This document shows, one piece after another, positions 1 to 64,000 of a DNA stretch of 64,000 nucleotides. The stretch lies in contig NZ_KK211171.1 in the NCBI RefSeq assembly GCF_000620705.1, positions 203,143 to 267,142 of the forward strand, written 5' to 3'. The notes beneath the pieces were generated by a model. That model was given only the letters and a program-made list of their open reading frames with translations. It had not been told where the DNA came from and searched no databases. The stretch comes from Nocardioides sp. URHA0020 (GTDB lineage Bacteria > Actinomycetota > Actinomycetes > Propionibacteriales > Nocardioidaceae). Position numbers and translations under genes: made by a program. Every line of letters begins with the position of its first letter. Positions within the stretch are counted from its first letter, which is position 1.

Positions 1-272
1 AGTACACGATGTCCACCCTGGTCTCCTGGCTGGAGTCGAGCCCCGATCCGGACCTGGTGCTGCTCGTGCTCGGCGACCACCAGCCGCACACCTACGTCAC
101 CGGCCCGCGCCCCGGCCACGACGTCCCGGTCTCGGTGATCGCGCGGGACCCGGAGGTGATCCGCCGGATCGCGGGCTGGGGCTGGCAGCCCGGGCTGCAC
201 CCGGCCCCGGATGCCCCGGTGTGGCGGATGGACGCCGTGCGCGACCGGTTCCTGGAGGCCTTCAGCCGGTGA
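1..272 (+). CDS. C-terminal fragment of a sulfatase/alkaline-phosphatase-like membrane protein (5' end outside window)
   Basis: The reading frame is open to the left edge of the window, so the N-terminal part is missing. The visible 87-90 residues contain LLVLGDHQPH, the Gly-Asp-His-Gln-Pro signature near the end of actinobacterial membrane-anchored sulfatase-like proteins (alkaline phosphatase superfamily). A short tail with VSVIARDPEVI and several Trp follows. Asp and His of GDH would be metal ligands in this fold, by family knowledge. The gene converges on the anti-sigma factor gene and overlaps its end by 11 bases. The substrate cannot be inferred from this fragment. Confidence 0.6.
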   Translation, partial: YTMSTLVSWLESSPDPDLVLLVLGDHQPHTYVTGPRPGHDVPVSVIARDPEVIRRIAGWGWQPGLHPAPDAPVWRMDAVRDRFLEAFSR

Positions 273-951
273 GCTCGAGGACCGGTCGTCCCGAGGCGGT
301 GCGGACCTCCACCGACGCGATCTGGTCGGCATCGACGGCGGTCGCGCCGGTGAGGTGCATGGTCCGACCCGGCAGCGCCTTCCAGGTCGCCACCTGCTCG
401 ATCGCGCCGTCCCGGGTGCGCACCACGAGCGAGTACGTCGGACCTGCGGCGTCGCCGTAGGCACCGCTCGGCTCGTCGTAGCTGCAGGTCAGGTCGACCC
501 GGGTGCCCCACGCCACCGAGGTCAGGGCGACGCTGGCGTCCACCCGGTCCTGGTCGAGCGGCGTCATGGTCTGAGCCGTCGCGGTCGGCGGCGGCTCGTC
601 CTCGGTCGTCACCGCCACGACGGTCGCCCCGGCGGCGCCGATCTCGACCACGGCAGCCGCTGCGGCCAGACCGACGGTCCAGTGGCGACGCCGCTGCGCG
701 CGCCGTACGCCCTCGAGCAGGCCCGGCAGCAGGGTCCCCGGCACCGGCTCGGGCTCGGGCGCCGACTCGACCTCGTCGAGCGGCAGCCGGCCGAGGAGGC
801 CCGGCAGCCCGGCGAGCCGGCGCACGCTCTCCGCGCACGCGGCGCAGGTGGCGAGGTGCCGCTCGAACGCCAGCCGGTCCGGGGGCGACAGCGCCCCGAG
901 GACGTACGCCGCGTCGTCGTGCGCGAACGCGCAGCCGTGCGTGTCCGTCAT
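262..951 (-). CDS. Zinc-binding membrane anti-sigma factor (RslA-like)
   Basis: The product has 229 residues. The cytoplasmic N-terminus carries a zinc-associated anti-sigma (ZAS) motif, H32-x3-C36-x2-C39 (HLATCAAC). A single membrane segment spans about residues 92-115, and an extracytoplasmic domain of about 110 residues follows. ZAS proteins hold a cognate ECF sigma factor inactive and release it on an oxidative or envelope signal. The ATG overlaps the TGA of the upstream sigma gene (ATGA, 948-951), which implies translational coupling and pairing of the two products. The architecture resembles mycobacterial RslA, partner of SigL. The ligand of the outer domain is unknown. Confidence 0.85.
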   Translation of the reverse strand: MTDTHGCAFAHDDAAYVLGALSPPDRLAFERHLATCAACAESVRRLAGLPGLLGRLPLDEVESAPEPEPVPGTLLPGLLEGVRRAQRRRHWTVGLAAAAAVVEIGAAGATVVAVTTEDEPPPTATAQTMTPLDQDRVDASVALTSVAWGTRVDLTCSYDEPSGAYGDAAGPTYSLVVRTRDGAIEQVATWKALPGRTMHLTGATAVDADQIASVEVRTASGRPVLELTG

Positions 952-1460
952 GCCACCACCCCCATCTCCTCCAGTGCCAGGCGCAGCGCCCGCAGCGCGT
1001 AGTGCGTCCTGGACTTCACGGTGCCGACCGGGACGCCGAGCCGCTCCGCGGCCTCGGCGACGGGGAGGCCCCGGTAGTAGCACTCGACGAGCACGGCGCG
1101 GTGCTCGGCGGAGAGCCGGGTGAGCGCGTCGGCGACCACCCACGACAACAGCACCTGGTCGGTGCGGTCGGCCTCCCCCGCACCGTCCGGCACGTCGCCG
1201 ACCGAGACCTCGCTCTGCGAGCGCTTGGTGCGCCAGTCGTCGATCACGATGTTGCGCGCCACGGTGAACAGCCACGACCGCACCGAGCCCTGCGACTCGT
1301 CGAGCGACGGCAGCCGCCGCCAGGCCCGCAGCAGCGTCTCCTGGACGACGTCCTCCGCGCGGGCGCGGTCGTTGCCGGTCAGGCGCAGGCAGTAGCCCCA
1401 CAGGGCGCCAGCGTGCTCGTCGTGCAGCTGGCGCATCAGCGCCACCGGGCTCTCCCCCAT
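948..1460 (-). CDS. ECF-family RNA polymerase sigma factor (SigL-like)
   Basis: This 170-residue protein has only sigma regions 2 and 4, as in ECF sigma factors. Region 2 is about residues 10-80, with AEDVVQETLLRAWR and the promoter-melting stretch ARNIVIDDWRTKR. Region 4 is about 105-165, with the helix-turn-helix LPVAEAAERLGVPVGTVKSR. It would direct RNA polymerase to a small stress regulon and usually to its own promoter. The anti-sigma gene follows with a 4-base overlap, so the pair is one transcription unit. The order sigma then RslA-type anti-sigma fits the SigL/SigK group; the exact subgroup is not certain. The start is an ATG with no in-frame competitor upstream. Confidence 0.9.
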   Translation of the reverse strand: MGESPVALMRQLHDEHAGALWGYCLRLTGNDRARAEDVVQETLLRAWRRLPSLDESQGSVRSWLFTVARNIVIDDWRTKRSQSEVSVGDVPDGAGEADRTDQVLLSWVVADALTRLSAEHRAVLVECYYRGLPVAEAAERLGVPVGTVKSRTHYALRALRLALEEMGVVA

Positions 1461-1529
1461 CGTGTGACCTCCACCCCTGACACGGCCCGTACGGCGGTCC
1501 GGTTCAGAGTGTCACCCACGGCGGGTCCC

Positions 1530-3704
1530 TCAGGCGTCCTGCTTCTCCTCGAGCGCCTCGGTGAGCAGACCGACGAGGGCCTCCAGCTGGACGTCGACCG
1601 AGGCCGCGACCGTCTCGCCGGCGCCGTCGAGCGCGCGGGCGGCCAGGCCGGCCTTGCTGTCGATCAGCTCCGCGATCCGGGTGTCGATCGTCTGCGCGGC
1701 GATGATCCGCCAGGCTGTGACCGGCTCGGACTGGCCGATGCGGTGCACCCGGTCGATGGCCTGGGTCTGCTCGGCGTCGGTCCACGACAGCTCGGCCAGC
1801 ACCAGGTTGGACGCGACCTGCAGGTTGATGCCGACACCGGCCGCGGTGAGCGAGCAGACGATGACCTCGACGTCGGGGTCGTTGACGAAGTCGTCGATGT
1901 TCTTCTCGCGCGTCTTGGTGGTCTGGTCGCCGCGGATCGAGGTGTAGCGGATGCCGCGGCGGGCGAACGTCTCCTCGGCGGTGTCCATCACGTCGATGTG
2001 CTTGGCGAAGAAGACGACCTTGCCGACGCTGCGGGCCAGCTGGGCGGCGTAGTCGGCGGCGAGCGCCGACTTGGCCTGCCCGATGTGGCGCATCATCGTG
2101 AAGACGTTCTCGCCCGACGAGCTGTCGGTGTCCTCGCGCTCCCACGTCGCGACCTGGCGGACCAGCGCGTGGTCGATGCCCTCGACGGTCCGGCCCGACG
2201 TACGGGTGGCCAGGGCGGTCTCGTAGCGCTGGACCATCCGGCGGGCGAGCTCGCGCTCGGCGTCGCGGATGGAGCGACCGGCCTCGCCGTCGAGCTCGAC
2301 CGGCAGGTCGGCCACCCGGCGGGCCGGGATGTCGGCGGCGACGTCGACCTTGCGGCGACGCACGATGCCCATGTCGACGACGCACCGGCGCGCGGCCGGG
2401 TAGAAGGACGGGTCGGCCGGCGTCAGGCCGGTGTCCTCGAGCGGGCCCATCAGCTCGGCCAGCGGCTTCTTGTCGTCGATCCAGCCGAGGAACTGCCAGA
2501 TCGCCCGGAAGTCCTCGATGTCGTTGATCAGCGGGGTGCCGGTCAGCGCCATCAGCAGCGGACGAGCGGTGCGCTGCCGGATCTGCTCGGAGAGGTGCAG
2601 CACGTGCTGCGAGCGCTGCGAGCTCTTGTTCTTGATGAAGTGCGCCTCGTCGACGACCATCCCGCGGAAGCCGTGGTCGCCGATCCAGCCGACGTGGCGG
2701 TCGAGCACCTCGTAGTTGACGACGACGATGTCGGCGAAGCCGTCGATGTCGTCACCGTCGCCGTTGATCACGGTGACCGCGCGGTGCGGCGTCCAGATGC
2801 CGGCCTCGCGCGTCCAGTTCATCTTCACGACGTTGGGGACCACGACCAGCAGCGGGTAGGCACCGGCGGCCTCGGCGGCCAGCAGCGACTGGGCGGTCTT
2901 GCCGAGGCCCGGCTCGTCGGCGAGCAGAAAGGTGCGGTGCCCCTGGCGGGCGGCCTCCACCAGCTGTGCCTGGTGGTGCATCAGCTCGTGGCCACCGGCC
3001 GCCTGCAGCGAGGCCGGCTCGGGCAGCGCCATGCACGAGGTGGCACCGGCACCGGCGAACTCGAAGGAGCGGAAGAGCGGGCCGAGCAGCTCCCAGGTCG
3101 CGAGGCGGTGGGTCAGCGGCTTGCGGTCGGCTGCGGAGAAGTCCGGCGCCAGGAACGGGTGGGCGAGCTGGCGCGAGATGACGGACTGCGGCACGACCCG
3201 GCGCTCGACTCCGGGCGCGGCGGCGGTCTCCTCGACCTGCTCGGCCTCCTCGGCCTCGGCCTCCAGACCGGCGGCGGCCACCATCTCCTTGCGCAGCGCC
3301 TTGGCGGCGTCGGAGATGACGGCGTCCTCGGCGAGCAGCGTGAAGAGCGTGGAGTCGCGGGCGGCCGTCTTGGCCAGGATCGTCGCGATGCCGTCGAGCC
3401 GCTTGAGTTGCTCGTTGCGCTGCGCCTCGCTGAGCTCGGGGTCGCCCTTGACCCGGATCCGCTCCTCGCGGGCGAGCAGGGCGACGACCTGGAACTTGGT
3501 GCGCACGCCGGGCATGGCGGAGCGACGCTCGACGGCGTTCTCGACCTCGCGCACCGCGCGGGCGAGGACCGGGATGATCCCGTCGTTGTCGAGCGGACGA
3601 CGGCGCGAGCTGCGCCCGTTGCCCCCACGCTGGGATGACGAGCGCTGCTGGGTGCGCTGCGTCGTACGGCGGTTTGCCGTCTGCTGCTGGCCCGATCGAG
3701 CCAA
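1530..3704 (-). CDS. SNF2-type DEAD/DEAH helicase
   Basis: I place the start at a TTG (3702-3704) with a strong Shine-Dalgarno sequence just upstream, giving 724 residues. Longer in-frame extensions read as untranslated leader. The N-terminus is basic and Gln/Arg-rich (residues 1-40), then an Ala/Glu-rich region to about 170. Walker A is ADEPGLGKT (262-270) and the Walker B box VVDEAH is near 350-355. ALTGTPLIND and the C-terminal QAIDRVHRIGQ motif complete a Swi2/Snf2 core. Such proteins translocate on double-stranded DNA and remodel protein-DNA complexes. Genes on either side are unrelated metabolism or regulation, so no process is indicated. It is probably monocistronic. Confidence 0.85.
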   Translation of the reverse strand: MARSGQQQTANRRTTQRTQQRSSSQRGGNGRSSRRRPLDNDGIIPVLARAVREVENAVERRSAMPGVRTKFQVVALLAREERIRVKGDPELSEAQRNEQLKRLDGIATILAKTAARDSTLFTLLAEDAVISDAAKALRKEMVAAAGLEAEAEEAEQVEETAAAPGVERRVVPQSVISRQLAHPFLAPDFSAADRKPLTHRLATWELLGPLFRSFEFAGAGATSCMALPEPASLQAAGGHELMHHQAQLVEAARQGHRTFLLADEPGLGKTAQSLLAAEAAGAYPLLVVVPNVVKMNWTREAGIWTPHRAVTVINGDGDDIDGFADIVVVNYEVLDRHVGWIGDHGFRGMVVDEAHFIKNKSSQRSQHVLHLSEQIRQRTARPLLMALTGTPLINDIEDFRAIWQFLGWIDDKKPLAELMGPLEDTGLTPADPSFYPAARRCVVDMGIVRRRKVDVAADIPARRVADLPVELDGEAGRSIRDAERELARRMVQRYETALATRTSGRTVEGIDHALVRQVATWEREDTDSSSGENVFTMMRHIGQAKSALAADYAAQLARSVGKVVFFAKHIDVMDTAEETFARRGIRYTSIRGDQTTKTREKNIDDFVNDPDVEVIVCSLTAAGVGINLQVASNLVLAELSWTDAEQTQAIDRVHRIGQSEPVTAWRIIAAQTIDTRIAELIDSKAGLAARALDGAGETVAASVDVQLEALVGLLTEALEEKQDA

Positions 3705-3707
3705 GGA

Positions 3708-3716
3708 CCCCTCCTC
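3708..3716 (-). promoter_or_regulatory. Strong ribosome binding site deciding a TTG start
   Basis: GAGGAGGGG lies 3 bases before the TTG of the helicase gene on the minus strand. No comparable site precedes the other possible starts in that frame, so this fixes the N-terminus. Confidence 0.75.
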
Positions 3717-3918
3717 GGAGTGGCGATCCCGACGACGGTGGAGGCAGGTGCACCTCCACGGTCTCCGAGACCGGGACGAACGTGCGTCAACGAAGGTGGA
3801 CGTGCTGCCACTTCTCTGACGCGAGGCGGTCCGCGTGACCCCCACGCGACCGACGAAGCCGGAGCCCGAGCGGGCCGACGACGTCGTCATCCTAGCGCGC
3901 CGCCGCGCGATCCGTGAT

Positions 3919-5448
3919 TCAGACCGTGAAGTCCACCCCTTGGGCGAGCGGGAGCTCGCCGGAGAAGTTGATCGTGTTGGTGGCGCGGCGCATGTAGGCC
4001 CGCCACGCGTCGGACCCCGACTCGCGTCCGCCGCCGGTCTCCTTCTCGCCGCCGAAGGCGCCGCCGATCTCGGCGCCCGAGGTGCCGATGTTGACGTTGA
4101 CGATGCCGCAGTCGGAGCCCTCGGCCGACAGGAACCGCTCGGCCTCGGCCAGGTCGGCGGTGAAGACGCTCGACGACAGGCCCTGCGGCACGGCGTTGTT
4201 GAGCTCGATCGCGGCGTCGAAGTCGTCGTACGGCAGCACGTAGAGCAGCGGCGCGAAGGTCTCGCGCGCGACGACCTCGGTCTGGGTGTCCATCCGCACG
4301 ATCGCGGGTCGGGCGTAGTAGGCGTCCGGGGCGAGGTCCGCGTGGGCGCGACCGCCGCCGGCGAGCAGCTTGCCGCCGTCGCCGGTGGCCGCGGCGATGG
4401 CGGCCTCCATCGCGTCGTACGACCGCTGGTTGATCATCGGCCCGACCAGCGTGCCGTCGGCCATCGGGTTGCCGATGGGGAGCCGGGAGTACGCCGAGGC
4501 GAGCCGGTCGGTCAGCTCGTCCACGACGCTCGTGTGCGCGATCACCCGGCGCATGGTGGTGCAGCGCTGGCCCGCCGTACCGGCGGCGGAGAAGACGATG
4601 CCGCGGACCGCGAGGTCCAGGTCGGCGCTGCCGGACACGACGGCCGCGTTGTTGCCGCCGAGCTCGAGGAGCGAGCGACCGAAGCGCTCGGCCACCAGGG
4701 GGCCGACGAGGCGGCCCATCCGGGTGGAGCCGGTGGCGCTGAGCAGGGCGATGCCCGGGTGCTCGACGAGGGCCTGCCCGACCTCCGGACCGCCGAGCAG
4801 CACCTGCGAGAGCGCCTCGGGCGCGCCGTGCTCGGCGATCGCCTGCGCGAGCACCGCGTGGCAGGCCAGCGAGGTGAGCGGGGTGAGCTCGGACGGCTTC
4901 CAGATCACCGGGTCGCCGCAGACGAGCGCGACCGCGGTGTTCCACGACCACACCGCTGCGGGGAAGTTGAAGGCGGAGATCACGCCGACGACGCCGATCG
5001 GGTGCCACGTCTCCATCAGCCGGTGGCCGGGCCGCTCGGAGGGCATCGTGCGGCCGTAGAGCTGGCGCGACAGCCCGACCGCGAAGTCGCAGATGTCGAT
5101 CATCTCCTGGATCTCCCCGCGCGCCTCGGAGGTGATCTTGCCGGCCTCGATGCTGACCAGGACCGCCAGGTCGTCCTGGTGCTCGGCGAGCAGCTCGCCG
5201 AACCGCTTGACCAGCGCTCCCCGCGCCGGCGCCGGCACCCGGCGCCAGGTCCGGAACGCCTCGTCGGCCCGGCCGACCGCCTCGTCGACGTACGCCGCCT
5301 CGCGCCAGCCCAGGGTCGCCACCTGCTGCCCGTTGACCGGCGAGCCGGTCACCACGTCACCGCCCAGCGCGTCGACGTCGACCCCGCAGCGGCGCGCGGT
5401 GTCGAGGGCGAGCGCGGACAGCTCGGACTGGCTGGGGATCGTCGTCAT
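3919..5448 (-). CDS. ALDH7-type aldehyde dehydrogenase (likely piperideine-6-carboxylate / aminoadipate semialdehyde dehydrogenase)
   Basis: The protein has 509 residues, standard for the ALDH superfamily. Catalytic residues are in place: Asn161 (SAFNFP), Lys184 (IWKPSE), Glu262 (LLELGGNN) and nucleophile Cys296 (GQRCTT). The combination AFNFPAAVWSWN, LELGGNN and the C-terminal EIGGAFGGEKETGGGRESGSD is typical of ALDH7, which oxidises L-aminoadipate semialdehyde (in equilibrium with piperideine-6-carboxylate) to 2-aminoadipate in lysine breakdown. The FAD oxidase gene upstream on the same strand would fit as an L-pipecolate or related amine oxidase feeding this step. That pathway link is inference. 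AGGA precedes the ATG by about 8 bases. Confidence 0.85.
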   Translation of the reverse strand: MTTIPSQSELSALALDTARRCGVDVDALGGDVVTGSPVNGQQVATLGWREAAYVDEAVGRADEAFRTWRRVPAPARGALVKRFGELLAEHQDDLAVLVSIEAGKITSEARGEIQEMIDICDFAVGLSRQLYGRTMPSERPGHRLMETWHPIGVVGVISAFNFPAAVWSWNTAVALVCGDPVIWKPSELTPLTSLACHAVLAQAIAEHGAPEALSQVLLGGPEVGQALVEHPGIALLSATGSTRMGRLVGPLVAERFGRSLLELGGNNAAVVSGSADLDLAVRGIVFSAAGTAGQRCTTMRRVIAHTSVVDELTDRLASAYSRLPIGNPMADGTLVGPMINQRSYDAMEAAIAAATGDGGKLLAGGGRAHADLAPDAYYARPAIVRMDTQTEVVARETFAPLLYVLPYDDFDAAIELNNAVPQGLSSSVFTADLAEAERFLSAEGSDCGIVNVNIGTSGAEIGGAFGGEKETGGGRESGSDAWRAYMRRATNTINFSGELPLAQGVDFTV

Positions 5449-5490
5449 GGGTCGTTCCTACACGATGGTCGTCGGAGCGGATCGTCGGGA

Positions 5491-5549
5491 TAGTCCCTGA
5501 CGCTTCCGGGGTCGTGCGGGCCGGCAGACCCCGGAAGCGTCAGGGACTA
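5491..5549. repeat. Perfect 23-bp inverted repeat (hairpin) between two same-strand genes
   Basis: The arms 5491-5513 and 5527-5549 are exact reverse complements (23 pairs) around a 13-base loop. Their core reads GTCCCTGACGCTTCCGGGG. There is no T tract on either strand, so it is not a canonical intrinsic terminator. It lies between the FAD oxidase gene (upstream) and the ALDH7 gene (downstream), where it could act as a partial terminator, a transcript-stabilising hairpin, or a dispersed REP-type element. Confidence 0.85.
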
Positions 5550-5564
5550 ACCCGGCGGTGGGCC

Positions 5565-6708
5565 TCAGACGATGTTGAGCTCGGGCCGCACGCCGGAGCC
5601 GAAGCGGTCGACCGACAGGCCCGCGACGTCGACGGGCGGGGTGCGACCGAGCACCAGGTCGCGGAGCACCTCGCCGATCGCCGGGCCCATCAGGAAGCCG
5701 TGGCCGGAGAAGCCGGTGGCGTAGAGGAACCGCGAGACCCCGTCGGCCTCCCCCACGAGCGCGTTGTGGTCGGGCGTCATCTCGTACAGCCCGGCCCAGC
5801 CGGAGGCGATGCCCACGTCAGCCAGGGCGGGCACCCGTCGCTCGATGGCCTCACCGAGCCGCGGCAGCCAGGCGTCGGTGCGCCCGAGCTCGAAGCCGGG
5901 CCGCTCGTCGGGGTCCGACATGCCCAGCAGCAGCCCCGGGCCCTCGAGGTGGAAGTAGAGGCTCGTCGCGAAGTCGATCGTGAACGGCGTCGCGGGGTCC
6001 AGGCCCGGCATCGGCTCGGTGGTCAGGATCTGCCGGCGGACCGGCTCGACCGGGAGCTCGACGCCGACCATCTCGCCGACCGCGCGCGACCAGGCGCCCG
6101 CGGCGCAGACGACCGTGTCGGTGGCGATGGGCCCGGCCTCGGTGAGCACCCCGCGCACCTGCCCGTCGACCACGTCGATCCCGGTGACCGCGCAGTGCTG
6201 GACGATCCGCGCGCCGGCTCGTCGGGCACCTCCGGCGTACCCCAGGACGACGGACTCGGGCGTGCAGTGCCCGTCCTCGGGCGACCAGGCGGCGGCCAGG
6301 ATCCCGTCGAGCTCGACCATCGGCGAGAGTGCCTTGGCCTCCGCGGGCGAGATCATCCGGCTCGGCACGCCGAGGGAGGTCTGCAGCGCGACGTTGTCCT
6401 CGAACGCCGCCACGTGGTCGGGATCGTCGAGCAGGAAGAGGTAGCCCGACCGCTGCAGGTCGAGCTCCTGGCCGAGCTCGACGGCGAACCGCTCGTACGC
6501 GCGCAGGCTGCGCTGGCCGAGCAGGATGTTGACCGGGTCGGAGAACTGCGCCCGCACCCCACCGGCCGCCTTGCAGGTCGAGCCCGAGCCGAGGGTGTCG
6601 CGCTCGACCAGCACCACGTCGGCGACGCCCGCGCGAGCCAGGTGGTACGCCGTGCTCAGGCCCATCACGCCGCCGCCGATGATGACGACCGAGGCGCTGG
6701 TCGGGAGC

Positions 6709-6716
<8 letters not shown>
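5565..6716 (-). CDS. FAD-dependent oxidoreductase, DAO / sarcosine oxidase family
   Basis: The 383-residue protein begins with a Rossmann FAD motif VVIIGGGVMGLSTAYHLA (residues 10-27), followed by VERD for the ribose contact. The family oxidises primary or secondary amines, amino acids or glycine derivatives. RRQILTTEPMP and the C-terminal GFSGHGFLMGPAIGE are typical of sarcosine/proline-type oxidases. The start is GTG at 6714-6716, overlapping the end of the E1 gene by 8 bases, so the two are cotranscribed. With the ALDH7 gene downstream, an L-pipecolate or cyclic imino acid substrate is plausible but not proven; sarcosine or dimethylglycine oxidation is the alternative. Confidence 0.8.
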
Positions 6717-8862
<2,146 letters not shown>

Positions 8863-8923
8863 GCGTCCTCCTCGGTCCGACCCCGCTCACTCTTCCACCG
8901 CGGGGGCGATCGCGGCGTCGCGA

Positions 8924-8944
8924 CACGATCTGACACGGATCGTG
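8924..8944. promoter_or_regulatory. Candidate operator in the E1 / XRE-TPR divergent promoter
   Basis: CACGATC-N7-GATCGTG is a 7-bp perfect inverted repeat in the 103-base gap between the divergent E1 and XRE-TPR genes. Its position, just upstream of the regulator start, suggests autoregulation. No binding specificity can be read from sequence alone. Confidence 0.4.
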
Positions 8945-8965
8945 GTGGTCGGCCACAATGCAGCC

Positions 8966-10327
8966 ATGCGTGCGGAGCTGGTCGAGCTGACCCGGACGGT
9001 CGACGTCGTCGTCCTGGGTGCCCGGCTCCGCAGCGCCCGCCTGCGCGCCGGGATCACGCAGGCCGACGTGGCCGGGACCGCGATGTCGGTGGGCTACGTC
9101 TCCCGCATCGAGAGCGGCCAGCGCCGGCCCGATCCCGACCTGCTCGAGTCGATGGCGGCCCGCCTCGGCGTCGACGTCGAGGAGCTGCTGGTCGGGGTGT
9201 CCCCCGACCGGGTGACCGAGCTGCACGTGGCGCTCGACCGCGCCGAGCTGGCCCTCGTGACCGGTTCGGCCGCCGAGGCGCTCGCGTCGGCGGAGCTGCT
9301 GCTCGCCGACCCCGACGTCGCCACGCTGACCGAGCTGCGCCGCAGCGCGTCGTACGTCCGCGCGGGCGCCCTGGAGGCCACCGGCGACGTGCAGGCGGCG
9401 ATCCTCCTGCTCGAGGACCTCGCCGCCGACGAGCGCGGCGACCTCGCGTGGATCGACGGCCTCACGTCGCTGTGCCGGTGCTACCGCGACTCCGGCGAGC
9501 TGGGGCGGGCGATCGAGATCGGCAACCAGGCCGCGCGACGCATCGAGGAGCTGGGCCTCGAGGGGCTCGACGAGTCGATCCGGCTGAGCCTGACGGTGGC
9601 GGCCGCGTACTTCGAGCAGGGCGACGCGGACTACGCCGTACGCCTGTGCCAGCGCGCGGTCGACCGCGCGGACGCCATCGACTCCCCCGTCGCCAAGGCG
9701 ATGGCCTACTGGAACAGCTCGGCGATGGAGTCCAGGCGCGGCAACGCCGCAGCCGCGCTGCCGCTGACGCAACGGGCGCTCGCCGTGATCGAGGCGAGCC
9801 AGGACGCCCGCAACGTCGCCCGGCTGCGCACCCAGCTGGGCATCCAGCACCTGCTGGTCGACCCGCCGCAGCCCACGGAGGCGCTGGAGGTGCTCACCAG
9901 GGCGGCGGACGAGCTCGCGCTCACCAGCGCCGCGCCGGCCGACCTGGCCGACAACCGGCTGGCGCAGGCCCGGGCCCGGTTCCTGCTCGGAGAGACGGAG
10001 GTCGCCCGCCAGCGGGCGACCGAGACCGTCGAGTCGGTGCGCTCGACCGTGCCCCTGGTGGCGGCGGACGCCCTGGCCCTGCTCGGGCAGATCGCCGTGC
10101 ACGACGGCGCCGTGGACGCGGCGCGCACCCACTTCCAGGAGGCCGTGCTGCTGCTCAGCGCGGTGGGCGCCGACCGGTCCGCCGCGCAGCTCTGGTTCGA
10201 GCTGGCCGGCCTCCTCGAGACCGTCGGCGACGTGACCGCGGCTCTCGACGCCTACCGCCGCTCTGCCGCCGCGACCGGCATGGTCGCCTCGGCCACGCGG
10301 CGCGCGGCGCCGGCGTCCGCCACCTGA
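8966..10327 (+). CDS. XRE-family transcriptional regulator with TPR-like repeats
   Basis: The 453-residue product has an N-terminal Cro/C1-type helix-turn-helix (about residues 17-68; LRSARLRAGITQADVAG then VSRIESGQRRP). About 350 residues of Ala/Leu-rich helical repeats follow, reading as tetratricopeptide-like units (for example AAAYFEQGDADYAVRLCQRA). Such proteins resemble RRNPP-type or Streptomyces regulators in which the repeats bind a peptide, protein or small ligand. An upstream ATG at 8958 is out of frame; ATG 8966 is chosen because the HTH begins soon after. It is divergent from the E1 operon and probably controls it. Confidence 0.8.
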   Translation: MRAELVELTRTVDVVVLGARLRSARLRAGITQADVAGTAMSVGYVSRIESGQRRPDPDLLESMAARLGVDVEELLVGVSPDRVTELHVALDRAELALVTGSAAEALASAELLLADPDVATLTELRRSASYVRAGALEATGDVQAAILLLEDLAADERGDLAWIDGLTSLCRCYRDSGELGRAIEIGNQAARRIEELGLEGLDESIRLSLTVAAAYFEQGDADYAVRLCQRAVDRADAIDSPVAKAMAYWNSSAMESRRGNAAAALPLTQRALAVIEASQDARNVARLRTQLGIQHLLVDPPQPTEALEVLTRAADELALTSAAPADLADNRLAQARARFLLGETEVARQRATETVESVRSTVPLVAADALALLGQIAVHDGAVDAARTHFQEAVLLLSAVGADRSAAQLWFELAGLLETVGDVTAALDAYRRSAAATGMVASATRRAAPASAT

Positions 10328-10359
10328 TCGGACCGCTTGTCGGCGTCCTGTCACATCCG

Positions 10360-10374
10360 GTCACACCGTGTGAC
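10360..10374. promoter_or_regulatory. 15-bp palindrome GTCACAC-C-GTGTGAC
   Basis: A perfect dyad in the convergent gap after the XRE-TPR gene, flanked by further GTCACAT/TGACATC half-site-like sequence. It resembles a CRP/FNR or GntR-type operator in form. It precedes no confident gene, so its role is unclear. Confidence 0.35.
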
Positions 10375-10445
10375 ATCATGACGCCACCGTGCATGGGCCG
10401 GACACGGATCCGCGTGCTACTCGGGGGTGCACGGTCCACCGGGGA

Positions 10446-10493
10446 GCCATCGACTCCGGCCGTCCTGTGGGGGAGACGGTCGGGGTCGATGGC
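10446..10493 (+). terminator. 19-bp stem-loop, likely terminator of the XRE-TPR gene
   Basis: Arms 10446-10464 and 10475-10493 pair along 19 positions around a 10-base loop. Two of the pairs are G-U wobbles when read as plus-strand RNA but A-C mismatches on the other strand, which favours a plus-strand transcript. There is no strong T run. It lies between convergent genes ending at 10327 and 10539. Confidence 0.5.
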
Positions 10494-10538
10494 CAGGCTG
10501 GGCGGCCGGGTCGACGGTCGGCTCGGTGGCCGCGTCGA

Positions 10539-11558
10539 CTAGCGCCAGCCGAGCGCCGGGGCGACGAGCTGCACGATGCTCTCGAGCACGTGGGCGTTGT
10601 AGTCCACGCCGAGCTGGTTGGGGACCGTGAGCAGCAGCGTGTCGGCGGCCGCGATCGCCTCGTCCTCGGCCAGCTCCTTGACCAGCTGGTCGACCTCCCC
10701 GGCGTACGACTTGCCGAACCGCGCCAGCCCGCCGTCGATGTGGCCCACCTGGTCCTGACTGCGCGACTCGTGGCCGAAGTAGGCACGGTCGAGGTCGTTG
10801 ACGATCGGGAAGATGCTGCGGCTCACCGAGACCCGCGGCTCACGCTCGTGCCCGGCCGCCGTCCAGGCGTCGCGGAAGCGCTGGATCTGCTCGGCCTGGA
10901 GCTGGTGGAACGGCACACCGGTGTCCTCGGTCAGCAGCGTCGAGCTCATCAGGTTCATGCCCTGCTGCGCCGTCCACTCGGCGGTCGCGCGCGACCCGGC
11001 GCCCCACCAGATGCGGTCCCGGAGCCCGGGCGAGTGCGGCTCGATCCGCAGCAGGCCGGGCGGGTTGGGAAACATCGGGCGCGGGTTGGGCTGCGCGAAG
11101 CCCTCGCCCTCGATCACGTCGAGGAAGACCCGGGTGTGGTCACGGGCCATGTCGGCGTGGTCCGCGCCCTCGGCGGGCACGTAGCCGAAGTAGCGGTAGC
11201 CGTCGATGACCTGCTCCGGTGACCCCCGGCTGATGCCGAGCTGGAGCCGGCCGCCCGAGATGAGGTCGGCCGAGCCCGCGTCCTCCGCCATGTAGAGCGG
11301 GTTCTCGTAGCGCATGTCGACGATGCCGGTGCCGATCTCGATCCGGCTGGTGCGGGCCCCGACGGCCGCGAGGAGCGGGTACGGCGAGGCGAGCTGGCGG
11401 GCGAAGTGGTGCACCCGGAAGTAGGCGCCGTCGGCGCCCACCTCCTCGGCCGCGACCGCGAGGTCGATCGACTGGAGCAGCGCGTCGGAGGCGGAGCGGG
11501 TCGCCGACTGCGGCGACTCCGTCCAGTGCCCGAAGGACAGGAACCCGATCTTCTTCAT
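10539..11558 (-). CDS. LLM-class (luciferase-like) flavin-dependent oxidoreductase
   Basis: This 339-residue TIM-barrel protein starts MKKIGFLSFGHW and has ADGAYFRVHHFARQLASPYPLLAAVGART and IEIGTGIVDMRYENPLYMAEDAG, the conserved barrel strands of bacterial-luciferase-like monooxygenases. GRLQLGISRGSPEQV is the flavin-phosphate loop region. These enzymes use FMNH2 or F420H2 to oxidise diverse small molecules; the substrate is not evident. A palindrome lies immediately upstream (11572-11589). The histidine phosphatase gene is 45 bases upstream on the same strand and may be cotranscribed. The reading frame ends at 10539, converging on the XRE-TPR gene. Confidence 0.85.
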   Translation of the reverse strand: MKKIGFLSFGHWTESPQSATRSASDALLQSIDLAVAAEEVGADGAYFRVHHFARQLASPYPLLAAVGARTSRIEIGTGIVDMRYENPLYMAEDAGSADLISGGRLQLGISRGSPEQVIDGYRYFGYVPAEGADHADMARDHTRVFLDVIEGEGFAQPNPRPMFPNPPGLLRIEPHSPGLRDRIWWGAGSRATAEWTAQQGMNLMSSTLLTEDTGVPFHQLQAEQIQRFRDAWTAAGHEREPRVSVSRSIFPIVNDLDRAYFGHESRSQDQVGHIDGGLARFGKSYAGEVDQLVKELAEDEAIAAADTLLLTVPNQLGVDYNAHVLESIVQLVAPALGWR

Positions 11559-11571
11559 GCTCTCCCAACAC

Positions 11572-11589
11572 AGATTGAATTCTCAATCT
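11572..11589. promoter_or_regulatory. AT-rich palindromic operator candidate upstream of the LLM gene
   Basis: AGATTGA-ATTC-TCAATCT is a 7-bp perfect inverted repeat, strikingly AT-rich for this genome, 13 bases before the LLM ATG. The TTGA...TCAA form resembles MarR/HxlR-type operators. No such regulator is adjacent. Confidence 0.4.
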
Positions 11590-11602
11590 TCCCGGCGTCG
11601 GA

Positions 11603-12163
11603 TCAGGGCGCGTTCCAGGTCTGGATCACCGGGTGCTCGTGCTCGTAGCCGAGCACCGAGAGGGTCGCGGTGTCGAGCTTGAACCACTGGCCGGCCTCCA
11701 CCGGGCGGTCGATCCAGCGCGCCGCCAGGGCGCGGAGGGAGTGACCGTGCCCGAAGACCAGCGTCCGGCCCTCGGTCGAGCGGACCCGCTCCACCACGCG
11801 GTCGAGCCGCTCGCACACCTGCTCGGCGGTCTCGCCGCCGGGCGTGGGGTGGGTCCAGATCGCCCAGCCCGGGTCGTGGACCCGGATCTCGTCGGTCGTG
11901 ATCCCCTCGTAGTCGCCGTAGTCCCACTCGGCGAGGTCCTCGTCGGGCTCGGCGGCGTCGAAGCCCGCGAGCTCCGCCGTACGCCGGGCGCGGAGGCGGG
12001 GACTCGTCAGGACCTGGGCGAAGTCCACCCCGGCCAGGCGCTCGCGCAGCCCCCGCGCGACCTCCTCCCCCTCGGGCAGCAACGGGACGTCGGTCGTGGA
12101 GGTGTGCTTGCCCGCGCTGCTCCACTCGGTCTTGCCGTGCCGGACGGTCCAGAGCTCGTTCAC
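11603..12163 (-). CDS. Histidine phosphatase superfamily (phosphoglycerate mutase-like) protein
   Basis: The protein has 186 residues from the GTG at 12163, chosen because GGA lies upstream and the conserved sequence begins at once; a TTG at 12175 would add four residues. The catalytic RHG motif is at the N-terminus (VRHGKTEWS, phospho-accepting His about residue 9). The second His lies in LVFGHGHSLRALA and an acidic pair in AEWDYGDYEG. The family includes phosphoglycerate mutases and broad phosphatases such as SixA/CobC-like proteins. The short length and PTPGGETAEQVCERL favour a phosphatase over glycolytic mutase. It is divergent from the universal stress protein gene. Confidence 0.8.
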   Translation of the reverse strand: MNELWTVRHGKTEWSSAGKHTSTTDVPLLPEGEEVARGLRERLAGVDFAQVLTSPRLRARRTAELAGFDAAEPDEDLAEWDYGDYEGITTDEIRVHDPGWAIWTHPTPGGETAEQVCERLDRVVERVRSTEGRTLVFGHGHSLRALAARWIDRPVEAGQWFKLDTATLSVLGYEHEHPVIQTWNAP

Positions 12164-12209
12164 GCGTCCATTCAAGCGTGCGGGGGTTCATTGGTGGCAG
12201 GCTGTGTCC

Positions 12210-12617
12210 ATGAGCGCTCCCGCCACGATCGTCGTCGGCTACGTCCCGACTCCCGAAGGTCTCGCCGCCGTCGAGTACGCCGTCGACGAGGCCCAACGCG
12301 GCCAGGCCCGTCTCGTGATCGTGAACTCGGGGGTCCGCGGCTACGACTCGGACCCCTCGTTCGCTTCCGCCACCGACCTGGACGCCCTCGCGGACCGACT
12401 GACCGGGCTCGGCATCGAGCACGAGATCCGCCAGGCCACTCAGGCGATCTCCCCCGCGGAGGAGATCCTCCAGGCGGCCACCGACGTCAGCGCCGACCTG
12501 ATCGTGATCGGCCTGCGCAAGCGCTCCCCCGTCGGCAAGCTCTTCCTGGGCAGCAGCTCCCAGCAGGTCATTCTCGACGCCGCCTGCCCCGTCGTCGCCG
12601 TCAAGCGCCCCGACTGA
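12210..12617 (+). CDS. Universal stress protein (UspA family)
   Basis: A single Usp domain of 135 residues. IVVGYVPTPEGLAAVEYAVDEA opens the fold and the C-terminal GLRKRSPVGKLFLGSSSQQV matches the ATP-binding pattern G-x2-G-x9-G-(S/T) in slightly modified form, followed by the terminal strand CPVVAVKRPD. Usp proteins bind ATP or AMP and help survival under stress and growth arrest. The ATG at 12210 is chosen over upstream possibilities because the fold begins immediately. The gene is transcribed away from the histidine phosphatase and is followed by the REP-like repeat region. Confidence 0.85.
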   Translation: MSAPATIVVGYVPTPEGLAAVEYAVDEAQRGQARLVIVNSGVRGYDSDPSFASATDLDALADRLTGLGIEHEIRQATQAISPAEEILQAATDVSADLIVIGLRKRSPVGKLFLGSSSQQVILDAACPVVAVKRPD

Positions 12618-12643
12618 TCTCTGTCGCTCGCCCCTGCCCCGGG

Positions 12644-12683
12644 GGTTGAGGTGCGAGGCGCGCCAGCGCCGAGCCTCGAAACC
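12644..12683 (+). repeat. REP-like palindromic element, copy 1
   Basis: The copy runs from GGTTGAGGTGCGA to GAGCCTCGAAACC with inner hairpin GGCGC-GCCA-GCGCC. It defines the reference form for the other copies. Confidence 0.85.
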
Positions 12684-12705
12684 CGCAAGGGGCGGTACGT
12701 CCCGG

Positions 12706-12717
12706 GGTTGAGGTGAC
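12706..12717 (+). repeat. Truncated REP-like element
   Basis: Only the left end GGTTGAGGTGAC is present, after a GGTACGTCCCGG block that recurs just before copy 2. It is a decayed copy. Confidence 0.5.
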
Positions 12718-12735
12718 GCGGTACGTCGTCCCGGT

Positions 12736-12775
12736 GGTTGAGGTGCGAGGGCCGCCAGGCCCGAGCCTCGAAACC
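12736..12775 (+). repeat. REP-like palindromic element, copy 2 (covarying hairpin)
   Basis: Same ends as copy 1, but the inner hairpin is GGGCC-GCCA-GGCCC. Two base pairs differ from copy 1 and both are compensated, so pairing is kept. Confidence 0.85.
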
Positions 12776-12873
12776 CCGGCAGCGAAGGCAGGGCAATGAG
12801 CGTGACCTTCGGGTCGGCAGATACGCGGGTACGGCGCACACACGGGCTCGCGCCCGCCGGCAGGCCTACCGGT

Positions 12874-12913
12874 GGTTGAGGTGCGAGGCGCGCTAGCGCC
12901 GAGCCTCGAAACC
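12874..12913 (+). repeat. REP-like palindromic element, copy 3
   Basis: Inner hairpin GGCGC-GCTA-GCGCC: the only change from copy 1 is in the loop. It is followed by the CAGCGAAGGCAGGGC block. Confidence 0.85.
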
Positions 12914-13030
12914 CCCGCAGCGAAGGCAGGGCGATGAGCTCAGCCTTCGGGTCGGCTGGGCTCGTTCGTCGACAGGCTGACTACGCGGGTACGGCGCGCA
13001 GTGGTTGCGGCCGCGTGCCGGCTTCCCGGT

Positions 13031-13070
13031 GGTTGAGGTGCGAGGCGCGCCAGCGCCGAGCCTCGAAGCC
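13031..13070 (+). repeat. REP-like palindromic element, copy 4
   Basis: Matches copy 1 except for the last bases (CGAAGCC instead of CGAAACC). It is the copy nearest to the HNH gene on its 5' side. Confidence 0.85.
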
Positions 13071-13185
13071 ACCACGCCAGAGACACGTCTTTCGCGTCGT
13101 TCGAACGCAGATGGATGCCCCTCCACAGGCCGTCGATCCAGGTGTGGATGGACCCCACTGATCGTGACCTCTTCGTGACCCATAA

Positions 13186-13201
13186 CCCTGTGAAAACAGG
13201 G
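13186..13201 (+). promoter_or_regulatory. GNRA-tetraloop hairpin in the HNH gene leader
   Basis: CCCTGT-GAAA-ACAGGG is a perfect 6-bp stem capped by a GAAA tetraloop, 44 bases before the ATG of the HNH gene. It is a stable RNA fold and could be a regulatory leader or processing signal. Confidence 0.45.
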
Positions 13202-13245
13202 GTTCTGAGCCTTTCACTGTCGGTGGTCAGTGCTTGGCTAGAACC

Positions 13246-14493
13246 ATGACCACGATCGCCACCCCACGACACCAGGTGTCCAAGGCGATCGCGCACGCCC
13301 ACCATGATCTCGACCAGGTTGTCGACGCCGCGATGTGGTCCATGGACACCCACGAGACGGCCACTGCGCTCATCGACATCACCCGGCTCGAAGCCCGCGT
13401 CATCGAGCTCAAGGCTCGCGTCGCTGCGCATGCCGACGAGGTCCAGGTCGGCACCGAGACCGGTGCGACCAGTACGTCGAACTGGCTGGCCCACCAGACC
13501 CGCGAGACCAGGTCGGCGGCCTACCGGACCGTGCGCCGCGGCTACGACCTCGCGATCTACGACCGGGTCCGATCAGCGCTCGCCCACGGGGACCTGCGCC
13601 TGGAGCAGGCAGACGTGATCATCCGGTCGATCACGGCGCTCCCGGATGGTCTGGATCCGGAGCTGCTGATCAAGGCCGAGGAGCATTTGGTCACAGCCGC
13701 GGAGGAGCACGACGCGAAGCGCCTCACCATCCTGGGGCGCCGGCTCCTCGAGGTCATTGCACCCGACCTCGCCGACCGGCACGAGTCCGACCTCCTCGAA
13801 CGTGAAGAAGCCAAAGCAGCCCAAGCGTGCCGGCTCACGATGAGCGACGACGGCCACGGCAAGGTCCACGGACGGTTCACGTTGCCCGCCCTCCAGGCAG
13901 CAGAGCTGAAGAAGATGCTCTTCGCACTCGCCGCCCCCAAGCACCTCGCAGCCAAGGAAGGGGCAGGTGTCGAACGACGCCCCGGTCCGGAGCGGATGGG
14001 CAGAGCGTTCGCCGAGCTCATCGACCGCATCAGCGCGAAGGACCTCCCGCAGGTCGGAGGGCGGGACGCGACGATCGTGGTCACGATCGACCACGACACC
14101 CTCCTCGGACGCCTGCACAAGGCCGGGGTCCTCGACACCGGCGAACGCATCAGCGCATCCGCCGCCAGAAGGCTTGCCTGCACCGCGAAGATCATCCCCG
14201 TCGTCCTCAGCGCCGACTCGCAGGTCCTCGACGTCGGCAGGGCACACAGGTTCTTCACCAAGGCCCAACTCACCGCCATGTCCATCAGGGACGGCGGCTG
14301 TGTCGCCGAAGGATGCGACTGGCCACCGTGGATGTGCCACGCCCACCACTGGACCAGATGGACCGACGGCGGACCTTCCGACCTCGACAACGCCGGGCTC
14401 CTCTGCCCGAGACACCACGCCCGAGCCCACGACCCGGCGTACGAAATGGCAAAGCACCACAGCGGCAAGGTCACCTTCACCCGACGCCAATAG
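13246..14493 (+). CDS. DUF222 / 13E12-family HNH endonuclease-like protein
   Basis: The 415-residue protein has an N-terminal helical DUF222 region (about 15-300) and a C-terminal HNH module (about 350-395). The module reads CVAEGCDWPPWMCHAHHWTR, then WTDGGPSDLDNAGLLC and PRHHARAH: Cys pairs for zinc, the His of the first strand, Asn, and the final HH. This is the organisation of the Mycobacterium REP13E12 family, present in many copies in actinobacterial genomes and of unknown function. Starts at TTG 13234 or ATG 13246 are possible; ATG is preferred. It is bracketed by REP-like repeats, direct on the left and inverted on the right. That suggests a mobile or formerly mobile unit, by inference. 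Confidence 0.85.
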   Translation: MTTIATPRHQVSKAIAHAHHDLDQVVDAAMWSMDTHETATALIDITRLEARVIELKARVAAHADEVQVGTETGATSTSNWLAHQTRETRSAAYRTVRRGYDLAIYDRVRSALAHGDLRLEQADVIIRSITALPDGLDPELLIKAEEHLVTAAEEHDAKRLTILGRRLLEVIAPDLADRHESDLLEREEAKAAQACRLTMSDDGHGKVHGRFTLPALQAAELKKMLFALAAPKHLAAKEGAGVERRPGPERMGRAFAELIDRISAKDLPQVGGRDATIVVTIDHDTLLGRLHKAGVLDTGERISASAARRLACTAKIIPVVLSADSQVLDVGRAHRFFTKAQLTAMSIRDGGCVAEGCDWPPWMCHAHHWTRWTDGGPSDLDNAGLLCPRHHARAHDPAYEMAKHHSGKVTFTRRQ

Positions 14494-14534
14494 GCCATCC
14501 GGATCTGCACACGTTGCCCTGCCTGCGCTGCGGG

Positions 14535-14568
14535 GGTTTCGAGACGGCGCTGGCGCGCCTCCTCAACC
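14535..14568 (-). repeat. REP-like palindromic element, copy 5 (inverted)
   Basis: In reverse orientation to copies 1-4: GGTTTCGAGACGGCGCTGGC continuing to CTCAACC, with the same inner hairpin. It carries the CAGCGCAGGCAGGGC accessory block on its matching side (about 14515-14532), confirming that the extended unit is inverted too. Confidence 0.85.
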
Positions 14569-14581
14569 ACCGGCGATGCGG

Positions 14582-14615
14582 GGTGCCGAGACGGCGCTGG
14601 CGCGCCTCCTCGACC
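14582..14615 (-). repeat. REP-like palindromic element, copy 6 (inverted, diverged end)
   Basis: Second reverse copy with the same core GACGGCGCTGGCGCGCCTCC and altered ends (GGTGCC, CGACC). It ends 32 bases before the 3' end of the alcohol dehydrogenase gene. Confidence 0.8.
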
Positions 14616-14646
14616 ACCTGGACCGGCCGCTCCTGCGACGGCCCCG

Positions 14647-15762
14647 TCAGTAGACGATCACCCCACGCAGGTTGGTGCCGGCGTGCATGTCCTCGTAGCC
14701 CTGCGCGATCTCGTCGAGCTTGTAGGTGCGCGTGACCAACTCGTCCAGCTTGAGGCTGCCCTCCTGGTAGAGGCGGAGCAGCTTCGGGATGTCGGTCTTC
14801 GGGTTGGAGGCGCCGAAGAGCGAGCCCTGGATCCGCTTCTGGAAGAGCGTGATGTCGGCCAGCGAGATCGGTGCGCCGACGGCCTGGACGTCGCCGAGGC
14901 CCGTGACGACGACGGTGCCGGCCTTGCGGATCGAGGCCATCGCTTGGCCCAGGTGGTCACCGGTGATGACGCCGACGGTGACGATCGCGGAGTCCGCGCC
15001 CTGGCCGTTGGTGACCGACTGGGCGAGCTCGGTGGCCTCCTCCATCGTCGCGACGGCGTGGGTGGCGCCGAGCTCGAGGGCCTTGGTCCGCTTGAACTCG
15101 ACCGGGTCGACGGCGATGACCAGGGAGGCTCCGGCGTGCGCGGCGCCCTGCACCGCGTTGATGCCGATCCCGCCGACGCCCATCACGACGACGACGTCAC
15201 CGGGGCGTACGTCGGCGGAGTTGATCGCCGATCCCCAGCCGGTGCCGACGCCGCAGCCGACCAGGCAGGCCTTGTCGAGCGGGATGTCCTTCGACACCTT
15301 CACCGCCGAGTCCACCGCCACGGTCGTGACCTGAGCGAAGGTCGAGATGCCGCACATCTGGCCGACCGGCTGGCCCTCGTACGAGAGCCGGAAGCTGGTC
15401 GGGTCGTCCCACCGGGAGCCCATCAGGAGGGTCGCACCCAGGTCGCACAGGTTCTGCATCCCGCGCGAGCACCAGGTGCACTGACCGCACGACGGCAGGA
15501 ACGAGAAGACGACGTGGTCGCCCTCCTTCCACCCCTGCGTGTGGGGTCCGACCGCGCTCACCACGCCGGCGCCCTCGTGACCGCCGCAGAAGGGGTACAT
15601 CCCCACGGGGATGTCGCCGGTCGCGATGTGGTCGTCGGAGTGGCACAGTCCGGACGCCGTCATCTCGACCTGGATCTCGCCCTGCCGTGGGTCCTCGACC
15701 TCGAGGTCGACGACCTGGTACGTGCCCGGTGCTTCCTTGATGACTGCGCCTCGTGTGTGCAT
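14647..15762 (-). CDS. NDMA-dependent-type zinc alcohol dehydrogenase
   Basis: The 371-residue medium-chain dehydrogenase starts at an ATG with AGGAGG 5 bases upstream; an upstream in-frame extension is unlikely. Catalytic zinc ligands are C40 (GLCHSD) and H62-E63 (GGHEGAG). Structural zinc cysteines are C92, C95, C98 and C106. The NAD motif is GVGGIGINAVQGAA. Overall sequence (AVIKEAPGTYQVVDLEVEDP, CGISTFAQVTTV) matches the actinobacterial group assayed with N,N-dimethyl-4-nitrosoaniline, which keeps NAD tightly bound and oxidises alcohols or aldehydes with an unusual electron acceptor, often mycofactocin. That cofactor link is family knowledge; no mycofactocin genes are in the window. Confidence 0.85.
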   Translation of the reverse strand: MHTRGAVIKEAPGTYQVVDLEVEDPRQGEIQVEMTASGLCHSDDHIATGDIPVGMYPFCGGHEGAGVVSAVGPHTQGWKEGDHVVFSFLPSCGQCTWCSRGMQNLCDLGATLLMGSRWDDPTSFRLSYEGQPVGQMCGISTFAQVTTVAVDSAVKVSKDIPLDKACLVGCGVGTGWGSAINSADVRPGDVVVVMGVGGIGINAVQGAAHAGASLVIAVDPVEFKRTKALELGATHAVATMEEATELAQSVTNGQGADSAIVTVGVITGDHLGQAMASIRKAGTVVVTGLGDVQAVGAPISLADITLFQKRIQGSLFGASNPKTDIPKLLRLYQEGSLKLDELVTRTYKLDEIAQGYEDMHAGTNLRGVIVY

Positions 15763-15822
15763 CGTTCCTCCTGGACTCGACGGGGTGACCGGCGTCACAC
15801 GTCGATCCTGCGCCGCGCCCGT

Positions 15823-15852
15823 TGGCGACCGGTTGGTTGGCGGCCGGTTGGT
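15823..15852. repeat. Two tandem 15-bp repeats upstream of the alcohol dehydrogenase
   Basis: TGGCGACCGGTTGGT is followed directly by TGGCGGCCGGTTGGT (one mismatch), 60-90 bases upstream of the alcohol dehydrogenase start. Tandem placement in a promoter region suggests paired activator or repressor sites. Confidence 0.5.
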
Positions 15853-15868
15853 CGGGCTGAGGCGTGGC

Positions 15869-17344
15869 TCAGCGGCCCGTGCCGGCCCAGGCCGTGGGTA
15901 CGTCGGAGCCGCCCTCCTGGGCGATCCTCGGACCGAACCGGGCGAACGTCGCGTGCGACGCGATCTTGCCGGCGACCAGCGCCTCGCCCTGGCGGAAGTC
16001 CGTCGCCCGCGACAGCAGCGGCTCCGGGGCGAAGGACAGGGTGTCGGCCAGGTAGGCGAGGTCGGCGGCGGCGTTCATCCGCATCAGCACGAGGTTGTCG
16101 CACTGCGAGACCACCAGCTCGTTGACCCGCTGCGGCCGCTGCGTGGAGACCAGGAGGTAGAGACCGAACTTGCGGCCCTCCGCGGCGATCCGCGCCGTGA
16201 GCTCCGAGGCCATGGCCGTCACCGCGTCGCCCGGCACGCGTGGGCAGACGTTGTGGGCCTCGTCGATGACGATCAGCACAGGCTCGCGCTCGGAGCGGCG
16301 GCGCCACAGCGCTGCCAGCACGGCCTCGGCCGCCACGGCCTGCTCGCCCGGGGTGCCCAGCGACCCGAGGTCCACGACGACGCACCGCGGGCCGCCCGGG
16401 GCCACGAGCTCTTGCACCGATCCGGCCTCACCCTGCGACCAGACCTGCCAGCGGTCGATGCCGAGGTTGCGCAACCGGGTGCCCAGCGACCGGGTCTCGG
16501 GCCTGGCAGCGGCGGCGAGCAACCCGCGCAGCTCGGCGACACCACCTCCAGCCGCCTCCAGGGTGTCGCTGTCGACCAGGTCGGCCAGGGCGCCGTACTC
16601 CTCCCGGTCCCGGATCGGGTCGAGCTTGAGGATGGCCGCCTGCTCGTCCGCGGAGCAGTTCCGGAAGTTGACGTGCAGGCGGTCGCCGTCGGAGCCGTCG
16701 GCGTCGGGGTCCGCGCCGACGTCGCCGGCCCGGCGTACCGCGATCTCCGCAGCCGCCGCACGGTAGGCCTGGGCCACATCGGGCGGGACGTCGTCGCGGA
16801 CCTCGCCGAGCCGGACGAAGTCGGAGTTGGGGTCGAGCACCACGATCCGCAACGACGTCTCCGTCAGCAGCCGCTCGAGGACCGTGCCGAGTGCGTAGGT
16901 CTTGCCGGAGCCCGACTGGCCGCAGAAGAAGGTGTGCCGGTCGAACCCACCGGCATCCAGGGGAAAGCGCACCGCCGGCACCCGGGACAACGTGCCGACG
17001 TCGAGGGTCGCCCGGGCCGGCCGCGTGCGCTCCACCCAGTCGACGACGAGGTCCGCGCTGGCAGCGACGAAGACCTCCTCGTGGAAGGGCACGTCCAGGC
17101 CGTCGAGCAGGACACCGTGCCCCTGAGCCAGCGACACCGGGCCGTGGGCGGCCACCTCGATCGAGTGCACGTGACCGAGGCGATCGGCGCCGATGCGCAG
17201 GTAGTCGCCGGGCATCAGCGTCAGACCCGGCAGCGCCGTACGGAAGGAGAAGCGCCGGCCGTCCAACGACGAGGCCACGCTGGGCACGGCCTCCTCCAGG
17301 TCTCGGCGGGTCCGGGCATCCGGTGCGAGCGGCACTTCGACCAT
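15869..17344 (-). CDS. HerA/FtsK-type ATPase (DUF87 family)
   Basis: The 491-residue protein opens with a beta-rich region (HAS-barrel-like, about 1-115). Walker A is GQSGSGKT (142-149) and Walker B is VLIVIDEAHN (about 355-364). The C-terminal part, with ARIAAEGRKFGLYLLVSTQRP, is characteristic of HerA hexameric DNA-pumping ATPases. AAGGAG precedes the ATG. HerA proteins act with NurA nuclease in archaea and with diverse effectors in bacterial defence, but no nuclease, SIR2 or other effector gene is adjacent. The gene lies 30 bases downstream of kdpE on the same strand, so it may be cotranscribed with the kdp regulator. Its role here is unknown. Confidence 0.75.
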   Translation of the reverse strand: MVEVPLAPDARTRRDLEEAVPSVASSLDGRRFSFRTALPGLTLMPGDYLRIGADRLGHVHSIEVAAHGPVSLAQGHGVLLDGLDVPFHEEVFVAASADLVVDWVERTRPARATLDVGTLSRVPAVRFPLDAGGFDRHTFFCGQSGSGKTYALGTVLERLLTETSLRIVVLDPNSDFVRLGEVRDDVPPDVAQAYRAAAAEIAVRRAGDVGADPDADGSDGDRLHVNFRNCSADEQAAILKLDPIRDREEYGALADLVDSDTLEAAGGGVAELRGLLAAAARPETRSLGTRLRNLGIDRWQVWSQGEAGSVQELVAPGGPRCVVVDLGSLGTPGEQAVAAEAVLAALWRRRSEREPVLIVIDEAHNVCPRVPGDAVTAMASELTARIAAEGRKFGLYLLVSTQRPQRVNELVVSQCDNLVLMRMNAAADLAYLADTLSFAPEPLLSRATDFRQGEALVAGKIASHATFARFGPRIAQEGGSDVPTAWAGTGR

Positions 17345-17374
17345 CGACTTCTCCTTGGGCGGACGGATCTGGGA

Positions 17375-18052
17375 CTACGGCTCCAGCGTGTAGCCGAGGC
17401 CGGCGCTGGTGACGAGGTGCACGGGGTGGGCCGGGTCGGCCTCGAGCTTGCGGCGCAGCTGGGCGGCGTACACGCGCAGGTAGTTGGTCTCGTGCTCGTA
17501 CGTCGGACCCCACACCTCCCGCAGGATCTGCTCACGGGTGACGAGCCGGCCGAGGTTGCGGGCCAGCAGCTCCAGGAACGACCACTCCGTGGGCGTCAGG
17601 CGGACGTCGAGCCCGTCGCGCGAGACGCGCTTCCTGGCCAGGTCGATGAGCAGGGAGCCCACCTCGACCACCGACGTGGTGGGCGATGAGTCCCGGGAGC
17701 GTCGTACGGCGGCGCGCAGGCGGGCGAGCAGCTCGTTCATCGCGAACGGCTTGGTGACGTAGTCGTCGGCGCCCAGGTCGAGCGCCTCGACCTTGTCCTC
17801 ACCGTGCTGGCGCGCCGAGAGCACGACGATCGGCACGGTCGACCAGCCGCGCAGGCCGGCCAGGACCTCGGTGCCGTCGAGGTCGGGCAGTCCGAGGTCG
17901 AGGAGCACGACGTCGGGGTGCTCGGTCGCGGCGGCGTCGAGCGCGGACCGCCCGTCCGCGGCGGTCACGACCTCCCAGCCGTGCGCGCGCAGGTTGATCG
18001 CGAGCGCGCGGGCCAGCGCCGGCTCGTCGTCGACGACCAGGACCTTGCTCAT
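17375..18052 (-). CDS. kdpE: KdpE response regulator (OmpR family)
   Basis: A 225-residue two-domain regulator. The receiver domain (1-120) has the acidic pocket DDE at 8-10, phospho-acceptor Asp52 (VVLLDLGLPDLDG) and the conserved Lys in YVTKPF. The C-terminal winged helix contains LTPTEWSFLELLARNLGRLVTREQIL and ETNYLRVYAAQLRRKLE, characteristic of KdpE. The start is ATG 18052; a longer frame upstream reads through non-conserved sequence. It would be phosphorylated by KdpD and activate kdpFABC at low potassium or high osmolarity. Unlike the other kdp junctions, it is separated from kdpD by 103 bases containing small hairpins. Confidence 0.93.
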   Translation of the reverse strand: MSKVLVVDDEPALARALAINLRAHGWEVVTAADGRSALDAAATEHPDVVLLDLGLPDLDGTEVLAGLRGWSTVPIVVLSARQHGEDKVEALDLGADDYVTKPFAMNELLARLRAAVRRSRDSSPTTSVVEVGSLLIDLARKRVSRDGLDVRLTPTEWSFLELLARNLGRLVTREQILREVWGPTYEHETNYLRVYAAQLRRKLEADPAHPVHLVTSAGLGYTLEP

Positions 18053-18078
18053 GCCGCCCTCCGCAGCTGCCGCGCGGC

Positions 18079-18125
18079 GGTGGACGATCCACCGACTGCC
18101 GTCGGGAGACGGTGGATGACCCACC
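18079..18125 (-). promoter_or_regulatory. Three small hairpins between kdpD and kdpE
   Basis: Three consecutive stem-loops lie in the only non-overlapping junction of the kdp operon: GGTGGA-CGA-TCCACC (18079-18093), CCGTC-GGGA-GACGG (18099-18112) and GGTGG-ATGAC-CCACC (18111-18125). They could separate expression of the regulator from that of the sensor. Confidence 0.4.
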
Positions 18126-18155
18126 GCTCGCCGCACGGGGTCCGGAGCCGCCCGC

Positions 18156-20660
18156 TCACGCGTCGGCCCGCGGGATCGACAGCACCATGGTCAGCCCTCC
18201 GCCGGGAGTGTCCTCGGCGGACAGCGTGCCACCGACCGCCTCGGTGAGCCCACGCGCCACGGCGAGCCCGAGACCCAGACCGCCCGCGCTGGTGTCGTCG
18301 AGTCGCTGGAACGGGTCGAACATCCGCTCGCGTCGGTCCTCCGGTACGCCGGGGCCGCGGTCGACGACGAGCACCTCGACGGTGTCCGCCAGCACGTGCG
18401 CGAGCACCCGCACCGGCGTACCGGCCGAGACGCGCACCGCGTTGGAGACCAGGTTGGCGACAACGCGCTCGAGCAGGCCCGCGTCGGTGCGCACCGGCGG
18501 CGCGGACTCCTCGACCTCGAGCGAGACCGTGCCGACGGGCTGGCCGGAGACGGCCAGCGGCAGGATCTCCTCGAGGCTGCGGTCGCGCAGCACCGGGTGC
18601 ACGAGCCCCGACTCCAGCCGGGACAGGTCGAGGAGGTTGTCGATCAGCCGCTCCAGCTGCTCGGTCGAGGAGTCGACGGCGGCGACCAGCTCGGCGCGGT
18701 CGGCCGGATCCAGGGCGTCGGACACGAGTCCGTCGACCGACGCGCGCATCGTCGCGAGCGGCGTACGCAGGTCGTGGGACACGGCCCGCAGCACCGAGGT
18801 GCTGGTGGCCTCGGCGCGCTCCAGGGCGGCGGCGCGCTCCTCACGCTCGCGGAGGCGGCGGTACTCGAGCACCAGTCCGGTCTGCACGGCGAAGCCCTCG
18901 AGCACCCGTTGGTCGGTCGCGCGCAGCGCCGAGCCGCGCAGGGCGATGACATGGTCGTCGTCGACCTGCACCCGCGTGTCCGCGCCCTCCGGCTCGACGG
19001 GCGGCGCCGCACCGCTGCTCGCCACCACGACCCACCCCGCCGGGCCTCGCTCGAGGAGCGCGGCCGACTGCTGCCCGAACACCTCCCGCAGCCGCTCGAC
19101 GATCGCCTCGGCGGTGTCCTGGCCGGTGAGCACCGAGCGCGACAGGGCACCGAGCGTCGCTGCCTCGGTGCGCGCCCGTACGGCGTCGGCCGCGCGTCGT
19201 GACGCCCGGTCGACGACGCTCGCCACGCCGATCGCCACGGCGACGAACACCAGCAGGGCCACCAGGTTGGTCGGCTCGGAGATCGTCAGCTTGCGCACGG
19301 GCGGGGTGAAGAACCAGTTCATCAGCAGGAACCCGCCCAGCGCCGCGATCAGCGCCGGGAGCATCCCCCCGACCAGTGCGACCAGCACGGTGACCGCGAG
19401 GAAGAGCAGCACGTCGACCGGCAGCTGGTCGGGGTCGCTCGAGGTGCGCAGCACCACGGTCAGCAGCACGGGCAACACCACCGACAGCGCGAGCCCGACC
19501 ACCTGGCGCGGGCGACTGAGGGGCGAGAGGTACCACCGCGTGCGGGCGGCCCGCGCCACCTCGCCGTGCGTGACGAGGTGGACGTCGATCGACCCGGCGA
19601 GCGAGGCGATGCGGTCCCCCGTCGTACCGGTGAAGAGACGTCGGAGCCGGCCGTGCCGGGAGACGCCGACGACGACCATCGTGGCGTTGGCACCGGTCGC
19701 GAAGTCGACGACGGCCGCCGACACGTCCTCGCCGACGACGGAGTGGAAGGTGCCGCCGAGCGACGCGACCAGCTGCTGGGCCCGCGCGATCCGGCTCTCG
19801 TCGGGGTTCGCCAGGCCGTCGTTCGCGATGACGTGCACGGCGAGGAGCTCCGAGCCGGACGCGCGCTGGGCGAGCCTCGCTCCGCGCCGCAGGAGGGTCT
19901 CGCTCTCGGGACCGCCCGTGACGGCGACGACGATGCGCTCCTTGGCCGGCCACGGCGCCTCGATCCGGTGAGCGCGCCGGTAGTCCCCCAGCGCGTCGTC
20001 GACCCGGTCGGCCAGCCACAGCAGGGCGAGCTCGCGCAGCGCGGTCAGGTTGCCGACGCGGAAGTACGACGTGAGTGACGCGTCGATCTGCTCGGGCCGG
20101 TAGATGTTGCCGTGGGCCATCCGGCGGCGCAACGCGTCCGGCGACATGTCGACGAGCTGGATCTGGTCGGCGGTGCGGACCACCTCGTCCGGCACGGTCT
20201 CGCGCTGCCGGACCCCGGTGATCCGCTCGACCTCGTCGTTGAGGGACTCCAGGTGCTGGATGTTGACGGTGGTGATGACGTCGATGCCGGCGGCCCGGAG
20301 CCGCTCGACGTCCTCGGCCCGCTTCTGGGTCACGCTGCCCGGGACGTTGGTGTGGGCGAGCTCGTCGACGCACACGACGGCCGGCCGCCGGGCGAGCACG
20401 GCCTCGGTGTCCATCTCGGTGAACGTCGTACCCCGGTAGGAGACCTCCACCCGTGGCACGACCTCGAGCCCGTCGACCATGCCCGTCGTCAGCTGGCGAC
20501 CGTGCGTCTCGACGTACCCCACGACCACGTCGGTGCCGCGCTCGCACCGCCGCCGCGCCTCGGACAGCATCGCGTAGGTCTTGCCGACGCCGGGTGCGGC
20601 ACCGAGATAGACCGTCAGCCGCCCGCGGCGCTCCGGTCGTGGCTCGGCCTCCATGGTCAC
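18156..20660 (-). CDS. kdpD: KdpD osmosensitive potassium-channel sensor histidine kinase
   Basis: The 834-residue protein has the full KdpD layout. The N-terminal domain carries Walker A GAAPGVGKT (20-28) and ETHGR; a Usp-like domain follows with ERIVVAVTGGPESETLLRRGARLA. Four membrane segments (about 400-510) precede a GAF-like region. The kinase core has phospho-acceptor His about 628 in AVSHDLRTPLATMRASVDG, plus N and G boxes (NLVSNAVR, DRGPGVP, GLGLGLAVARG). It senses potassium limitation and phosphorylates KdpE. The GTG start overlaps the kdpC stop as GTGA; an ATG two codons later is an alternative. Confidence 0.95.
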   Translation of the reverse strand: MTMEAEPRPERRGRLTVYLGAAPGVGKTYAMLSEARRRCERGTDVVVGYVETHGRQLTTGMVDGLEVVPRVEVSYRGTTFTEMDTEAVLARRPAVVCVDELAHTNVPGSVTQKRAEDVERLRAAGIDVITTVNIQHLESLNDEVERITGVRQRETVPDEVVRTADQIQLVDMSPDALRRRMAHGNIYRPEQIDASLTSYFRVGNLTALRELALLWLADRVDDALGDYRRAHRIEAPWPAKERIVVAVTGGPESETLLRRGARLAQRASGSELLAVHVIANDGLANPDESRIARAQQLVASLGGTFHSVVGEDVSAAVVDFATGANATMVVVGVSRHGRLRRLFTGTTGDRIASLAGSIDVHLVTHGEVARAARTRWYLSPLSRPRQVVGLALSVVLPVLLTVVLRTSSDPDQLPVDVLLFLAVTVLVALVGGMLPALIAALGGFLLMNWFFTPPVRKLTISEPTNLVALLVFVAVAIGVASVVDRASRRAADAVRARTEAATLGALSRSVLTGQDTAEAIVERLREVFGQQSAALLERGPAGWVVVASSGAAPPVEPEGADTRVQVDDDHVIALRGSALRATDQRVLEGFAVQTGLVLEYRRLREREERAAALERAEATSTSVLRAVSHDLRTPLATMRASVDGLVSDALDPADRAELVAAVDSSTEQLERLIDNLLDLSRLESGLVHPVLRDRSLEEILPLAVSGQPVGTVSLEVEESAPPVRTDAGLLERVVANLVSNAVRVSAGTPVRVLAHVLADTVEVLVVDRGPGVPEDRRERMFDPFQRLDDTSAGGLGLGLAVARGLTEAVGGTLSAEDTPGGGLTMVLSIPRADA

Positions 20661-21277
20661 GATCCTGCCAGCACGCGCACCGCGAGGTTGAGCTCGAGCA
20701 CGTTCACCCGCGGCTCACCGAGCACGCCCCAGGTGCGGCCCGAGGTGTGCTCCGACACCAGGCGCCGTACGGCGTCCTCGGCGAGCCCGTGTGCTCTGGC
20801 GACCCGCGGCACCTGGAGGGCGGCGTACGCCGGCGAGATGTCGGGATCGAGACCGGAGCCGGACGCGGTGACCGCGTCCGGGGGTACGTCGGCGGGGTCG
20901 ACGCCCTCGCGAACGGCGATCTCGGCCTTGCGCTGCTTGATCGCCGCGATGAGGTCGGGGTCCTCCGGGCCGTAGTTGGAGCCGTAGCTGTCGAGCGGGT
21001 CGTAGCCGGCGCCCGCGGCCGACGGTCGGGGCTGGAAGAGCCCCTCGTCGTCGACGAGCTGGCCCAGGAGCGCCGACCCGACCGCCGTGCCAGCATCGGT
21101 GGTGTGGGCGCCGGTCCCCGTGACCAGCGACCCGTGCGACCTCCACGGGGCGGCCACCGCGGCGACGCCGTACACGACACCGGGGTAGACGACCCCGAGC
21201 ACCAGCGTCGCGGCGATCAGCACGCGCAGGCCGGCAAGGCTCTGGCGGAGGAGTGCGTAGAGGTCCTTCATCTTCAT
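20657..21277 (-). CDS. kdpC: KdpC subunit of potassium-transporting ATPase
   Basis: A 206-residue single-span subunit with an N-terminal membrane helix (about 12-37, [24 protein letters not shown]) and a periplasmic domain. Conserved stretches are [43 protein letters not shown] and [11 protein letters not shown]. KdpC stabilises the KdpFABC complex and assists ATP binding and energy coupling. The ATG overlaps the kdpB stop (ATGA at 21274-21277); a second in-frame ATG lies two codons downstream. Confidence 0.95.
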
Positions 21278-23262
21278 GCTCCTGGGATCTGCGAGATGAC
21301 GAGGTCGAGCAGCTTGATGCCGACGAACGGCGCGATCAGTCCGCCGGCCCCGTAGATCAGCAGGTTGCGGCGCAGCAGGTCGGCGGCCGACGACGGGCGG
21401 TAGCGCACCCCTCGCAGGGACAGCGGGATCAGCGCGACGATGACGAGCGCGTTGAAGACGACCGCGGAGAGGATCGCGGACTCCGGTGACGACAGGTGCA
21501 TCACGTTGAGCACGTCGAGTTGGGGGAAGGCAACGACGAACATCGCGGGCAGGATCGCGAAGTACTTGGCGACGTCGTTGGCGATCGAGAAGGTCGTGAG
21601 AGCCCCCCGGGTGATGAGCAGCTGCTTGCCGATCTCCACGATCTCGATGAGCTTCGTCGGGTCGGAGTCGAGGTCGACCATGTTGCCGGCCTCCTTGGCC
21701 GCGATCGTCCCCGTGTTCATCGCGACGCCGACGTCGGCCTGGGCGAGCGCCGGGGCGTCGTTGGTGCCGTCGCCGCACATCGCGACCATCCGGCCGCCCT
21801 CCTGCTCCTTGCGGATGAGGGCGAGCTTGTCCTCCGGGGTCGCCTCGGCCAGGAAGTCGTCGACCCCGGCCTCCTCCGCGATCGCACGGGCGGTGGTGGC
21901 GTTGTCACCGGTGATCATCACCGTGCGGATGCCCATCGCCCGCATCTCGTCGAAGCGGGCGCGCATGCCCTCCTTGACGACGTCCTTGAGATGGATGACA
22001 CCGAGCAGGCGGCCGCTCTCGGCGACCACCAGCGGCGTACCCCCCGACGAGCCGACCTGGTCGACGAGCGCGTCGAGCTCGGGGTCCGAGCAGCCGACCC
22101 AGGCGGTCACGGCCGAGGCCGCACCCTTGCGGATCTCCCGTCCGGGGAGGTCGATGCCGCTCATCCGGGTGGTGGCGCTGAACTGCACCAGCGTCCCACC
22201 CGGGTCGTCCGCCTGAGGCTGGCGCATGGAGATGCCTGAAGCGGACGACCCGATCAGGGCGACGATCGAGCGCCCCTCCGGGGTCTCGTCGGCGAGCGAG
22301 GAGAGCAGCGCGGCCCCGGCCAGCTCGTCCTCGGTCACGCCGTCGAGCGCCAGCAGCGCCACGGCCCGGCGGTTGCCGTAGGTGATGGTGCCGGTCTTGT
22401 CGAGGAGCAGTACGTCGACGTCGCCCGCGGCCTCGACCGCGCGCCCGGACATGGCCAGCACGTTGCGGCGCACGAGCCGGTCCATGCCGGCGATGCCGAT
22501 GGCCGAGAGCAGGGCCCCGATCGTGGTGGGGATCAGGCAGACCAGCAGGGCGGTCAGCACGACCGCGGACTGGTGCGCGCCGCTGTAGTCGGCGACGAGG
22601 TAGAGGCTCCCGACGACCACCACGAAGATCGCGGTGAGCGACCCGAGCAGCACGTTGAGCGCGATCTCGTTCGGGGTGCGCTGGCGCTCGGAGCCTTCGA
22701 CCAGGGCGATCATCCGGTCGACGAAGGACCCGCCGGGCTCCGAGGTGATGCGGACGACGACCTGGTCGGAGAGCACCACGGTCCCGCCCGTGACGGCCGA
22801 CCGGTCGCCACCCGACTCGCGGATCACCGGCGCGGACTCCCCGGTCACCGCCGACTCGTCCACCGAGGCGACCCCCTCGACGACCTCGCCGTCACCGGGG
22901 ATCCGCTCCCCCGCGTCGACGACCACGACGTCGCCGGCGCGCAGGGACGTCGACGTGACCAGGTCCCAGCCGCCGTCCGGGCGGCGCCGACGGGCGGTCG
23001 TCTCCTGCTGCAGAGCCCGCAGGCTGGCGGCCTGCGCCTTGCCCCGACCCTCGGCGACCGACTCGGCCAGGGTCCCGAAGAGCACGGTGAGCCACAGCCA
23101 GATGGTGACCCCGACGGCCATGGTGGTCGGGTCGAGGACCGCCATCACGGTGGTCGCGGCGGCGCCGATCTCCACGACCAGCATCACCGGGGTGGCGAGG
23201 AGCTCGCGCGGGTCGAGCTTGCGGAGGGCACCGGGCAGAGCGCCCGTGAGATCAAGGTTCAC
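21274..23262 (-). CDS. kdpB: KdpB catalytic P-type ATPase subunit
   Basis: The 662-residue P-type ATPase has the phosphorylation motif [13 protein letters not shown] (Asp about 288). Its actuator loop is [14 protein letters not shown], the nucleotide-binding region follows, and [22 protein letters not shown] is the hinge. KdpB hydrolyses ATP to drive potassium uptake through KdpA. The start is a GTG overlapping the kdpA stop (GTGA, 23259-23262). A much longer frame continues upstream, but that part is antisense-frame sequence of kdpA and is not coding. Confidence 0.95.
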
Positions 23263-24923
23263 GACAGCGACTCCACGATCGGACCGAGGACGAGGACCGG
23301 GACGTAGGTCAGACCGACCACGACCAGGGCGACGCCCGAGAGGAGGGCCACGAAGAGTGGCCGGTGGGTGGGCAGGGTGCCGGCGCCCGGTGGCAGCCGT
23401 CGCTGCGCCGAGAAGCGACCGGCGAGGGCGAGCACCAGCACCATCGGCACGAAGCGGCCGAGCAGCATGCACAGCCCGAGCAGGGTGTCCCAGAACGGCG
23501 TGCCCGAGGACAGGCCGCCGAAGGCGCTGCCGTTGTTGTTGGACGCCGACGTGACGGCGTACAGCGCCTCCGACAGACCGTGCGGCCCGGACTCCTGGAG
23601 CCCGGCCAGGCCCTGCGACGCGGTGATGGCGGTCGCGGTGCCGACCAGCACCAGCACCGGGGTGGTGAGGACGTAGAGGGCGACGAGCACGATCTCGCGC
23701 TGGCCGATCTTCTTGCCGAGGTACTCCGGCGTACGTCCGACCATCAGGCCGGCGAGGAAGACGGTGACGACGGCGAGGATCAGCATCCCGTACAGGCCTG
23801 ACCCGACGCCGCCGGGCGCGACCTCGCCCAGCATCATGTTGAACATCGCGACCCCGCCGCCCGGGGCGGTGAACGAGTCGTGCATGGAGTTGACCGCCCC
23901 GGTGGAGGTCCCGGTCGTGGCCGCGCCGAAGAGCGCAGAGGCCGCCGCGCCGAAGCGCACCTCCTTGCCCTCCATCGCACCGCCGGCCACGCCAGGGGCG
24001 GTGCCCGGCCCGGCCATCTCCGCCCAGGTGAGCAGGGCGATCGAGACGCCGAGCAGCAGCGCCATCACGGCGAGCACCGCGCCTCCCTGGCGCCGGTCGC
24101 CGACGATCCGACCGAAGGCCCAGGCCATCGCGAACGGGATGAGGAGCATCAGGAAGATCTCGACGAGGTTCGTCAGCGGCGTGGGGTTCTCGAACGGGTG
24201 CGCGGAGTTGGCGTTGTAGAAGCCGCCGCCGTTGGTGCCCAGCTCCTTGATGGCCTCCTGGCTGGCCACCGGTCCCCCGGTGACGGCCTGGGTCCCACCC
24301 GTCAGCGTGTGCACGGCCTGCGGCTCGAGGAGGTTCTGGACGACGCCAAGCACGACCAGCACCACCGCGGCGACCAGGGCGAGGGGTAGCAGCACCCGGA
24401 CGACGGTGCGCACCAGGTCGGCCCAGAAGTTGCCGACCCGGCCGTCCTGGAGGTTGCGGGCGAGGCCACGAGCCAGCGCCGCGGCGACCGCCATGCCGAC
24501 GCCGGCGGACACGAAGTTCTGCACGGTCAGGCCGGACATCTGGACGAGGTGGCCGACGGTCGACTCGCCGGAGTACCACTGCCAGTTCGTGTTGGTCACG
24601 AACGAGACCGCGGTGTTCCAGGCCCCGTCGGCCGGCAGGCCGGCGAACCCGAGGGAGAGCGGCAGGTGGCCCTGCAGGCGACCGAACGCGTAGAGGCCGA
24701 GGATGCTGACCAGCGAGAAGCCCAGCACCGACAGCGCGTAGGTCTTCCAGTGCTGGTCGGCGTCGGGGTCGAGGCGGAGCGCGCGGTACGACGCCCGCTC
24801 GACCGCGAGGTGCCGCGGCGACGTGTACACGTGGGACAGATAGCGCCCGAGGACGGGCACGGCCACGGCGAGCGCGATGACGAGCACGGCGATCTGGCCG
24901 AGAGCGGGCCCGAGGCTGCTCAC
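23259..24923 (-). CDS. kdpA: KdpA potassium-binding channel-like subunit
   Basis: The 554-residue polytopic protein has about ten membrane segments and the four degenerate selectivity-filter loops of the KdpA/Trk superfamily: [51 protein letters not shown], and a first loop in the N-terminal third. It binds and translocates potassium with high affinity. The start is GTG, overlapping the kdpF stop as GTGA. It is the first large gene of the operon, which runs kdpF-A-B-C-D with 4-base overlaps at every junction. Confidence 0.96.
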
Positions 24924-25012
24924 TGGGACAGCCGTCGGTCGAGGACGCTCACGAGGGCGGCGAGCAGCCCGAAGGCCAGCAGGGTCAGGAGGATGAGGGC
25001 GAGATCGGGCAC
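24920..25012 (-). CDS. kdpF: KdpF small membrane subunit
   Basis: A 30-residue hydrophobic peptide, [20 protein letters not shown] with tail [10 protein letters not shown], starting at GTG 25012 with AGGA about 9 bases upstream. The size, single membrane helix and basic tail match KdpF, which packs against KdpA and stabilises the complex. Its stop overlaps the kdpA start. Confidence 0.85.
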
Positions 25013-25054
25013 GAGGACATTCCTAGGTCCGCCGTACGCCGTCCCTCGACCGTC

Positions 25055-25105
25055 TTGACGGTTCCCTGACGCCCCGGACGGCGGTGTTGACGGTTCCCGA
25101 ACGCC
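25055..25105. promoter_or_regulatory. Two 19-bp direct repeats in the kdp upstream region
   Basis: TTGACGGTTCCCTGACGCC (25055-25073) and TTGACGGTTCCCGAACGCC (25087-25105) differ at two adjacent positions and are spaced 32 bases start to start, about three helical turns. They sit 43-93 bases upstream of kdpF and just before the divergent lactate monooxygenase gene. Same-face direct repeats are the arrangement expected for an OmpR-family dimer such as KdpE. The assignment to KdpE is inference. Confidence 0.5.
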
Positions 25106-25143
25106 CACCACTGCCGGGGGCCGGCCCCCGGCGCGGTGGTTGG

Positions 25144-26316
25144 ATGGCGCGCATGGCGAACTACTCCGACTTCCAGCTGGGCCTCTACTTCGCAGGCCTG
25201 GCCGGCGAGACCCCGCCGTACCCGCTCACCTTCGCCGGCCTCGAGGCCGCGGCCGAGGCAAAGATGGAGCACCGCCTGTGGGACTACGTCTCCGGCGGCG
25301 CGGGTGACGAGCACACCCAGCGCGCCAACGTGACGGCCTTCGAGCGCTGGGGCATCCTGCCGCGGATGCTGTCCGGTGCGGCCGACCGCGACCTGTCGAT
25401 CGAGCTCTTCGGCCACACCCTGCCGTCCCCGATCTTTTTGGCCCCGATCGGCGTCCTGGGGGTGATGACCGACGACGAGCACGGCGACCTCGCCGCGGCC
25501 GCCGCAGCAGCGGCGTCGGGGGTGCCGATGGTGGCCTCGACGCTGATGCAGGACCCGATGGAGGACGTCGCCGCCGCGCTCGGCGACACCCCGGGCTTCT
25601 TCCAGCTCTACACGCCCAACGACCGCGAGCTGGCCGAGAGCCTCGTCCACCGGGCCGAGGCCGCGGGCTACGCGGGGATCGTCGTCACGCTCGACACCTG
25701 GACGCTGGGCTACCGTCCGCGCGACCTCCAGCACGCGACCTTCCCGCAGCTGCGCGGGAGCTGCCTGGCCAACTACACCTCCGACCCCGTCTTCCGCGCG
25801 AAGCTGGCGGTGCCGCCGGAGGAGGACCTCGCCGCCGCGGCCGTCCAGTGGGCGTTCACCTTCGGCAACCCGAGCCTGACCTGGGACGACCTCGCCTGGC
25901 TGCGCGGTCTCACCGACCTGCCCCTGCTGCTCAAGGGGATCTGCCACCCCGACGACGTACGCCGGGCCAAGGACGCCGGCGTCGACGGCATCTACTGCTC
26001 CAACCACGGCGGTCGGCAGGCCGCGTCCGCGCCGGCGCTGGACCTGCTGCCCGCGGTCGTCGAGGCCGCCGAGGGGCTGCCGGTGCTCTTCGACTCCGGT
26101 GTCCGCTCGGGCGCCGACGTGGTCAAGGCGCTGGCCCTGGGCGCGACCGCCGTGGGCATCGGTCGGCCCTACGGCTACGGCGCGGTGCTGGGCGGCACGG
26201 CGGGCATCGAGTTCGTGCTCTCGTGCCTGCTCGCCGAGGCCGACCTGACGATGGGGCTCAACGGCTACGCGAGGATCGCCGACCTCACCCGTGACGTCCT
26301 GGTCGCCGTGCGCTGA
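25144..26316 (+). CDS. FMN-dependent alpha-hydroxy-acid oxidising enzyme, lactate 2-monooxygenase-like
   Basis: The 390-residue FMN barrel protein contains YVSGGAGDEHTQRANV (N-terminal FMN/substrate region), PSPIFLAPIGVLGV, the active-site His in YCSNHGGRQ (about residue 288), and the phosphate-binding FDSGVRSGADVVKALALGA. The GDEHTQRANV segment and overall length match the lactate monooxygenase group, which converts L-lactate to acetate, CO2 and water. Simple 2-hydroxyacid oxidase activity is the alternative. Two ATGs (25144, 25153) are possible. A strong terminator follows. The adjacent sugar-acid cluster could supply lactate. Confidence 0.8.
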   Translation: MARMANYSDFQLGLYFAGLAGETPPYPLTFAGLEAAAEAKMEHRLWDYVSGGAGDEHTQRANVTAFERWGILPRMLSGAADRDLSIELFGHTLPSPIFLAPIGVLGVMTDDEHGDLAAAAAAAASGVPMVASTLMQDPMEDVAAALGDTPGFFQLYTPNDRELAESLVHRAEAAGYAGIVVTLDTWTLGYRPRDLQHATFPQLRGSCLANYTSDPVFRAKLAVPPEEDLAAAAVQWAFTFGNPSLTWDDLAWLRGLTDLPLLLKGICHPDDVRRAKDAGVDGIYCSNHGGRQAASAPALDLLPAVVEAAEGLPVLFDSGVRSGADVVKALALGATAVGIGRPYGYGAVLGGTAGIEFVLSCLLAEADLTMGLNGYARIADLTRDVLVAVR

Positions 26317-26328
26317 CGTCCGGACGTG

Positions 26329-26364
26329 ACGAGGCCCCCACAGCCAACGCTGTGGGGGCCTCGT
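26329..26364 (+). terminator. Perfect 16-bp terminator hairpin
   Basis: ACGAGGCCCCCACAGC, loop CAAC, then GCTGTGGGGGCCTCGT. It lies 12 bases after the lactate monooxygenase stop. It is symmetrical, so it can also serve the convergent small gene. Confidence 0.9.
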
Positions 26365-26388
26365 TGCGTCGTACGACGCGTTGTCTGC

Positions 26389-26475
26389 TCAGACGCCCCG
26401 GCCACCGCGAACGCGGCCCAGGATGAAGAGCACCAACGCAACGATCGCGAGGATGATCAGAATGGTCCACAGCAT
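26389..26475 (-). CDS. Small hydrophobic single-span membrane protein (28 residues)
   Basis: MLWTILIILAIVALVLFILG followed by RVRGGRGV: one membrane helix and a basic glycine-rich tail. Such short membrane peptides are common in actinobacteria and uncharacterised. GGAG lies upstream, and base composition is lower in GC than its neighbours because of the hydrophobic codons. It is transcribed towards the lactate monooxygenase terminator. No function can be assigned. Confidence 0.6.
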   Translation of the reverse strand: MLWTILIILAIVALVLFILGRVRGGRGV

Positions 26476-26610
26476 GACAAGGCTCCGTCCGTTGGATGAT
26501 GCGAGACGACGCAGCACCGCGCGGGATCGCCGCGGGTCGGTCGCCGTCTCGAGCGCGCACCAGGTGGCGCACTCAACAGGTGCCCGTTGCTGCGGACAGC
26601 CAAACCCTCC

Positions 26611-28326
26611 TCAGTGCGACTCGCGTGAGACGGCGTCGCCGCTGGAGCCGACCAGGAAGTCGAGGTCGGCGCCGGTGTCGGCCTGCAGGACGGTCTCGAC
26701 GTACAGGCGCTCCCACCCCCGCGTGGGGGCCGCGAAGGCGTCGACGGCGGCGCGCGCCGGCGTCCTGCTCGCCAGCTCCTCGTCGGACAGCTCGACGTCG
26801 AGACGCCGGCCCGCGACGTCCAGCACGATGACGTCGCCGGTGCGGACCAGGCCGAGCGGGCCACCGGCGGCCGCCTCGGGCGAGACGTGCAGCACGACGG
26901 TGCCGTACGCCGTACCGCTCATCCGGCCGTCGCAGACCCGGACCATGTCGCGCACCCCCGCCTCCACCAGCTTCTTGGGCATCGGGAGGTTGGCGACCTC
27001 GGGCATGCCGGGGTAGCCGCGAGGTCCGCAGCCGCGCAGCACCAGCACGGAGTCGGCGTCGACCTCGAGGTCCGGGTCGTCGATGCGCGCGTGCAGGTCC
27101 TCGACCGAGTCGAAGACCAGCGCGCGACCGCGGTGCTGGAGCAGCTCCGGGGTGGCGGCGGCCGGCTTGATGACCGCGCCGGTCGGGGCGAGGTTGCCCC
27201 GGAGCACGGCGATGCCCGCGTGCGCCTGGAACGGCTCGGCCCGGGGCCGGATGACCTCCCGGTCCCAGATCTGGGCCTCGCCGAGGTAGCTGACGAGCGG
27301 GCGGCCGGTGACCGTGATCGCCTCCGGGTCGAGCAGGTCCTCGACCTCGCGGAGCACGGCCAGCAGGCCGCCGGCGCGGTGCAGGTCCTCCATCAGGTAC
27401 TGCCCCGCCGGCTGCAGGTTGACCAGCAGCGGCACGTCGGCACCGGTGCGGTCGAAGTCGTCCTGGGTCAGCTCGACGCCGAGGCGGCCGGCGATCGCGA
27501 GCAGGTGCACGACGGCGTTCGTGGAGCCACCGACCGCGGCCAGCGCAACGATCGCGTTGAGGAAGGAGCCGCGGGTGAGGACGGCGCTCGGGCGACGGTC
27601 GGCGGCGACCATCTCGACCGCCAGCCGGCCCGCCTCGTGGGAGCCCTCCAGCAACCGACTGTCCGGCGCTGGCGTACCGGCCGTGCCCGGGATCGTCGAC
27701 CCCAGCGCCTCGGCCACCATCGCCATCGTGGAGGCGGTCCCCATCGTGTTGCAGTGCCCGCGGCTGCGGATCATCGACGACTCCGACCTCAGGAAGTCGG
27801 CCTCCGAGAGCTGCCCGGCGCGCACCTCCTCACTGAGCCGCCAGACGTCGGTGCCGCAGCCGAGGGGTACGCCGCGGAAGGTGCCGGTCAGCATCGGTCC
27901 GCCGGGGACGACGAGCGCCGGGATGTCCACCGACGCGGCCGCCATCAGCAGCGACGGGATCGTCTTGTCGCAGCCGCCGAGCAGCACCACGCCGTCGACG
28001 GGGTTGGCCCGGAGCATCTCCTCGGTGGCCATCGCCGCCATGTTGCGCCACAGCATCGCGGTCGGGCGGACGAGCGTCTCGCCGAGCGACACCACCGGCA
28101 GGTTGAGCGGGATCCCGCCGGCCTCGTAGACACCCTGCTTCACGCTCGCGGCGACCTCGTCGAGGTGCGCGTTGCACGGCGTCAGGTCAGAGGCCGTGTT
28201 GGCGATCGCGATGTGCGGGCGCCCGTCGAAGGCGTGCGCCGGCAGCCCACGGCGCATCCAGGCCCGGTGGATGTAGGCGTTGCGGTCGGTGCCGGCGTAC
28301 CACTGGCTGCTGCGCGGAGGACTCAT
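26611..28326 (-). CDS. IlvD/Edd-family sugar-acid dehydratase
   Basis: The 571-residue protein starts at ATG 28326. Iron-sulfur ligands lie in TPCNAHL, LLGGCDKTIPSLLMA and SRGHCNTMGTAST, and the C-terminal GTAYGTVVLHVSPEAA is conserved in the family. The family dehydrates dihydroxy acids, either 2,3-dihydroxy-isovalerate or aldonic acids. The gene is divergent from an IclR regulator and close to lactonase, dehydrogenase and FAH hydrolase genes. That context indicates a sugar-acid dehydratase (pentonate or deoxyhexonate) producing a 2-keto-3-deoxy acid rather than a branched-chain biosynthetic enzyme. The precise sugar is not determined. Confidence 0.85.
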   Translation of the reverse strand: MSPPRSSQWYAGTDRNAYIHRAWMRRGLPAHAFDGRPHIAIANTASDLTPCNAHLDEVAASVKQGVYEAGGIPLNLPVVSLGETLVRPTAMLWRNMAAMATEEMLRANPVDGVVLLGGCDKTIPSLLMAAASVDIPALVVPGGPMLTGTFRGVPLGCGTDVWRLSEEVRAGQLSEADFLRSESSMIRSRGHCNTMGTASTMAMVAEALGSTIPGTAGTPAPDSRLLEGSHEAGRLAVEMVAADRRPSAVLTRGSFLNAIVALAAVGGSTNAVVHLLAIAGRLGVELTQDDFDRTGADVPLLVNLQPAGQYLMEDLHRAGGLLAVLREVEDLLDPEAITVTGRPLVSYLGEAQIWDREVIRPRAEPFQAHAGIAVLRGNLAPTGAVIKPAAATPELLQHRGRALVFDSVEDLHARIDDPDLEVDADSVLVLRGCGPRGYPGMPEVANLPMPKKLVEAGVRDMVRVCDGRMSGTAYGTVVLHVSPEAAAGGPLGLVRTGDVIVLDVAGRRLDVELSDEELASRTPARAAVDAFAAPTRGWERLYVETVLQADTGADLDFLVGSSGDAVSRESH

Positions 28327-28328
28327 GC

Positions 28329-28345
28329 GTTCCAATTCTCGAAAC
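28329..28345. promoter_or_regulatory. Candidate IclR operator between divergent dehydratase and regulator genes
   Basis: GTTCC-AATTCTC-GAAAC is a near-palindrome (GTTYC/GRAAC half-sites) in the 40-base divergent gap. A possible minus-10 element TAGCAT follows at 28353-28358, before the GTG of the regulator. A single site here could control both directions. Confidence 0.45.
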
Positions 28346-28366
28346 TGTGGTCTAGCATCCGGAATC

Positions 28367-29134
28367 GTGACCGAGGCTACAGCGAGCGACGAGCGGCTGG
28401 TCGGATCCGACCGCGTGCTCGCCGTCCTCGCGGTCCTCGCACGCTACTCCGACGGCGTCGGCCTGGAGGAGATCACGGCTGCGGTCGGCAGCCCGAAGCC
28501 CACCGTGCACCGGGCGCTCGGGTCGCTGCGCCGCGCCGGGTTCGCCGTCCAGGACGGCCGCGGCCGCTACCTGCTTGGCGACGAGTTCCTGCGCCTGGCC
28601 TTCACCCACCACGAGGGCCGGCCCGACCACGTGCGGGTCGGCGCGACGCTGCAGCGGCTGGCCGAGCGGTACGGCGAGACCGCGCACTACACCGTGCTCC
28701 AGGACGAGTCCGTCGTCTACCGCTCGAAGGTCGACCCGGCCCAGGGGGCGGTCCGGCTCACCTCGGTCGTCGGCGGCCGCAACCCCGCGCACGCCACGGC
28801 GGCCGGCAAGCTGCTGCTCTCCTACCGGCTGCCCGACCGCGCCGCGGTCGCCTCGTGGGCCCGCGGTCGCACCCTGGCCCGTCGCACCGACACGACGATC
28901 ACCACCGTCGACGCCCTGCACGAGGAGCTCGAGCTGGTCCGCGCCCGCGGCTACAGCGTCGACGACCAGGAGAACGAGCCCGGCATCCACTGCCTCGCGA
29001 TCCCGGCGTTCCTCACCGGTCCCACCGTGCCCAGCGGGGCGATCAGCATCAGCGCCCTCGCCTACCGCACCCCACTCGCCCGTCTCGTCGACGACGTCGA
29101 CGCGATCCGCGCTCTCACGGAGGAACGCCCATGA
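28367..29134 (+). CDS. IclR-family transcriptional regulator
   Basis: The 255-residue protein starts at GTG 28367. The N-terminal winged helix (about 15-75) reads RVLAVLAVLARYSDGVGLEEI then SPKPTVHRALGSLRRAGF. The C-terminal effector-binding domain has AHYTVLQDESVVYRSKVDP, HATAAGKLLLS and GYSVDDQENEPGIHCLAIPAF, all IclR signatures. Family members sense aromatic or sugar-derived acids and regulate adjacent catabolic genes. Its stop overlaps the SMP-30 gene start (ATGA, 29131-29134), so it heads the catabolic operon and autoregulation is likely. Confidence 0.92.
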   Translation: MTEATASDERLVGSDRVLAVLAVLARYSDGVGLEEITAAVGSPKPTVHRALGSLRRAGFAVQDGRGRYLLGDEFLRLAFTHHEGRPDHVRVGATLQRLAERYGETAHYTVLQDESVVYRSKVDPAQGAVRLTSVVGGRNPAHATAAGKLLLSYRLPDRAAVASWARGRTLARRTDTTITTVDALHEELELVRARGYSVDDQENEPGIHCLAIPAFLTGPTVPSGAISISALAYRTPLARLVDDVDAIRALTEERP

Positions 29135-30027
29135 CCAGTGCCGAGCAGGTCACCGACCCGATCTACGAGCTCGCGGAAGGACCGGTCTGGGACGCACCCC
29201 GCAGCCGTCTGCTCTGGGTCGACATCCTCGCGGGCCTGGTGCTCGAGGGACGCCTCGACGCCGGTGCGGTCGAGGTGACGCGGCAGCACCGGTTCGCGTC
29301 GTACGTCGGCGCCGTGGCGCCCGCCGCGGACGGCACGCTGCTGGTCGCCGACCACCGCCGGCTGACGCGGGTCGCGCTGGACGGCGTGCGCACCTCCGGC
29401 CCCGACCTCTTCGTCGACCACCCCGACGACCGGTGGAACGACGCGGTCTGCGACGCGCGCGGACGCTTCCTCGTCGGCACCGTCTCGCTGACGGGGGCGC
29501 GCCACTCCCAGCGCCTCTTGCGGGTCGACGGCGCGCGCACGACCGTGCTCGACGACGACCTCGGGCTGGGCAACGGGATGGCGTTCTCCCCCGACGGCTC
29601 GCAGCTCTACAGCGTCGACAGCGTCCCGGCCCGGCGGGTCTGGGTCCGCGACTACGACCAGGACTCGGGCGCCGTCGGACCGCGCCGCCCGGCGCTCGAC
29701 CTGGACGACGCCGTGCCCGACGGCCTGTGCGTCGACGCCGACGGCAACCTCTGGCTCGCCGCCTGGAGCCAGGGCCAGGTGCGTTGCTACTCGACGGCCG
29801 GCGCCCTGCTCGACGTGATCCAGCTGCCCGCTCCCCACACGACCAGCCTCGCCTTCGTCGGCGCCGACCTCGATCAGCTGCTGATCACCACCGCCCGTGG
29901 TGAGCTGTCGCCCGAGGAGCAGGCGGAGCACCCGCTCTCGGGCAGCCTCTTCCTCGCCCGGCCCGGCTGCACCGGCCTGCCGACCCACCCCTGGTCCGGG
30001 CACCTCGACACCCAGGAGACACCGTGA
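29131..30027 (+). CDS. SMP-30/gluconolactonase family lactonase
   Basis: The 298-residue six-bladed propeller starts with ELAEGPVWD, whose Glu is the first metal ligand. It continues with VGAVAPAADGTLLVAD, RWNDAVCDARGRFLVGT (Asn ligand), LGNGMAFSPDGSQLYSVDS (Asn/Asp) and DGLCVDADGNLWLAAW. The family hydrolyses aldonolactones to aldonic acids with a divalent metal. In this operon it would open the lactone made by a sugar dehydrogenase and hand the acid to the IlvD/Edd dehydratase. Both ends overlap neighbouring genes by 4 bases. Confidence 0.88.
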   Translation: MTSAEQVTDPIYELAEGPVWDAPRSRLLWVDILAGLVLEGRLDAGAVEVTRQHRFASYVGAVAPAADGTLLVADHRRLTRVALDGVRTSGPDLFVDHPDDRWNDAVCDARGRFLVGTVSLTGARHSQRLLRVDGARTTVLDDDLGLGNGMAFSPDGSQLYSVDSVPARRVWVRDYDQDSGAVGPRRPALDLDDAVPDGLCVDADGNLWLAAWSQGQVRCYSTAGALLDVIQLPAPHTTSLAFVGADLDQLLITTARGELSPEEQAEHPLSGSLFLARPGCTGLPTHPWSGHLDTQETP

Positions 30028-30884
30028 AGCTGATGCGCCTCGGCCCTCTCGGCGCCGAACGCCCCGTCGTACGCCTCGACGACACGACGTACGTCGACGT
30101 CTCGGACGTGGTCGACGACTTCGACGAGTCGTTCTTCGGTGCCGGCGGCCTCGCCTCGCTCGGTGCCCCGGTCGAGGAGCGGACGGCGAGCGGTGACGTC
30201 TCCACGTTCGGCGACGAGCGCGTCGGCGCCCCGATCGCGCGACCGCACCAGATCCTCTGCATCGGCCTCAACTACAGCGACCACGCCGCCGAGACCGGCC
30301 AGAGCGTCCCGGACGAGCCGATCCTCTTCACCAAGTCGCCCAACACCATCGTCGGCCCGTACGACGACGTGCGGATCCCGCGCGGCTCGACCAAGCCCGA
30401 CTGGGAGGTCGAGCTCGGCATCGTGATCGGCCGGCGCACGTCGTACCTGGACTCGGTCGAGGAGGCGCGGGACGCGATCGCGGGCTTCGTGCTGGTCAAC
30501 GACGTCAGCGAGCGTGCCTTCCAGATGGAGCGCAGCGGCCAGTGGTCGAAGGGCAAGTCGGCCGAGACCTTCAATCCGACCGGCCCGTGGCTGGTCACCC
30601 CGGACGAGATCGACGACGTGCTTTCGCTGGGGATGTGGCTCGACGTCAACGGCACGCGGCGGCAGACCGGATCGACGGCGACGATGGTCTTCGACCCCTA
30701 CGTCATCGTCCACCACCTCAGCCAGTTCATGGTGCTCGAGCCGGGCGACCTGATCGACACCGGCACGCCGCCCGGGGTGGGCATGGGGCTGGATCCCCAG
30801 GTGTGGCTGGCTCCTGGCGACGTGATGGAGCTGGGCATCGACGGTCTGGGGACGCAGCGCCAGCACGTGATCGGGCCACGCTGA
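30024..30884 (+). CDS. Fumarylacetoacetate hydrolase (FAH) family hydrolase, candidate diketo-deoxy sugar-acid hydrolase
   Basis: The 286-residue protein has the FAH C-terminal domain. CIGLNYSDHAAETG provides the catalytic region, DWEVELGIVIGRR gives two metal-binding glutamates, and VLVNDVSERAFQ the aspartate. SKGKSAETFNPTGPWLVTPDEI and TGTPPGVGMG are conserved in the 2,4-diketo-3-deoxy-fuconate/rhamnonate hydrolase subgroup. That group cleaves the diketo acid to pyruvate plus a small hydroxy acid. The start is GTG, overlapping the SMP-30 stop. Acylpyruvate hydrolysis is the fallback description. Context strongly favours a sugar-acid role. Confidence 0.82.
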   Translation: MKLMRLGPLGAERPVVRLDDTTYVDVSDVVDDFDESFFGAGGLASLGAPVEERTASGDVSTFGDERVGAPIARPHQILCIGLNYSDHAAETGQSVPDEPILFTKSPNTIVGPYDDVRIPRGSTKPDWEVELGIVIGRRTSYLDSVEEARDAIAGFVLVNDVSERAFQMERSGQWSKGKSAETFNPTGPWLVTPDEIDDVLSLGMWLDVNGTRRQTGSTATMVFDPYVIVHHLSQFMVLEPGDLIDTGTPPGVGMGLDPQVWLAPGDVMELGIDGLGTQRQHVIGPR

Positions 30885-30885
30885 C

Positions 30886-31905
30886 GTGCGTGCCTTCGTG
30901 CTCACCGGCCCCGGGGAGTCATCGGTCCAGGACGTCCCGCCGCCGGCCGCCGGACCGGGCGAGGTGGTGGTCGACGTCGCCCGCGTCGGGGTCTGCGGCA
31001 CCGACATGGAGATGGCCTCCGGACAGATGGAGTACCTGCACGACGGGCTCGCCCACTACCCGGTGCGCCCGGGCCACGAGTGGTGCGGCACCGTGTCCGC
31101 GGTCGGCGCCGGCGTGCACGAGTCGTGGCTGGGACGCCGTACGACGGGTGACACGCAGCTCGGCTGCGGGCGCTGCCACCGCTGCCGGACCGGCCGGCAG
31201 CACGTCTGCGACGACCGCTTCGAGATCGGTCTGCGTCGCGGCTTCCACGGCGCCCTGGCCGAGCAGCTGGCCGTGCCGGTCAGCACCCTCCTGCCGCTGC
31301 CCGACGCGGTCGACGATGCCGCCGGAGCGATGGTCGAGCCCGGAGGCAACGCGCTGCGCGCGGTCCGCGCGGCGTACGTCGAGCCGGGCGAGCGGCTGCT
31401 GGTCCTGGGACCCGGCACCATCGGCCTGCTGGCGGCCCGCTTCGCGCTGGCGCAGGGCTGCGAGGTCCACGTCGTCGGCGTGACCAGGTCGTCGCTGGAG
31501 TTCGCGACGTCGCTCGGGGTCGACGGCGCCTGGACGGCCGAGACGCTGCCCGACCTCCGCTGGGACGGCGTCATCGACGCCTCCAACCACGCGTCGTCGC
31601 CGACGCGGGCGGCCGAGCTCGTCGACGCCGGCCGCCGGATCGTCCTGATCGGGCTGTCCGAGGCACCCAGCCTGCTCGACACCCGGACGCTGGTGATGAA
31701 CGACGTCACCGTCACCGGCATCCTCAGCGCCTCGCCCGGTCTGGCCGGCGCGATCGAGCTGTACGCCGCGGGCGAGGTCGACCCCCGCCCGCTGATCGCC
31801 GCGACCGTGGGCCTCGACGAGGTCGGCGCCGTGCTCGCGGGCACCCGACCGGCGGGCGCGGGAGCCGGACCCAAGATCCACGTCGATCCACGGACCAGGA
31901 GCTGA
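30886..31905 (+). CDS. Zinc-dependent medium-chain dehydrogenase (sugar or polyol dehydrogenase)
   Basis: The 339-residue MDR enzyme has catalytic zinc ligands C37 (GVCGTDME) and H64-E65 (GHEWCG), and structural zinc cysteines C94, C97, C100 and C108. The cofactor motif LLVLGPGTIGLLAARFA follows. GTDME and the overall layout recall glucose/threonine-type dehydrogenases rather than simple alcohol dehydrogenases. In this operon it is a candidate for the first oxidation of the sugar to its lactone, or for oxidation of the deoxy-ketoacid. GTG start, one base after the previous stop. Confidence 0.82.
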   Translation: MRAFVLTGPGESSVQDVPPPAAGPGEVVVDVARVGVCGTDMEMASGQMEYLHDGLAHYPVRPGHEWCGTVSAVGAGVHESWLGRRTTGDTQLGCGRCHRCRTGRQHVCDDRFEIGLRRGFHGALAEQLAVPVSTLLPLPDAVDDAAGAMVEPGGNALRAVRAAYVEPGERLLVLGPGTIGLLAARFALAQGCEVHVVGVTRSSLEFATSLGVDGAWTAETLPDLRWDGVIDASNHASSPTRAAELVDAGRRIVLIGLSEAPSLLDTRTLVMNDVTVTGILSASPGLAGAIELYAAGEVDPRPLIAATVGLDEVGAVLAGTRPAGAGAGPKIHVDPRTRS

Positions 31906-31906
31906 G

Positions 31907-32650
31907 ATGAGCGACTTCGACGGACTGACCGCCCTCGTCACCGGCGGCGCGAGCGGGATCGGCGCGGCGACCGCCGCGCTGCTGGCCGCGCGCGGCGCGC
32001 GCGTCGCGATCCTGGACCGCGCCGTCCCCGGCACCAGCGGCTTCCTGGAGCTGTCCTGCGACATCACCGACCGCGCCGCCGTGGACGCCAGCGTCGCCGA
32101 GGCTGCGGCCGCGCTGGGTGGGATCGACGTCCTGGTCAACAACGCGGGCATCGGCGCCATCGGCGACGTCTCGGACAACGACGACGCCGAGTGGGCGCGG
32201 GTGCTCGACGTCAACGTGGTGGGGATGGCGCGGGTCTCGGCCGCTGCCCTCCCCCACCTGCGTCGATCCGGGCACGCGGTGGTCGTCAACGTCAGCTCGG
32301 TGGTCGCCGCGGTCGGCGTGCCCCAGCGTGCGCTCTACTCGGCCAGCAAGGGCGCCGTCGCGACCCTGACCCTCGCGATGGCCGCCGACCACGTCACGGA
32401 GGGCATCCGCGTCAACGCGGTGCTCCCCGGCACGGCCGACACCCCGTGGATCGGACGCCTCCTCGACCAGGCCGAGGACCCGGTCGCGGCCGCTGCGGCG
32501 CTCAAGGCCCGTCAGCCGCTCGGGCGCCTGGTCGCTCCGGAGGAGGTCGCGCACGCGATCGTCTACCTGGCCAGCCCGCTCAGCGCCTCCACGACGGGCA
32601 CGCTGCTGGGTGTCGACGGCGGGATGGCGTCGCTACGGTTGCCGTCATGA
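31907..32650 (+). CDS. Short-chain dehydrogenase/reductase (SDR)
   Basis: A classical 247-residue SDR: TGGASGIG (12-19), NNAG (78-81), and catalytic Ser130-Ser131 with Tyr144 and Lys148 (YSASK). GTADTPWI after the active site and the terminal GTLLGVDGGMA complete the fold. In kinase-free sugar pathways an SDR oxidises either the free sugar or the 2-keto-3-deoxy acid at C4; the latter is needed to supply the FAH hydrolase. Which of the two dehydrogenases does which step cannot be read from sequence. ATG one base after the upstream stop. Confidence 0.87.
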   Translation: MSDFDGLTALVTGGASGIGAATAALLAARGARVAILDRAVPGTSGFLELSCDITDRAAVDASVAEAAAALGGIDVLVNNAGIGAIGDVSDNDDAEWARVLDVNVVGMARVSAAALPHLRRSGHAVVVNVSSVVAAVGVPQRALYSASKGAVATLTLAMAADHVTEGIRVNAVLPGTADTPWIGRLLDQAEDPVAAAAALKARQPLGRLVAPEEVAHAIVYLASPLSASTTGTLLGVDGGMASLRLPS

Positions 32651-33120
32651 CCGACCGCACCCTGCTCGACCAGCTGATCGCCCAGGAGCAGCGGCTGGTC
32701 TTCGAGTCCTTCGGCGTCGAGGACGCCTGGCAGCTCGGCGTCGCGCTGCGCGAGGCCGCGGCGGCGCGCCGCCTGCCCGTCGCCATCTCCGTGCGCCGCA
32801 ACGGTCAGCGGCTCTTCCACAGCGCGCTGTCCGGGGCCTCGGCCGACAACGACGGCTGGCTGGATCGCAAGTGCGCCGTCGTCGACCGCTACGGCTGCTC
32901 GTCGCTGCGGGTCGGTGAGCAGTTCCGGGTCGCCGGCAAGTCCTTCGACACCGACGCGCGGCTCGACCTCACGACGTACGCCGCGCACGGTGGTGCGTTC
33001 CCGATCCTGGTGCGCGGCACCGGCTGCGTCGGCACGGTCGCCGTCTCCGGCCTCCCGCAGCTCGAGGACCACCAGCTCGTCGTCGACGTGCTCGAGCTCG
33101 TCCTGGGACTCCGCGAGTAG
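32647..33120 (+). CDS. UPF0303 / heme-degrading-domain (DUF336-like) protein
   Basis: A 157-residue protein with QEQRLVFESFGVEDAWQLG, VAISVRRNGQRLFHSALSG, VVDRYGCSSLRVG and GTVAVSGLPQLEDHQLVVDVL, matching UPF0303 proteins of the GlcG/HbpS-like fold. The family often sits in sugar or hydroxy-acid catabolic operons without a known activity; haem binding is reported only for relatives. The start overlaps the SDR stop (ATGA), so it is cotranscribed with the catabolic genes. Confidence 0.8.
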   Translation: MTDRTLLDQLIAQEQRLVFESFGVEDAWQLGVALREAAAARRLPVAISVRRNGQRLFHSALSGASADNDGWLDRKCAVVDRYGCSSLRVGEQFRVAGKSFDTDARLDLTTYAAHGGAFPILVRGTGCVGTVAVSGLPQLEDHQLVVDVLELVLGLRE

Positions 33121-33127
33121 CGTCCGA

Positions 33128-34639
33128 GTGGTGAGCAACCTCGCCGACGCGATCTTCGAGCACGCCGCCCACGACCCGGGCAGACCGGCCGTCCGGTCGG
33201 GTGACCAGGTCGTCACGTACGGCGAGCTGCGCGACCGCGTGGCGGCGTACGCCCGTGAGGTCGGCGCGGCCGGCATCCGCCCCGGGGACCGGGTCGTGCT
33301 GATCGCGCCGACGGGGCCGGAGTTCGTGGTCGCCTACTACGGGCTGCACGCGGCCGGAGCCGTGCTGATCACCATGAACGTGATGGCCACCGCCCCCGAG
33401 ATCGACTACGTCCTCGGGGACGCCGAGGCCTCGCTGGTCGTCGCCTGGCACGAGGCCGCCACGGCCGCGACTGCGGCGGCGACCGGCCGCGGGCTCCCGC
33501 TCCGGGTCCTCGGGCCGCTCGCGGACCAGCCTGTCGTGGTCCCGGCGGCGACCCCCACGGCGCCGGTCGACCGGGCCGACGACGACACCGCGGTCATCAT
33601 CTACACCTCCGGCACGACCGGGCGGCCGAAGGGCGCCGAGCTCGGGGTCGCCGGGATCTTCGCGCTCGTCGAGGCGGCGCGGGCGCGGCTGAGCTTCGAC
33701 CCCGCGACGGACCGGGCCGGCACCGCGCTGCCGCTCTTCCACGTCTACGGTCAGCTGATCGTCCTGCACATCTCGATCTCGCTGGGCGCGCCGGTCTCGC
33801 TGCTGCACCCCTTCGAGCCGACCCGGATGCTCGAGATGGTCCGCGACCACCGGCTCACCATCGTCTCCGGGGTGCCGGCCATGTGGATCGCCATGCTCCA
33901 CGCCGCGGGCGACACGGCACCGGAGGACTTCGCGCAGCTGCGGCTGGCCTCCTCCGGTGGCGCGTCGCTCCCGGCGGAGGTGATCCGCGCCTTCCAGGAG
34001 CGCTTCGGCGTGCTGCTCCGCGAGGGCTACGGCCTCAGCGAGACCTCCGGGTGGGCCACGTCGACGCCCCACGACCAGGAGCCGAAGATCGGCGCGGTCG
34101 GCCGCGCCGTGCCCGGCATGCAGCTCGAGATCCGCGACCCGCTCGGTGCCGCGGTGCCGACCGGCGAGGTCGGCGAGGTGTGGGTCAAGGGGCCGATCGT
34201 GATGAAGGGCTACTGGCGCAACCCCGAGGCCACCGCCGAGGCGATCCAGGACGGCTGGCTGCGCACCGGCGACCTCGGCACCCTCGACGAGGACGGCGAC
34301 CTGCGCATCGTCGACCGGCTCAAGGAGCTGATCATCCGCGGCGGCTACAACGTCTACCCCCGCGAGGTCGAGGAGGTGCTCTACCAGCACCCCGACATCG
34401 TGGAGGCCGCCGTGATCGGGGTCGCGGACGCGACGTACGGCGAGGAGGTCGCCGCCGTGATCGTGCTGCGCGACGGCGCTGACCTGTCGACCGAGGCGCT
34501 CCGCGCGTGGGCGAAGGAGCGCCTCAGCGCCTACAAGGTCCCGCACCTCGTGCAGGTGCTTCCGGCCCTGCCCAAGGGACCGTCGGGCAAGATCCTCAAG
34601 CGCGCGATCGACCGCGACCGGCTGCGGGCCGGCGGCTAG
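33128..34639 (+). CDS. AMP-dependent acyl-CoA synthetase/ligase
   Basis: The 503-residue adenylating enzyme has the P-loop IIYTSGTTGRPKGAE, GYGLSETSGW, the hinge GWLRTGDLGTLDEDGDLRIVDRLKE, GGYNVYPREVEEVLY, and the catalytic Lys in PKGPSGKILKR. It activates a carboxylic acid to its CoA thioester through an acyl-adenylate. The start is one of two adjacent GTGs (33128 or 33131). It follows UPF0303 by 7 bases and ends the operon. Its substrate is unclear: a short or medium acid derived from the sugar pathway, or an unrelated fatty acid. Confidence 0.85.
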   Translation: MVSNLADAIFEHAAHDPGRPAVRSGDQVVTYGELRDRVAAYAREVGAAGIRPGDRVVLIAPTGPEFVVAYYGLHAAGAVLITMNVMATAPEIDYVLGDAEASLVVAWHEAATAATAAATGRGLPLRVLGPLADQPVVVPAATPTAPVDRADDDTAVIIYTSGTTGRPKGAELGVAGIFALVEAARARLSFDPATDRAGTALPLFHVYGQLIVLHISISLGAPVSLLHPFEPTRMLEMVRDHRLTIVSGVPAMWIAMLHAAGDTAPEDFAQLRLASSGGASLPAEVIRAFQERFGVLLREGYGLSETSGWATSTPHDQEPKIGAVGRAVPGMQLEIRDPLGAAVPTGEVGEVWVKGPIVMKGYWRNPEATAEAIQDGWLRTGDLGTLDEDGDLRIVDRLKELIIRGGYNVYPREVEEVLYQHPDIVEAAVIGVADATYGEEVAAVIVLRDGADLSTEALRAWAKERLSAYKVPHLVQVLPALPKGPSGKILKRAIDRDRLRAGG

Positions 34640-35235
34640 CTCAGCCGGCCGTAGCTCGGCAGCTTGAAGCTGCGCTCCAGGTGCCCGCCCCGCATGTCGG
34701 TGCGGCGGTTGCCGATGACCGCGATGATCGTGTAGCCGCGGCGCTCGAAGGACTTGCGGCACCGCACCTTGCCGGCGACCAGCGACTGCTGCGGGCTGTG
34801 CCGGACGCAGACGGCCCTGAACCGGTAGCCGGCGTCGCGCAGGACCTGCGGGGTGTCGCCGAGCTGGCCCTTCGTGCGCCCGGTCGCGAAGTAGACCGTC
34901 ACGCCCAGCCGGTCCGCCCGGCGGGCGAACGCCAGGACCTTCTTCACCGGGCGGGGCCAGGCGTACTCGGTCGCGATCGAGGTGTTGTCGATGTCGAGGA
35001 CGACCGCGAGTCTCTCGCCGGGCCGGCGCGCCTCGGCGCGGCGTCCGAGGTAGCTCCAGGAGCCCTCCATGGCGCGGCTGACGTCACGGAGCCAGACCTG
35101 CTTCGAGGGCAGGCCCTGGGCCCGCTGCGACGGTCCAGCGGAGCCGGCGGCCGGACGGTCGGCGTACGCCGCGCCGGGCGCGCCGACGAGGAGGCAGAGA
35201 CAGAAGAGGAGCGGAGCGAGCACGAGGCGGGACAC
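34636..35235 (-). CDS. Secreted HAD-family acid phosphatase (class B-like)
   Basis: The 199-residue protein starts at GTG 35235 with a Sec signal peptide (VSRLVLAPLLFCLCLLVG, cleavage near APGAAYA). The HAD motif VVLDIDNTSIATEY supplies the nucleophile Asp and acid Asp. TVYFATGRTK is motif 2, and FERRGYTIIAVIGNRRTD carries the Lys/Asp-like motif region. This is the acid-phosphatase (HAD IIIB) pattern. It probably dephosphorylates organic phosphates outside the membrane. It converges on the acyl-CoA ligase, the stops overlapping by 4 bases. Confidence 0.82.
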   Translation of the reverse strand: MSRLVLAPLLFCLCLLVGAPGAAYADRPAAGSAGPSQRAQGLPSKQVWLRDVSRAMEGSWSYLGRRAEARRPGERLAVVLDIDNTSIATEYAWPRPVKKVLAFARRADRLGVTVYFATGRTKGQLGDTPQVLRDAGYRFRAVCVRHSPQQSLVAGKVRCRKSFERRGYTIIAVIGNRRTDMRGGHLERSFKLPSYGRLS

Positions 35236-35417
35236 GCTTCGAGCATAGGCACCTCGTCGGCCGATCCACCAAGCCTCCACCCCGTCGGGTGGGGTGGTCC
35301 TCGCACGCGGGTGGGGACACGCCGTCGGCTCCGCCGATGTATCCACGCGCGATCGGAGCCGCTCCTCCCCGTATCTCGTTCTGCCACCGGCAGAGCACTC
35401 TCGGAGGGGAAGAACCG

Positions 35418-38400
35418 ATGCGACGCACCACCCTCACACTTCTCGCGCTCGGCACGAGCGCCGCACTGCTCGCCACGGCGATGACCGCCAACGGCGCCGT
35501 CGAGACCAGTCCCAGCAACGGCTACACGGTGACCTACACCCCCGACGACGGCATGGTGCCGCTGACGGCGGCCGAGTTCCCGCAGCTCCAGGCCCAACGC
35601 CTCGCGACGGCCCTGTCCAACAACAACGCAGTCACGCCGGGCAACCCCGCCGGGCTCCACAACGGCTACGCCGCCCAGGGCTTCGACGCCCCGGACTTCG
35701 CCGGCTCCCCGCGGCAGATCCTGGCGCTGGACTGCACGACGATCGGCGGCTGCGACTCCGGCAACGCGCCGGCCGACCGGATCAACATGCCGGTCGCCAA
35801 CTACCGCAGCTCCGCCGAGGACTGCCTGCGCCTCGTCGTCGGCCACGAGCTCTTCCACCACATCCAGTACGAGTCGATCGGGTTCGGCAACTGGTCGACC
35901 TGGGGCGCGGACCCGGTCGAGGGCACCGCTCGGGTGATGCAGGACAAGCTCTACTCCGACCTCGACAACAACGCCGGCTGCATCACCTACCTGGCGCAGG
36001 TCAACAACTACCTCGGCGACCCGAGCCGCACGATGTGGGGCCTCTCCTACACCACCGCGCTCTTCTGGAACTACCTGATGGAGCGCCTCGGCAACGACCG
36101 CGCGGAGCCGGGGGTCGGCACCGACTTCATCCGTGAGTTCTGGCAGAACGCCCAGGACGCGGGCTCCAACCGCGACTTCCTCGGCACCCTGCGCACGACG
36201 ATCCACGACTTCGACTCCACCGCGAGCCTCGAGGGCCTCTTCCACGACTTCACGGTCGCCAACTACACCAAGCAGATGGACGTCAGCGCACTGCCCGACG
36301 GGAGCAAGTACCGGTACGTCGACGAGCAGCAGCCGGGCGCCGCGGCGTACGACGCGGTGCCGGTCACCGACGTGGGCACCATCCCGCCGAGCGTCGGCCC
36401 GACCCCCCTCAACGTGAGGGCCTGGGCCGCGAAGTACCTCCAGGCCGACATCGGGGACTGCACCGGCGTCGCCGGCCTCGTGGTCGACGGCGACCGCGCC
36501 GGGGTCGCCCTGACCAGCCAGGACTCGGGCGGCGCCGTGGTGCGCCTCGACAAGTCCGTCGGCACCCACTTCGCCCGCGCCATCCTGGTCCGGACGAGGG
36601 CCACCGAGGGCAAGCGGATCACCCGCCTCGGCGCCGTCGTCACCGGCCTCAACGACGCCGCCGACGTGGACTACCGCTTCGCCTGCGGCGCCTACGACCT
36701 CCAGATCAAGGATCCGACAACCGCCAACAAGGCGTTCGTCGGGACTAAGTCGGACCCGAACCGGTTCATCGTCCGGGTGCAGGTCCACGGACCCGCCGAG
36801 CTCGGCACCCCCTCGGTCGAGGGCCTGCGCGCCAGCGACTTCACGGCCCGGGTCGGCAACCAGGACGCGAGCGTCCTGAACGGCGCCTACGTCCAGGGCG
36901 AGTACTGGCTGACCGTCCAGGCGCCGTCGTTCCCGGCAGCCGCCCCCGACGTGCAGGACCTCACGGTCCGGCTCGGTGACGTGAGCGACTCCAACGCCCA
37001 GTCCGTGAGCTACCAGGTGCGTCACCTCGACCAGATGCTGACCATCGACCGCTCGGGCTCGATGCTCGAGCCGGCGGCCGCACCCAAGATCGACGCGGCC
37101 CGCAACGCCGCCTCGATGTACGTCGACGCCGCACGCTCCGACGACAAGCTCGGGGTGGTCAGCTTCAGCGGCAACAACGTCGAGCCCGACGACGACGCGA
37201 CCCTCGACGCCCTCCTCTCGACGATGACCTCCGGCAACCGTGACAACGCGCGCATCAAGGTGCTCGGGCTGACCGCCAACGGGATGACGAGCATCGGGGA
37301 CGGTGTCTTCAAGAGCGCCGCCGAGTTCCCGATCCGGGGCACGACGATCGGCGAGGACCACATCGTGCTGCTCTCCGACGGCATGGAGAACGAGGGCAAG
37401 TACTGGACCGACGTGCGCGCAGCCGTCATCGCGGCCGGCGTCAAGGTCGACACCATCGCGCTCGGCCCGCTCACCGACCAGGCCCTGCTCCAGCAGATCG
37501 CCGACGACACCGGTGGCACCTACTACTACGTCGACGTCAACAGCGGGCTCGGCGGCAGCCAGCCGCTGCGCCGCTCCACCCGGTCCCTCAAGTCCGGCAC
37601 GTCCCCCCTGGGCGCGATCGGCGGCTCCAGCCTCGCCAACAACCTCGCCGACGTCTACTTCTCTGCCACGGAGGACTCGGCCGGCCTGGAGCGCTTCTGG
37701 CAGGACGGAGACACCCTGCCGGGCGGCGGGTCCACCGTGCCGGAGATCAAGCTCGACGAGGGCGGCATGACCGACGCCGTCATCGCGGTCAACTGGCCCG
37801 GGGTCTCCGACCCGCTCAAGGTCGAGCTCGAGGCGCCGGACGGCACCCTGGTGTCCCCCGGCGCGGGCGTCGAGGTCACCAGGACCGACACCCACGTGGT
37901 CTTCCGGATCGCGACCATGGACACCGGCACCTGGCGGCTGCACCTCGACAACCCCGACAAGAGCACCGGATGGGTCGCCATGGCGGCGGGGCGGCCGACG
38001 TACAGCACCTCGATGTGGACGAGCGTCGCCGACACCCACGTCTTCCGCAAGGAGCTCGACGGGCACCGGTGGGGCGAGCAGATCCCGATCGTCGCGAGCC
38101 TCACCGACAAGGACGGCGGCGTGGCCCGCGGTCGGGTGTACGCCGACGTGACCCACCCGGACGGCACGACGCTGCGCCTGCCGCTGCTCGACGACGGCAA
38201 CCACGCCGACGGGACGGCGGGCGACGGGATCTACGCCGGCGTCTACACGCGGACCACCGAGTTCGCGAAGCGTGGCGCCGACGACGACAGCGCGAAGCCC
38301 GACGGCTCCTACCAGGTGCAGATCAGCGCCGAGGGCAAGAACAACCTCGGTGAGCCCTACACCCGCTACGAGCACCGCTCGTTCGCGCTCTACGAGAACG

Positions 38401-39506
38401 GCGACCCCAACCCGGACACCGACGGTGACGGCATGCCCGACCGGTACGAGGGCTACCACCCCGGGTGCCTGAAGGCCACCGATGCCGGTGACGCCGGTCT
38501 CGACCCCGACGGCGACGGGCTGCGGTCGCTCCGCGAGTGGCAGGCGGGCACCGACCCGTGCCACCCCGACACCGATCGCGGTGGTGAGCCGGACGGCTCG
38601 GAGCTCAAGCGCGGTGCGAACCCGTTCGACCCGAGCGACGACGCCCTCCCGCGCCCCGAGGGCGCTGCGGTCATCGGTGCGGTGATCGACCACCTGCCGC
38701 GGCCCAAGCTCACCTCGGGCACGCTGCTGATCCGCTACCCGGCGAACCCGGCGTACAAGAGCATCCGGCTGCTGCGGTCGACCAGCGCCGCCGGACCGTA
38801 CGCCGTCGCGCAGACCTTCGACTCCACCGCCAAGGGCGGACGGGTGCGCGACACCGGCCTGGTCAACAGCAAGCGGTACTACTACAAGGTCGTCGGCGTC
38901 GACTTCGCCGGCAACCGCTCCGACGAGAGCCCCGTCTTCAGCGGGATCCCGCGCAAGGAGCCGATGCCCCCCATCGGCTCGGTGACCATCAACGCGGACC
39001 GGCCCTTCGTGAGCAGCGCGGCCACCAAGCTGACGCTCAAGGTCGACGACGCCGACGTGGTCTCGATGATGGTGTCCAACGACGTCGACTTCACCGGAGC
39101 CGCGTGGCAGCCCCTGGCCGCCACCCTGCCCTGGACGCTGTCGCCCCGAGCCGACGGGTTCTCGACCGTCTACGCGAAGTTCCGCGACCGGGCGGGCAAC
39201 GTGTCGAACGTCGTCACGGACGAGGTCCGGGTCAGGGCCGGTCTGATCTCGCTCACCGGCGTCATCAAGCCCGACAAGGCCCCGCGGGACGGCACTCCCG
39301 ACGGCGTCTGGCTCCGGGTGCTCGGGCACCCCGAGCTGCCGCTGGTCCGCACCAGCACCACGGGCAGGTTCACGCTCTCCGGGCTGCCGGCCGGGGTGAC
39401 CTACCACGTGTCCGGACGCGGCGCGGGCTACGTCGTCAAGAAGGCGGTCGCCATGGTGCCCAACGCGGTCACCTCCGTGCCGGCCACCTGCAGCTCGACC
39501 TGCTGA
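35418..39506 (+). CDS. Large secreted multidomain protein: zincin-like N-terminus, VWA domain, Ca-binding and Ig/FN3-like repeats
   Basis: The 1362-residue protein starts at ATG 35418 after GGAGGGGAAG. A signal peptide spans about 1-27. The N-terminal third has a zinc-protease motif HELFHH (His143-Glu144...His147) with a downstream Glu-rich loop, WGADPVEGTARVM. A von Willebrand A domain (about 538-730) has the MIDAS motif DRSGSM at 544 and GMTSIGDG. A beta-rich region (about 770-990) follows, then acidic thrombospondin-type-3/EF-like loops (DPNPDTDGDGMPDRYEG, about 1000-1070), an FN3-like domain, an Ig-like domain, and a regulatory-type beta domain at the C-terminus. No sortase motif or membrane anchor is visible. 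I know no named family with this order; adhesion or extracellular proteolysis is inferred. Confidence 0.75.
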   Translation: MRRTTLTLLALGTSAALLATAMTANGAVETSPSNGYTVTYTPDDGMVPLTAAEFPQLQAQRLATALSNNNAVTPGNPAGLHNGYAAQGFDAPDFAGSPRQILALDCTTIGGCDSGNAPADRINMPVANYRSSAEDCLRLVVGHELFHHIQYESIGFGNWSTWGADPVEGTARVMQDKLYSDLDNNAGCITYLAQVNNYLGDPSRTMWGLSYTTALFWNYLMERLGNDRAEPGVGTDFIREFWQNAQDAGSNRDFLGTLRTTIHDFDSTASLEGLFHDFTVANYTKQMDVSALPDGSKYRYVDEQQPGAAAYDAVPVTDVGTIPPSVGPTPLNVRAWAAKYLQADIGDCTGVAGLVVDGDRAGVALTSQDSGGAVVRLDKSVGTHFARAILVRTRATEGKRITRLGAVVTGLNDAADVDYRFACGAYDLQIKDPTTANKAFVGTKSDPNRFIVRVQVHGPAELGTPSVEGLRASDFTARVGNQDASVLNGAYVQGEYWLTVQAPSFPAAAPDVQDLTVRLGDVSDSNAQSVSYQVRHLDQMLTIDRSGSMLEPAAAPKIDAARNAASMYVDAARSDDKLGVVSFSGNNVEPDDDATLDALLSTMTSGNRDNARIKVLGLTANGMTSIGDGVFKSAAEFPIRGTTIGEDHIVLLSDGMENEGKYWTDVRAAVIAAGVKVDTIALGPLTDQALLQQIADDTGGTYYYVDVNSGLGGSQPLRRSTRSLKSGTSPLGAIGGSSLANNLADVYFSATEDSAGLERFWQDGDTLPGGGSTVPEIKLDEGGMTDAVIAVNWPGVSDPLKVELEAPDGTLVSPGAGVEVTRTDTHVVFRIATMDTGTWRLHLDNPDKSTGWVAMAAGRPTYSTSMWTSVADTHVFRKELDGHRWGEQIPIVASLTDKDGGVARGRVYADVTHPDGTTLRLPLLDDGNHADGTAGDGIYAGVYTRTTEFAKRGADDDSAKPDGSYQVQISAEGKNNLGEPYTRYEHRSFALYENGDPNPDTDGDGMPDRYEGYHPGCLKATDAGDAGLDPDGDGLRSLREWQAGTDPCHPDTDRGGEPDGSELKRGANPFDPSDDALPRPEGAAVIGAVIDHLPRPKLTSGTLLIRYPANPAYKSIRLLRSTSAAGPYAVAQTFDSTAKGGRVRDTGLVNSKRYYYKVVGVDFAGNRSDESPVFSGIPRKEPMPPIGSVTINADRPFVSSAATKLTLKVDDADVVSMMVSNDVDFTGAAWQPLAATLPWTLSPRADGFSTVYAKFRDRAGNVSNVVTDEVRVRAGLISLTGVIKPDKAPRDGTPDGVWLRVLGHPELPLVRTSTTGRFTLSGLPAGVTYHVSGRGAGYVVKKAVAMVPNAVTSVPATCSSTC

Positions 39507-39534
39507 CGGACCACCGGAGACCGGCAGCGGGTGA

Positions 39535-39571
39535 CGAGGACCGGTACGGCGATCCGCCGTACCGGTCCTCG
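39535..39571. terminator. 16-bp perfect hairpin between convergent genes
   Basis: CGAGGACCGGTACGGC (39535-39550) pairs exactly with GCCGTACCGGTCCTCG (39556-39571) around GATCC. It lies in the 84-base gap between the convergent secreted-protein and DUF1360 genes and is likely a bidirectional terminator. Confidence 0.8.
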
Positions 39572-39590
39572 CGCGCTCGCCGGTGCGCCC

Positions 39591-40082
39591 TCAGTCGTCG
39601 CGCAGGCGGCTGTAGGCCTGCTGGAGGAAGTCGGACGTCCCGATGACCGAGAAGACCGCCGCCCACGCGCGGGTCGCCCGCGGCGCGAGCGCGAGACCGG
39701 CGACGTACGCCGTCGCGATCCACACGTCGAGGCAGAAGGGACAGCTCAGCAGCTCGCCCACGGTGTGCCGGACCCCGTGACTGCCGCGGATCCGGTCGAC
39801 GTGCTCGCTGGACCCCGCAGGACCGGCGAACTCGGTGAAGGGCGCGCGCACGGGGCTGGTCACCGCCCCCTTGGCGAGCAGCCTGCTGAGCTTGTGGGTG
39901 GCCACGGCTCCGACGACCAGGTCGGCCACGTCGTAGGAGTCGGGCGTGCGTCCCGATGACCGGGCGGTGGCGACTGCGGCGGCGCAGGCGACGGCGTACA
40001 CGCCCATGCTCCCGGCGAAGCCGCGGACGTTCACCTCCCCGCTGGGGTCGTAGCGCGGCAGGGCGGAGAGGGCGGAGTTCAT
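39591..40082 (-). CDS. DUF1360 membrane protein
   Basis: A 163-residue protein with hydrophobic segments at about 24-42, 55-70, 110-135 and 138-150. The signature VGELLSCPFCLDVWIATAYVAG and the VVGAVATHKLSRLLAKGAVTSP block match DUF1360, found in actinobacteria and firmicutes near sporulation or stress genes. Function unknown. It is divergent from a small membrane peptide gene. Confidence 0.8.
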   Translation of the reverse strand: MNSALSALPRYDPSGEVNVRGFAGSMGVYAVACAAAVATARSSGRTPDSYDVADLVVGAVATHKLSRLLAKGAVTSPVRAPFTEFAGPAGSSEHVDRIRGSHGVRHTVGELLSCPFCLDVWIATAYVAGLALAPRATRAWAAVFSVIGTSDFLQQAYSRLRDD

Positions 40083-40142
40083 GACGTCGGGTATCCCCCA
40101 CGCGCGCTCTCACTCCGTCGGATCCTCCACCCCTTGGGGCGT

Positions 40143-40167
40143 GTTGACGACCACCGGCCGGGGGTAC
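40143..40167 (+). promoter_or_regulatory. Candidate SigB/SigF-type stress promoter
   Basis: GTTG, 15 bases, then GGGTAC closely follows the actinobacterial general-stress sigma pattern GTTT-N15-GGGTA. It lies 69 bases upstream of the small membrane peptide gene and its hydrolase partner. Confidence 0.45.
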
Positions 40168-40235
40168 CGGCTCGGGATCGTCGGAGAGCCTCCGGACCGG
40201 GCAGGTCCGGGGGTCGTGCAGGAAAGGGAGAGCCC

Positions 40236-40325
40236 ATGCTGGAGATGCTCGTCATCCTCGTCTCGTTGGCCTCGGCCTACGTCGCCATCCACGTCGTCGG
40301 TCCGGGCCGCGAGCGGCGCCGCTAG
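40236..40325 (+). CDS. Small single-span membrane peptide (29 residues)
   Basis: MLEMLVILVSLASAYVAIHV with tail VGPGRERRR: one membrane helix and a strongly basic C-terminus. AGGAAAGGGAG gives a good ribosome site. The hydrolase GTG starts 2 bases after its stop, so the two are cotranscribed. No function is known. Confidence 0.6.
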   Translation: MLEMLVILVSLASAYVAIHVVGPGRERRR

Positions 40326-40327
40326 CG

Positions 40328-40987
40328 GTGACCGCCGCGCACGACCTGGTCGCCGTGCCCGGTCTCGGGCTGGGTGCGGAGGCCTGGTCGCCGTGCCTGG
40401 AGGCGCTGTCGACCGGCCCCGGCACCGTCCGCACGCTTCCGGGGTACGGCGAGCCGACCGCCGGGTCCGACGCCCTGTGGCCGGTCGACCTCGCCGCCCG
40501 GCTCTGCGACGGGCTGTCCGGGCCCACCACCCTGCTCGGCCACTCGTCCAGCTGCCAGGTCGTCGCGCACGCCGCGCGGGTGTGCCCCGAGCTGGTGCAG
40601 AGGATCGTGCTCGTCGGACCGACCACGGACCCGCGCGCCGTCTCGTGGTCCGCGCTCGCAGGCCGGTGGCTGCGCAACGCGATCCACGAGGACCCGCGGC
40701 AGCTCCCACGACTGGTGCGGCAGTACCGCCGCACCACGCTCCGGTCGATGCGCGCCACGATGGACCGAGCCCGCCACGACGACATCCGGGCGACGCTGTC
40801 GTCGGTGCGGTGCCCGGTCGTCCTGGTCCGCGGGGCGCACGACCACATCGCCCGAAGCGACTGGGTCCACGCCCTGGCCGCCCTCGGAGCACCGACGGTC
40901 GTCGTCGAGCTCCCGGCCGCGGCGCACATGGCGCCGCAGACCCATCCTGACCTGGTCGCCGACCACCTCGACAGGCACCTGACGTGA
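40328..40987 (+). CDS. Alpha/beta hydrolase
   Basis: A 219-residue alpha/beta hydrolase starting VAVPGLGLGAEAW (oxyanion-hole region). The nucleophile elbow is LLGHSSSCQV (G-H-S-S-S), with a probable acid Asp in VLVRGAHDHIA and His in AAAHMAP near the C-terminus. There is no signal peptide, so it is cytoplasmic. Family members are esterases, lactonases or dehalogenase relatives; the substrate cannot be read. GTG start directly after the membrane-peptide gene. Confidence 0.8.
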   Translation: MTAAHDLVAVPGLGLGAEAWSPCLEALSTGPGTVRTLPGYGEPTAGSDALWPVDLAARLCDGLSGPTTLLGHSSSCQVVAHAARVCPELVQRIVLVGPTTDPRAVSWSALAGRWLRNAIHEDPRQLPRLVRQYRRTTLRSMRATMDRARHDDIRATLSSVRCPVVLVRGAHDHIARSDWVHALAALGAPTVVVELPAAAHMAPQTHPDLVADHLDRHLT

Positions 40988-41033
40988 CGGACTCGGAACC
41001 GGTGCGGGTGCGCTGGTACGACGTCGCGGAGCC

Positions 41034-41399
41034 TCACGACAGTCGCGGCAGCGCTCGTGGGCCGGGCCTCGGAGCGATCGGCCCGGGCGGCCCGCTCCGC
41101 TCGAGCAGGTCGGCGCACCCGGCCAGCTCCGCGGCGTGGACGAACGCCCGTGAGGGCGAGCGGACGACCAGGGAGCCGCCGCGGGCCTGGAGGTGCTCCT
41201 TGGTGGCGGAGAGCGCGATGAGCGACTCCCGCTGGATGCGCTCGACGCGGGCGCAGTCCACCGCGAGCCGGTCACAGCCCGCGGTGAGGGCGTCGTCGAT
41301 CCGGCGCTGCAGCTGCTGCTCGCCGTAGCCGTCGAGGCCGTCGGCGAGGCGGAGGGTCGCCCGGCGTGCAGCGAAGATGATGAGGAGCTGGCAGTACAC
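41034..41399 (-). CDS. STAS-domain protein (anti-sigma-factor-antagonist-like)
   Basis: A 121-residue protein from GTG 41399. The central segment DRLAVDCARVERIQRESLIALSATKEHL then GGSLVVRSPS follows the STAS fold of SpoIIAA-type proteins, with Ser in the loop where the phosphorylatable residue normally lies. The usual D-S-S/T motif is replaced by QRES, so phospho-regulation is uncertain. No kinase or sigma gene is adjacent. It converges on the hydrolase gene. Confidence 0.65.
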   Translation of the reverse strand: MYCQLLIIFAARRATLRLADGLDGYGEQQLQRRIDDALTAGCDRLAVDCARVERIQRESLIALSATKEHLQARGGSLVVRSPSRAFVHAAELAGCADLLERSGPPGPIAPRPGPRALPRLS

Positions 41400-41560
41400 G
41401 TGCCTGGCCTGTCACGAGCGGCGACGCGAGCGCCCCGTGCTGAGCACTCGTCGCCTGGACCTCGGTGGTACCCCAATCTCACCCGACATCACCCTCCGGA
41501 GAGGTGAAGAGCCGTGCGTGTGTGTGGGACGAGAGGGGTACCTCCCGTGGTCGCAGCTGA

Positions 41561-44382
<2,822 letters not shown>

Positions 44383-44423
44383 CTAGGTCGGCCCGGCGCG
44401 ACAAGCACGCGCCGGCGACGTGG

Positions 44424-45275
44424 TCACCGCACGGAGTCGAGGTAGCCCATCGTCCGGTTCATCAGGTCCGAGGCCCGTCGCAGGTCCGCCGAGGCGCTCG
44501 GTGGCTCGTCCTCGGGCAGGGCCAGCCCTGCGGGGCGCCACCCCGGTCGGTACTCGTCGGCGAGGGTCGCCGCCACGCGGCTCGCGTCCCGCACCACGCG
44601 CGGGTCGACGGTCCACACCGCGTCGAACCGGCGGAGCGCGTCGGCGACCCCGTCCTGACCCGGGCGCTCGACCGCCGCCAGGCACGCCGGCAGGTCGGGG
44701 GCGTCGCAGACGACGGCCCACTCGCGGTTCAGCGCCGCCTTCTGGGGCAGTGCGACCTCGATCGGCGCACCCGGGCGCGGCGCCGCCGGGACGGCGGACT
44801 CGGCGAAGACGACGGCTGCCCGGGCGGTGCGGGCGAGCTCCACCCAGCGCGCCCGGGACGCGCGGAGGAACGTGTCGCGCTGGAAGCAGCCGAAGAGCAG
44901 CGGCTCCTGGGCCCGCGCACAGCACTCGTCCTCGATGGCCCGGCTCAGCGCGACCAGGCTGGCCTTCGACAGGACCTGGGTGGCCATCAGGGGATGCCAC
45001 CGGCGGAGCTCCGCGTAGATCGACCGGGGCCGGGCCGACTCGGTGGTCACCCGGCGTACGGCGGCCTCGAGCGCCAGTCCCCCGTCCCGGTGCCGCACCA
45101 CCTCGAGCACCGCGGCGACCTCGGGCTCGCCGTACCTCCGGTGGCCGCCGGCCATCCTGGTGGGCCGCGGGAAGCCGTAGCGTGCCTCCCAGCTGCGCAG
45201 GGTCGCCGGCGGGACGCCGGTGCGCCGGGCCAGGTCGCTGATCGTCAGCGGATGCTTCAGTTCCGAGCGCTCCAT
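44424..45275 (-). CDS. MerR-family regulator with DICT sensory domain, divergent from the carotenoid operon
   Basis: The 283-residue protein has an N-terminal MerR winged helix (residues 10-75: TISDLARRTGVPPATLRSW then EARYGFPRP and GGHRRY). A C-terminal region (about 120-240) resembles DICT sensory domains (ALSRAIEDECCARAQEPLLFGCFQRDTFLR). ATG 45275 is chosen because AAGAGG lies 5 bases upstream; an ATG at 45296 would add seven residues. DICT domains occur with light- or signal-responsive modules, and MerR-type LitR proteins control light-induced carotenoid genes in other bacteria. Its position back-to-back with crtE makes it the obvious regulator of the operon, by inference. Confidence 0.8.
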   Translation of the reverse strand: MERSELKHPLTISDLARRTGVPPATLRSWEARYGFPRPTRMAGGHRRYGEPEVAAVLEVVRHRDGGLALEAAVRRVTTESARPRSIYAELRRWHPLMATQVLSKASLVALSRAIEDECCARAQEPLLFGCFQRDTFLRASRARWVELARTARAAVVFAESAVPAAPRPGAPIEVALPQKAALNREWAVVCDAPDLPACLAAVERPGQDGVADALRRFDAVWTVDPRVVRDASRVAATLADEYRPGWRPAGLALPEDEPPSASADLRRASDLMNRTMGYLDSVR

Positions 45276-45354
45276 GGCATCCTCTTCACAGTGCATAGAT
45301 TATTCTCAAAGTCTTGCATAAGTTTCTCCCATTGCCCGCCACGAGGAGACGGTC
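45276..45354. promoter_or_regulatory. AT-rich divergent control region of the carotenoid operon
   Basis: This 79-base gap is conspicuously AT-rich over 45294-45327. It contains TGCATA twice (45293-45298 and 45315-45320) and an inverted repeat CTT-GCAT-AAG (45313-45322) within AAAGTCTTGCATAAGTTT. MerR-type proteins bind dyads inside promoters, so this is the likely operator. Exact promoter boxes could not be fixed. Confidence 0.5.
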
Positions 45355-46398
45355 GTGATCCCACGCACCACGGATGATGCGCTGCAGCGGCTGCTCGACG
45401 ACGGCCGGACCCGCGCGGCCGCGATCGACCCGGCGCACGCCCAACTCTGGGAGACCGTGGCCGCCGCCAGCGAGGGCGGCAAGAGGTTCCGGCCGGCGCT
45501 CGTCACCGCCGCGCACGACGCCCTGCAGGGCACCTCGCCCGAGGCCGCAGCCGAGGTCGGCGCCGCCGTCGAGCTGCTCCACACGGCGTTCGTGATCCAC
45601 GACGACGTCATCGACGGCGACGACGTACGCCGCGGCCGCCTCAACGTCAGCGGCACCTTCAGCTCGAGCGCCCGGGCCGCCGGCGCCGGCCCCGAGGACG
45701 CCGCCGGGATCGGCCGGGCGGCCGGCATCCTCGCGGGCGACCTCGCGCTGGCCGCCGCCATCCGCGCGGTGGCGACCTGCGGCGCGAGCCCCGACGTCGC
45801 GCACCGCCTGCTCGACCTCTTCGACGCCGCCCTGCACACCACCGCGGCCGGCGAGCTCGCCGACGTCCGCCTCGCGCTCCACCTCGACACGGCCTCGCTC
45901 GGCGAGAGCCTGGCGATGGAGGAGCAGAAGACGAGCGCCTACTCCTTCGCCCTCCCGCTGCAGGCCGGCGCGGTGCTCGCCGGCGCGGACGAGCACGTCG
46001 TGGACCGGCTCGGAGCGGCCGGCCTGATGCTCGGGGTCGCCTTCCAGCTGGTCGACGACCTCATCGGCGTCTTCGGGGACCCCGCCCAGACCGGCAAGAG
46101 CGCCACCAGCGACCTGCGCACGCGCAAGCAGACGCCGCTGCTCATCCACGCCGCCTCCACCGCGGAGTGGGAGCAGATCAGCGACTACGTCGGGCGCGAC
46201 CTCACCGAGGAGGAGCTGGGCGAGGCGCAGGGCCTGCTCACGGCGTCGGGCTCGCGCCGCTTCGTCGAGGAGCTCGCCGAGGCCCACCTCACCGGCGCCC
46301 GGAGCATCGTGGAGGAGCTGGGCGTCTCCACCGACCTGGTCCCCGCCGTGACCGCCTGCCTGCCCGCACTGATCGACCCCAAGGAGGTGGCGGCGTGA
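45355..46398 (+). CDS. crtE: Geranylgeranyl diphosphate synthase (polyprenyl synthetase)
   Basis: The 347-residue prenyltransferase has GGKRFRPAL, the first Asp-rich motif DDVID (83-87) and the second VDDLIGVFGD (about 233-242). It condenses isopentenyl units into geranylgeranyl diphosphate, the C20 precursor of phytoene. AGGAG lies 8 bases before the GTG start. It is the first gene of a nine-gene run in which each gene overlaps the next. Chain length is inferred from context, since crtB follows directly. Confidence 0.92.
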   Translation: MIPRTTDDALQRLLDDGRTRAAAIDPAHAQLWETVAAASEGGKRFRPALVTAAHDALQGTSPEAAAEVGAAVELLHTAFVIHDDVIDGDDVRRGRLNVSGTFSSSARAAGAGPEDAAGIGRAAGILAGDLALAAAIRAVATCGASPDVAHRLLDLFDAALHTTAAGELADVRLALHLDTASLGESLAMEEQKTSAYSFALPLQAGAVLAGADEHVVDRLGAAGLMLGVAFQLVDDLIGVFGDPAQTGKSATSDLRTRKQTPLLIHAASTAEWEQISDYVGRDLTEEELGEAQGLLTASGSRRFVEELAEAHLTGARSIVEELGVSTDLVPAVTACLPALIDPKEVAA

Positions 46399-47273
46399 AC
46401 CCGCTGCTCTTCAGCCGTCAGCCCGCCCGCACCCTCTACGACTCGGTCTCCGAGGGCAGCGCCGCGGTCGTCATCCGCCGCTACTCCAGCTCGTTCGGCC
46501 TCGCCTCCCTGCTGCTCGGGAAGCCCGTGCGGACCCCGGTCCGCAACGTCTACGCGCTGGTGCGGGTGGCCGACGAGATCGTCGACAACCCCGACCCGAC
46601 GCTCGGACGCGAGCCCCGGGAGCGGATGCTGACCTGGCTGCAGGACGACGTCCGCCAGGCCCTGCAGACCAGCTACAGCGGCAACCTCGTCGTCCACGCG
46701 TTCGCGAGGACGGCGGTCGCGTGCGGGATCACCGCGGAGGTGATCGACCCGTTCTTCGACTCGATGCGGATGGACCTGGACACCTCCGTCCACACCCCCG
46801 AGACCTTCGAGCGCTACGTCTACGGCTCGGCCGAGGTGGTCGGCCTGATGTGCCTGCGGGTCTTCCTCGCGCACGAGCCCGGCCGCGACCGGGACTACGA
46901 CCGGCTAGCGCCGGGGGCACAGCGGCTCGGGGCCGCCTTCCAAAAGCTCAACTTCCTCCGCGACCTCGCCGAGGACCACGACGTCCTGCGCCGCTCCTAC
47001 TTCCCCGGGCTCGACGTCGACGGGTTCTGCGACGAGGACCGCGACCAGATCCTCGACGACATCGACGAGGACCTCGCCGCCGCCGCCGCTGTCATCCCGG
47101 CGCTGCCGTCGGGCAGCCGCCGGGCCGTCCTCGCGGCGTACGCGACGTTCGCCGAGCTGGCCACACGGCTGCGGGCGACGCCCGCGACCGAGATCCTCCA
47201 GGCGCGCGTCCGGGTGCCCGACCCGGTCAAGGTCCGCGTCGTGGCCGGCGCCTTCTACGGGAGCCGGGCGTGA
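46395..47273 (+). CDS. crtB: Phytoene synthase
   Basis: The 292-residue squalene/phytoene synthase has two aspartate-rich motifs: VADEIVDN (Asp60-Asp64) and FLRDLAEDH (Asp190-Asp194), with YVYGSAEVVGLM and QKLNFLRD typical of bacterial CrtB. It joins two C20 diphosphates head to head to give C40 phytoene. The GTG start overlaps the crtE stop (GTGA). It belongs to the CrtB rather than the C30 CrtM type by context and sequence feel; a profile comparison would confirm this. Confidence 0.93.
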   Translation: MNPLLFSRQPARTLYDSVSEGSAAVVIRRYSSSFGLASLLLGKPVRTPVRNVYALVRVADEIVDNPDPTLGREPRERMLTWLQDDVRQALQTSYSGNLVVHAFARTAVACGITAEVIDPFFDSMRMDLDTSVHTPETFERYVYGSAEVVGLMCLRVFLAHEPGRDRDYDRLAPGAQRLGAAFQKLNFLRDLAEDHDVLRRSYFPGLDVDGFCDEDRDQILDDIDEDLAAAAAVIPALPSGSRRAVLAAYATFAELATRLRATPATEILQARVRVPDPVKVRVVAGAFYGSRA

Positions 47274-48880
47274 GCCGCGTCCTCGACGACCGGTCGACCT
47301 CCGGGCCGAGCGCGACCGGACCCGGCTCCGAGCGCGTCGTCGTCATCGGCGGTGGGATCGCCGGGCTCGCCACGGCAGCGCTCCTCGCCTCGCGTGGCTA
47401 CAGCGTCGACCTCCTCGAGAAGAACCACGAGCTCGGCGGCCGCGTCGGCAGCGTGGAGCGCGACGGCTTCCGCTTCGACACCGGCGCGTCGTGGTACCTC
47501 ATGCCCGAGGTCTTCGAGCACTTCTTCTCCCTGCTCGGCACCACCGCGGAGGCGGAGCTCGACCTGACCGTGCTCGACCCGAGCTACCGCGTGTTCTTCG
47601 AGGGTCACGCCGAGCCGGTCGACATCCGGCCCGACCGGGAGCACAACCGGGCGCTCTTCGAGTCCCTGGAGCCGGGTGCGGGAGAGAGGTTCGACGCCTA
47701 CCTCCGCTCCGCCGAGGACACGTACGACGTCGCGCTGCGCCGCTTCCTCTACAACAACTTCGACGCCCGCTCCACGCTGCTGCACCCCGAGGTCGTCCGC
47801 CGCAGCCCGCGGCTGGGCCGCCTGCTCACCCGCTCGCTGGGCAGCCACGTCGCCTCGCAGTTCTCCGACAACCGGCTGCGCCAGGTGCTCGGCTACCCCG
47901 CGGTCTTCCTGGGCTCCTCGCCGAGCCGGGCGCCGAGCATGTACCACCTGATGAGCCGGCTCGACCTCGGCGACCAGGTGCTCTACCCCCAGGGCGGCTT
48001 CACCCGGCTCATCGAGGCGATCGCGGCGCTGGCCGAGCGCCACGGGGCGCGTCTCCACACGGGCGCCGCGGTCACCGGCATCCTGACCAGCGACGACGGT
48101 GCTCGCCGCCCCCGGGCGACCGGTGTGGTGGCGACGGTCGACGGCGACGCGCGCACCTTCCCGGCCGATGTGGTCGTCGGCGCCGCGGACCTGCACCACA
48201 TCGAGACCACCCTGCTCCCGCCGCGGCTCCAGACCCACCCGCCCACGTCGTGGCGCCGTCGGTCGCCGGGACCGGGAGCGGTGCTCGCGATGCTGGGTGT
48301 GGAGGGTCGCCTGCCGCAGCTCCCCCACCACTCGCTCTTCTTCACCTCCGACTGGGACCAGAACTTCGGCGACATCTTCGGAGCCGATGCCCGCGTGCCC
48401 GACCCCGCGTCGGTCTACGTCTGCAAGCCGTCGGAGACCGACCCGACGGTGGCACCGGAGGGCTCCGAGAACCTCTTCGTCCTGGTCCCGGTCCCCGCCG
48501 ACGTCGAGATCGGCGGAGGCGGCCACGACGGTGCGGGCTCCGAGCTGGTGGAGCGCACGGCGGACGCGGCGATCGACCAGATGGCGGCGTGGGCGAAGAT
48601 CCCGGACCTGCGCGAGCGCATCCGGGTCCGCTACACCGTCGGGCCCGACGACTTCGCCCGTCGCTACAACGCGTGGCGGGGCGGTGCCCTGGGCCTCGAG
48701 CACACGCTGCGCCAGAGCGCGTTCTTCCGCCCCAGCAACGTCTCGGCCAAGGTGGACGGGTTGCTGTACTCGGGAGCCAGTACGGTTCCGGGCGTGGGAC
48801 TTCCGATGTGCCTGATCAGCGCCGAGCTCGTGCTCAAGCGGCTCACCGGCGACCGGTCGGCCCTGCCGGTGCCCGGATGA
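47270..48880 (+). CDS. crtI: Phytoene desaturase
   Basis: The 536-residue FAD enzyme has the dinucleotide motif VVVIGGGIAGLATAALLASR (about 23-42) and ELGGRVGS, GFRFDTGASWYLMP, LYPQGGFTRLIEAIA, and the C-terminal LLYSGASTVPGVGLPMCLIS that is diagnostic of CrtI. It introduces the double bonds that convert phytoene to lycopene or a related acyclic carotene. A GTG start overlaps crtB. The number of desaturation steps cannot be read from sequence. Confidence 0.94.
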   Translation: MSRVLDDRSTSGPSATGPGSERVVVIGGGIAGLATAALLASRGYSVDLLEKNHELGGRVGSVERDGFRFDTGASWYLMPEVFEHFFSLLGTTAEAELDLTVLDPSYRVFFEGHAEPVDIRPDREHNRALFESLEPGAGERFDAYLRSAEDTYDVALRRFLYNNFDARSTLLHPEVVRRSPRLGRLLTRSLGSHVASQFSDNRLRQVLGYPAVFLGSSPSRAPSMYHLMSRLDLGDQVLYPQGGFTRLIEAIAALAERHGARLHTGAAVTGILTSDDGARRPRATGVVATVDGDARTFPADVVVGAADLHHIETTLLPPRLQTHPPTSWRRRSPGPGAVLAMLGVEGRLPQLPHHSLFFTSDWDQNFGDIFGADARVPDPASVYVCKPSETDPTVAPEGSENLFVLVPVPADVEIGGGGHDGAGSELVERTADAAIDQMAAWAKIPDLRERIRVRYTVGPDDFARRYNAWRGGALGLEHTLRQSAFFRPSNVSAKVDGLLYSGASTVPGVGLPMCLISAELVLKRLTGDRSALPVPG

Positions 48881-49209
48881 GCCTGCCGCACTGGTCATAC
48901 GTCGCGATGCTGGCCTTCTGCCTCGTGGGGACGCTGCCGCTCATCGTGGCCTTCCGACTCGGGGTGCTGCGCCAGCCGAGGCGACTGCTGCTCGCCATCC
49001 TGGCGGGTGGGGTGCCGTTCCTGGTCTGGGACCTCTACGCCACCTCGGCGGGACACTGGCGCTTCGACCCCGACCAGACGCTGCCCTGGCGGGTCGCCGG
49101 GCTCCCGCTCGAGGAGATCGCCTTCTTCGTCGTCATCCCCCTGGTCTCGGTCCTGACCTACGAGTCGGTCCGGGTGGTCGGCGCGCGACAGCGCAAGGAG
49201 CTCCGATGA
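48877..49209 (+). CDS. crtYc: Lycopene cyclase subunit, CrtYc type
   Basis: A 110-residue protein with three membrane segments. The motif LPLEEIAFF (76-84) carries the conserved P-L-E-E acidic pair of heterodimeric lycopene cyclases, and FDPDQTLPWRVAG precedes it. CrtYc and CrtYd together cyclise lycopene ends, giving beta or epsilon rings in C40 pathways, and take part in C50 cyclases with an elongase. The ATG overlaps crtI. Confidence 0.88.
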   Translation: MSLPHWSYVAMLAFCLVGTLPLIVAFRLGVLRQPRRLLLAILAGGVPFLVWDLYATSAGHWRFDPDQTLPWRVAGLPLEEIAFFVVIPLVSVLTYESVRVVGARQRKELR

Positions 49210-49541
49210 CCTACACGGCGATCGCCGTGGTCGCGGTGCTGGCCGCCCTCGCCCTGGACCGCTGGCTGGCGCGGACCCTGCTGACGAGCTCGCGGACGTG
49301 GTGGTCGGCGTACGGCATCATCGTGGTCTTCCAGCTGCTGACCAACGGCTGGCTCACCGGTCGGGGCATCGTCCGCTACGACCCCGACACGATCCTCGGC
49401 AGCGGACACGTCACCTTCGTCGGGGACGGCCGGCTCGCCTACGCGCCGGTCGAGGACCTGGCCTTCGGCTTCGCCCTGGTGCTGACCACCTGCGTGGCCT
49501 GGACCTGGCTGGGCGACCGCACGGGCGAGAGCGACGCGTGA
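49206..49541 (+). CDS. crtYd: Lycopene cyclase subunit, CrtYd type
   Basis: A 111-residue partner of CrtYc with three membrane segments. YAPVEDLAFGFALVL (about 79-93) is the second copy of the acidic cyclase motif. Both subunits are needed for activity in the family. No elongase (CrtEb) gene is present, so the product should be a C40 cyclic carotene rather than a C50 carotenoid. The start overlaps crtYc as ATGA. Confidence 0.88.
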   Translation: MTYTAIAVVAVLAALALDRWLARTLLTSSRTWWSAYGIIVVFQLLTNGWLTGRGIVRYDPDTILGSGHVTFVGDGRLAYAPVEDLAFGFALVLTTCVAWTWLGDRTGESDA

Positions 49542-50914
49542 GCATCGCGACCCGCATGCAGGCGCTCCAGCCCACCGACCTCGGGATCCCCGGGCCCACC
49601 TCGCTGGACATGGCCCGCGCCTTCCGCTCGGTGCGCGCCGACCCGCTCAGCTTCTTGACCGAGGTGTCCGAGAAGTACGGCGACCTCGTCGCCTTCCCGG
49701 TGCCCGGACCGCCCGCCCTGCTGCTCAACGACCCCGCCGACGTGCGGCACGTGCTGCAGACCGCGGCGCGGAACTGGGGCAAGCAGACGGTGCAGTACGC
49801 CGCGCTCGCGCGGGTGACGGGCCCCGGGCTGCTGGCCTCCGCGGAGCCGAACTGGATCGAGCATCGCCGGCTCGCCGCGCCGGCCTTCCACCACCAGCGT
49901 CTCGCGGCAGTCGGCGACCAGGTGCGGGCGGCGGCGGACGCCGCCATCGCCGGCCTCCTCGAGGTCGACCCCGGTCCCGGCGGTCGGCTGGTGGACGTCG
50001 CCGCGCTCACGCACCGCATCGGCCTCGACGCCGTCGGTCGCGCCCTCTTCTCCACGGACCTGTCCGGTCACGCCCAGCGGCTCCTGGACGCGACGAGCGA
50101 CGCGGCGACCCTCGTCGTCCGTCTGGGCCGCTCGGTGCTCCCGACGGCGGCGTGGGCCCCGACGCCGACCAACGTGCGGCTGCGCTCGACGCGGCGTCGC
50201 CTCGACGCCATCTCCGCCGACCTGATCGCCCAGCGGCGGCGACGCGGCGGCTCGTCCGGCTCCGGGCACGGCGACGACCTGCTGGGCCTGCTGCTCGACA
50301 GCGAGCTCAGCGACGCCGAGATCCGCGACGAGCTGGTCACGATGGTCATCGCCGGCCACGAGACCGTCGCCGCGGCGCTGGCCTGGACGCTGATGCTGCT
50401 GGCGGAGGACCAGCCGGCCCAGGACCGGGCCCGGGCCGAGCTCACGGGCCACGCCGGCCCGGTGTCGCTGATGGGACACCGGGAGACGCTCCCGTGGACG
50501 CGCGCGGTGGTCGACGAGTCGCTGCGACTCTTCCCGCCCGCGTGGGCGCTGTCGCGGCGCTCGCAGGCGGCCGACGTGATCGGCGGGCACGCGGTGCCGG
50601 CGGGCACGCTGGTCATCGTCAGTCCCTGGCTGGTCCACCGCCGCGGTGACGCGTGGCCCGACCCGCTCGGGTTCCGCCCGGAGCGCTTCCTCGGCGCGAG
50701 CGGCACGCTCCCCGCCTACCTGCCGTTCGGCCAGGGACCGCGGCTCTGCATCGGCCGGGAGTTCGCGATCGGCGAGATGGTCGTCGTGCTGAGCCGGCTG
50801 CTCACGGCGTACCGCGTGGACGTGCCGGACGGCTGGACCCGGCCGCCGGCCGAGACCCAGGTCGCGGTGCACCCGCGCGGCGGCATGCCGCTCGTGATCA
50901 GTCCGCTGGCATGA
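49538..50914 (+). CDS. Cytochrome P450, candidate carotenoid hydroxylase
   Basis: The 458-residue P450 has the oxygen-activation motif AGHETV (about 273-278), the ExxR helix DESLRLFPP, and the haem-thiolate loop FGQGPRLCIGRE with Cys404. Its sequence class recalls CYP175/CYP102-like soluble P450s, some of which hydroxylate beta-carotene. Set between the cyclase and glycosyltransferase genes with overlaps on both sides, it most likely adds the hydroxyl (or a further oxidation) that is glycosylated next. Redox partners are not encoded here. The substrate position is unproven. Confidence 0.85.
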   Translation: MSIATRMQALQPTDLGIPGPTSLDMARAFRSVRADPLSFLTEVSEKYGDLVAFPVPGPPALLLNDPADVRHVLQTAARNWGKQTVQYAALARVTGPGLLASAEPNWIEHRRLAAPAFHHQRLAAVGDQVRAAADAAIAGLLEVDPGPGGRLVDVAALTHRIGLDAVGRALFSTDLSGHAQRLLDATSDAATLVVRLGRSVLPTAAWAPTPTNVRLRSTRRRLDAISADLIAQRRRRGGSSGSGHGDDLLGLLLDSELSDAEIRDELVTMVIAGHETVAAALAWTLMLLAEDQPAQDRARAELTGHAGPVSLMGHRETLPWTRAVVDESLRLFPPAWALSRRSQAADVIGGHAVPAGTLVIVSPWLVHRRGDAWPDPLGFRPERFLGASGTLPAYLPFGQGPRLCIGREFAIGEMVVVLSRLLTAYRVDVPDGWTRPPAETQVAVHPRGGMPLVISPLA

Positions 50915-52065
50915 CCGACCTGGTCGTCGCGGCACTGCTGCTGGCCGCCCTGGTCGGAGCCGGCTGGCTGCTGCGCGACCTCCGGACCCTCCCCTTGGGA
51001 GCCCCACGCCGCGCGGAGGCGACGACGGTCTCGGTGGTCGTCCCCGCGCGCGACGAGGAGGCGACCCTGCCGGCGCTCCTGAGCTCGCTGAGCGGGCTCA
51101 GCGTCGGCGTCCGCGAGATCGTGGTGGTCGACGACGCCTCCCGGGACGCGACGGCATCGGTGGCGGCAGCCGCCGGAGCGACCGTGCTCCCCGCCGGCGA
51201 CCCGCCGGCCGGCTGGACCGGCAAGGCGTGGGCCTGCCACGTCGGCGCCGGGGCGACCGGCGGAGACCTGCTGCTCTTCCTCGACTCCGACACCCGACTG
51301 GCATCGGACGCGCTGGACGGCCTGCTCGAGGTCCATTCCGGGTACGGCGGTCTTGTGTCGGTCCAGCCCTTCCACACCGTCGTGCGGCCCTACGAGCAGC
51401 TGTCGGCGTACTTCAACGTGGTCGGGGTCCTGGCCACCGGCCAGTTCCGCCGCCGGCCCCGCGGCCGGTCGATGGCCTTCGGACCCTGCCTGGTCACCTC
51501 CCGCGCGGACTACGAGCGGGCGGGCGGGCACGCCGCCGTACGCGGGGAGATCCTGGACGACGTCGAGCTGGCGGCCGCCTACCAGCGCGCCGGCCTCCCG
51601 GTGCGGTGCGCGGTCGGCGGCCGGTCGGTGCGGATGCGCAGCTATCCGGGCGGCTTCCGCCAGCTGGCGGCGGGCTGGACCAAGAACTTCGCCTCGGGAG
51701 CCTCGGCCGCCGCGCCCGGCCCCACCCTCGGAGCCGTCGCCTGGGTCAGCGCGCACCACGCCGTCGCCGTCGGCGCCCTCCTCGCCCTCGCCGGAGCGGT
51801 CGCCGGGCACCGCCTGTCACCGGCGTACGGCGCTCCCGCGCTGTGGGCGCTCGCGTGGGTCGCGGTCACGTGGCAGCTGCGGTCGGTGCTGCGCCGCCTC
51901 GGCACGTTCCGCTGGTGGACGTGGGCGCTCTTCCCGGTGCCGCTGCTCGCCTTCGACCTCGTCTTCGCGCGCTCGCTGCTCCGCACCGCCGTCCGACGCT
52001 CCGTCGACTGGCGCGGTCGCGACGTGCCGCTCAACGGCTCGGGATCGGTCGAGGGAGGCGCCTGA
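50911..52065 (+). CDS. CrtQ-like family-2 glycosyltransferase
   Basis: The 384-residue membrane-associated GT-A protein has an N-terminal membrane helix, the nucleotide-sugar fold VSVVVPARDEEATLP, VVVDDASRDATAS, the DxD-like FLDSDTRL, and an acceptor-side acidic motif EILDDVELAAAYQ. Two or three membrane helices lie at the C-terminus. The arrangement, with WTKNFASGA, matches 4,4'-diaponeurosporenoate glycosyltransferase (CrtQ) and relatives. It would attach a sugar to the oxygenated carotenoid. Its pairing with the CrtO-like gene immediately downstream strengthens the call. Confidence 0.8.
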   Translation: MTDLVVAALLLAALVGAGWLLRDLRTLPLGAPRRAEATTVSVVVPARDEEATLPALLSSLSGLSVGVREIVVVDDASRDATASVAAAAGATVLPAGDPPAGWTGKAWACHVGAGATGGDLLLFLDSDTRLASDALDGLLEVHSGYGGLVSVQPFHTVVRPYEQLSAYFNVVGVLATGQFRRRPRGRSMAFGPCLVTSRADYERAGGHAAVRGEILDDVELAAAYQRAGLPVRCAVGGRSVRMRSYPGGFRQLAAGWTKNFASGASAAAPGPTLGAVAWVSAHHAVAVGALLALAGAVAGHRLSPAYGAPALWALAWVAVTWQLRSVLRRLGTFRWWTWALFPVPLLAFDLVFARSLLRTAVRRSVDWRGRDVPLNGSGSVEGGA

Positions 52066-52550
52066 TGCTCCGGCTGGTGATGCCGCAGACCCTGACCGTG
52101 CTGGTCGACATCGTGGCGTGGGGCGCCTTCCACGCCGCCACCGGCTACGCCGCCTACCGTCTCGACGACAGCAGGCTGGCCCGCGACGGCTGGCTGCTGC
52201 GGCAGCGGTCCTTCGAGGACAGCGGTCGCTGGTACCGCCGTCGGCTGCGGATCCACCGCTGGAAGGACCGGCTGCCCGAGGCCGGCGACCTCTTCCGCGG
52301 AGGGACCAGCAAGCGTCGGCTGCCGGCGTACGACGTCGCGGGGCTGGAGGCCTTCGCCCGTGAGACGCGCCGCGCGGAGCTGGCTCACTGGTGGGCCCTG
52401 GCCTGCGGCCCCCTCTTCGTGCTGTGGAACCCGCCGCTGGCCGCCGCCCTGCTCGTCACCTACGGCGTGCTGGTCAACCTGCCGTTCATCCTGATCCAGC
52501 GCTACAACCGGTTCCGGATCGATGCGCTGATGGAGCGACTGCGGCGATGA
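52065..52550 (+). CDS. CrtO-like glycosyl-carotenoid acyltransferase
   Basis: The 161-residue membrane protein resembles Staphylococcus CrtO, the acyltransferase that completes staphyloxanthin. Shared features in order are RSFEDSGRWYRRRLRIHRWK (about 44-63), the ETRRAELAHWWAL block, and NLPFILIQRYNRFRI near the C-terminus, with membrane segments on either side. It would esterify the sugar with a fatty acid. The ATG overlaps the CrtQ-like stop by one base (TGATG), with GGGAGG upstream. This comparison is from memory of the family; alignment would be decisive. Confidence 0.8.
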   Translation: MLRLVMPQTLTVLVDIVAWGAFHAATGYAAYRLDDSRLARDGWLLRQRSFEDSGRWYRRRLRIHRWKDRLPEAGDLFRGGTSKRRLPAYDVAGLEAFARETRRAELAHWWALACGPLFVLWNPPLAAALLVTYGVLVNLPFILIQRYNRFRIDALMERLRR

Positions 52551-53377
52551 GCGAGCCAGACTCCCGACACGGCCCGATCGCCCAGCTCCTCATCTCCTGG
52601 GCGCCGCTGAGCGTGATCCTCCTCGTCTACGCCGCCGCCCAGTGGGTCAGCGGCCCGATCACGCAGCACCACGACGATGGCGCCAACCGGCTCGGCTTCA
52701 GCCTGCACGTCTCCGGTCCCGCCCGGGTCGACGAGGCCGTCTTCGGCGTCGTCCCCTCGGTCTGGCTCCAGCAGCGGCTCGTCGACGGCTCGACGCACTG
52801 GTACGACGCCGTCGCCGCGCTTGTCTACGTCACCCACTTCGTCTCGATCCCGCTGGTGACCGCCTGGGTGTGGTTCCGGGTCCGGGACCGCTTCCGCGCC
52901 TGGATCGCTGCCGTGCTCGTCTTCACGGTGGTCGGGGTGTCCGGCTACGTCGTCTACCCGGCGGCGCCACCGTGGCTGGCCTCGCAGCAGGACCAGATCG
53001 GTCAGGTCGACCGCATCTCCCGGTTCGGATGGCACTTCCTGCAGCTCGACCCGATCGCGCGGCTGAGCGGCCTCGGACAGGGCGAGAGCAACCCGGTGGC
53101 GGCGATGCCCTCGCTGCACGCCGGGGCCGCGCTCCTCGTCACCCTCTTCCTGTGGCCGTCGGTCACCCGGTGGTGGCGCGCGGCGCTGGGTGCGTACGTC
53201 GTGCTGATGGCCCTCACCCTCGTCTACACCGGCGAGCACTACGTCGTCGACGTGGTCGCCGGCTGGCTGACGGCGGGCATCGCCGTCGCGGCCGGCGCCG
53301 CCACCCGGCGCCGGTCTCCTCCCGAGCGGTCCGGGGCCGCGGACCTGGCGGAGAGCGTCGACGTCAGCGGTCGATGA
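52547..53377 (+). CDS. PAP2-superfamily membrane phosphatase-like protein
   Basis: The 276-residue protein has six predicted membrane segments. The PAP2 motifs are at the C-terminal half: MPSLHAGAALLVTL and YTGEHYVVDVVAGW supply the two catalytic His; the first K-x6-R-P motif is not obvious. The layout resembles the Aur1/Ipt1-like group of lipid phosphatases/transferases. It is the last gene of the carotenoid operon (ATGA overlap with the CrtO-like gene). A role in releasing prenyl diphosphate, in lipid recycling or in carotenoid tailoring is possible. It converges on idi with a 14-base overlap. Confidence 0.7.
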   Translation: MSEPDSRHGPIAQLLISWAPLSVILLVYAAAQWVSGPITQHHDDGANRLGFSLHVSGPARVDEAVFGVVPSVWLQQRLVDGSTHWYDAVAALVYVTHFVSIPLVTAWVWFRVRDRFRAWIAAVLVFTVVGVSGYVVYPAAPPWLASQQDQIGQVDRISRFGWHFLQLDPIARLSGLGQGESNPVAAMPSLHAGAALLVTLFLWPSVTRWWRAALGAYVVLMALTLVYTGEHYVVDVVAGWLTAGIAVAAGAATRRRSPPERSGAADLAESVDVSGR

Positions 53378-53915
53378 CGGGCCAACCGCCCGCGGCCTCG
53401 ATCGCCGCCACCTGCTCGAGCAGCCACGGGCTCAACGCCCACGGCGCGGCGGCGACGGCGGCGTGCAGCTCCGAGAGCTCCACCCAGCGGGACTCCGCGG
53501 CCTCCTCGGCGTTCAGGACCGGCTCGGCGTCGACCCGGACGGCGTACACCGGGCACACCTCGTTCTCCACGATGCCGCCCGCGTCGACGGCGCGGTAGCG
53601 GAACGACGGCACCAGGCTCACCGGGTCGGCCACCGTCAGTCCCAGCTCGTGCAGGCCGTAGCGCCGGATGGCCTCCGTCGTCTCCTCGCCGGGACGGGGG
53701 TGCCCGCAGAAGGAGTTCGTCCAGACCCCGGGCCAGGTCCGCTTCGTCACGGCTCGCCTGGTCAGCAGCAGCCGGTCGGCATCGTCGAAGACGTAGCAGG
53801 AGAAGGCGAGGTGGAGCGGGGTGTCGGAGGTGTGCACCGTCGCTCGGGGCGCCGTGCCACAGGGGCTGCCGTCCTCGTCGAGGAGCACGACGAGGTCTGC
53901 GGGTTCTGCCGGCAT
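53364..53915 (-). CDS. idi: Isopentenyl-diphosphate isomerase, type 1
   Basis: The 183-residue Nudix-fold isomerase has the active-site Cys motif TNSFCGHPRPGE, the metal/acid region ENEVCPVYAV and HLAFSCYVFDD near the start, all standard for type 1 Idi. It interconverts isopentenyl and dimethylallyl diphosphate, supplying the allylic primer for CrtE. It faces the carotenoid operon, end to end, and so probably has separate control. ATG start with the conserved fold beginning soon after. Confidence 0.93.
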   Translation of the reverse strand: MPAEPADLVVLLDEDGSPCGTAPRATVHTSDTPLHLAFSCYVFDDADRLLLTRRAVTKRTWPGVWTNSFCGHPRPGEETTEAIRRYGLHELGLTVADPVSLVPSFRYRAVDAGGIVENEVCPVYAVRVDAEPVLNAEEAAESRWVELSELHAAVAAAPWALSPWLLEQVAAIEAAGGWPVIDR

Positions 53916-54040
53916 CTGGGGTCGATCTCACTTCCATGGGTTCGTCGCGAGGGCTGCGCCCAGCCTACGTCGGGCGCACGGCGCGGTCCGCAGTCCCCGG
54001 ACGGGGCGGAGACCATGCTGCGGGATCGCTGCCGGGTCGG

Positions 54041-56158
54041 TCAGTCGAGGAGCTCACCGGCCGTGATCGGGATCGAGCGCACCCGCGTCCCCGTGGCGTG
54101 GAAGGCGGCGTTGGCGACCGCGGCAGCGGTGCCCACGATCCCGATCTCGCCGATGCCCCGGCCGCCCGCCGGCGTGAACACCTGGTCGGACTCCTCGAGC
54201 CACTCGGCGTCCACGTCGAGCACGTCGGCGTGCGAGGCGACGTGGTAGGTCGCCAGGTCCTGGGTGACCACGTGGCCGAAGCGGGCGTCGCGGTACGACG
54301 TCTCGAACAGCGCCGCCGACAGCCCCATCACCAGTCCCCCGACGAGCTGCGAGTGCGCCGTCATCGGATTGATCACCCGGCCGACCGAGTAGACGCCGAG
54401 CAGCCGCGGCACGCGGACCTCCCCGGTCCAGCGGTTGACCCGAGCCTCCGCGAAGACCGCACCGAAGGAGTGGAAGGCGAACTCCTCCTCGGCCGGGTTG
54501 TCGGCGGCCGAGGCGGTCGTCTCCACGCCCGCGTCGGGCGACGGGCCGTGGTCGGCGCGGAACCGCTGGGCGGCCGCCACGATCGCCGTACCCCACGAGC
54601 TGGTGCCGGAGGAGCCACCGGCGACCGAGGCCGCGGGCAGCCGGGTGTCGGCGATCGCCAGGTCGATCGCGGCCGGGGAGACGTCCAGCGCGTCGGCGGC
54701 GATCTGGGTGAGCACCGTGCGGGCGCCGGTGCCGATGTCGACGGCGCCGATGGAGACGGCGTACCGGCCCTTGCCCAGGGCCAGCACCCGAGCGGCGTTG
54801 CCCGGCGACCTCATCGCGGGGTACGTCGCGGACGCGACCCCGGTCCCGACCCACCAGTCGCCGTCGGCGGTCGTCCGTGGCTCCGGCGGCCTGTCCTCCC
54901 ACCCGAACCGGTCGGCACCGCGGTGGAGGCACTCGACCAGGCGCCGCTGGTGGAAGGGCTTGCCGCTCTCCGGGTCGATGTCCGGCTCGTTGCGCTCGCG
55001 CAGCACGATCGGGTCGACCCCGCACGCGACCGCGAGCTCGTCCATGGCGACCTCGTGGGCGAACATGCCGGGCATCTCGCCGGGGGCGCGCATCCACGAC
55101 GGGACCGCGACGTCCAGTCGCGCGAGCCGGTGGCTGGTGCGACGGTTCGGCGCGGCGTACATCATCCGGGTCGGGGCGGCCGTCTGCTCGGCGAACTCCC
55201 GGACCACCGAGGTCTGCTCCTGCACGGCGTGCTCGATCGCCACGAGCGTGCCGTCGGCCGCGGCGCCGAGCCGCACGTGCGAGATGGTCGCGGTGCGGTA
55301 GCCGGTGAGCGCGAACATCTGCTGCCGCGTCACCGCCAGCTTGACCGGTCGCCCGTGGGTCGTGCGGGCGGCAAGCGCCGCCGCCATCACGTGCGAGTGC
55401 GCCTCACCCTTGCTGCCGAACCCACCGCCGACGTACGGCGCCCGCACCCGCACCTGCTCGGGCTGCAGGCCCAGCATCGGCGCCAGGGCCTGGACGACGC
55501 CGTGCACGCCCTGCGTGGAGTCGAACATCGAGAGCACCTCCCGGTCGCCCTCCTGCCCCCACCACGCGAGCGTGGCGTGCGGCTCCAGCGGGTTGTTGTG
55601 CTCGTACGCCGTCCGGTAGTCCTGGTCGACGACCACGTCGGCGCTCGCCAGGGCCGCGTCCACGTCGCCCTCGTCGGTGTCGGTCTCCATGGCGGGGTTG
55701 ACCTGGTCGGGCCGGTACGTCGCGTTGTCGACGCGCAGCTCGGCCTCGTGCGGCTCCTGGTCGTAGCCGACGGCGACGAGGGCCGCTCCCTCGCGGGCGG
55801 CCTCCGGGGTCTCGGCGAGCACCAGGGCCACGATCTGACCGCGGAAGCCGACGCGGTCGTCCTGGAGGATCGCCAGCTCGCCGTTGTCGGTGTCGTCGAG
55901 GCGGGGGGCGTTGGTGTGGTCGAGCACGGCCACCACCCCGGGGTGGGCCAGGGACGCCGCGCTGTCGACGCGCGTCACCCGCCCCTTGGCGACCGTCGAC
56001 TGGACGAGCCAGACGTGCAGCGGGTCGATGACCCCGTCGGCCTCACCGTGCTCGACGGCGTACGCCGCCCGACCGGTGACCTTCTCCGGGCCGTCGACCC
56101 GGTCGTGGTGGCTGCCGATCGCGCGCGCCTCGACGGGTCGCGTGGCCTGCTCGGTCAT
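54041..56158 (-). CDS. Molybdopterin-binding subunit of a xanthine dehydrogenase/aldehyde oxidase-family enzyme
   Basis: The 705-residue large subunit has GSHHDRVDGPEKVTGRAAYAVE, VRVRAPYVGGGFGSKGEAH (cofactor region), APGEMPGMFAHEVAMDELA, and the C-terminal GGRGIGEIGIVGTAAAVANA with the catalytic Glu. It carries the molybdenum cytosine dinucleotide and hydroxylates an aldehyde or heterocycle. The ATG at 56158 overlaps the FAD subunit stop (ATGA). The frame continues upstream but that extension lies antisense-frame to the FAD subunit. Together with the next two genes it forms a PaoABC/YagTSR-like complex. Confidence 0.9.
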   Translation of the reverse strand: MTEQATRPVEARAIGSHHDRVDGPEKVTGRAAYAVEHGEADGVIDPLHVWLVQSTVAKGRVTRVDSAASLAHPGVVAVLDHTNAPRLDDTDNGELAILQDDRVGFRGQIVALVLAETPEAAREGAALVAVGYDQEPHEAELRVDNATYRPDQVNPAMETDTDEGDVDAALASADVVVDQDYRTAYEHNNPLEPHATLAWWGQEGDREVLSMFDSTQGVHGVVQALAPMLGLQPEQVRVRAPYVGGGFGSKGEAHSHVMAAALAARTTHGRPVKLAVTRQQMFALTGYRTATISHVRLGAAADGTLVAIEHAVQEQTSVVREFAEQTAAPTRMMYAAPNRRTSHRLARLDVAVPSWMRAPGEMPGMFAHEVAMDELAVACGVDPIVLRERNEPDIDPESGKPFHQRRLVECLHRGADRFGWEDRPPEPRTTADGDWWVGTGVASATYPAMRSPGNAARVLALGKGRYAVSIGAVDIGTGARTVLTQIAADALDVSPAAIDLAIADTRLPAASVAGGSSGTSSWGTAIVAAAQRFRADHGPSPDAGVETTASAADNPAEEEFAFHSFGAVFAEARVNRWTGEVRVPRLLGVYSVGRVINPMTAHSQLVGGLVMGLSAALFETSYRDARFGHVVTQDLATYHVASHADVLDVDAEWLEESDQVFTPAGGRGIGEIGIVGTAAAVANAAFHATGTRVRSIPITAGELLD

Positions 56159-57156
56159 CGGGCTGCCTCCTCGGCCAGACGCAGCAGGGTCATCGTGGTC
56201 GCGTTGCGCACCATCGGCACCTTGGAGGCCGTCTGGTCCGTGGTCGTCGCGTCGGCCAGCTCCTCGTCGATGGCCGCCCGCAAGGCGTCCTCGTCGAACG
56301 GCCGGTCGCGGAGCGCGGCCTCCGCACGGCGCGCGCGCCACGGCTTGTGCGCGACACCGCCCCAGGCGAGCCGCACGTCCTGCACCACGCCGCCGGCGAG
56401 GTCCAGGGAGGCGGCCACCGACACGAGCGCGAACGCGAACGAGGCTCGGTCGCGGACCTTCGTGTACGTCGCGTGCTCGTTCGCCGCCGCCGACGGCAGC
56501 TCGACCGCGGTCACGAGGTCGCTGGGCGCCAGGACCGTGTCGAGCTCGGGTCGGTCCCCGGGCAGCCGGTAGAGCTCCTCGATCGGGACCCGCCTCTCGC
56601 CCTCGGGCCCGAGGACCACCACCACGGCGTCCATCGCGGTGAGCGCGACGGCGAGGTCCGACGGGTGCGTCGTGACGCACTCGGGGCTCGCTCCGAGGAT
56701 CGCGTTGTAGCGCCCGTAGCCCTCCAGCGCCGAGCAGCCGCTGCCGGGATCACGCTTGTTGCACGGGGTGGTGACGTCCTGGAAGTAGACGCAGCGGGTG
56801 CGCTGCAGGAGGTTGCCCCCGGTCGTCGCCTGGTTGCGGAGCTGGCCGGAGGCGCCGGCGAGGAGCGCCCGGGCGACCGCCGGGAACCGGGACCGCACGA
56901 CCGGGTGCGCGGCGAGGTCGCTGTTGCGCACGTTGGTGCCGATGCGCAGCCAGCTGCCGTCGGGTCCGTCGTACGCCTCGACGTCGGTCAGGGGCAGCCG
57001 GCTGATGTCGACGAGGAGCTCGGGCGAGGCCACCCCGAGCTTGAGGTGGTCGACGAGGTTGGTCCCGCCGCCCAGGAAGCGGGCGCCGGGCCGGTCGGCC
57101 ACCGCGGCCACCGCGGCGGCCGCGCTGTCGGGGCGGAGGTACTCCAGCTCCCTCAT
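56155..57156 (-). CDS. FAD-binding subunit with [4Fe-4S] cysteines (PaoB/YagS-like)
   Basis: The 333-residue subunit starts with the family sequence ELEYLRPDSAAAAVAAV and RFLGGGTNLVDHLKLG, the FAD pyrophosphate loop. An inserted Cys-rich segment, RCVYFQDVTTPCNKRDPGSG with further Cys, matches the extra [4Fe-4S] cluster of PaoB and distinguishes it from plain CoxM subunits. It transfers electrons from the molybdenum site to the acceptor. It overlaps both neighbours by 4 bases. Confidence 0.88.
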   Translation of the reverse strand: MRELEYLRPDSAAAAVAAVADRPGARFLGGGTNLVDHLKLGVASPELLVDISRLPLTDVEAYDGPDGSWLRIGTNVRNSDLAAHPVVRSRFPAVARALLAGASGQLRNQATTGGNLLQRTRCVYFQDVTTPCNKRDPGSGCSALEGYGRYNAILGASPECVTTHPSDLAVALTAMDAVVVVLGPEGERRVPIEELYRLPGDRPELDTVLAPSDLVTAVELPSAAANEHATYTKVRDRASFAFALVSVAASLDLAGGVVQDVRLAWGGVAHKPWRARRAEAALRDRPFDEDALRAAIDEELADATTTDQTASKVPMVRNATTMTLLRLAEEAAR

Positions 57157-57656
57157 CCGCGCGCCGCCTCGCAGACAGCGGCGAGGATGCCCGGGTAGGC
57201 ACCGCAGCGGCAGAGGTTGCCGCTCATCCGCTCGCGGACCTCGACCTCGCTCGGCTCGATCTCGCCGACGAGGTCCTCGGTGACGTGGCTGGGGTGGCCC
57301 TCCTTGAGCTCGTCGAGCATCCCGACGGCCGAGCAGACCTGTCCGGGAGTGCAGTAGCCGCACTGGTAGCCGTCCTGGTCCAGGAACGCCTGCTGCACCG
57401 GGTGCAGCCCGTCGGCGGCGAGGCCGTCAGCGGTGACGATCTCGGCGCCGTCGTAAGCCACCGCGAGCGCGAGACACGTGAGGTGGCGGCGGCCGTCGAG
57501 GAGGACCGTGCACGACCCGCACTGTCCGTGGTCACAGCCCTTCTTCGGCGAGATGACGCCCAGCCGCTCACGCAGCGCGTCGAGGAGGGTCGTCCGCGTG
57601 TCGACCGTGAGCGAGTGCACCGTCCCGTCGACGGTCAGCGAGAGTTGGGCGTCCAT
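57153..57656 (-). CDS. [2Fe-2S] iron-sulfur subunit of the molybdenum hydroxylase
   Basis: The 167-residue subunit has the plant-type cluster Cys41, Cys46, Cys49 and Cys61 (GCDHGQCGSC then LTC) and the second cluster in YQCGYCTPGQVC and GNLCRCGAYPG. No Tat signal precedes it, unlike Escherichia coli PaoA, so the enzyme is predicted to be cytoplasmic. ATG 57656 is chosen; an earlier in-frame ATG adds eleven non-conserved residues. It is the first gene of the operon. Confidence 0.9.
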   Translation of the reverse strand: MDAQLSLTVDGTVHSLTVDTRTTLLDALRERLGVISPKKGCDHGQCGSCTVLLDGRRHLTCLALAVAYDGAEIVTADGLAADGLHPVQQAFLDQDGYQCGYCTPGQVCSAVGMLDELKEGHPSHVTEDLVGEIEPSEVEVRERMSGNLCRCGAYPGILAAVCEAARG

Positions 57657-57739
57657 GGCGGGGGCGGTACCCACACCCGGTGCGGGCAACCGGTCGTCAG
57701 CGCCCGAATGACGTCCCGGCAGCCGGGTACCGGCAGGTC

Positions 57740-57976
57740 ATGGGAGACCGACAGCACATCAGGAAGTCAGTCCAGGAGCACGGGCCGCTCTCGGTCGAGG
57801 GAGCGCCGGGCGAGGAGGACCTCTCGACTGCCGACGTGGCGGACCGCCTCGACCTCGACCCGGGCGAGCAGCTGAACCGTCCGGACCAGCCGGACGCGCG
57901 CCCCGACGAACGTGAGCGGTTCGAGCACCCGCCGCAGCGGTCGATCGCCGACTCCGACCACCCCGAGGATCGTTGA
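57740..57976 (+). CDS. Small acidic hypothetical protein
   Basis: A 78-residue, highly charged protein (QHIRKSVQEHGPLSVEGAPG, then Asp/Glu/Arg-rich). It is probably disordered after residue 35. GGGTAC at 57725-57730 resembles a minus-10 element 9 bases before the ATG, so the transcript could be nearly leaderless. It is divergent from the molybdenum hydroxylase operon. No family recognised; the coding call rests on codon bias and the open frame. Confidence 0.5.
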   Translation: MGDRQHIRKSVQEHGPLSVEGAPGEEDLSTADVADRLDLDPGEQLNRPDQPDARPDERERFEHPPQRSIADSDHPEDR

Positions 57977-58079
57977 CCCCAGCGGCGGGCGCGCGGTCGA
58001 CGGCCTGAGCCGCGGGCCCGACCGCCGACCGGGTCCGGCACCCCACGCACAGACGCACCCGACGATCCGAGGAGATCCC

Positions 58080-59027
58080 ATGCGCATCGGCTACTTCCTC
58101 TCGTGCGAGGAGTACTCACCCGCCGAGCTCGTCGCCCAGGCAGCGGCCGCCGAGCGGGCGGGCTTCACCGGTCTGTGGATCAGCGACCACTTCCACCCCT
58201 GGAACAACCAGCAGGGCAACAGTCCCCTGATCTGGAGCGTGATCGGCGCCATCAGCCAGGTCTGCGACCTGCACGTGACGACGGCGGTGACCTGTCCGAC
58301 GACCCGGCTGCACCCCGCGATCATCGCCCAGGCCGCCGGCACCTGCGCGGAGCTGCTCGACGGGAGGTTCACCCTCGGCGTCGGCACCGGGGAGGCACTG
58401 AACGAGAGCATCCTCGGCGCACCGTGGCCACCGGCCGACGTACGCCTGGAGATGCTCGAGGAGGCGGTCGCCCTGATCCGCCAGCTGTGGACCGGTGACG
58501 TCGTGACCACGCGGGGCCGCCACTACTCCGTCGACCACGCCCGCATCTACAACGTCCCGGACACCCCGCCCGAGATCTTCGTGTCGGCGTTCGGCCCCAA
58601 GGCGCTGGAGGTCGCCGCCCGGATCGGCGACGGGTACATCGGGACGGCGCCCGACGCCGACCTGGTGACCGCCTTCAAGGACGCCTCGGGCGGCAGGCCC
58701 GCCCAGGCCGGCGCCAAGGTGGCCTTCGCCCCGACCCGGGAGGAGGGCTGGGAGCACGCCCATCGGCTGTGGCCGAACGCCGGCCTGCCCGGCGAGCTGG
58801 CCCAGGTCCTCCCCACCCCCGAGCACTTCCAGCAGGCCACCGAGCTGGTCACCATGGAGTCGACCCGGGAGTCGGTCGTCGCCGGCAGCGACCCCGAGGA
58901 CCACCTGCGCCAGATCACGCAGTACGCCGACGCGGGCTACGACGAGCTCTACCTCGCGAACATGGGCCCGCACGCGCTGGAGATGATCGAGTTCTACGGC
59001 ACCGACGTGCTGCCGAAGCTCGGCTGA
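58080..59027 (+). CDS. F420-dependent LLM-class oxidoreductase (G6PD-like)
   Basis: The 315-residue protein starts MRIGYFLSCEEYSPAELVAQ. It contains LWISDHFHPWNNQQGNSPLIWSVIGAI, DLHVTTAVTCPTTRLHPAIIAQAAGT and RFTLGVGTGEALNE, with YAD-GYDELYLANMGP near the end. These match the F420-dependent glucose-6-phosphate-dehydrogenase-related branch of the LLM family. It would transfer hydride to deazaflavin F420; its substrate is unclear. GAGGAG precedes the ATG. It converges on the FAD/Rieske gene with only 7 bases between stops. Confidence 0.87.
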   Translation: MRIGYFLSCEEYSPAELVAQAAAAERAGFTGLWISDHFHPWNNQQGNSPLIWSVIGAISQVCDLHVTTAVTCPTTRLHPAIIAQAAGTCAELLDGRFTLGVGTGEALNESILGAPWPPADVRLEMLEEAVALIRQLWTGDVVTTRGRHYSVDHARIYNVPDTPPEIFVSAFGPKALEVAARIGDGYIGTAPDADLVTAFKDASGGRPAQAGAKVAFAPTREEGWEHAHRLWPNAGLPGELAQVLPTPEHFQQATELVTMESTRESVVAGSDPEDHLRQITQYADAGYDELYLANMGPHALEMIEFYGTDVLPKLG

Positions 59028-59034
59028 GCCCGGG

Positions 59035-60518
59035 TCAGGGGTCGACGCGGCGCAGCGGCGAGGTCGCGGGACCTTCGAGGACCTCACCGGTGGCGCTGAA
59101 GCGCGAGCCGTGCAGCGGGCAGTCCCAGCTGGACTCGGCATCGTTCCAGTGCAGCACGCCGCCGAGATGGGTGCAGAGCGCACGACCGCACACACCTGGC
59201 CGTCGGTCTGCGCGGTCCCGACCGGCCGGACCCCGACCCGGCCGACGTCGGCCTGCCCCTCGTCGGGCGCCGTGTCAGGCGAGCCACGAAGCTCGGCGGC
59301 GGCCAGCCTCGCCGCGCCGGCCGCGACGACCTGCGCGTTGATCCGTCCGAGCTCCAGCGCGCCCCGCGCTCGGGTGACCCTGCGGTGGACCGGCTCGGCC
59401 CAGGAGGGCGCCTGCCCCAGGATCTGGCCGGAGAGGTCGAGGGCCGAGGCGACGGCGTTCGTCATGCCCCACTTGTCGTAGCCGGTGGCGAGGTAGATGT
59501 CGCCGCCTCCGCGCGGCAGTCGACCCACGAACGGAAGTGCGTCGTGCGAGGTGTAGTCCTGTGCCGACCAGGCATGGGTCTCGACGGCCTCCGGGTAGAA
59601 CTCGTGGGTCCAGGCCCGCAGCCGTTCGACGTGGTCGGCCTCGCTGCGGACCCGTCCGACCGGGTGTCCCTCGCCGCCCACCAGCAGCTTGCGCGACGAC
59701 CCGGGACCCGGAGCGTCTCGTACCGATCGGGTCGGTCCGCCGGCGGACAGCATCATGAGCCGGGGTGGCTCGGGGTGGTCGAAGGCCAGGGCGTAGGAGC
59801 GCTTGGGCTCGAGCTTGGCGAAGTACAGCCCCCGGTCGAGGGTGGGGGTGCCGGTGGCCAGCACGACGGTGCTGCTCTCGATGCGGCTGCCGTCGGACAG
59901 CGTGACGACGGGTGCCGGACCGTGGGAGACCTCCATGACCCGACGCCCCTGGACGACGTGGCCGCCGGCTGCCCGGAGCTCTCGCACCAGGGCGTCGAGG
60001 ACGTCCATCGCATCGAGCTGGGCCTGGTCGGGCAGCACGACCGCTCCGACGTGCAGGAAGGGCACCGGCAGCCGTTCGTCCCACCTCACCTCGAGCCCGA
60101 GGGACGACGCCGCCTCCAGCTCCGCCCGTGCGTGGCGGATTCCCGGGCCGGCGTCGGGCGCGTAGGTGACGGCATCGCGGGTCTGCACGGGGACGCCGTG
60201 GCGCTCGCAGAAGCGGAGCAGCCACGCCTGGCCCTCACGGTTGGCCCGCACGTAGCTCTCGACCACGGGACGTGACTGGTAGCGCAGCAGCCGGGAGTAC
60301 TTCGTCCCCTGCAGCAGCGAGACCTTGCCGGTGGTGTTGCCGGTGGCTCCCGCCCCGACATGGCGGGCCTCCACGACGGCGACGCCGCGGCCGGCCCGCG
60401 CCAGGAGCAGCGCCGTCGTGAGTCCCGTCAGGCCGGCACCCACCACCACGTCGTCGTAGCGCTCGGCGACCTCCTGGTCGGTGACGATGCGATCGCGGTC
60501 CAGCCACAACGACGACAC
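59035..60518 (-). pseudogene. FAD-dependent oxidoreductase with C-terminal Rieske domain, interrupted by a frameshift
   Basis: From GTG 60518 the frame encodes a DAO-type FAD enzyme (DDVVVGAGLTGLTTALLLARAG at the start; YLATGYDKWGMTNAVASAL near the end of the catalytic domain). It then enters [20 protein letters not shown], where it loses homology at about 59184. The Rieske motifs continue in another frame: ALCTHLGG and DCPLHGSRF, with the two Cys-x-His pairs for the [2Fe-2S] cluster, ending at TGA 59035. One missing base (as if GTC-CGT had lost a C) explains the break. The unshifted frame instead runs on antisense through the neighbouring gene. It could be a true mutation or a sequencing error. 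Confidence 0.75.
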
Positions 60519-60541
60519 GGGCGGCGCCTTCCGGGGAACTC

Positions 60542-61096
60542 TCAGCTGTCGGCGGTCGAGAACTGCGCGAGGAACTCGCGGTTGAAGGCAGGGATGTCGT
60601 CGGGCTTGCGGCTGGTGACCAGGTTGGTGTCGACGACGACCTCGCGGTCGACCCACGACCCACCCGCGTTGCGGACGTCGGTCTGCAGGCTCGGCCAGGA
60701 GGTGAGCTCACGACCCTTGACCACGTCGGCCTCGATCAGCGACCAGATGGCGTGACAGATGGCGGCGACCGGCTTGCCCGACTCGACGAACTCGCGCACG
60801 AACGTGACCGCCGCCTCGTTGGTCCGCAGGTCGTCACCGTTCGCCACACCGCCCGGAAGCACCAGCCCGTCGAACTCGGTGACGTCTGCGTCTCCGATCA
60901 CCTGGTCGACCTTGAAGGTGTCGGCCGCGTCGAGGTGGTCGAAGGCCTGCACCGTGCCGGTCTCGATGCTGACCAGGACCGGCTTGCCGCCGGCCTCCTG
61001 GACGGCTTCCCACGGACCCGTGAGCTCGGCCTGCTCGATGCCTTCGGTGGCCACCAGGAATGCGATCGTCTTGTCGTTCAGGGTCGAAGTAGACAT
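60542..61096 (-). CDS. DJ-1/PfpI-family protein (type 1 glutamine amidotransferase-like)
   Basis: The 184-residue protein has the nucleophile elbow AAICHAIWSL (Cys114-His115), Glu19 near the strand ATEGIEQAEL, and LVLPGGVANGDDLR. It belongs to the PfpI/YhbO branch, linked to stress defence, deglycase-like or chaperone activity. GGAGGG lies before the ATG. Its stop is 24 bases upstream of the FAD/Rieske start, so the two share a transcript. Confidence 0.88.
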   Translation of the reverse strand: MSTSTLNDKTIAFLVATEGIEQAELTGPWEAVQEAGGKPVLVSIETGTVQAFDHLDAADTFKVDQVIGDADVTEFDGLVLPGGVANGDDLRTNEAAVTFVREFVESGKPVAAICHAIWSLIEADVVKGRELTSWPSLQTDVRNAGGSWVDREVVVDTNLVTSRKPDDIPAFNREFLAQFSTADS

Positions 61097-61196
61097 GGGT
61101 GAACCCTCCTTCTGTGTGCCTCTCCAGTGACCGATGAGGCAGCATCAGAAACCCACTCGTTGGGGTGGAGCGGCTGGAGCTCGCCCGCGCTCGGGC

Positions 61197-61763
61197 TCAG
61201 GCTCGCTCTCGATGAGCTGCGGGCCACGCCGCCATCGCCGTCTCGGCGATCCCCCGGAGGTCCTCGGTGGTGCCACCGTCGCGCGCACAGCCCGACATGC
61301 CCCGCATGACGGCCACCAGGAACGCCGCGAGCCGGTCGGTGTCGAGCGCGCTCGGCAGCTCGTGGTCCTGCACCCCACGGTCGAGCCGGTCCCTGATCCG
61401 CTGGTGCAGGACCTCGCGCTGCGCGTCGAGCCGAGGCTCGGTCAGCATCAGGCAGCCCGGCGGGGTCGCCGCGCCCGTGTGGGCACGGGCGGTGTCCTCG
61501 AGCATCCGCTCGATGGCCGCTCGTGCAGTCGGCAGCTCGACGGCACGATCCAGGCCCTCACAGGTGCGCGCGAAGTAGCGCGCCGACGCCTCCTCGAACA
61601 GGTGGTGCTTGTCGCCGAACGCCGCGTAGAGGCTGGGGGGCGAGACGCCCATCGCCGAGGTGAGCATCGCGACCGAGGTCCCCTCGTAGCCCGTGCGCCA
61701 GAACAGCTCGACGGCCGTCGCCAGCGCGGCATCGCGATCGAAGCTCCGGGGGCGGCCAGCCAT
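61197..61763 (-). CDS. TetR-family transcriptional regulator
   Basis: The 188-residue protein starts at ATG 61763 with MAGRPRSFDRDAALATAVEL. The helix-turn-helix is about 22-45 (YEGTSVAMLTSAMGVSPPSL then YAAFGDKHHLF). The C-terminal ligand domain is typical of the family (ERMLEDTARAHTG..., HELPSALDTDRLAAFLVAVMRG). It is divergent from the SDR gene at 61850, the usual arrangement in which TetR represses its neighbour. Candidate operators lie between them. Confidence 0.9.
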   Translation of the reverse strand: MAGRPRSFDRDAALATAVELFWRTGYEGTSVAMLTSAMGVSPPSLYAAFGDKHHLFEEASARYFARTCEGLDRAVELPTARAAIERMLEDTARAHTGAATPPGCLMLTEPRLDAQREVLHQRIRDRLDRGVQDHELPSALDTDRLAAFLVAVMRGMSGCARDGGTTEDLRGIAETAMAAWPAAHRERA

Positions 61764-61779
61764 GCCCGCCACCATACCG

Positions 61780-61834
61780 TATCGACCGCTACAGAAGTCT
61801 GGTACGGTCATCCCGCAATCAATAGCGGTCACTA
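61780..61834. promoter_or_regulatory. Paired TetR operator candidates
   Basis: TATCGACCGCTA (61780-61791, plus strand) and its relative TAGTGACCGCTA (61823-61834, minus strand) share GACCGCTA as an 8-bp inverted repeat across the TetR/SDR gap. ACCGTA (61776-61781) and TACGGT (61803-61808) form a second, shorter dyad. Confidence 0.5.
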
Positions 61835-61849
61835 CACAATGGGGTTGGC

Positions 61850-62566
61850 ATGGACATCAAGGACGCGGTGGTGCTGGTCACCGGGGCGAACCGAGGCATC
61901 GGAGCCGAGTTCGTCGAGCAGCTGAAGAAGCGGGGAGCGGGCAAGATCTACGCCGCCGCCCGCGACGTCACCACCCTCGAGGCCGAGGGCATCCACCCGC
62001 TGGAGCTCGACATCACCGATGCCGGTCAGGTCGCGGCGGCGGCCGCCGCGGCCGGGGACGTCCACGTGCTCATCAACAACGCCGGCATCTCGACCGGCAC
62101 CTCGCTGGTGAGCGGTGACGAAGCGACGATCCGGCGCGAGATGGACACCAACTTCTACGGCCCGCTGCTCATGACGCGGGCGTTCGCTCCCATCCTCGGC
62201 TCCAACGGCGGCGGCGCGATCCTGAACGTCGTCTCGGCCCTGTCCTGGTTCACCGCCCCCGGCGTGGGCGCGTACGCCGCGTCGAAGGCCGCGGCCTGGA
62301 TGCTGACCGACAGCACGCGACTCGAGCTCGCCGCCCAGGGCACCCACGTCGTCGGGGTGCACATGGGTCTGGTCGACACCGACATGGCCAGGGGCATGGA
62401 GGCGCCGAAGATCGCGCCGGCGGACCTGGCCGGCGCCGGTCTCGACGCCATCGAGTCCGGCGTCGAGGAGGTGCTCGCCGACGACTGGGCGAGGTTCATC
62501 AAGTCCGGCCTCGTCCTCAGCCCGCAGGAGCGCTACGAGCAGATCTTCTCCGCCCTGGGCACCTGA
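61850..62566 (+). CDS. Short-chain dehydrogenase/reductase controlled by the divergent TetR
   Basis: A 238-residue SDR with TGANRGIG (11-18), NNAG (76-79), Ser129, Tyr142 and Lys146 (YAASK). SWFTAPGVGAYAASKAAAWMLTD and the VDTDMA motif are typical of the actinobacterial SDRs paired with TetR regulators. It reduces or oxidises a small carbonyl or alcohol substrate using NAD(P). The substrate is unknown. Confidence 0.88.
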   Translation: MDIKDAVVLVTGANRGIGAEFVEQLKKRGAGKIYAAARDVTTLEAEGIHPLELDITDAGQVAAAAAAAGDVHVLINNAGISTGTSLVSGDEATIRREMDTNFYGPLLMTRAFAPILGSNGGGAILNVVSALSWFTAPGVGAYAASKAAAWMLTDSTRLELAAQGTHVVGVHMGLVDTDMARGMEAPKIAPADLAGAGLDAIESGVEEVLADDWARFIKSGLVLSPQERYEQIFSALGT

Positions 62567-62600
62567 TCGGTCCCCCTGGGTCGCGGGCGCGGCCGCCGGT

Positions 62601-62625
62601 GTTTCCACCGCGGTGACGCGGCTAC
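62601..62625 (+). promoter_or_regulatory. Candidate SigB/SigF-type promoter upstream of the sulfotransferase gene
   Basis: GTTT, 15 bases, GGCTAC: one mismatch from the general-stress sigma pattern GTTT-N15-GGGTAC. It lies 69 bases before the sulfotransferase ATG. Confidence 0.4.
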
Positions 62626-62693
62626 CGGCGGAGGGCAGGGAGGTGCGGGGAGGTCCGGTCCGCCACCGGCCCGCCCGAGTCAGAGGAGCGCAG

Positions 62694-63491
62694 ATGAAGC
62701 ACCGAGCCGACGCCTCCGGCCCGAGTCTGCTCGTGGTGGGCGCCATGAAATGCGGGACGAGCGCCCTGCACGCGCTGCTGGATCGGCACCCCGAGGTGGC
62801 GATGGCCTCCGGCAAGGAGCTCAACTTCTTCTTCGGGCCCGATCGGCCGCCTCACGACGATCCCTCCGAGTGGTGGCGCGACGGCCAGTGGCACCGCGGA
62901 TGGGGGTGGTACGTCGCGCAGCTCGACCCACGCGCACGGGTCCGCGGCGAGTCGTCGCCCGGGTACACGGATCCCTCCCACCCCGAGGTGCCCGCGCGGA
63001 TCCACGCGCTGCTGCCGGAGGTCCGCCTGGTCTACCTCGTCCGCGACCCGCTCCAGCGGGCGGTGTCGCAGTGGCAGCACCACGTGCGCGACGGGACCGA
63101 GACCCGTCCGGTCGCGGACGCCCTGCTCGACCCGGGGAGCCAGTACGTCGCGCGCAGCCGCTACTGGGACCGGATCTCGCCGTACGCCGACCTCTTCGCG
63201 CCGGAGCAGCTGCTCGTGGTGATCCAGGAGCGCCTCCGCGCGCACACCGACCGAGAGGTCCGCCGGGTGCTCGCCCACGCCGGCGCCGACCCGGACCGGT
63301 GGGAGCCCGTGCGGCCGTCGCGGGCTCCGGGGAGGAGCGCCGTGCCACTGCCGGACGGGTGCGCCGAGCGGTTCGCCGAGCTGGTCGGCGACGACCTCGC
63401 GGAGCTCCGTCGATGTCTCGGCGACGAGCTGACCGAGTGGCCCACGTGCTCGCTGCTGGCCGCGACGCACCGCGAACGCGCATCACGGTGA
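62694..63491 (+). CDS. Sulfotransferase family protein
   Basis: The 265-residue protein has the 5'-phosphosulfate-binding loop GAMKCGTSALHALLDRHPEV (about 16-35) and the 3'-phosphate site LVYLVRDPLQRAVSQWQHH (about 108-126). KELNFFF and RGESSPGYTDP lie between them. It would transfer sulfate from PAPS to a hydroxyl or amine acceptor. AGAGGAG precedes the ATG. No glycan or lipid gene adjoins it, so the acceptor is unknown. The family resembles heparan-type and mycobacterial Stf proteins. Confidence 0.85.
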   Translation: MKHRADASGPSLLVVGAMKCGTSALHALLDRHPEVAMASGKELNFFFGPDRPPHDDPSEWWRDGQWHRGWGWYVAQLDPRARVRGESSPGYTDPSHPEVPARIHALLPEVRLVYLVRDPLQRAVSQWQHHVRDGTETRPVADALLDPGSQYVARSRYWDRISPYADLFAPEQLLVVIQERLRAHTDREVRRVLAHAGADPDRWEPVRPSRAPGRSAVPLPDGCAERFAELVGDDLAELRRCLGDELTEWPTCSLLAATHRERASR

Positions 63492-63525
63492 GGTGCCCGC
63501 AGACAGCTGCTGGATCGCCGCCGAG

Positions 63526-64000
63526 CTAGCCGAGCTTGAGCACGATCGTGCGTCGAGCTGTCACGCCTCCGACGACCGTCGCCCGCGCCTGGGCGGAGAG
63601 GCGGGGCCCCTTGGTCTTCTTCACGAGCGCGCTGCCGGCCCTGGTGAGCCTGGTCCTGACGACCACGGAGGTCCCGCGGCTGGCCCGGTAGGCCCCGGTG
63701 GCGACCACCGTCCTGCCGCGGACGATCGTGATGGTTCCGCGGCACACGGTCGCCCCGGCGCAGCCGACGACGATCTTCGCCCGCCCGCCGGCGACTCTCG
63801 CCCGGGTGCTCCTGATCGTGACCCGTGCGGGGGTGATCGTGTAGGAGATCGACCTCGTGCGACTCAGACCGCTGGAGGACCGAGCCGTCACGGCGTACGT
63901 GTGGGCGCCGGCCGTGGTGGTGTCCAGGGTGCCGGTGCCACCGGCGAGCGTCGCGGCGCCGTGCGAGTCCTGGCACGACACCAGCCCCGGGCCGCCGCTG
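63526..64000 (-). CDS. C-terminal fragment of a secreted protein with Ig-like domain (5' end outside window)
   Basis: The frame is open through the right edge, so the start is missing. About 158 residues are visible. GPGLVSCQDSHGAATLAGGT then DTTTAGAHTYAVTARSSSG is a bacterial Ig-like repeat of the kind that ends with a tyrosine-containing strand. After it comes a Thr/Val/Arg-rich beta domain with paired Cys (VVGCAGATVCRGT) ending TARRTIVLKLG. It is probably a secreted or surface protein. It converges on the sulfotransferase gene. Confidence 0.65.
   Translation of the reverse strand, partial: SGGPGLVSCQDSHGAATLAGGTGTLDTTTAGAHTYAVTARSSSGLSRTRSISYTITPARVTIRSTRARVAGGRAKIVVGCAGATVCRGTITIVRGRTVVATGAYRASRGTSVVVRTRLTRAGSALVKKTKGPRLSAQARATVVGGVTARRTIVLKLG

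Follow-up and report, generated by a model that had tools for sequence, protein, structure and literature searches.

A gene set for a predicted thermozeaxanthin-type acylated glycosyl carotenoid in Nocardioides and other soil actinobacteria

We found that nine overlapping genes, crtE-crtB-crtI-crtYc-crtYd-P450-GT2-CrtO-PAP2, are likely to form a self-contained pathway to an acylated glycosyl carotenoid of the thermozeaxanthin type. The genes, read from the sequence as open reading frames, occupy 45355-53377 on the forward strand of the 64-kb stretch of DNA that was analyzed (hereafter, the window). CrtE, CrtB and CrtI would together produce lycopene, and CrtYc and CrtYd would close the beta rings to give beta-carotene. 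A P450 similar to CYP175A1 would then hydroxylate the ring at position 3, the GT2 glycosyltransferase would attach a hexose (probably glucose) to that hydroxyl, and the CrtO-family membrane enzyme would link a fatty acid to the sugar through an ester bond. The end product would be the fatty acid ester of a glucoside of beta-cryptoxanthin or zeaxanthin, making the pigment probably a yellow, zeaxanthin-like carotenoid with a sugar and a fatty acid; for a monoglucoside C16 ester, the calculated monoisotopic masses are 952.716 (beta-cryptoxanthin) and 968.711 (zeaxanthin). This pathway is based on gene families, gene order, co-occurrence across genomes, a swap of hydroxylases and a match to a Thermus cluster, and from these we infer every catalytic step, hydroxylation at position 3, the identity of the sugar and of the acyl chain, and the number of ends decorated (one or both). 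The original prediction had named the same product class; its C40 cyclic skeleton, P450-derived oxygen and successive glycosyl and acyl tailoring are supported by the family matches, the cross-genome co-occurrence and the substitution of CrtZ for the P450, while the acyl glycoside itself stays a prediction from sequence.

The crtE-to-PAP2 run had been described as gap-free with every junction overlapping, and both the reading frame coordinates (Table 1) and the junction letters agree, the eight junctions being, in order, GTGA, GTGA, ATGA, ATGA, GTGA, ATGA, TGATG and ATGA. In a profile search with CrtE, no NCBIfam family reached its cut-off.

Table 1. Features of the carotenoid operon and its flanks, in window coordinates.
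Feature	Position	Strand	Evidence
MerR-HTH + DICT-domain regulator, divergent from operon	44424..45296	-	Pfam MerR_1 43 bits, DICT 68 bits
Operator/promoter-like element, two TGC(A/C)TAG-type halves, between regulator and crtE	45292..45322	+	Conserved across regulator-crtE regions
crtE, geranylgeranyl diphosphate synthase (polyprenyl synthetase family)	45355..46398	+	Pfam PF00348 polyprenyl_synt 166 bits
crtB, phytoene synthase	46395..47273	+	Pfam PF00494 SQS_PSY 147 bits
crtI, phytoene desaturase	47270..48880	+	NCBIfam TIGR02734 crtI_fam 559 bits (cut-off 238); Pfam Amino_oxidase 131
crtYc, lycopene cyclase subunit	48877..49209	+	Pfam PF18916 Lycopene_cyc 44.7 bits (cut-off 27); TIGR03462 68
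crtYd, lycopene cyclase subunit	49206..49541	+	Pfam PF18916 28.4 bits (cut-off 27); TIGR03462 48
Cytochrome P450, predicted beta-ring 3-hydroxylase, CYP175A1 type	49538..50914	+	Pfam p450 227 bits
GT2 glycosyltransferase (CrtQ/CruC-like), predicted carotenoid glucosyltransferase	50911..52065	+	Pfam Glycos_transf_2 53 bits
CrtO-family (PF18927) acyltransferase	52065..52550	+	Pfam 111 bits (cut-off 27.3)
PAP2_3 membrane protein	52547..53377	+	Pfam PF14378 115 bits
idi, type 1 isopentenyl diphosphate isomerase, supply gene, convergent	53364..53915	-	NCBIfam NF002995 249 bits (cut-off 127); TIGR02150 151 (cut-off 106)

The operon is common to many soil actinobacteria and is not a one-off. Gene order across the Nocardioidaceae, the host family, had been put forward as a check, and there the full crtE-to-CrtO order is conserved in 31 of the 36 other PF18927 loci. 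The P450-GT2-CrtO arrangement also occurs in 40 of the 75 named loci, with Nocardioides, Knoellia, Kribbella, Luteipulveratus and Occultella among the genera; these 40 overlap in part with the 31 family loci. Among these 40, PAP2_3 is present in 36, crtI is missing from the stretch in two (L137 and L141), and crtYc or crtYd lies within the stretch in 38. The remaining two, L136 and L140, were dropped as cyclase-less counterexamples to a ring substrate because each has a PF18916 cyclase at another site in its genome; PF05834, which gave short or weak matches only, control genomes included, was not used. Across 245 genomes of the host family, the P450 was detected in 33 (E≤1e-80), PF18927 in 37 and both in 32, counts that take no account of shared ancestry. 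Five family genomes carry PF18927 without the P450, and G205, a genome outside the 37, has a P450 at 60% that is separate from its crt genes. Strong crtI (E≤1e-185) was found in 79 of the 245 genomes as against 32 with the P450-CrtO pair, indicating that only some of the pigment makers are distinguished by the pair. The crt regions lacking the P450 were drawn from 18 of the 47 strong-crtI genomes without the pair (G205 included), with the window genes as the sole reference for comparison.

The MerR-DICT regulator is a frequent companion of the operon, its role unproven. It matches the NCBIfam CarH profile over its N-terminal part only, at 66 bits, far below the cut-off of 400. The strict pair of TGC(A/C)TAG-type halves is found in 23 of 29 regulator-crtE regions (the window and 28 named loci) and the right half in 28 of them, counts that are descriptive since the pattern was derived from those same regions; within the window the pair occurs once.

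We then considered the skeleton in the context of the host genome. The sole PF00494 synthase is the operon crtB, which stands beside crtE and the cyclase genes, and the only two PF18916 matches both lie within the operon. The original prediction had noted that no CrtP/CrtN oxidase is present; the operon crtI is the one crtI_fam match above cut-off in the genome, and the 21 further matches below it (best 139 bits) may include a CrtN/CrtP-like oxidase. Pfam matched no UbiA-type elongase among the nine operon genes, and for this reason a C50 carotenoid reading of the operon was rejected. Four UbiA proteins are encoded elsewhere in the genome. In another genus, loci L179 and L180 share the MerR-crtE-crtB-crtI part (crtI at 71-73%); a UbiA protein comes next in both, and L180 has a glycosyltransferase too, giving a C50-like gene set. 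The PF01036 rhodopsin profile had zero matches in the host genome and in the controls alike, and so has no bearing on the idea of a rhodopsin antenna.

The P450 resembles, by sequence, the carotenoid ring hydroxylases LUT5 and CYP175A1. A phmmer search against the PDB returned, in order, 7wzl (‘putative cytochrome P450’), LUTEIN DEFICIENT 5 (two), CYP175A1 (1n97, 1wiy) and carotene epsilon-monooxygenase, so the best match is an uncharacterized P450 and the best named matches after it are carotenoid ring hydroxylases. The equivalents of CYP175A1 Q67-Y68 and the PPAW residues, which presumably matter to a CYP175A1-type beta-carotene hydroxylase, are identical in 41 of 41 P450 orthologues and CYP175A1. 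Overall identity to CYP175A1 is only ~30-36%, and some haloarchaeal plasmid P450s are nearer on bit score (up to 192 among the matches listed, versus 130 for CYP175A1).

Replacement of the P450 in related loci bears on where the oxygen is placed. Of 126 PF18927 loci, 71 have the P450 and no CrtZ match, 51 have neither, and four actinobacterial loci (L088, L142, L146 and L158) have a CrtZ-like hydroxylase and no P450 of the same type. These four share crtYc and/or crtYd, GT2 and PF18927 with the window operon but carry the CrtZ-like hydroxylase in place of its P450. The CrtZ-like proteins contain the His clusters, score above the FA_hydroxylase cut-off in two of the four, and match plasmid genes of Pantoea and Paracoccus. 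In L158 there is in addition a different type of P450, located 5.5 kb further along, and an FA_desaturase that matches CrtR weakly. CrtZ makes 3-hydroxyls. This swap, together with the named P450 matches, argues against a P450 that hydroxylates ring C2 or C4, or the acyclic end after closure of a single ring, with the rest of the pathway unchanged. Such a route would accommodate the modest identity to CYP175A1, and the PF18916 matches do not discriminate one ring from two, but we consider it unlikely.

For the 3-hydroxylated product, the next predicted steps fall to GT2 and CrtO. Homology and partnership justify the earlier label of ‘CrtQ-like’ for GT2, although no NCBIfam profile reached its cut-off with it (best HpnB 79 and CruG 78 bits). 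GT2 is 39% identical over 227 aa to the glycosyltransferase of the Thermus cluster, is a same-strand neighbor of PF18927 in 108 of 126 loci, and covaries with CrtO in distance (Mantel r 0.96 for 78 pairs and 0.85 for 41, uncorrected for shared ancestry). The acyl-glycoside prediction had been made to depend on 52065-52550 encoding a CrtO-family protein; the translation covers PF18927 positions 3-123 of 123 at 111 bits against 27.3, and the refuting outcome, no CrtO match, was thus not what we found. Identity to Staphylococcus homologues is only 25-32%, and 14 columns are invariant in 38 diverse family sequences. A PDB sequence search with CrtO gave no credible match and found no solved relative, and a predicted structure of the family protein A2 (mean pLDDT 83.8) had no Foldseek match at E≤0.001. 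The best VIA-align match of the A2 model, a flagellar stator chain (Z 6.7, with an rmsd of 5.3 across 105 residues), was set aside as being in the chance range for helical proteins.

With tblastn, homologues of both GT2 and CrtO were found adjacent to each other in Staphylococcus plasmid matches. This adjacency, and the membership of CrtO in the staphyloxanthin acyltransferase family, would also suit a C40 analogue of staphyloxanthin in which the P450 oxidizes a terminal or ring methyl to a carboxylic acid, GT2 forms the glucosyl ester and CrtO acylates it. We hold this to be improbable given that an enzyme making 3-hydroxyls replaces the P450 in four loci, that the P450 keeps the CYP175A1 signature residues and that an alcohol glycoside is what the Thermus match points to. 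A simpler end product, a xanthophyll that is free or glycosylated while the PF18927 protein has no activity or serves a different lipid, would agree with PF18927 lying away from window-type carotenoid genes in five family loci and on a plasmid of Picosynechococcus, where it is paired with a GT2, but is very improbable in light of the invariant CrtO columns, the presence of PF18927 in 32 of 33 P450-bearing genomes and the position of the CrtO gene directly 3′ of GT2. The PAP2 protein is a frequent operon companion with an unproven role and a weak NCBIfam match to phosphoinositol dihydroceramide synthase; that it is a third tailoring enzyme, moving a phospho-headgroup from a phospholipid to the glycosyl carotenoid to give an undescribed phosphoglycolipid carotenoid, is a long shot.

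Under the preferred reading, a thermozeaxanthin-type acyl glycoside, common soil actinobacteria would have in this operon a set of candidate genes for making acyl-glycosylated C40 pigments. The original prediction noted that acyl-glycosyl carotenoids are known in Rhodococcus. In staphyloxanthin, CrtM, CrtN and CrtP make a C30 acyclic acid backbone and CrtO acts on the glucosyl ester of that acid, whereas the window holds a C40 cyclic set and the proposed acceptor bond differs; the CrtQ-CrtO pair shares with the window only the pairing of GT2 with PF18927. We predict that the CrtO family acylates not only the sugar of the staphyloxanthin acid ester but also that of alcohol glycosides. Among the open-access matches listed, no title or abstract start described a crtE-to-PAP2 operon, and the word ‘Nocardioides’ was not found in the main text of PMC2889829. 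The salinixanthin-type acyl glycosides of Salinibacter and Rhodothermus, as presented in the excerpted text of PMC5822342, likewise combine a C40 cyclic carotenoid, a sugar and a fatty acid, with CruC and CruD proposed for the sugar and acyl steps; there, the proposed sugar site is an acyclic 1′-hydroxy end, a ketolase is present, and a P450 is not among the genes named in that excerpt.

The original comparison with staphyloxanthin captured the GT2-PF18927 pairing but not the closest known system, which is the Thermus thermophilus pTT27 cluster (NC_005838.1), assigned to thermozeaxanthin in the excerpted text of PMC4021367. As in the window, a CrtYcd-type cyclase, CYP175A1, GT2 and an acyltransferase are already joined there in one cluster, making it a closer precedent than staphyloxanthin. 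Both have a divergent MerR-type regulator, crtB, the P450, a PF18916 cyclase, an acyltransferase, GT2, crtI and an IPP isomerase gene, although the proteins are only ~28-37% identical. In Thermus the cyclase is fused and placed after the P450, whereas crtYc and crtYd are separate and precede it in the window; the Thermus acyltransferase precedes the glycosyltransferase, while CrtO follows GT2. The regulators (MerR with B12-binding versus MerR with DICT) and isomerases (type 2 versus type 1) also differ, and the Thermus cluster has a phr gene inside it, while its 30-kb stretch lacks an annotated crtE. The Thermus acyltransferase belongs to PF01553 and has no profile similarity to CrtO (hhalign probability 0.1%). 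The window operon is probably a Thermus-type pathway with an acyltransferase from an unrelated family, that of staphyloxanthin, suggesting that a single product type is built with exchangeable modules, either P450 or CrtZ serving as ring hydroxylase and either PF18927 or PF01553 as acyltransferase.

The operon is real and well conserved. Its nine overlapping genes (crtE, crtB, crtI, crtYc, crtYd, a P450, a family 2 glycosyltransferase (GT2), CrtO and PAP2) were confirmed in the window sequence at the coordinates first assigned, with all eight junctions overlapping. Each of the nine has a Pfam match above the curated cut-off, the glycosyltransferase being classified by profile as general GT2 only (Pfam, NCBIfam), and the identity proposed for CrtO was borne out by its match to the CrtO acyltransferase family PF18927 (111 bits, cut-off 27.3). 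The operon holds the genome's sole phytoene synthase family protein (PF00494), both of its lycopene cyclase family matches (PF18916) and its single above-cut-off match to the CrtI family (TIGR02734); 21 weaker matches to that family (best 139 bits) also occur in the genome.

PF18927 occurs in 37 of 245 Nocardioidaceae genomes and in 20 of 396 genomes drawn from the phylum. The operon-type P450 (E<=1e-80) is present in 33 of the 245; 32 hold it together with PF18927 and 79 have a strong crtI match (E<=1e-185), the last count leaving out nine more genomes with matches at 35-36% identity. All of these counts ignore shared ancestry. Five family genomes have PF18927 without the P450 (G037, G077, G191, G195 and G198), and G205 alone has the P450 without PF18927. 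The G205 P450 (L177:7165-8526) is 60% identical and lies away from that genome's own crt genes, near an acetyl-CoA hydrolase/transferase-domain gene and a GSDH gene. When gene order was compared across Nocardioidaceae, as originally proposed, the crtE-crtB-crtI-crtYc-crtYd-P450-GT2-CrtO order was found in 31 of 36 other family loci, 30 of which also have PAP2; the five outside it are those of the PF18927-only genomes. L082-L086, loci from five family genomes, encode a PF18927 protein with no window-type carotenoid gene in the 13-kb stretch.

A scan of named genomes found 75 loci; its CrtO motifs were taken from Nocardioidaceae sequences, and it is therefore biased towards that family. P450, GT2 and CrtO co-occur in 40 of the 75, counts that are not additive with those of the partly overlapping family set. 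These 40 include Nocardioides, Occultella (crtE-B-I on the opposite strand), Knoellia, Luteipulveratus and Kribbella (all three with PAP2 upstream), as well as MAGs of Aeromicrobium, Lapillicoccus, Dermatophilaceae and others. Within the stretch, crtI is present in 38 of the 40 (exceptions L137 and L141), as is crtYc or crtYd (exceptions L136 and L140, each with a PF18916 cyclase elsewhere in its genome), and PAP2 was not found in 4.

The best PDB matches of the operon P450 are, in order, 7wzl (a putative P450), LUTEIN DEFICIENT 5, CYP175A1 and carotene epsilon-monooxygenase, the last three all known carotenoid ring hydroxylases. All 41 sequences keep unchanged the residues equivalent to Q67, Y68 and PPAW, which lie in the pocket of the ring hydroxylase CYP175A1. 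We then compared 126 PF18927 loci (36 family, 75 named and 15 phylum, the last being wide stretches taken from 15 of the 19 further genomes of the phylum that gave a match), scoring this P450 type at >200 bits. Seventy-one have the P450 and no match to the unrelated hydroxylase CrtZ, while four (L088, L142, L146 and L158) have a CrtZ-like gene, no operon-type P450, and crtYc or crtYd; 51, many on short contigs, have none of these. The CrtZ calls are based on His clusters, Pfam FA_hydroxylase and similarity to genes on Pantoea and Paracoccus plasmids. FA_hydroxylase scores exceed the cut-off of 31 in L142 (46.5 bits) and L146 (38.1 bits) and fall below it in L088 (26.8 bits) and L158 (22 bits), and NCBIfam gave no hydroxylase match for any of the four. 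L158 is the least clean, with an other-subfamily P450 5.5 kb further on and an upstream FA_desaturase weakly matching CrtR (26 of 475 bits). A single obligatory ring hydroxylation would give just this pattern: the same cyclase-GT2-CrtO set accompanied by one ring hydroxylase, drawn from either of two unrelated families.

In 108 of the 126 loci (31/36 family, 12/15 phylum, 65/75 named), a GT2 gene and PF18927 share a strand and are less than 900 bases apart. Pairwise GT2 and CrtO distances correlate at r 0.96 (78 pairs) and at r 0.85 (41 pairs) after thinning the P450 type; the highest values in 999 permutations were 0.26 and 0.16, respectively, and shared species history may contribute to both correlations. 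Among 38 CrtO sequences 14 columns are invariant, including R65, W66, K67, D68, E100, E105 and H108. GT2 also adjoins a PF18927-like protein on a Picosynechococcus sp. PCC 7003 plasmid (L198:7911-9496), where no gene in the 17-kb stretch is annotated as carotenoid biosynthesis, and five Spirochaetales/Spirochaetaceae MAG loci (L152, L153, L155, L160 and L166) have GT2-PF18927 pairs in stretches that lack window-type crt genes.

PAP2_3 is a frequent operon companion, found also in the CrtZ locus L158 (35%). Its PSxH and GxHxVxD residues, presumably catalytic, are invariant in nine aligned sequences, and it weakly matches NCBIfam phosphoinositol dihydroceramide synthase (54 of 480 bits). A conserved two-half element lies upstream of crtE; of 29 comparable regions, 23 have both halves as a strict pair and 28 have the right half. 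The element is possibly an operator of the MerR-DICT regulator, or a promoter. Two relatives of genus g23 (L179 and L180) keep MerR-crtE-B-I followed by a UbiA protein, a C50-like set, so the operon's tailoring part seems to be interchangeable.

Coordinates of the operon and its upstream region in the window
Feature	Position	Location or strand
MerR-HTH + DICT regulator	44424-45296	(-), divergent from crtE
Conserved two-half element, TGCATAG...TTGCATAAG	45292-45322	divergent regulator/crtE promoter region
Nine-gene operon	45355-53377	
CrtO	52065-52550	

The closest known system is the T. thermophilus pTT27 cluster, which has ldrP and carH (divergent), crtB, phr, a P450, a lycopene cyclase, a lysophospholipid-acyltransferase family protein and a GT, with crtI and fni further along. 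In PMC4021367, TT_P0057, 0059, 0060, 0061, 0062 and 0066 (matched by us to the pTT27 record by order) are CrtB, CrtZ, CrtY, CruD, CruC and CrtI, respectively, assigned to thermocryptoxanthin and thermozeaxanthin; that paper closed the glycosylation and acylation gaps by drawing on analogous enzymes of Staphylococcus and Halobacillus, which makes these two steps assigned rather than proven there. The Thermus regulator is a B12-binding CarH, whereas that of the window is MerR+DICT. The Thermus acyltransferase belongs to PF01553 and showed no similarity to CrtO (PF18927) in profile comparison; the logic of the pathway is therefore shared, but the window operon uses an acyltransferase of another family. 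The predicted product class, an acyl-glycosyl C40 cyclic carotenoid, is judged sound, but the claim of novelty has to be scaled down, since the same set of functions, with a different acyltransferase, is already present in Thermus. As far as the searched open-access literature shows, the novelty seems to lie in a C40 cyclic, P450-type form of the pathway that is completed by the CrtO family, in how widely this form is distributed among mesophilic actinobacteria, and in the interchange of P450 and CrtZ next to the same GT2-CrtO pair.
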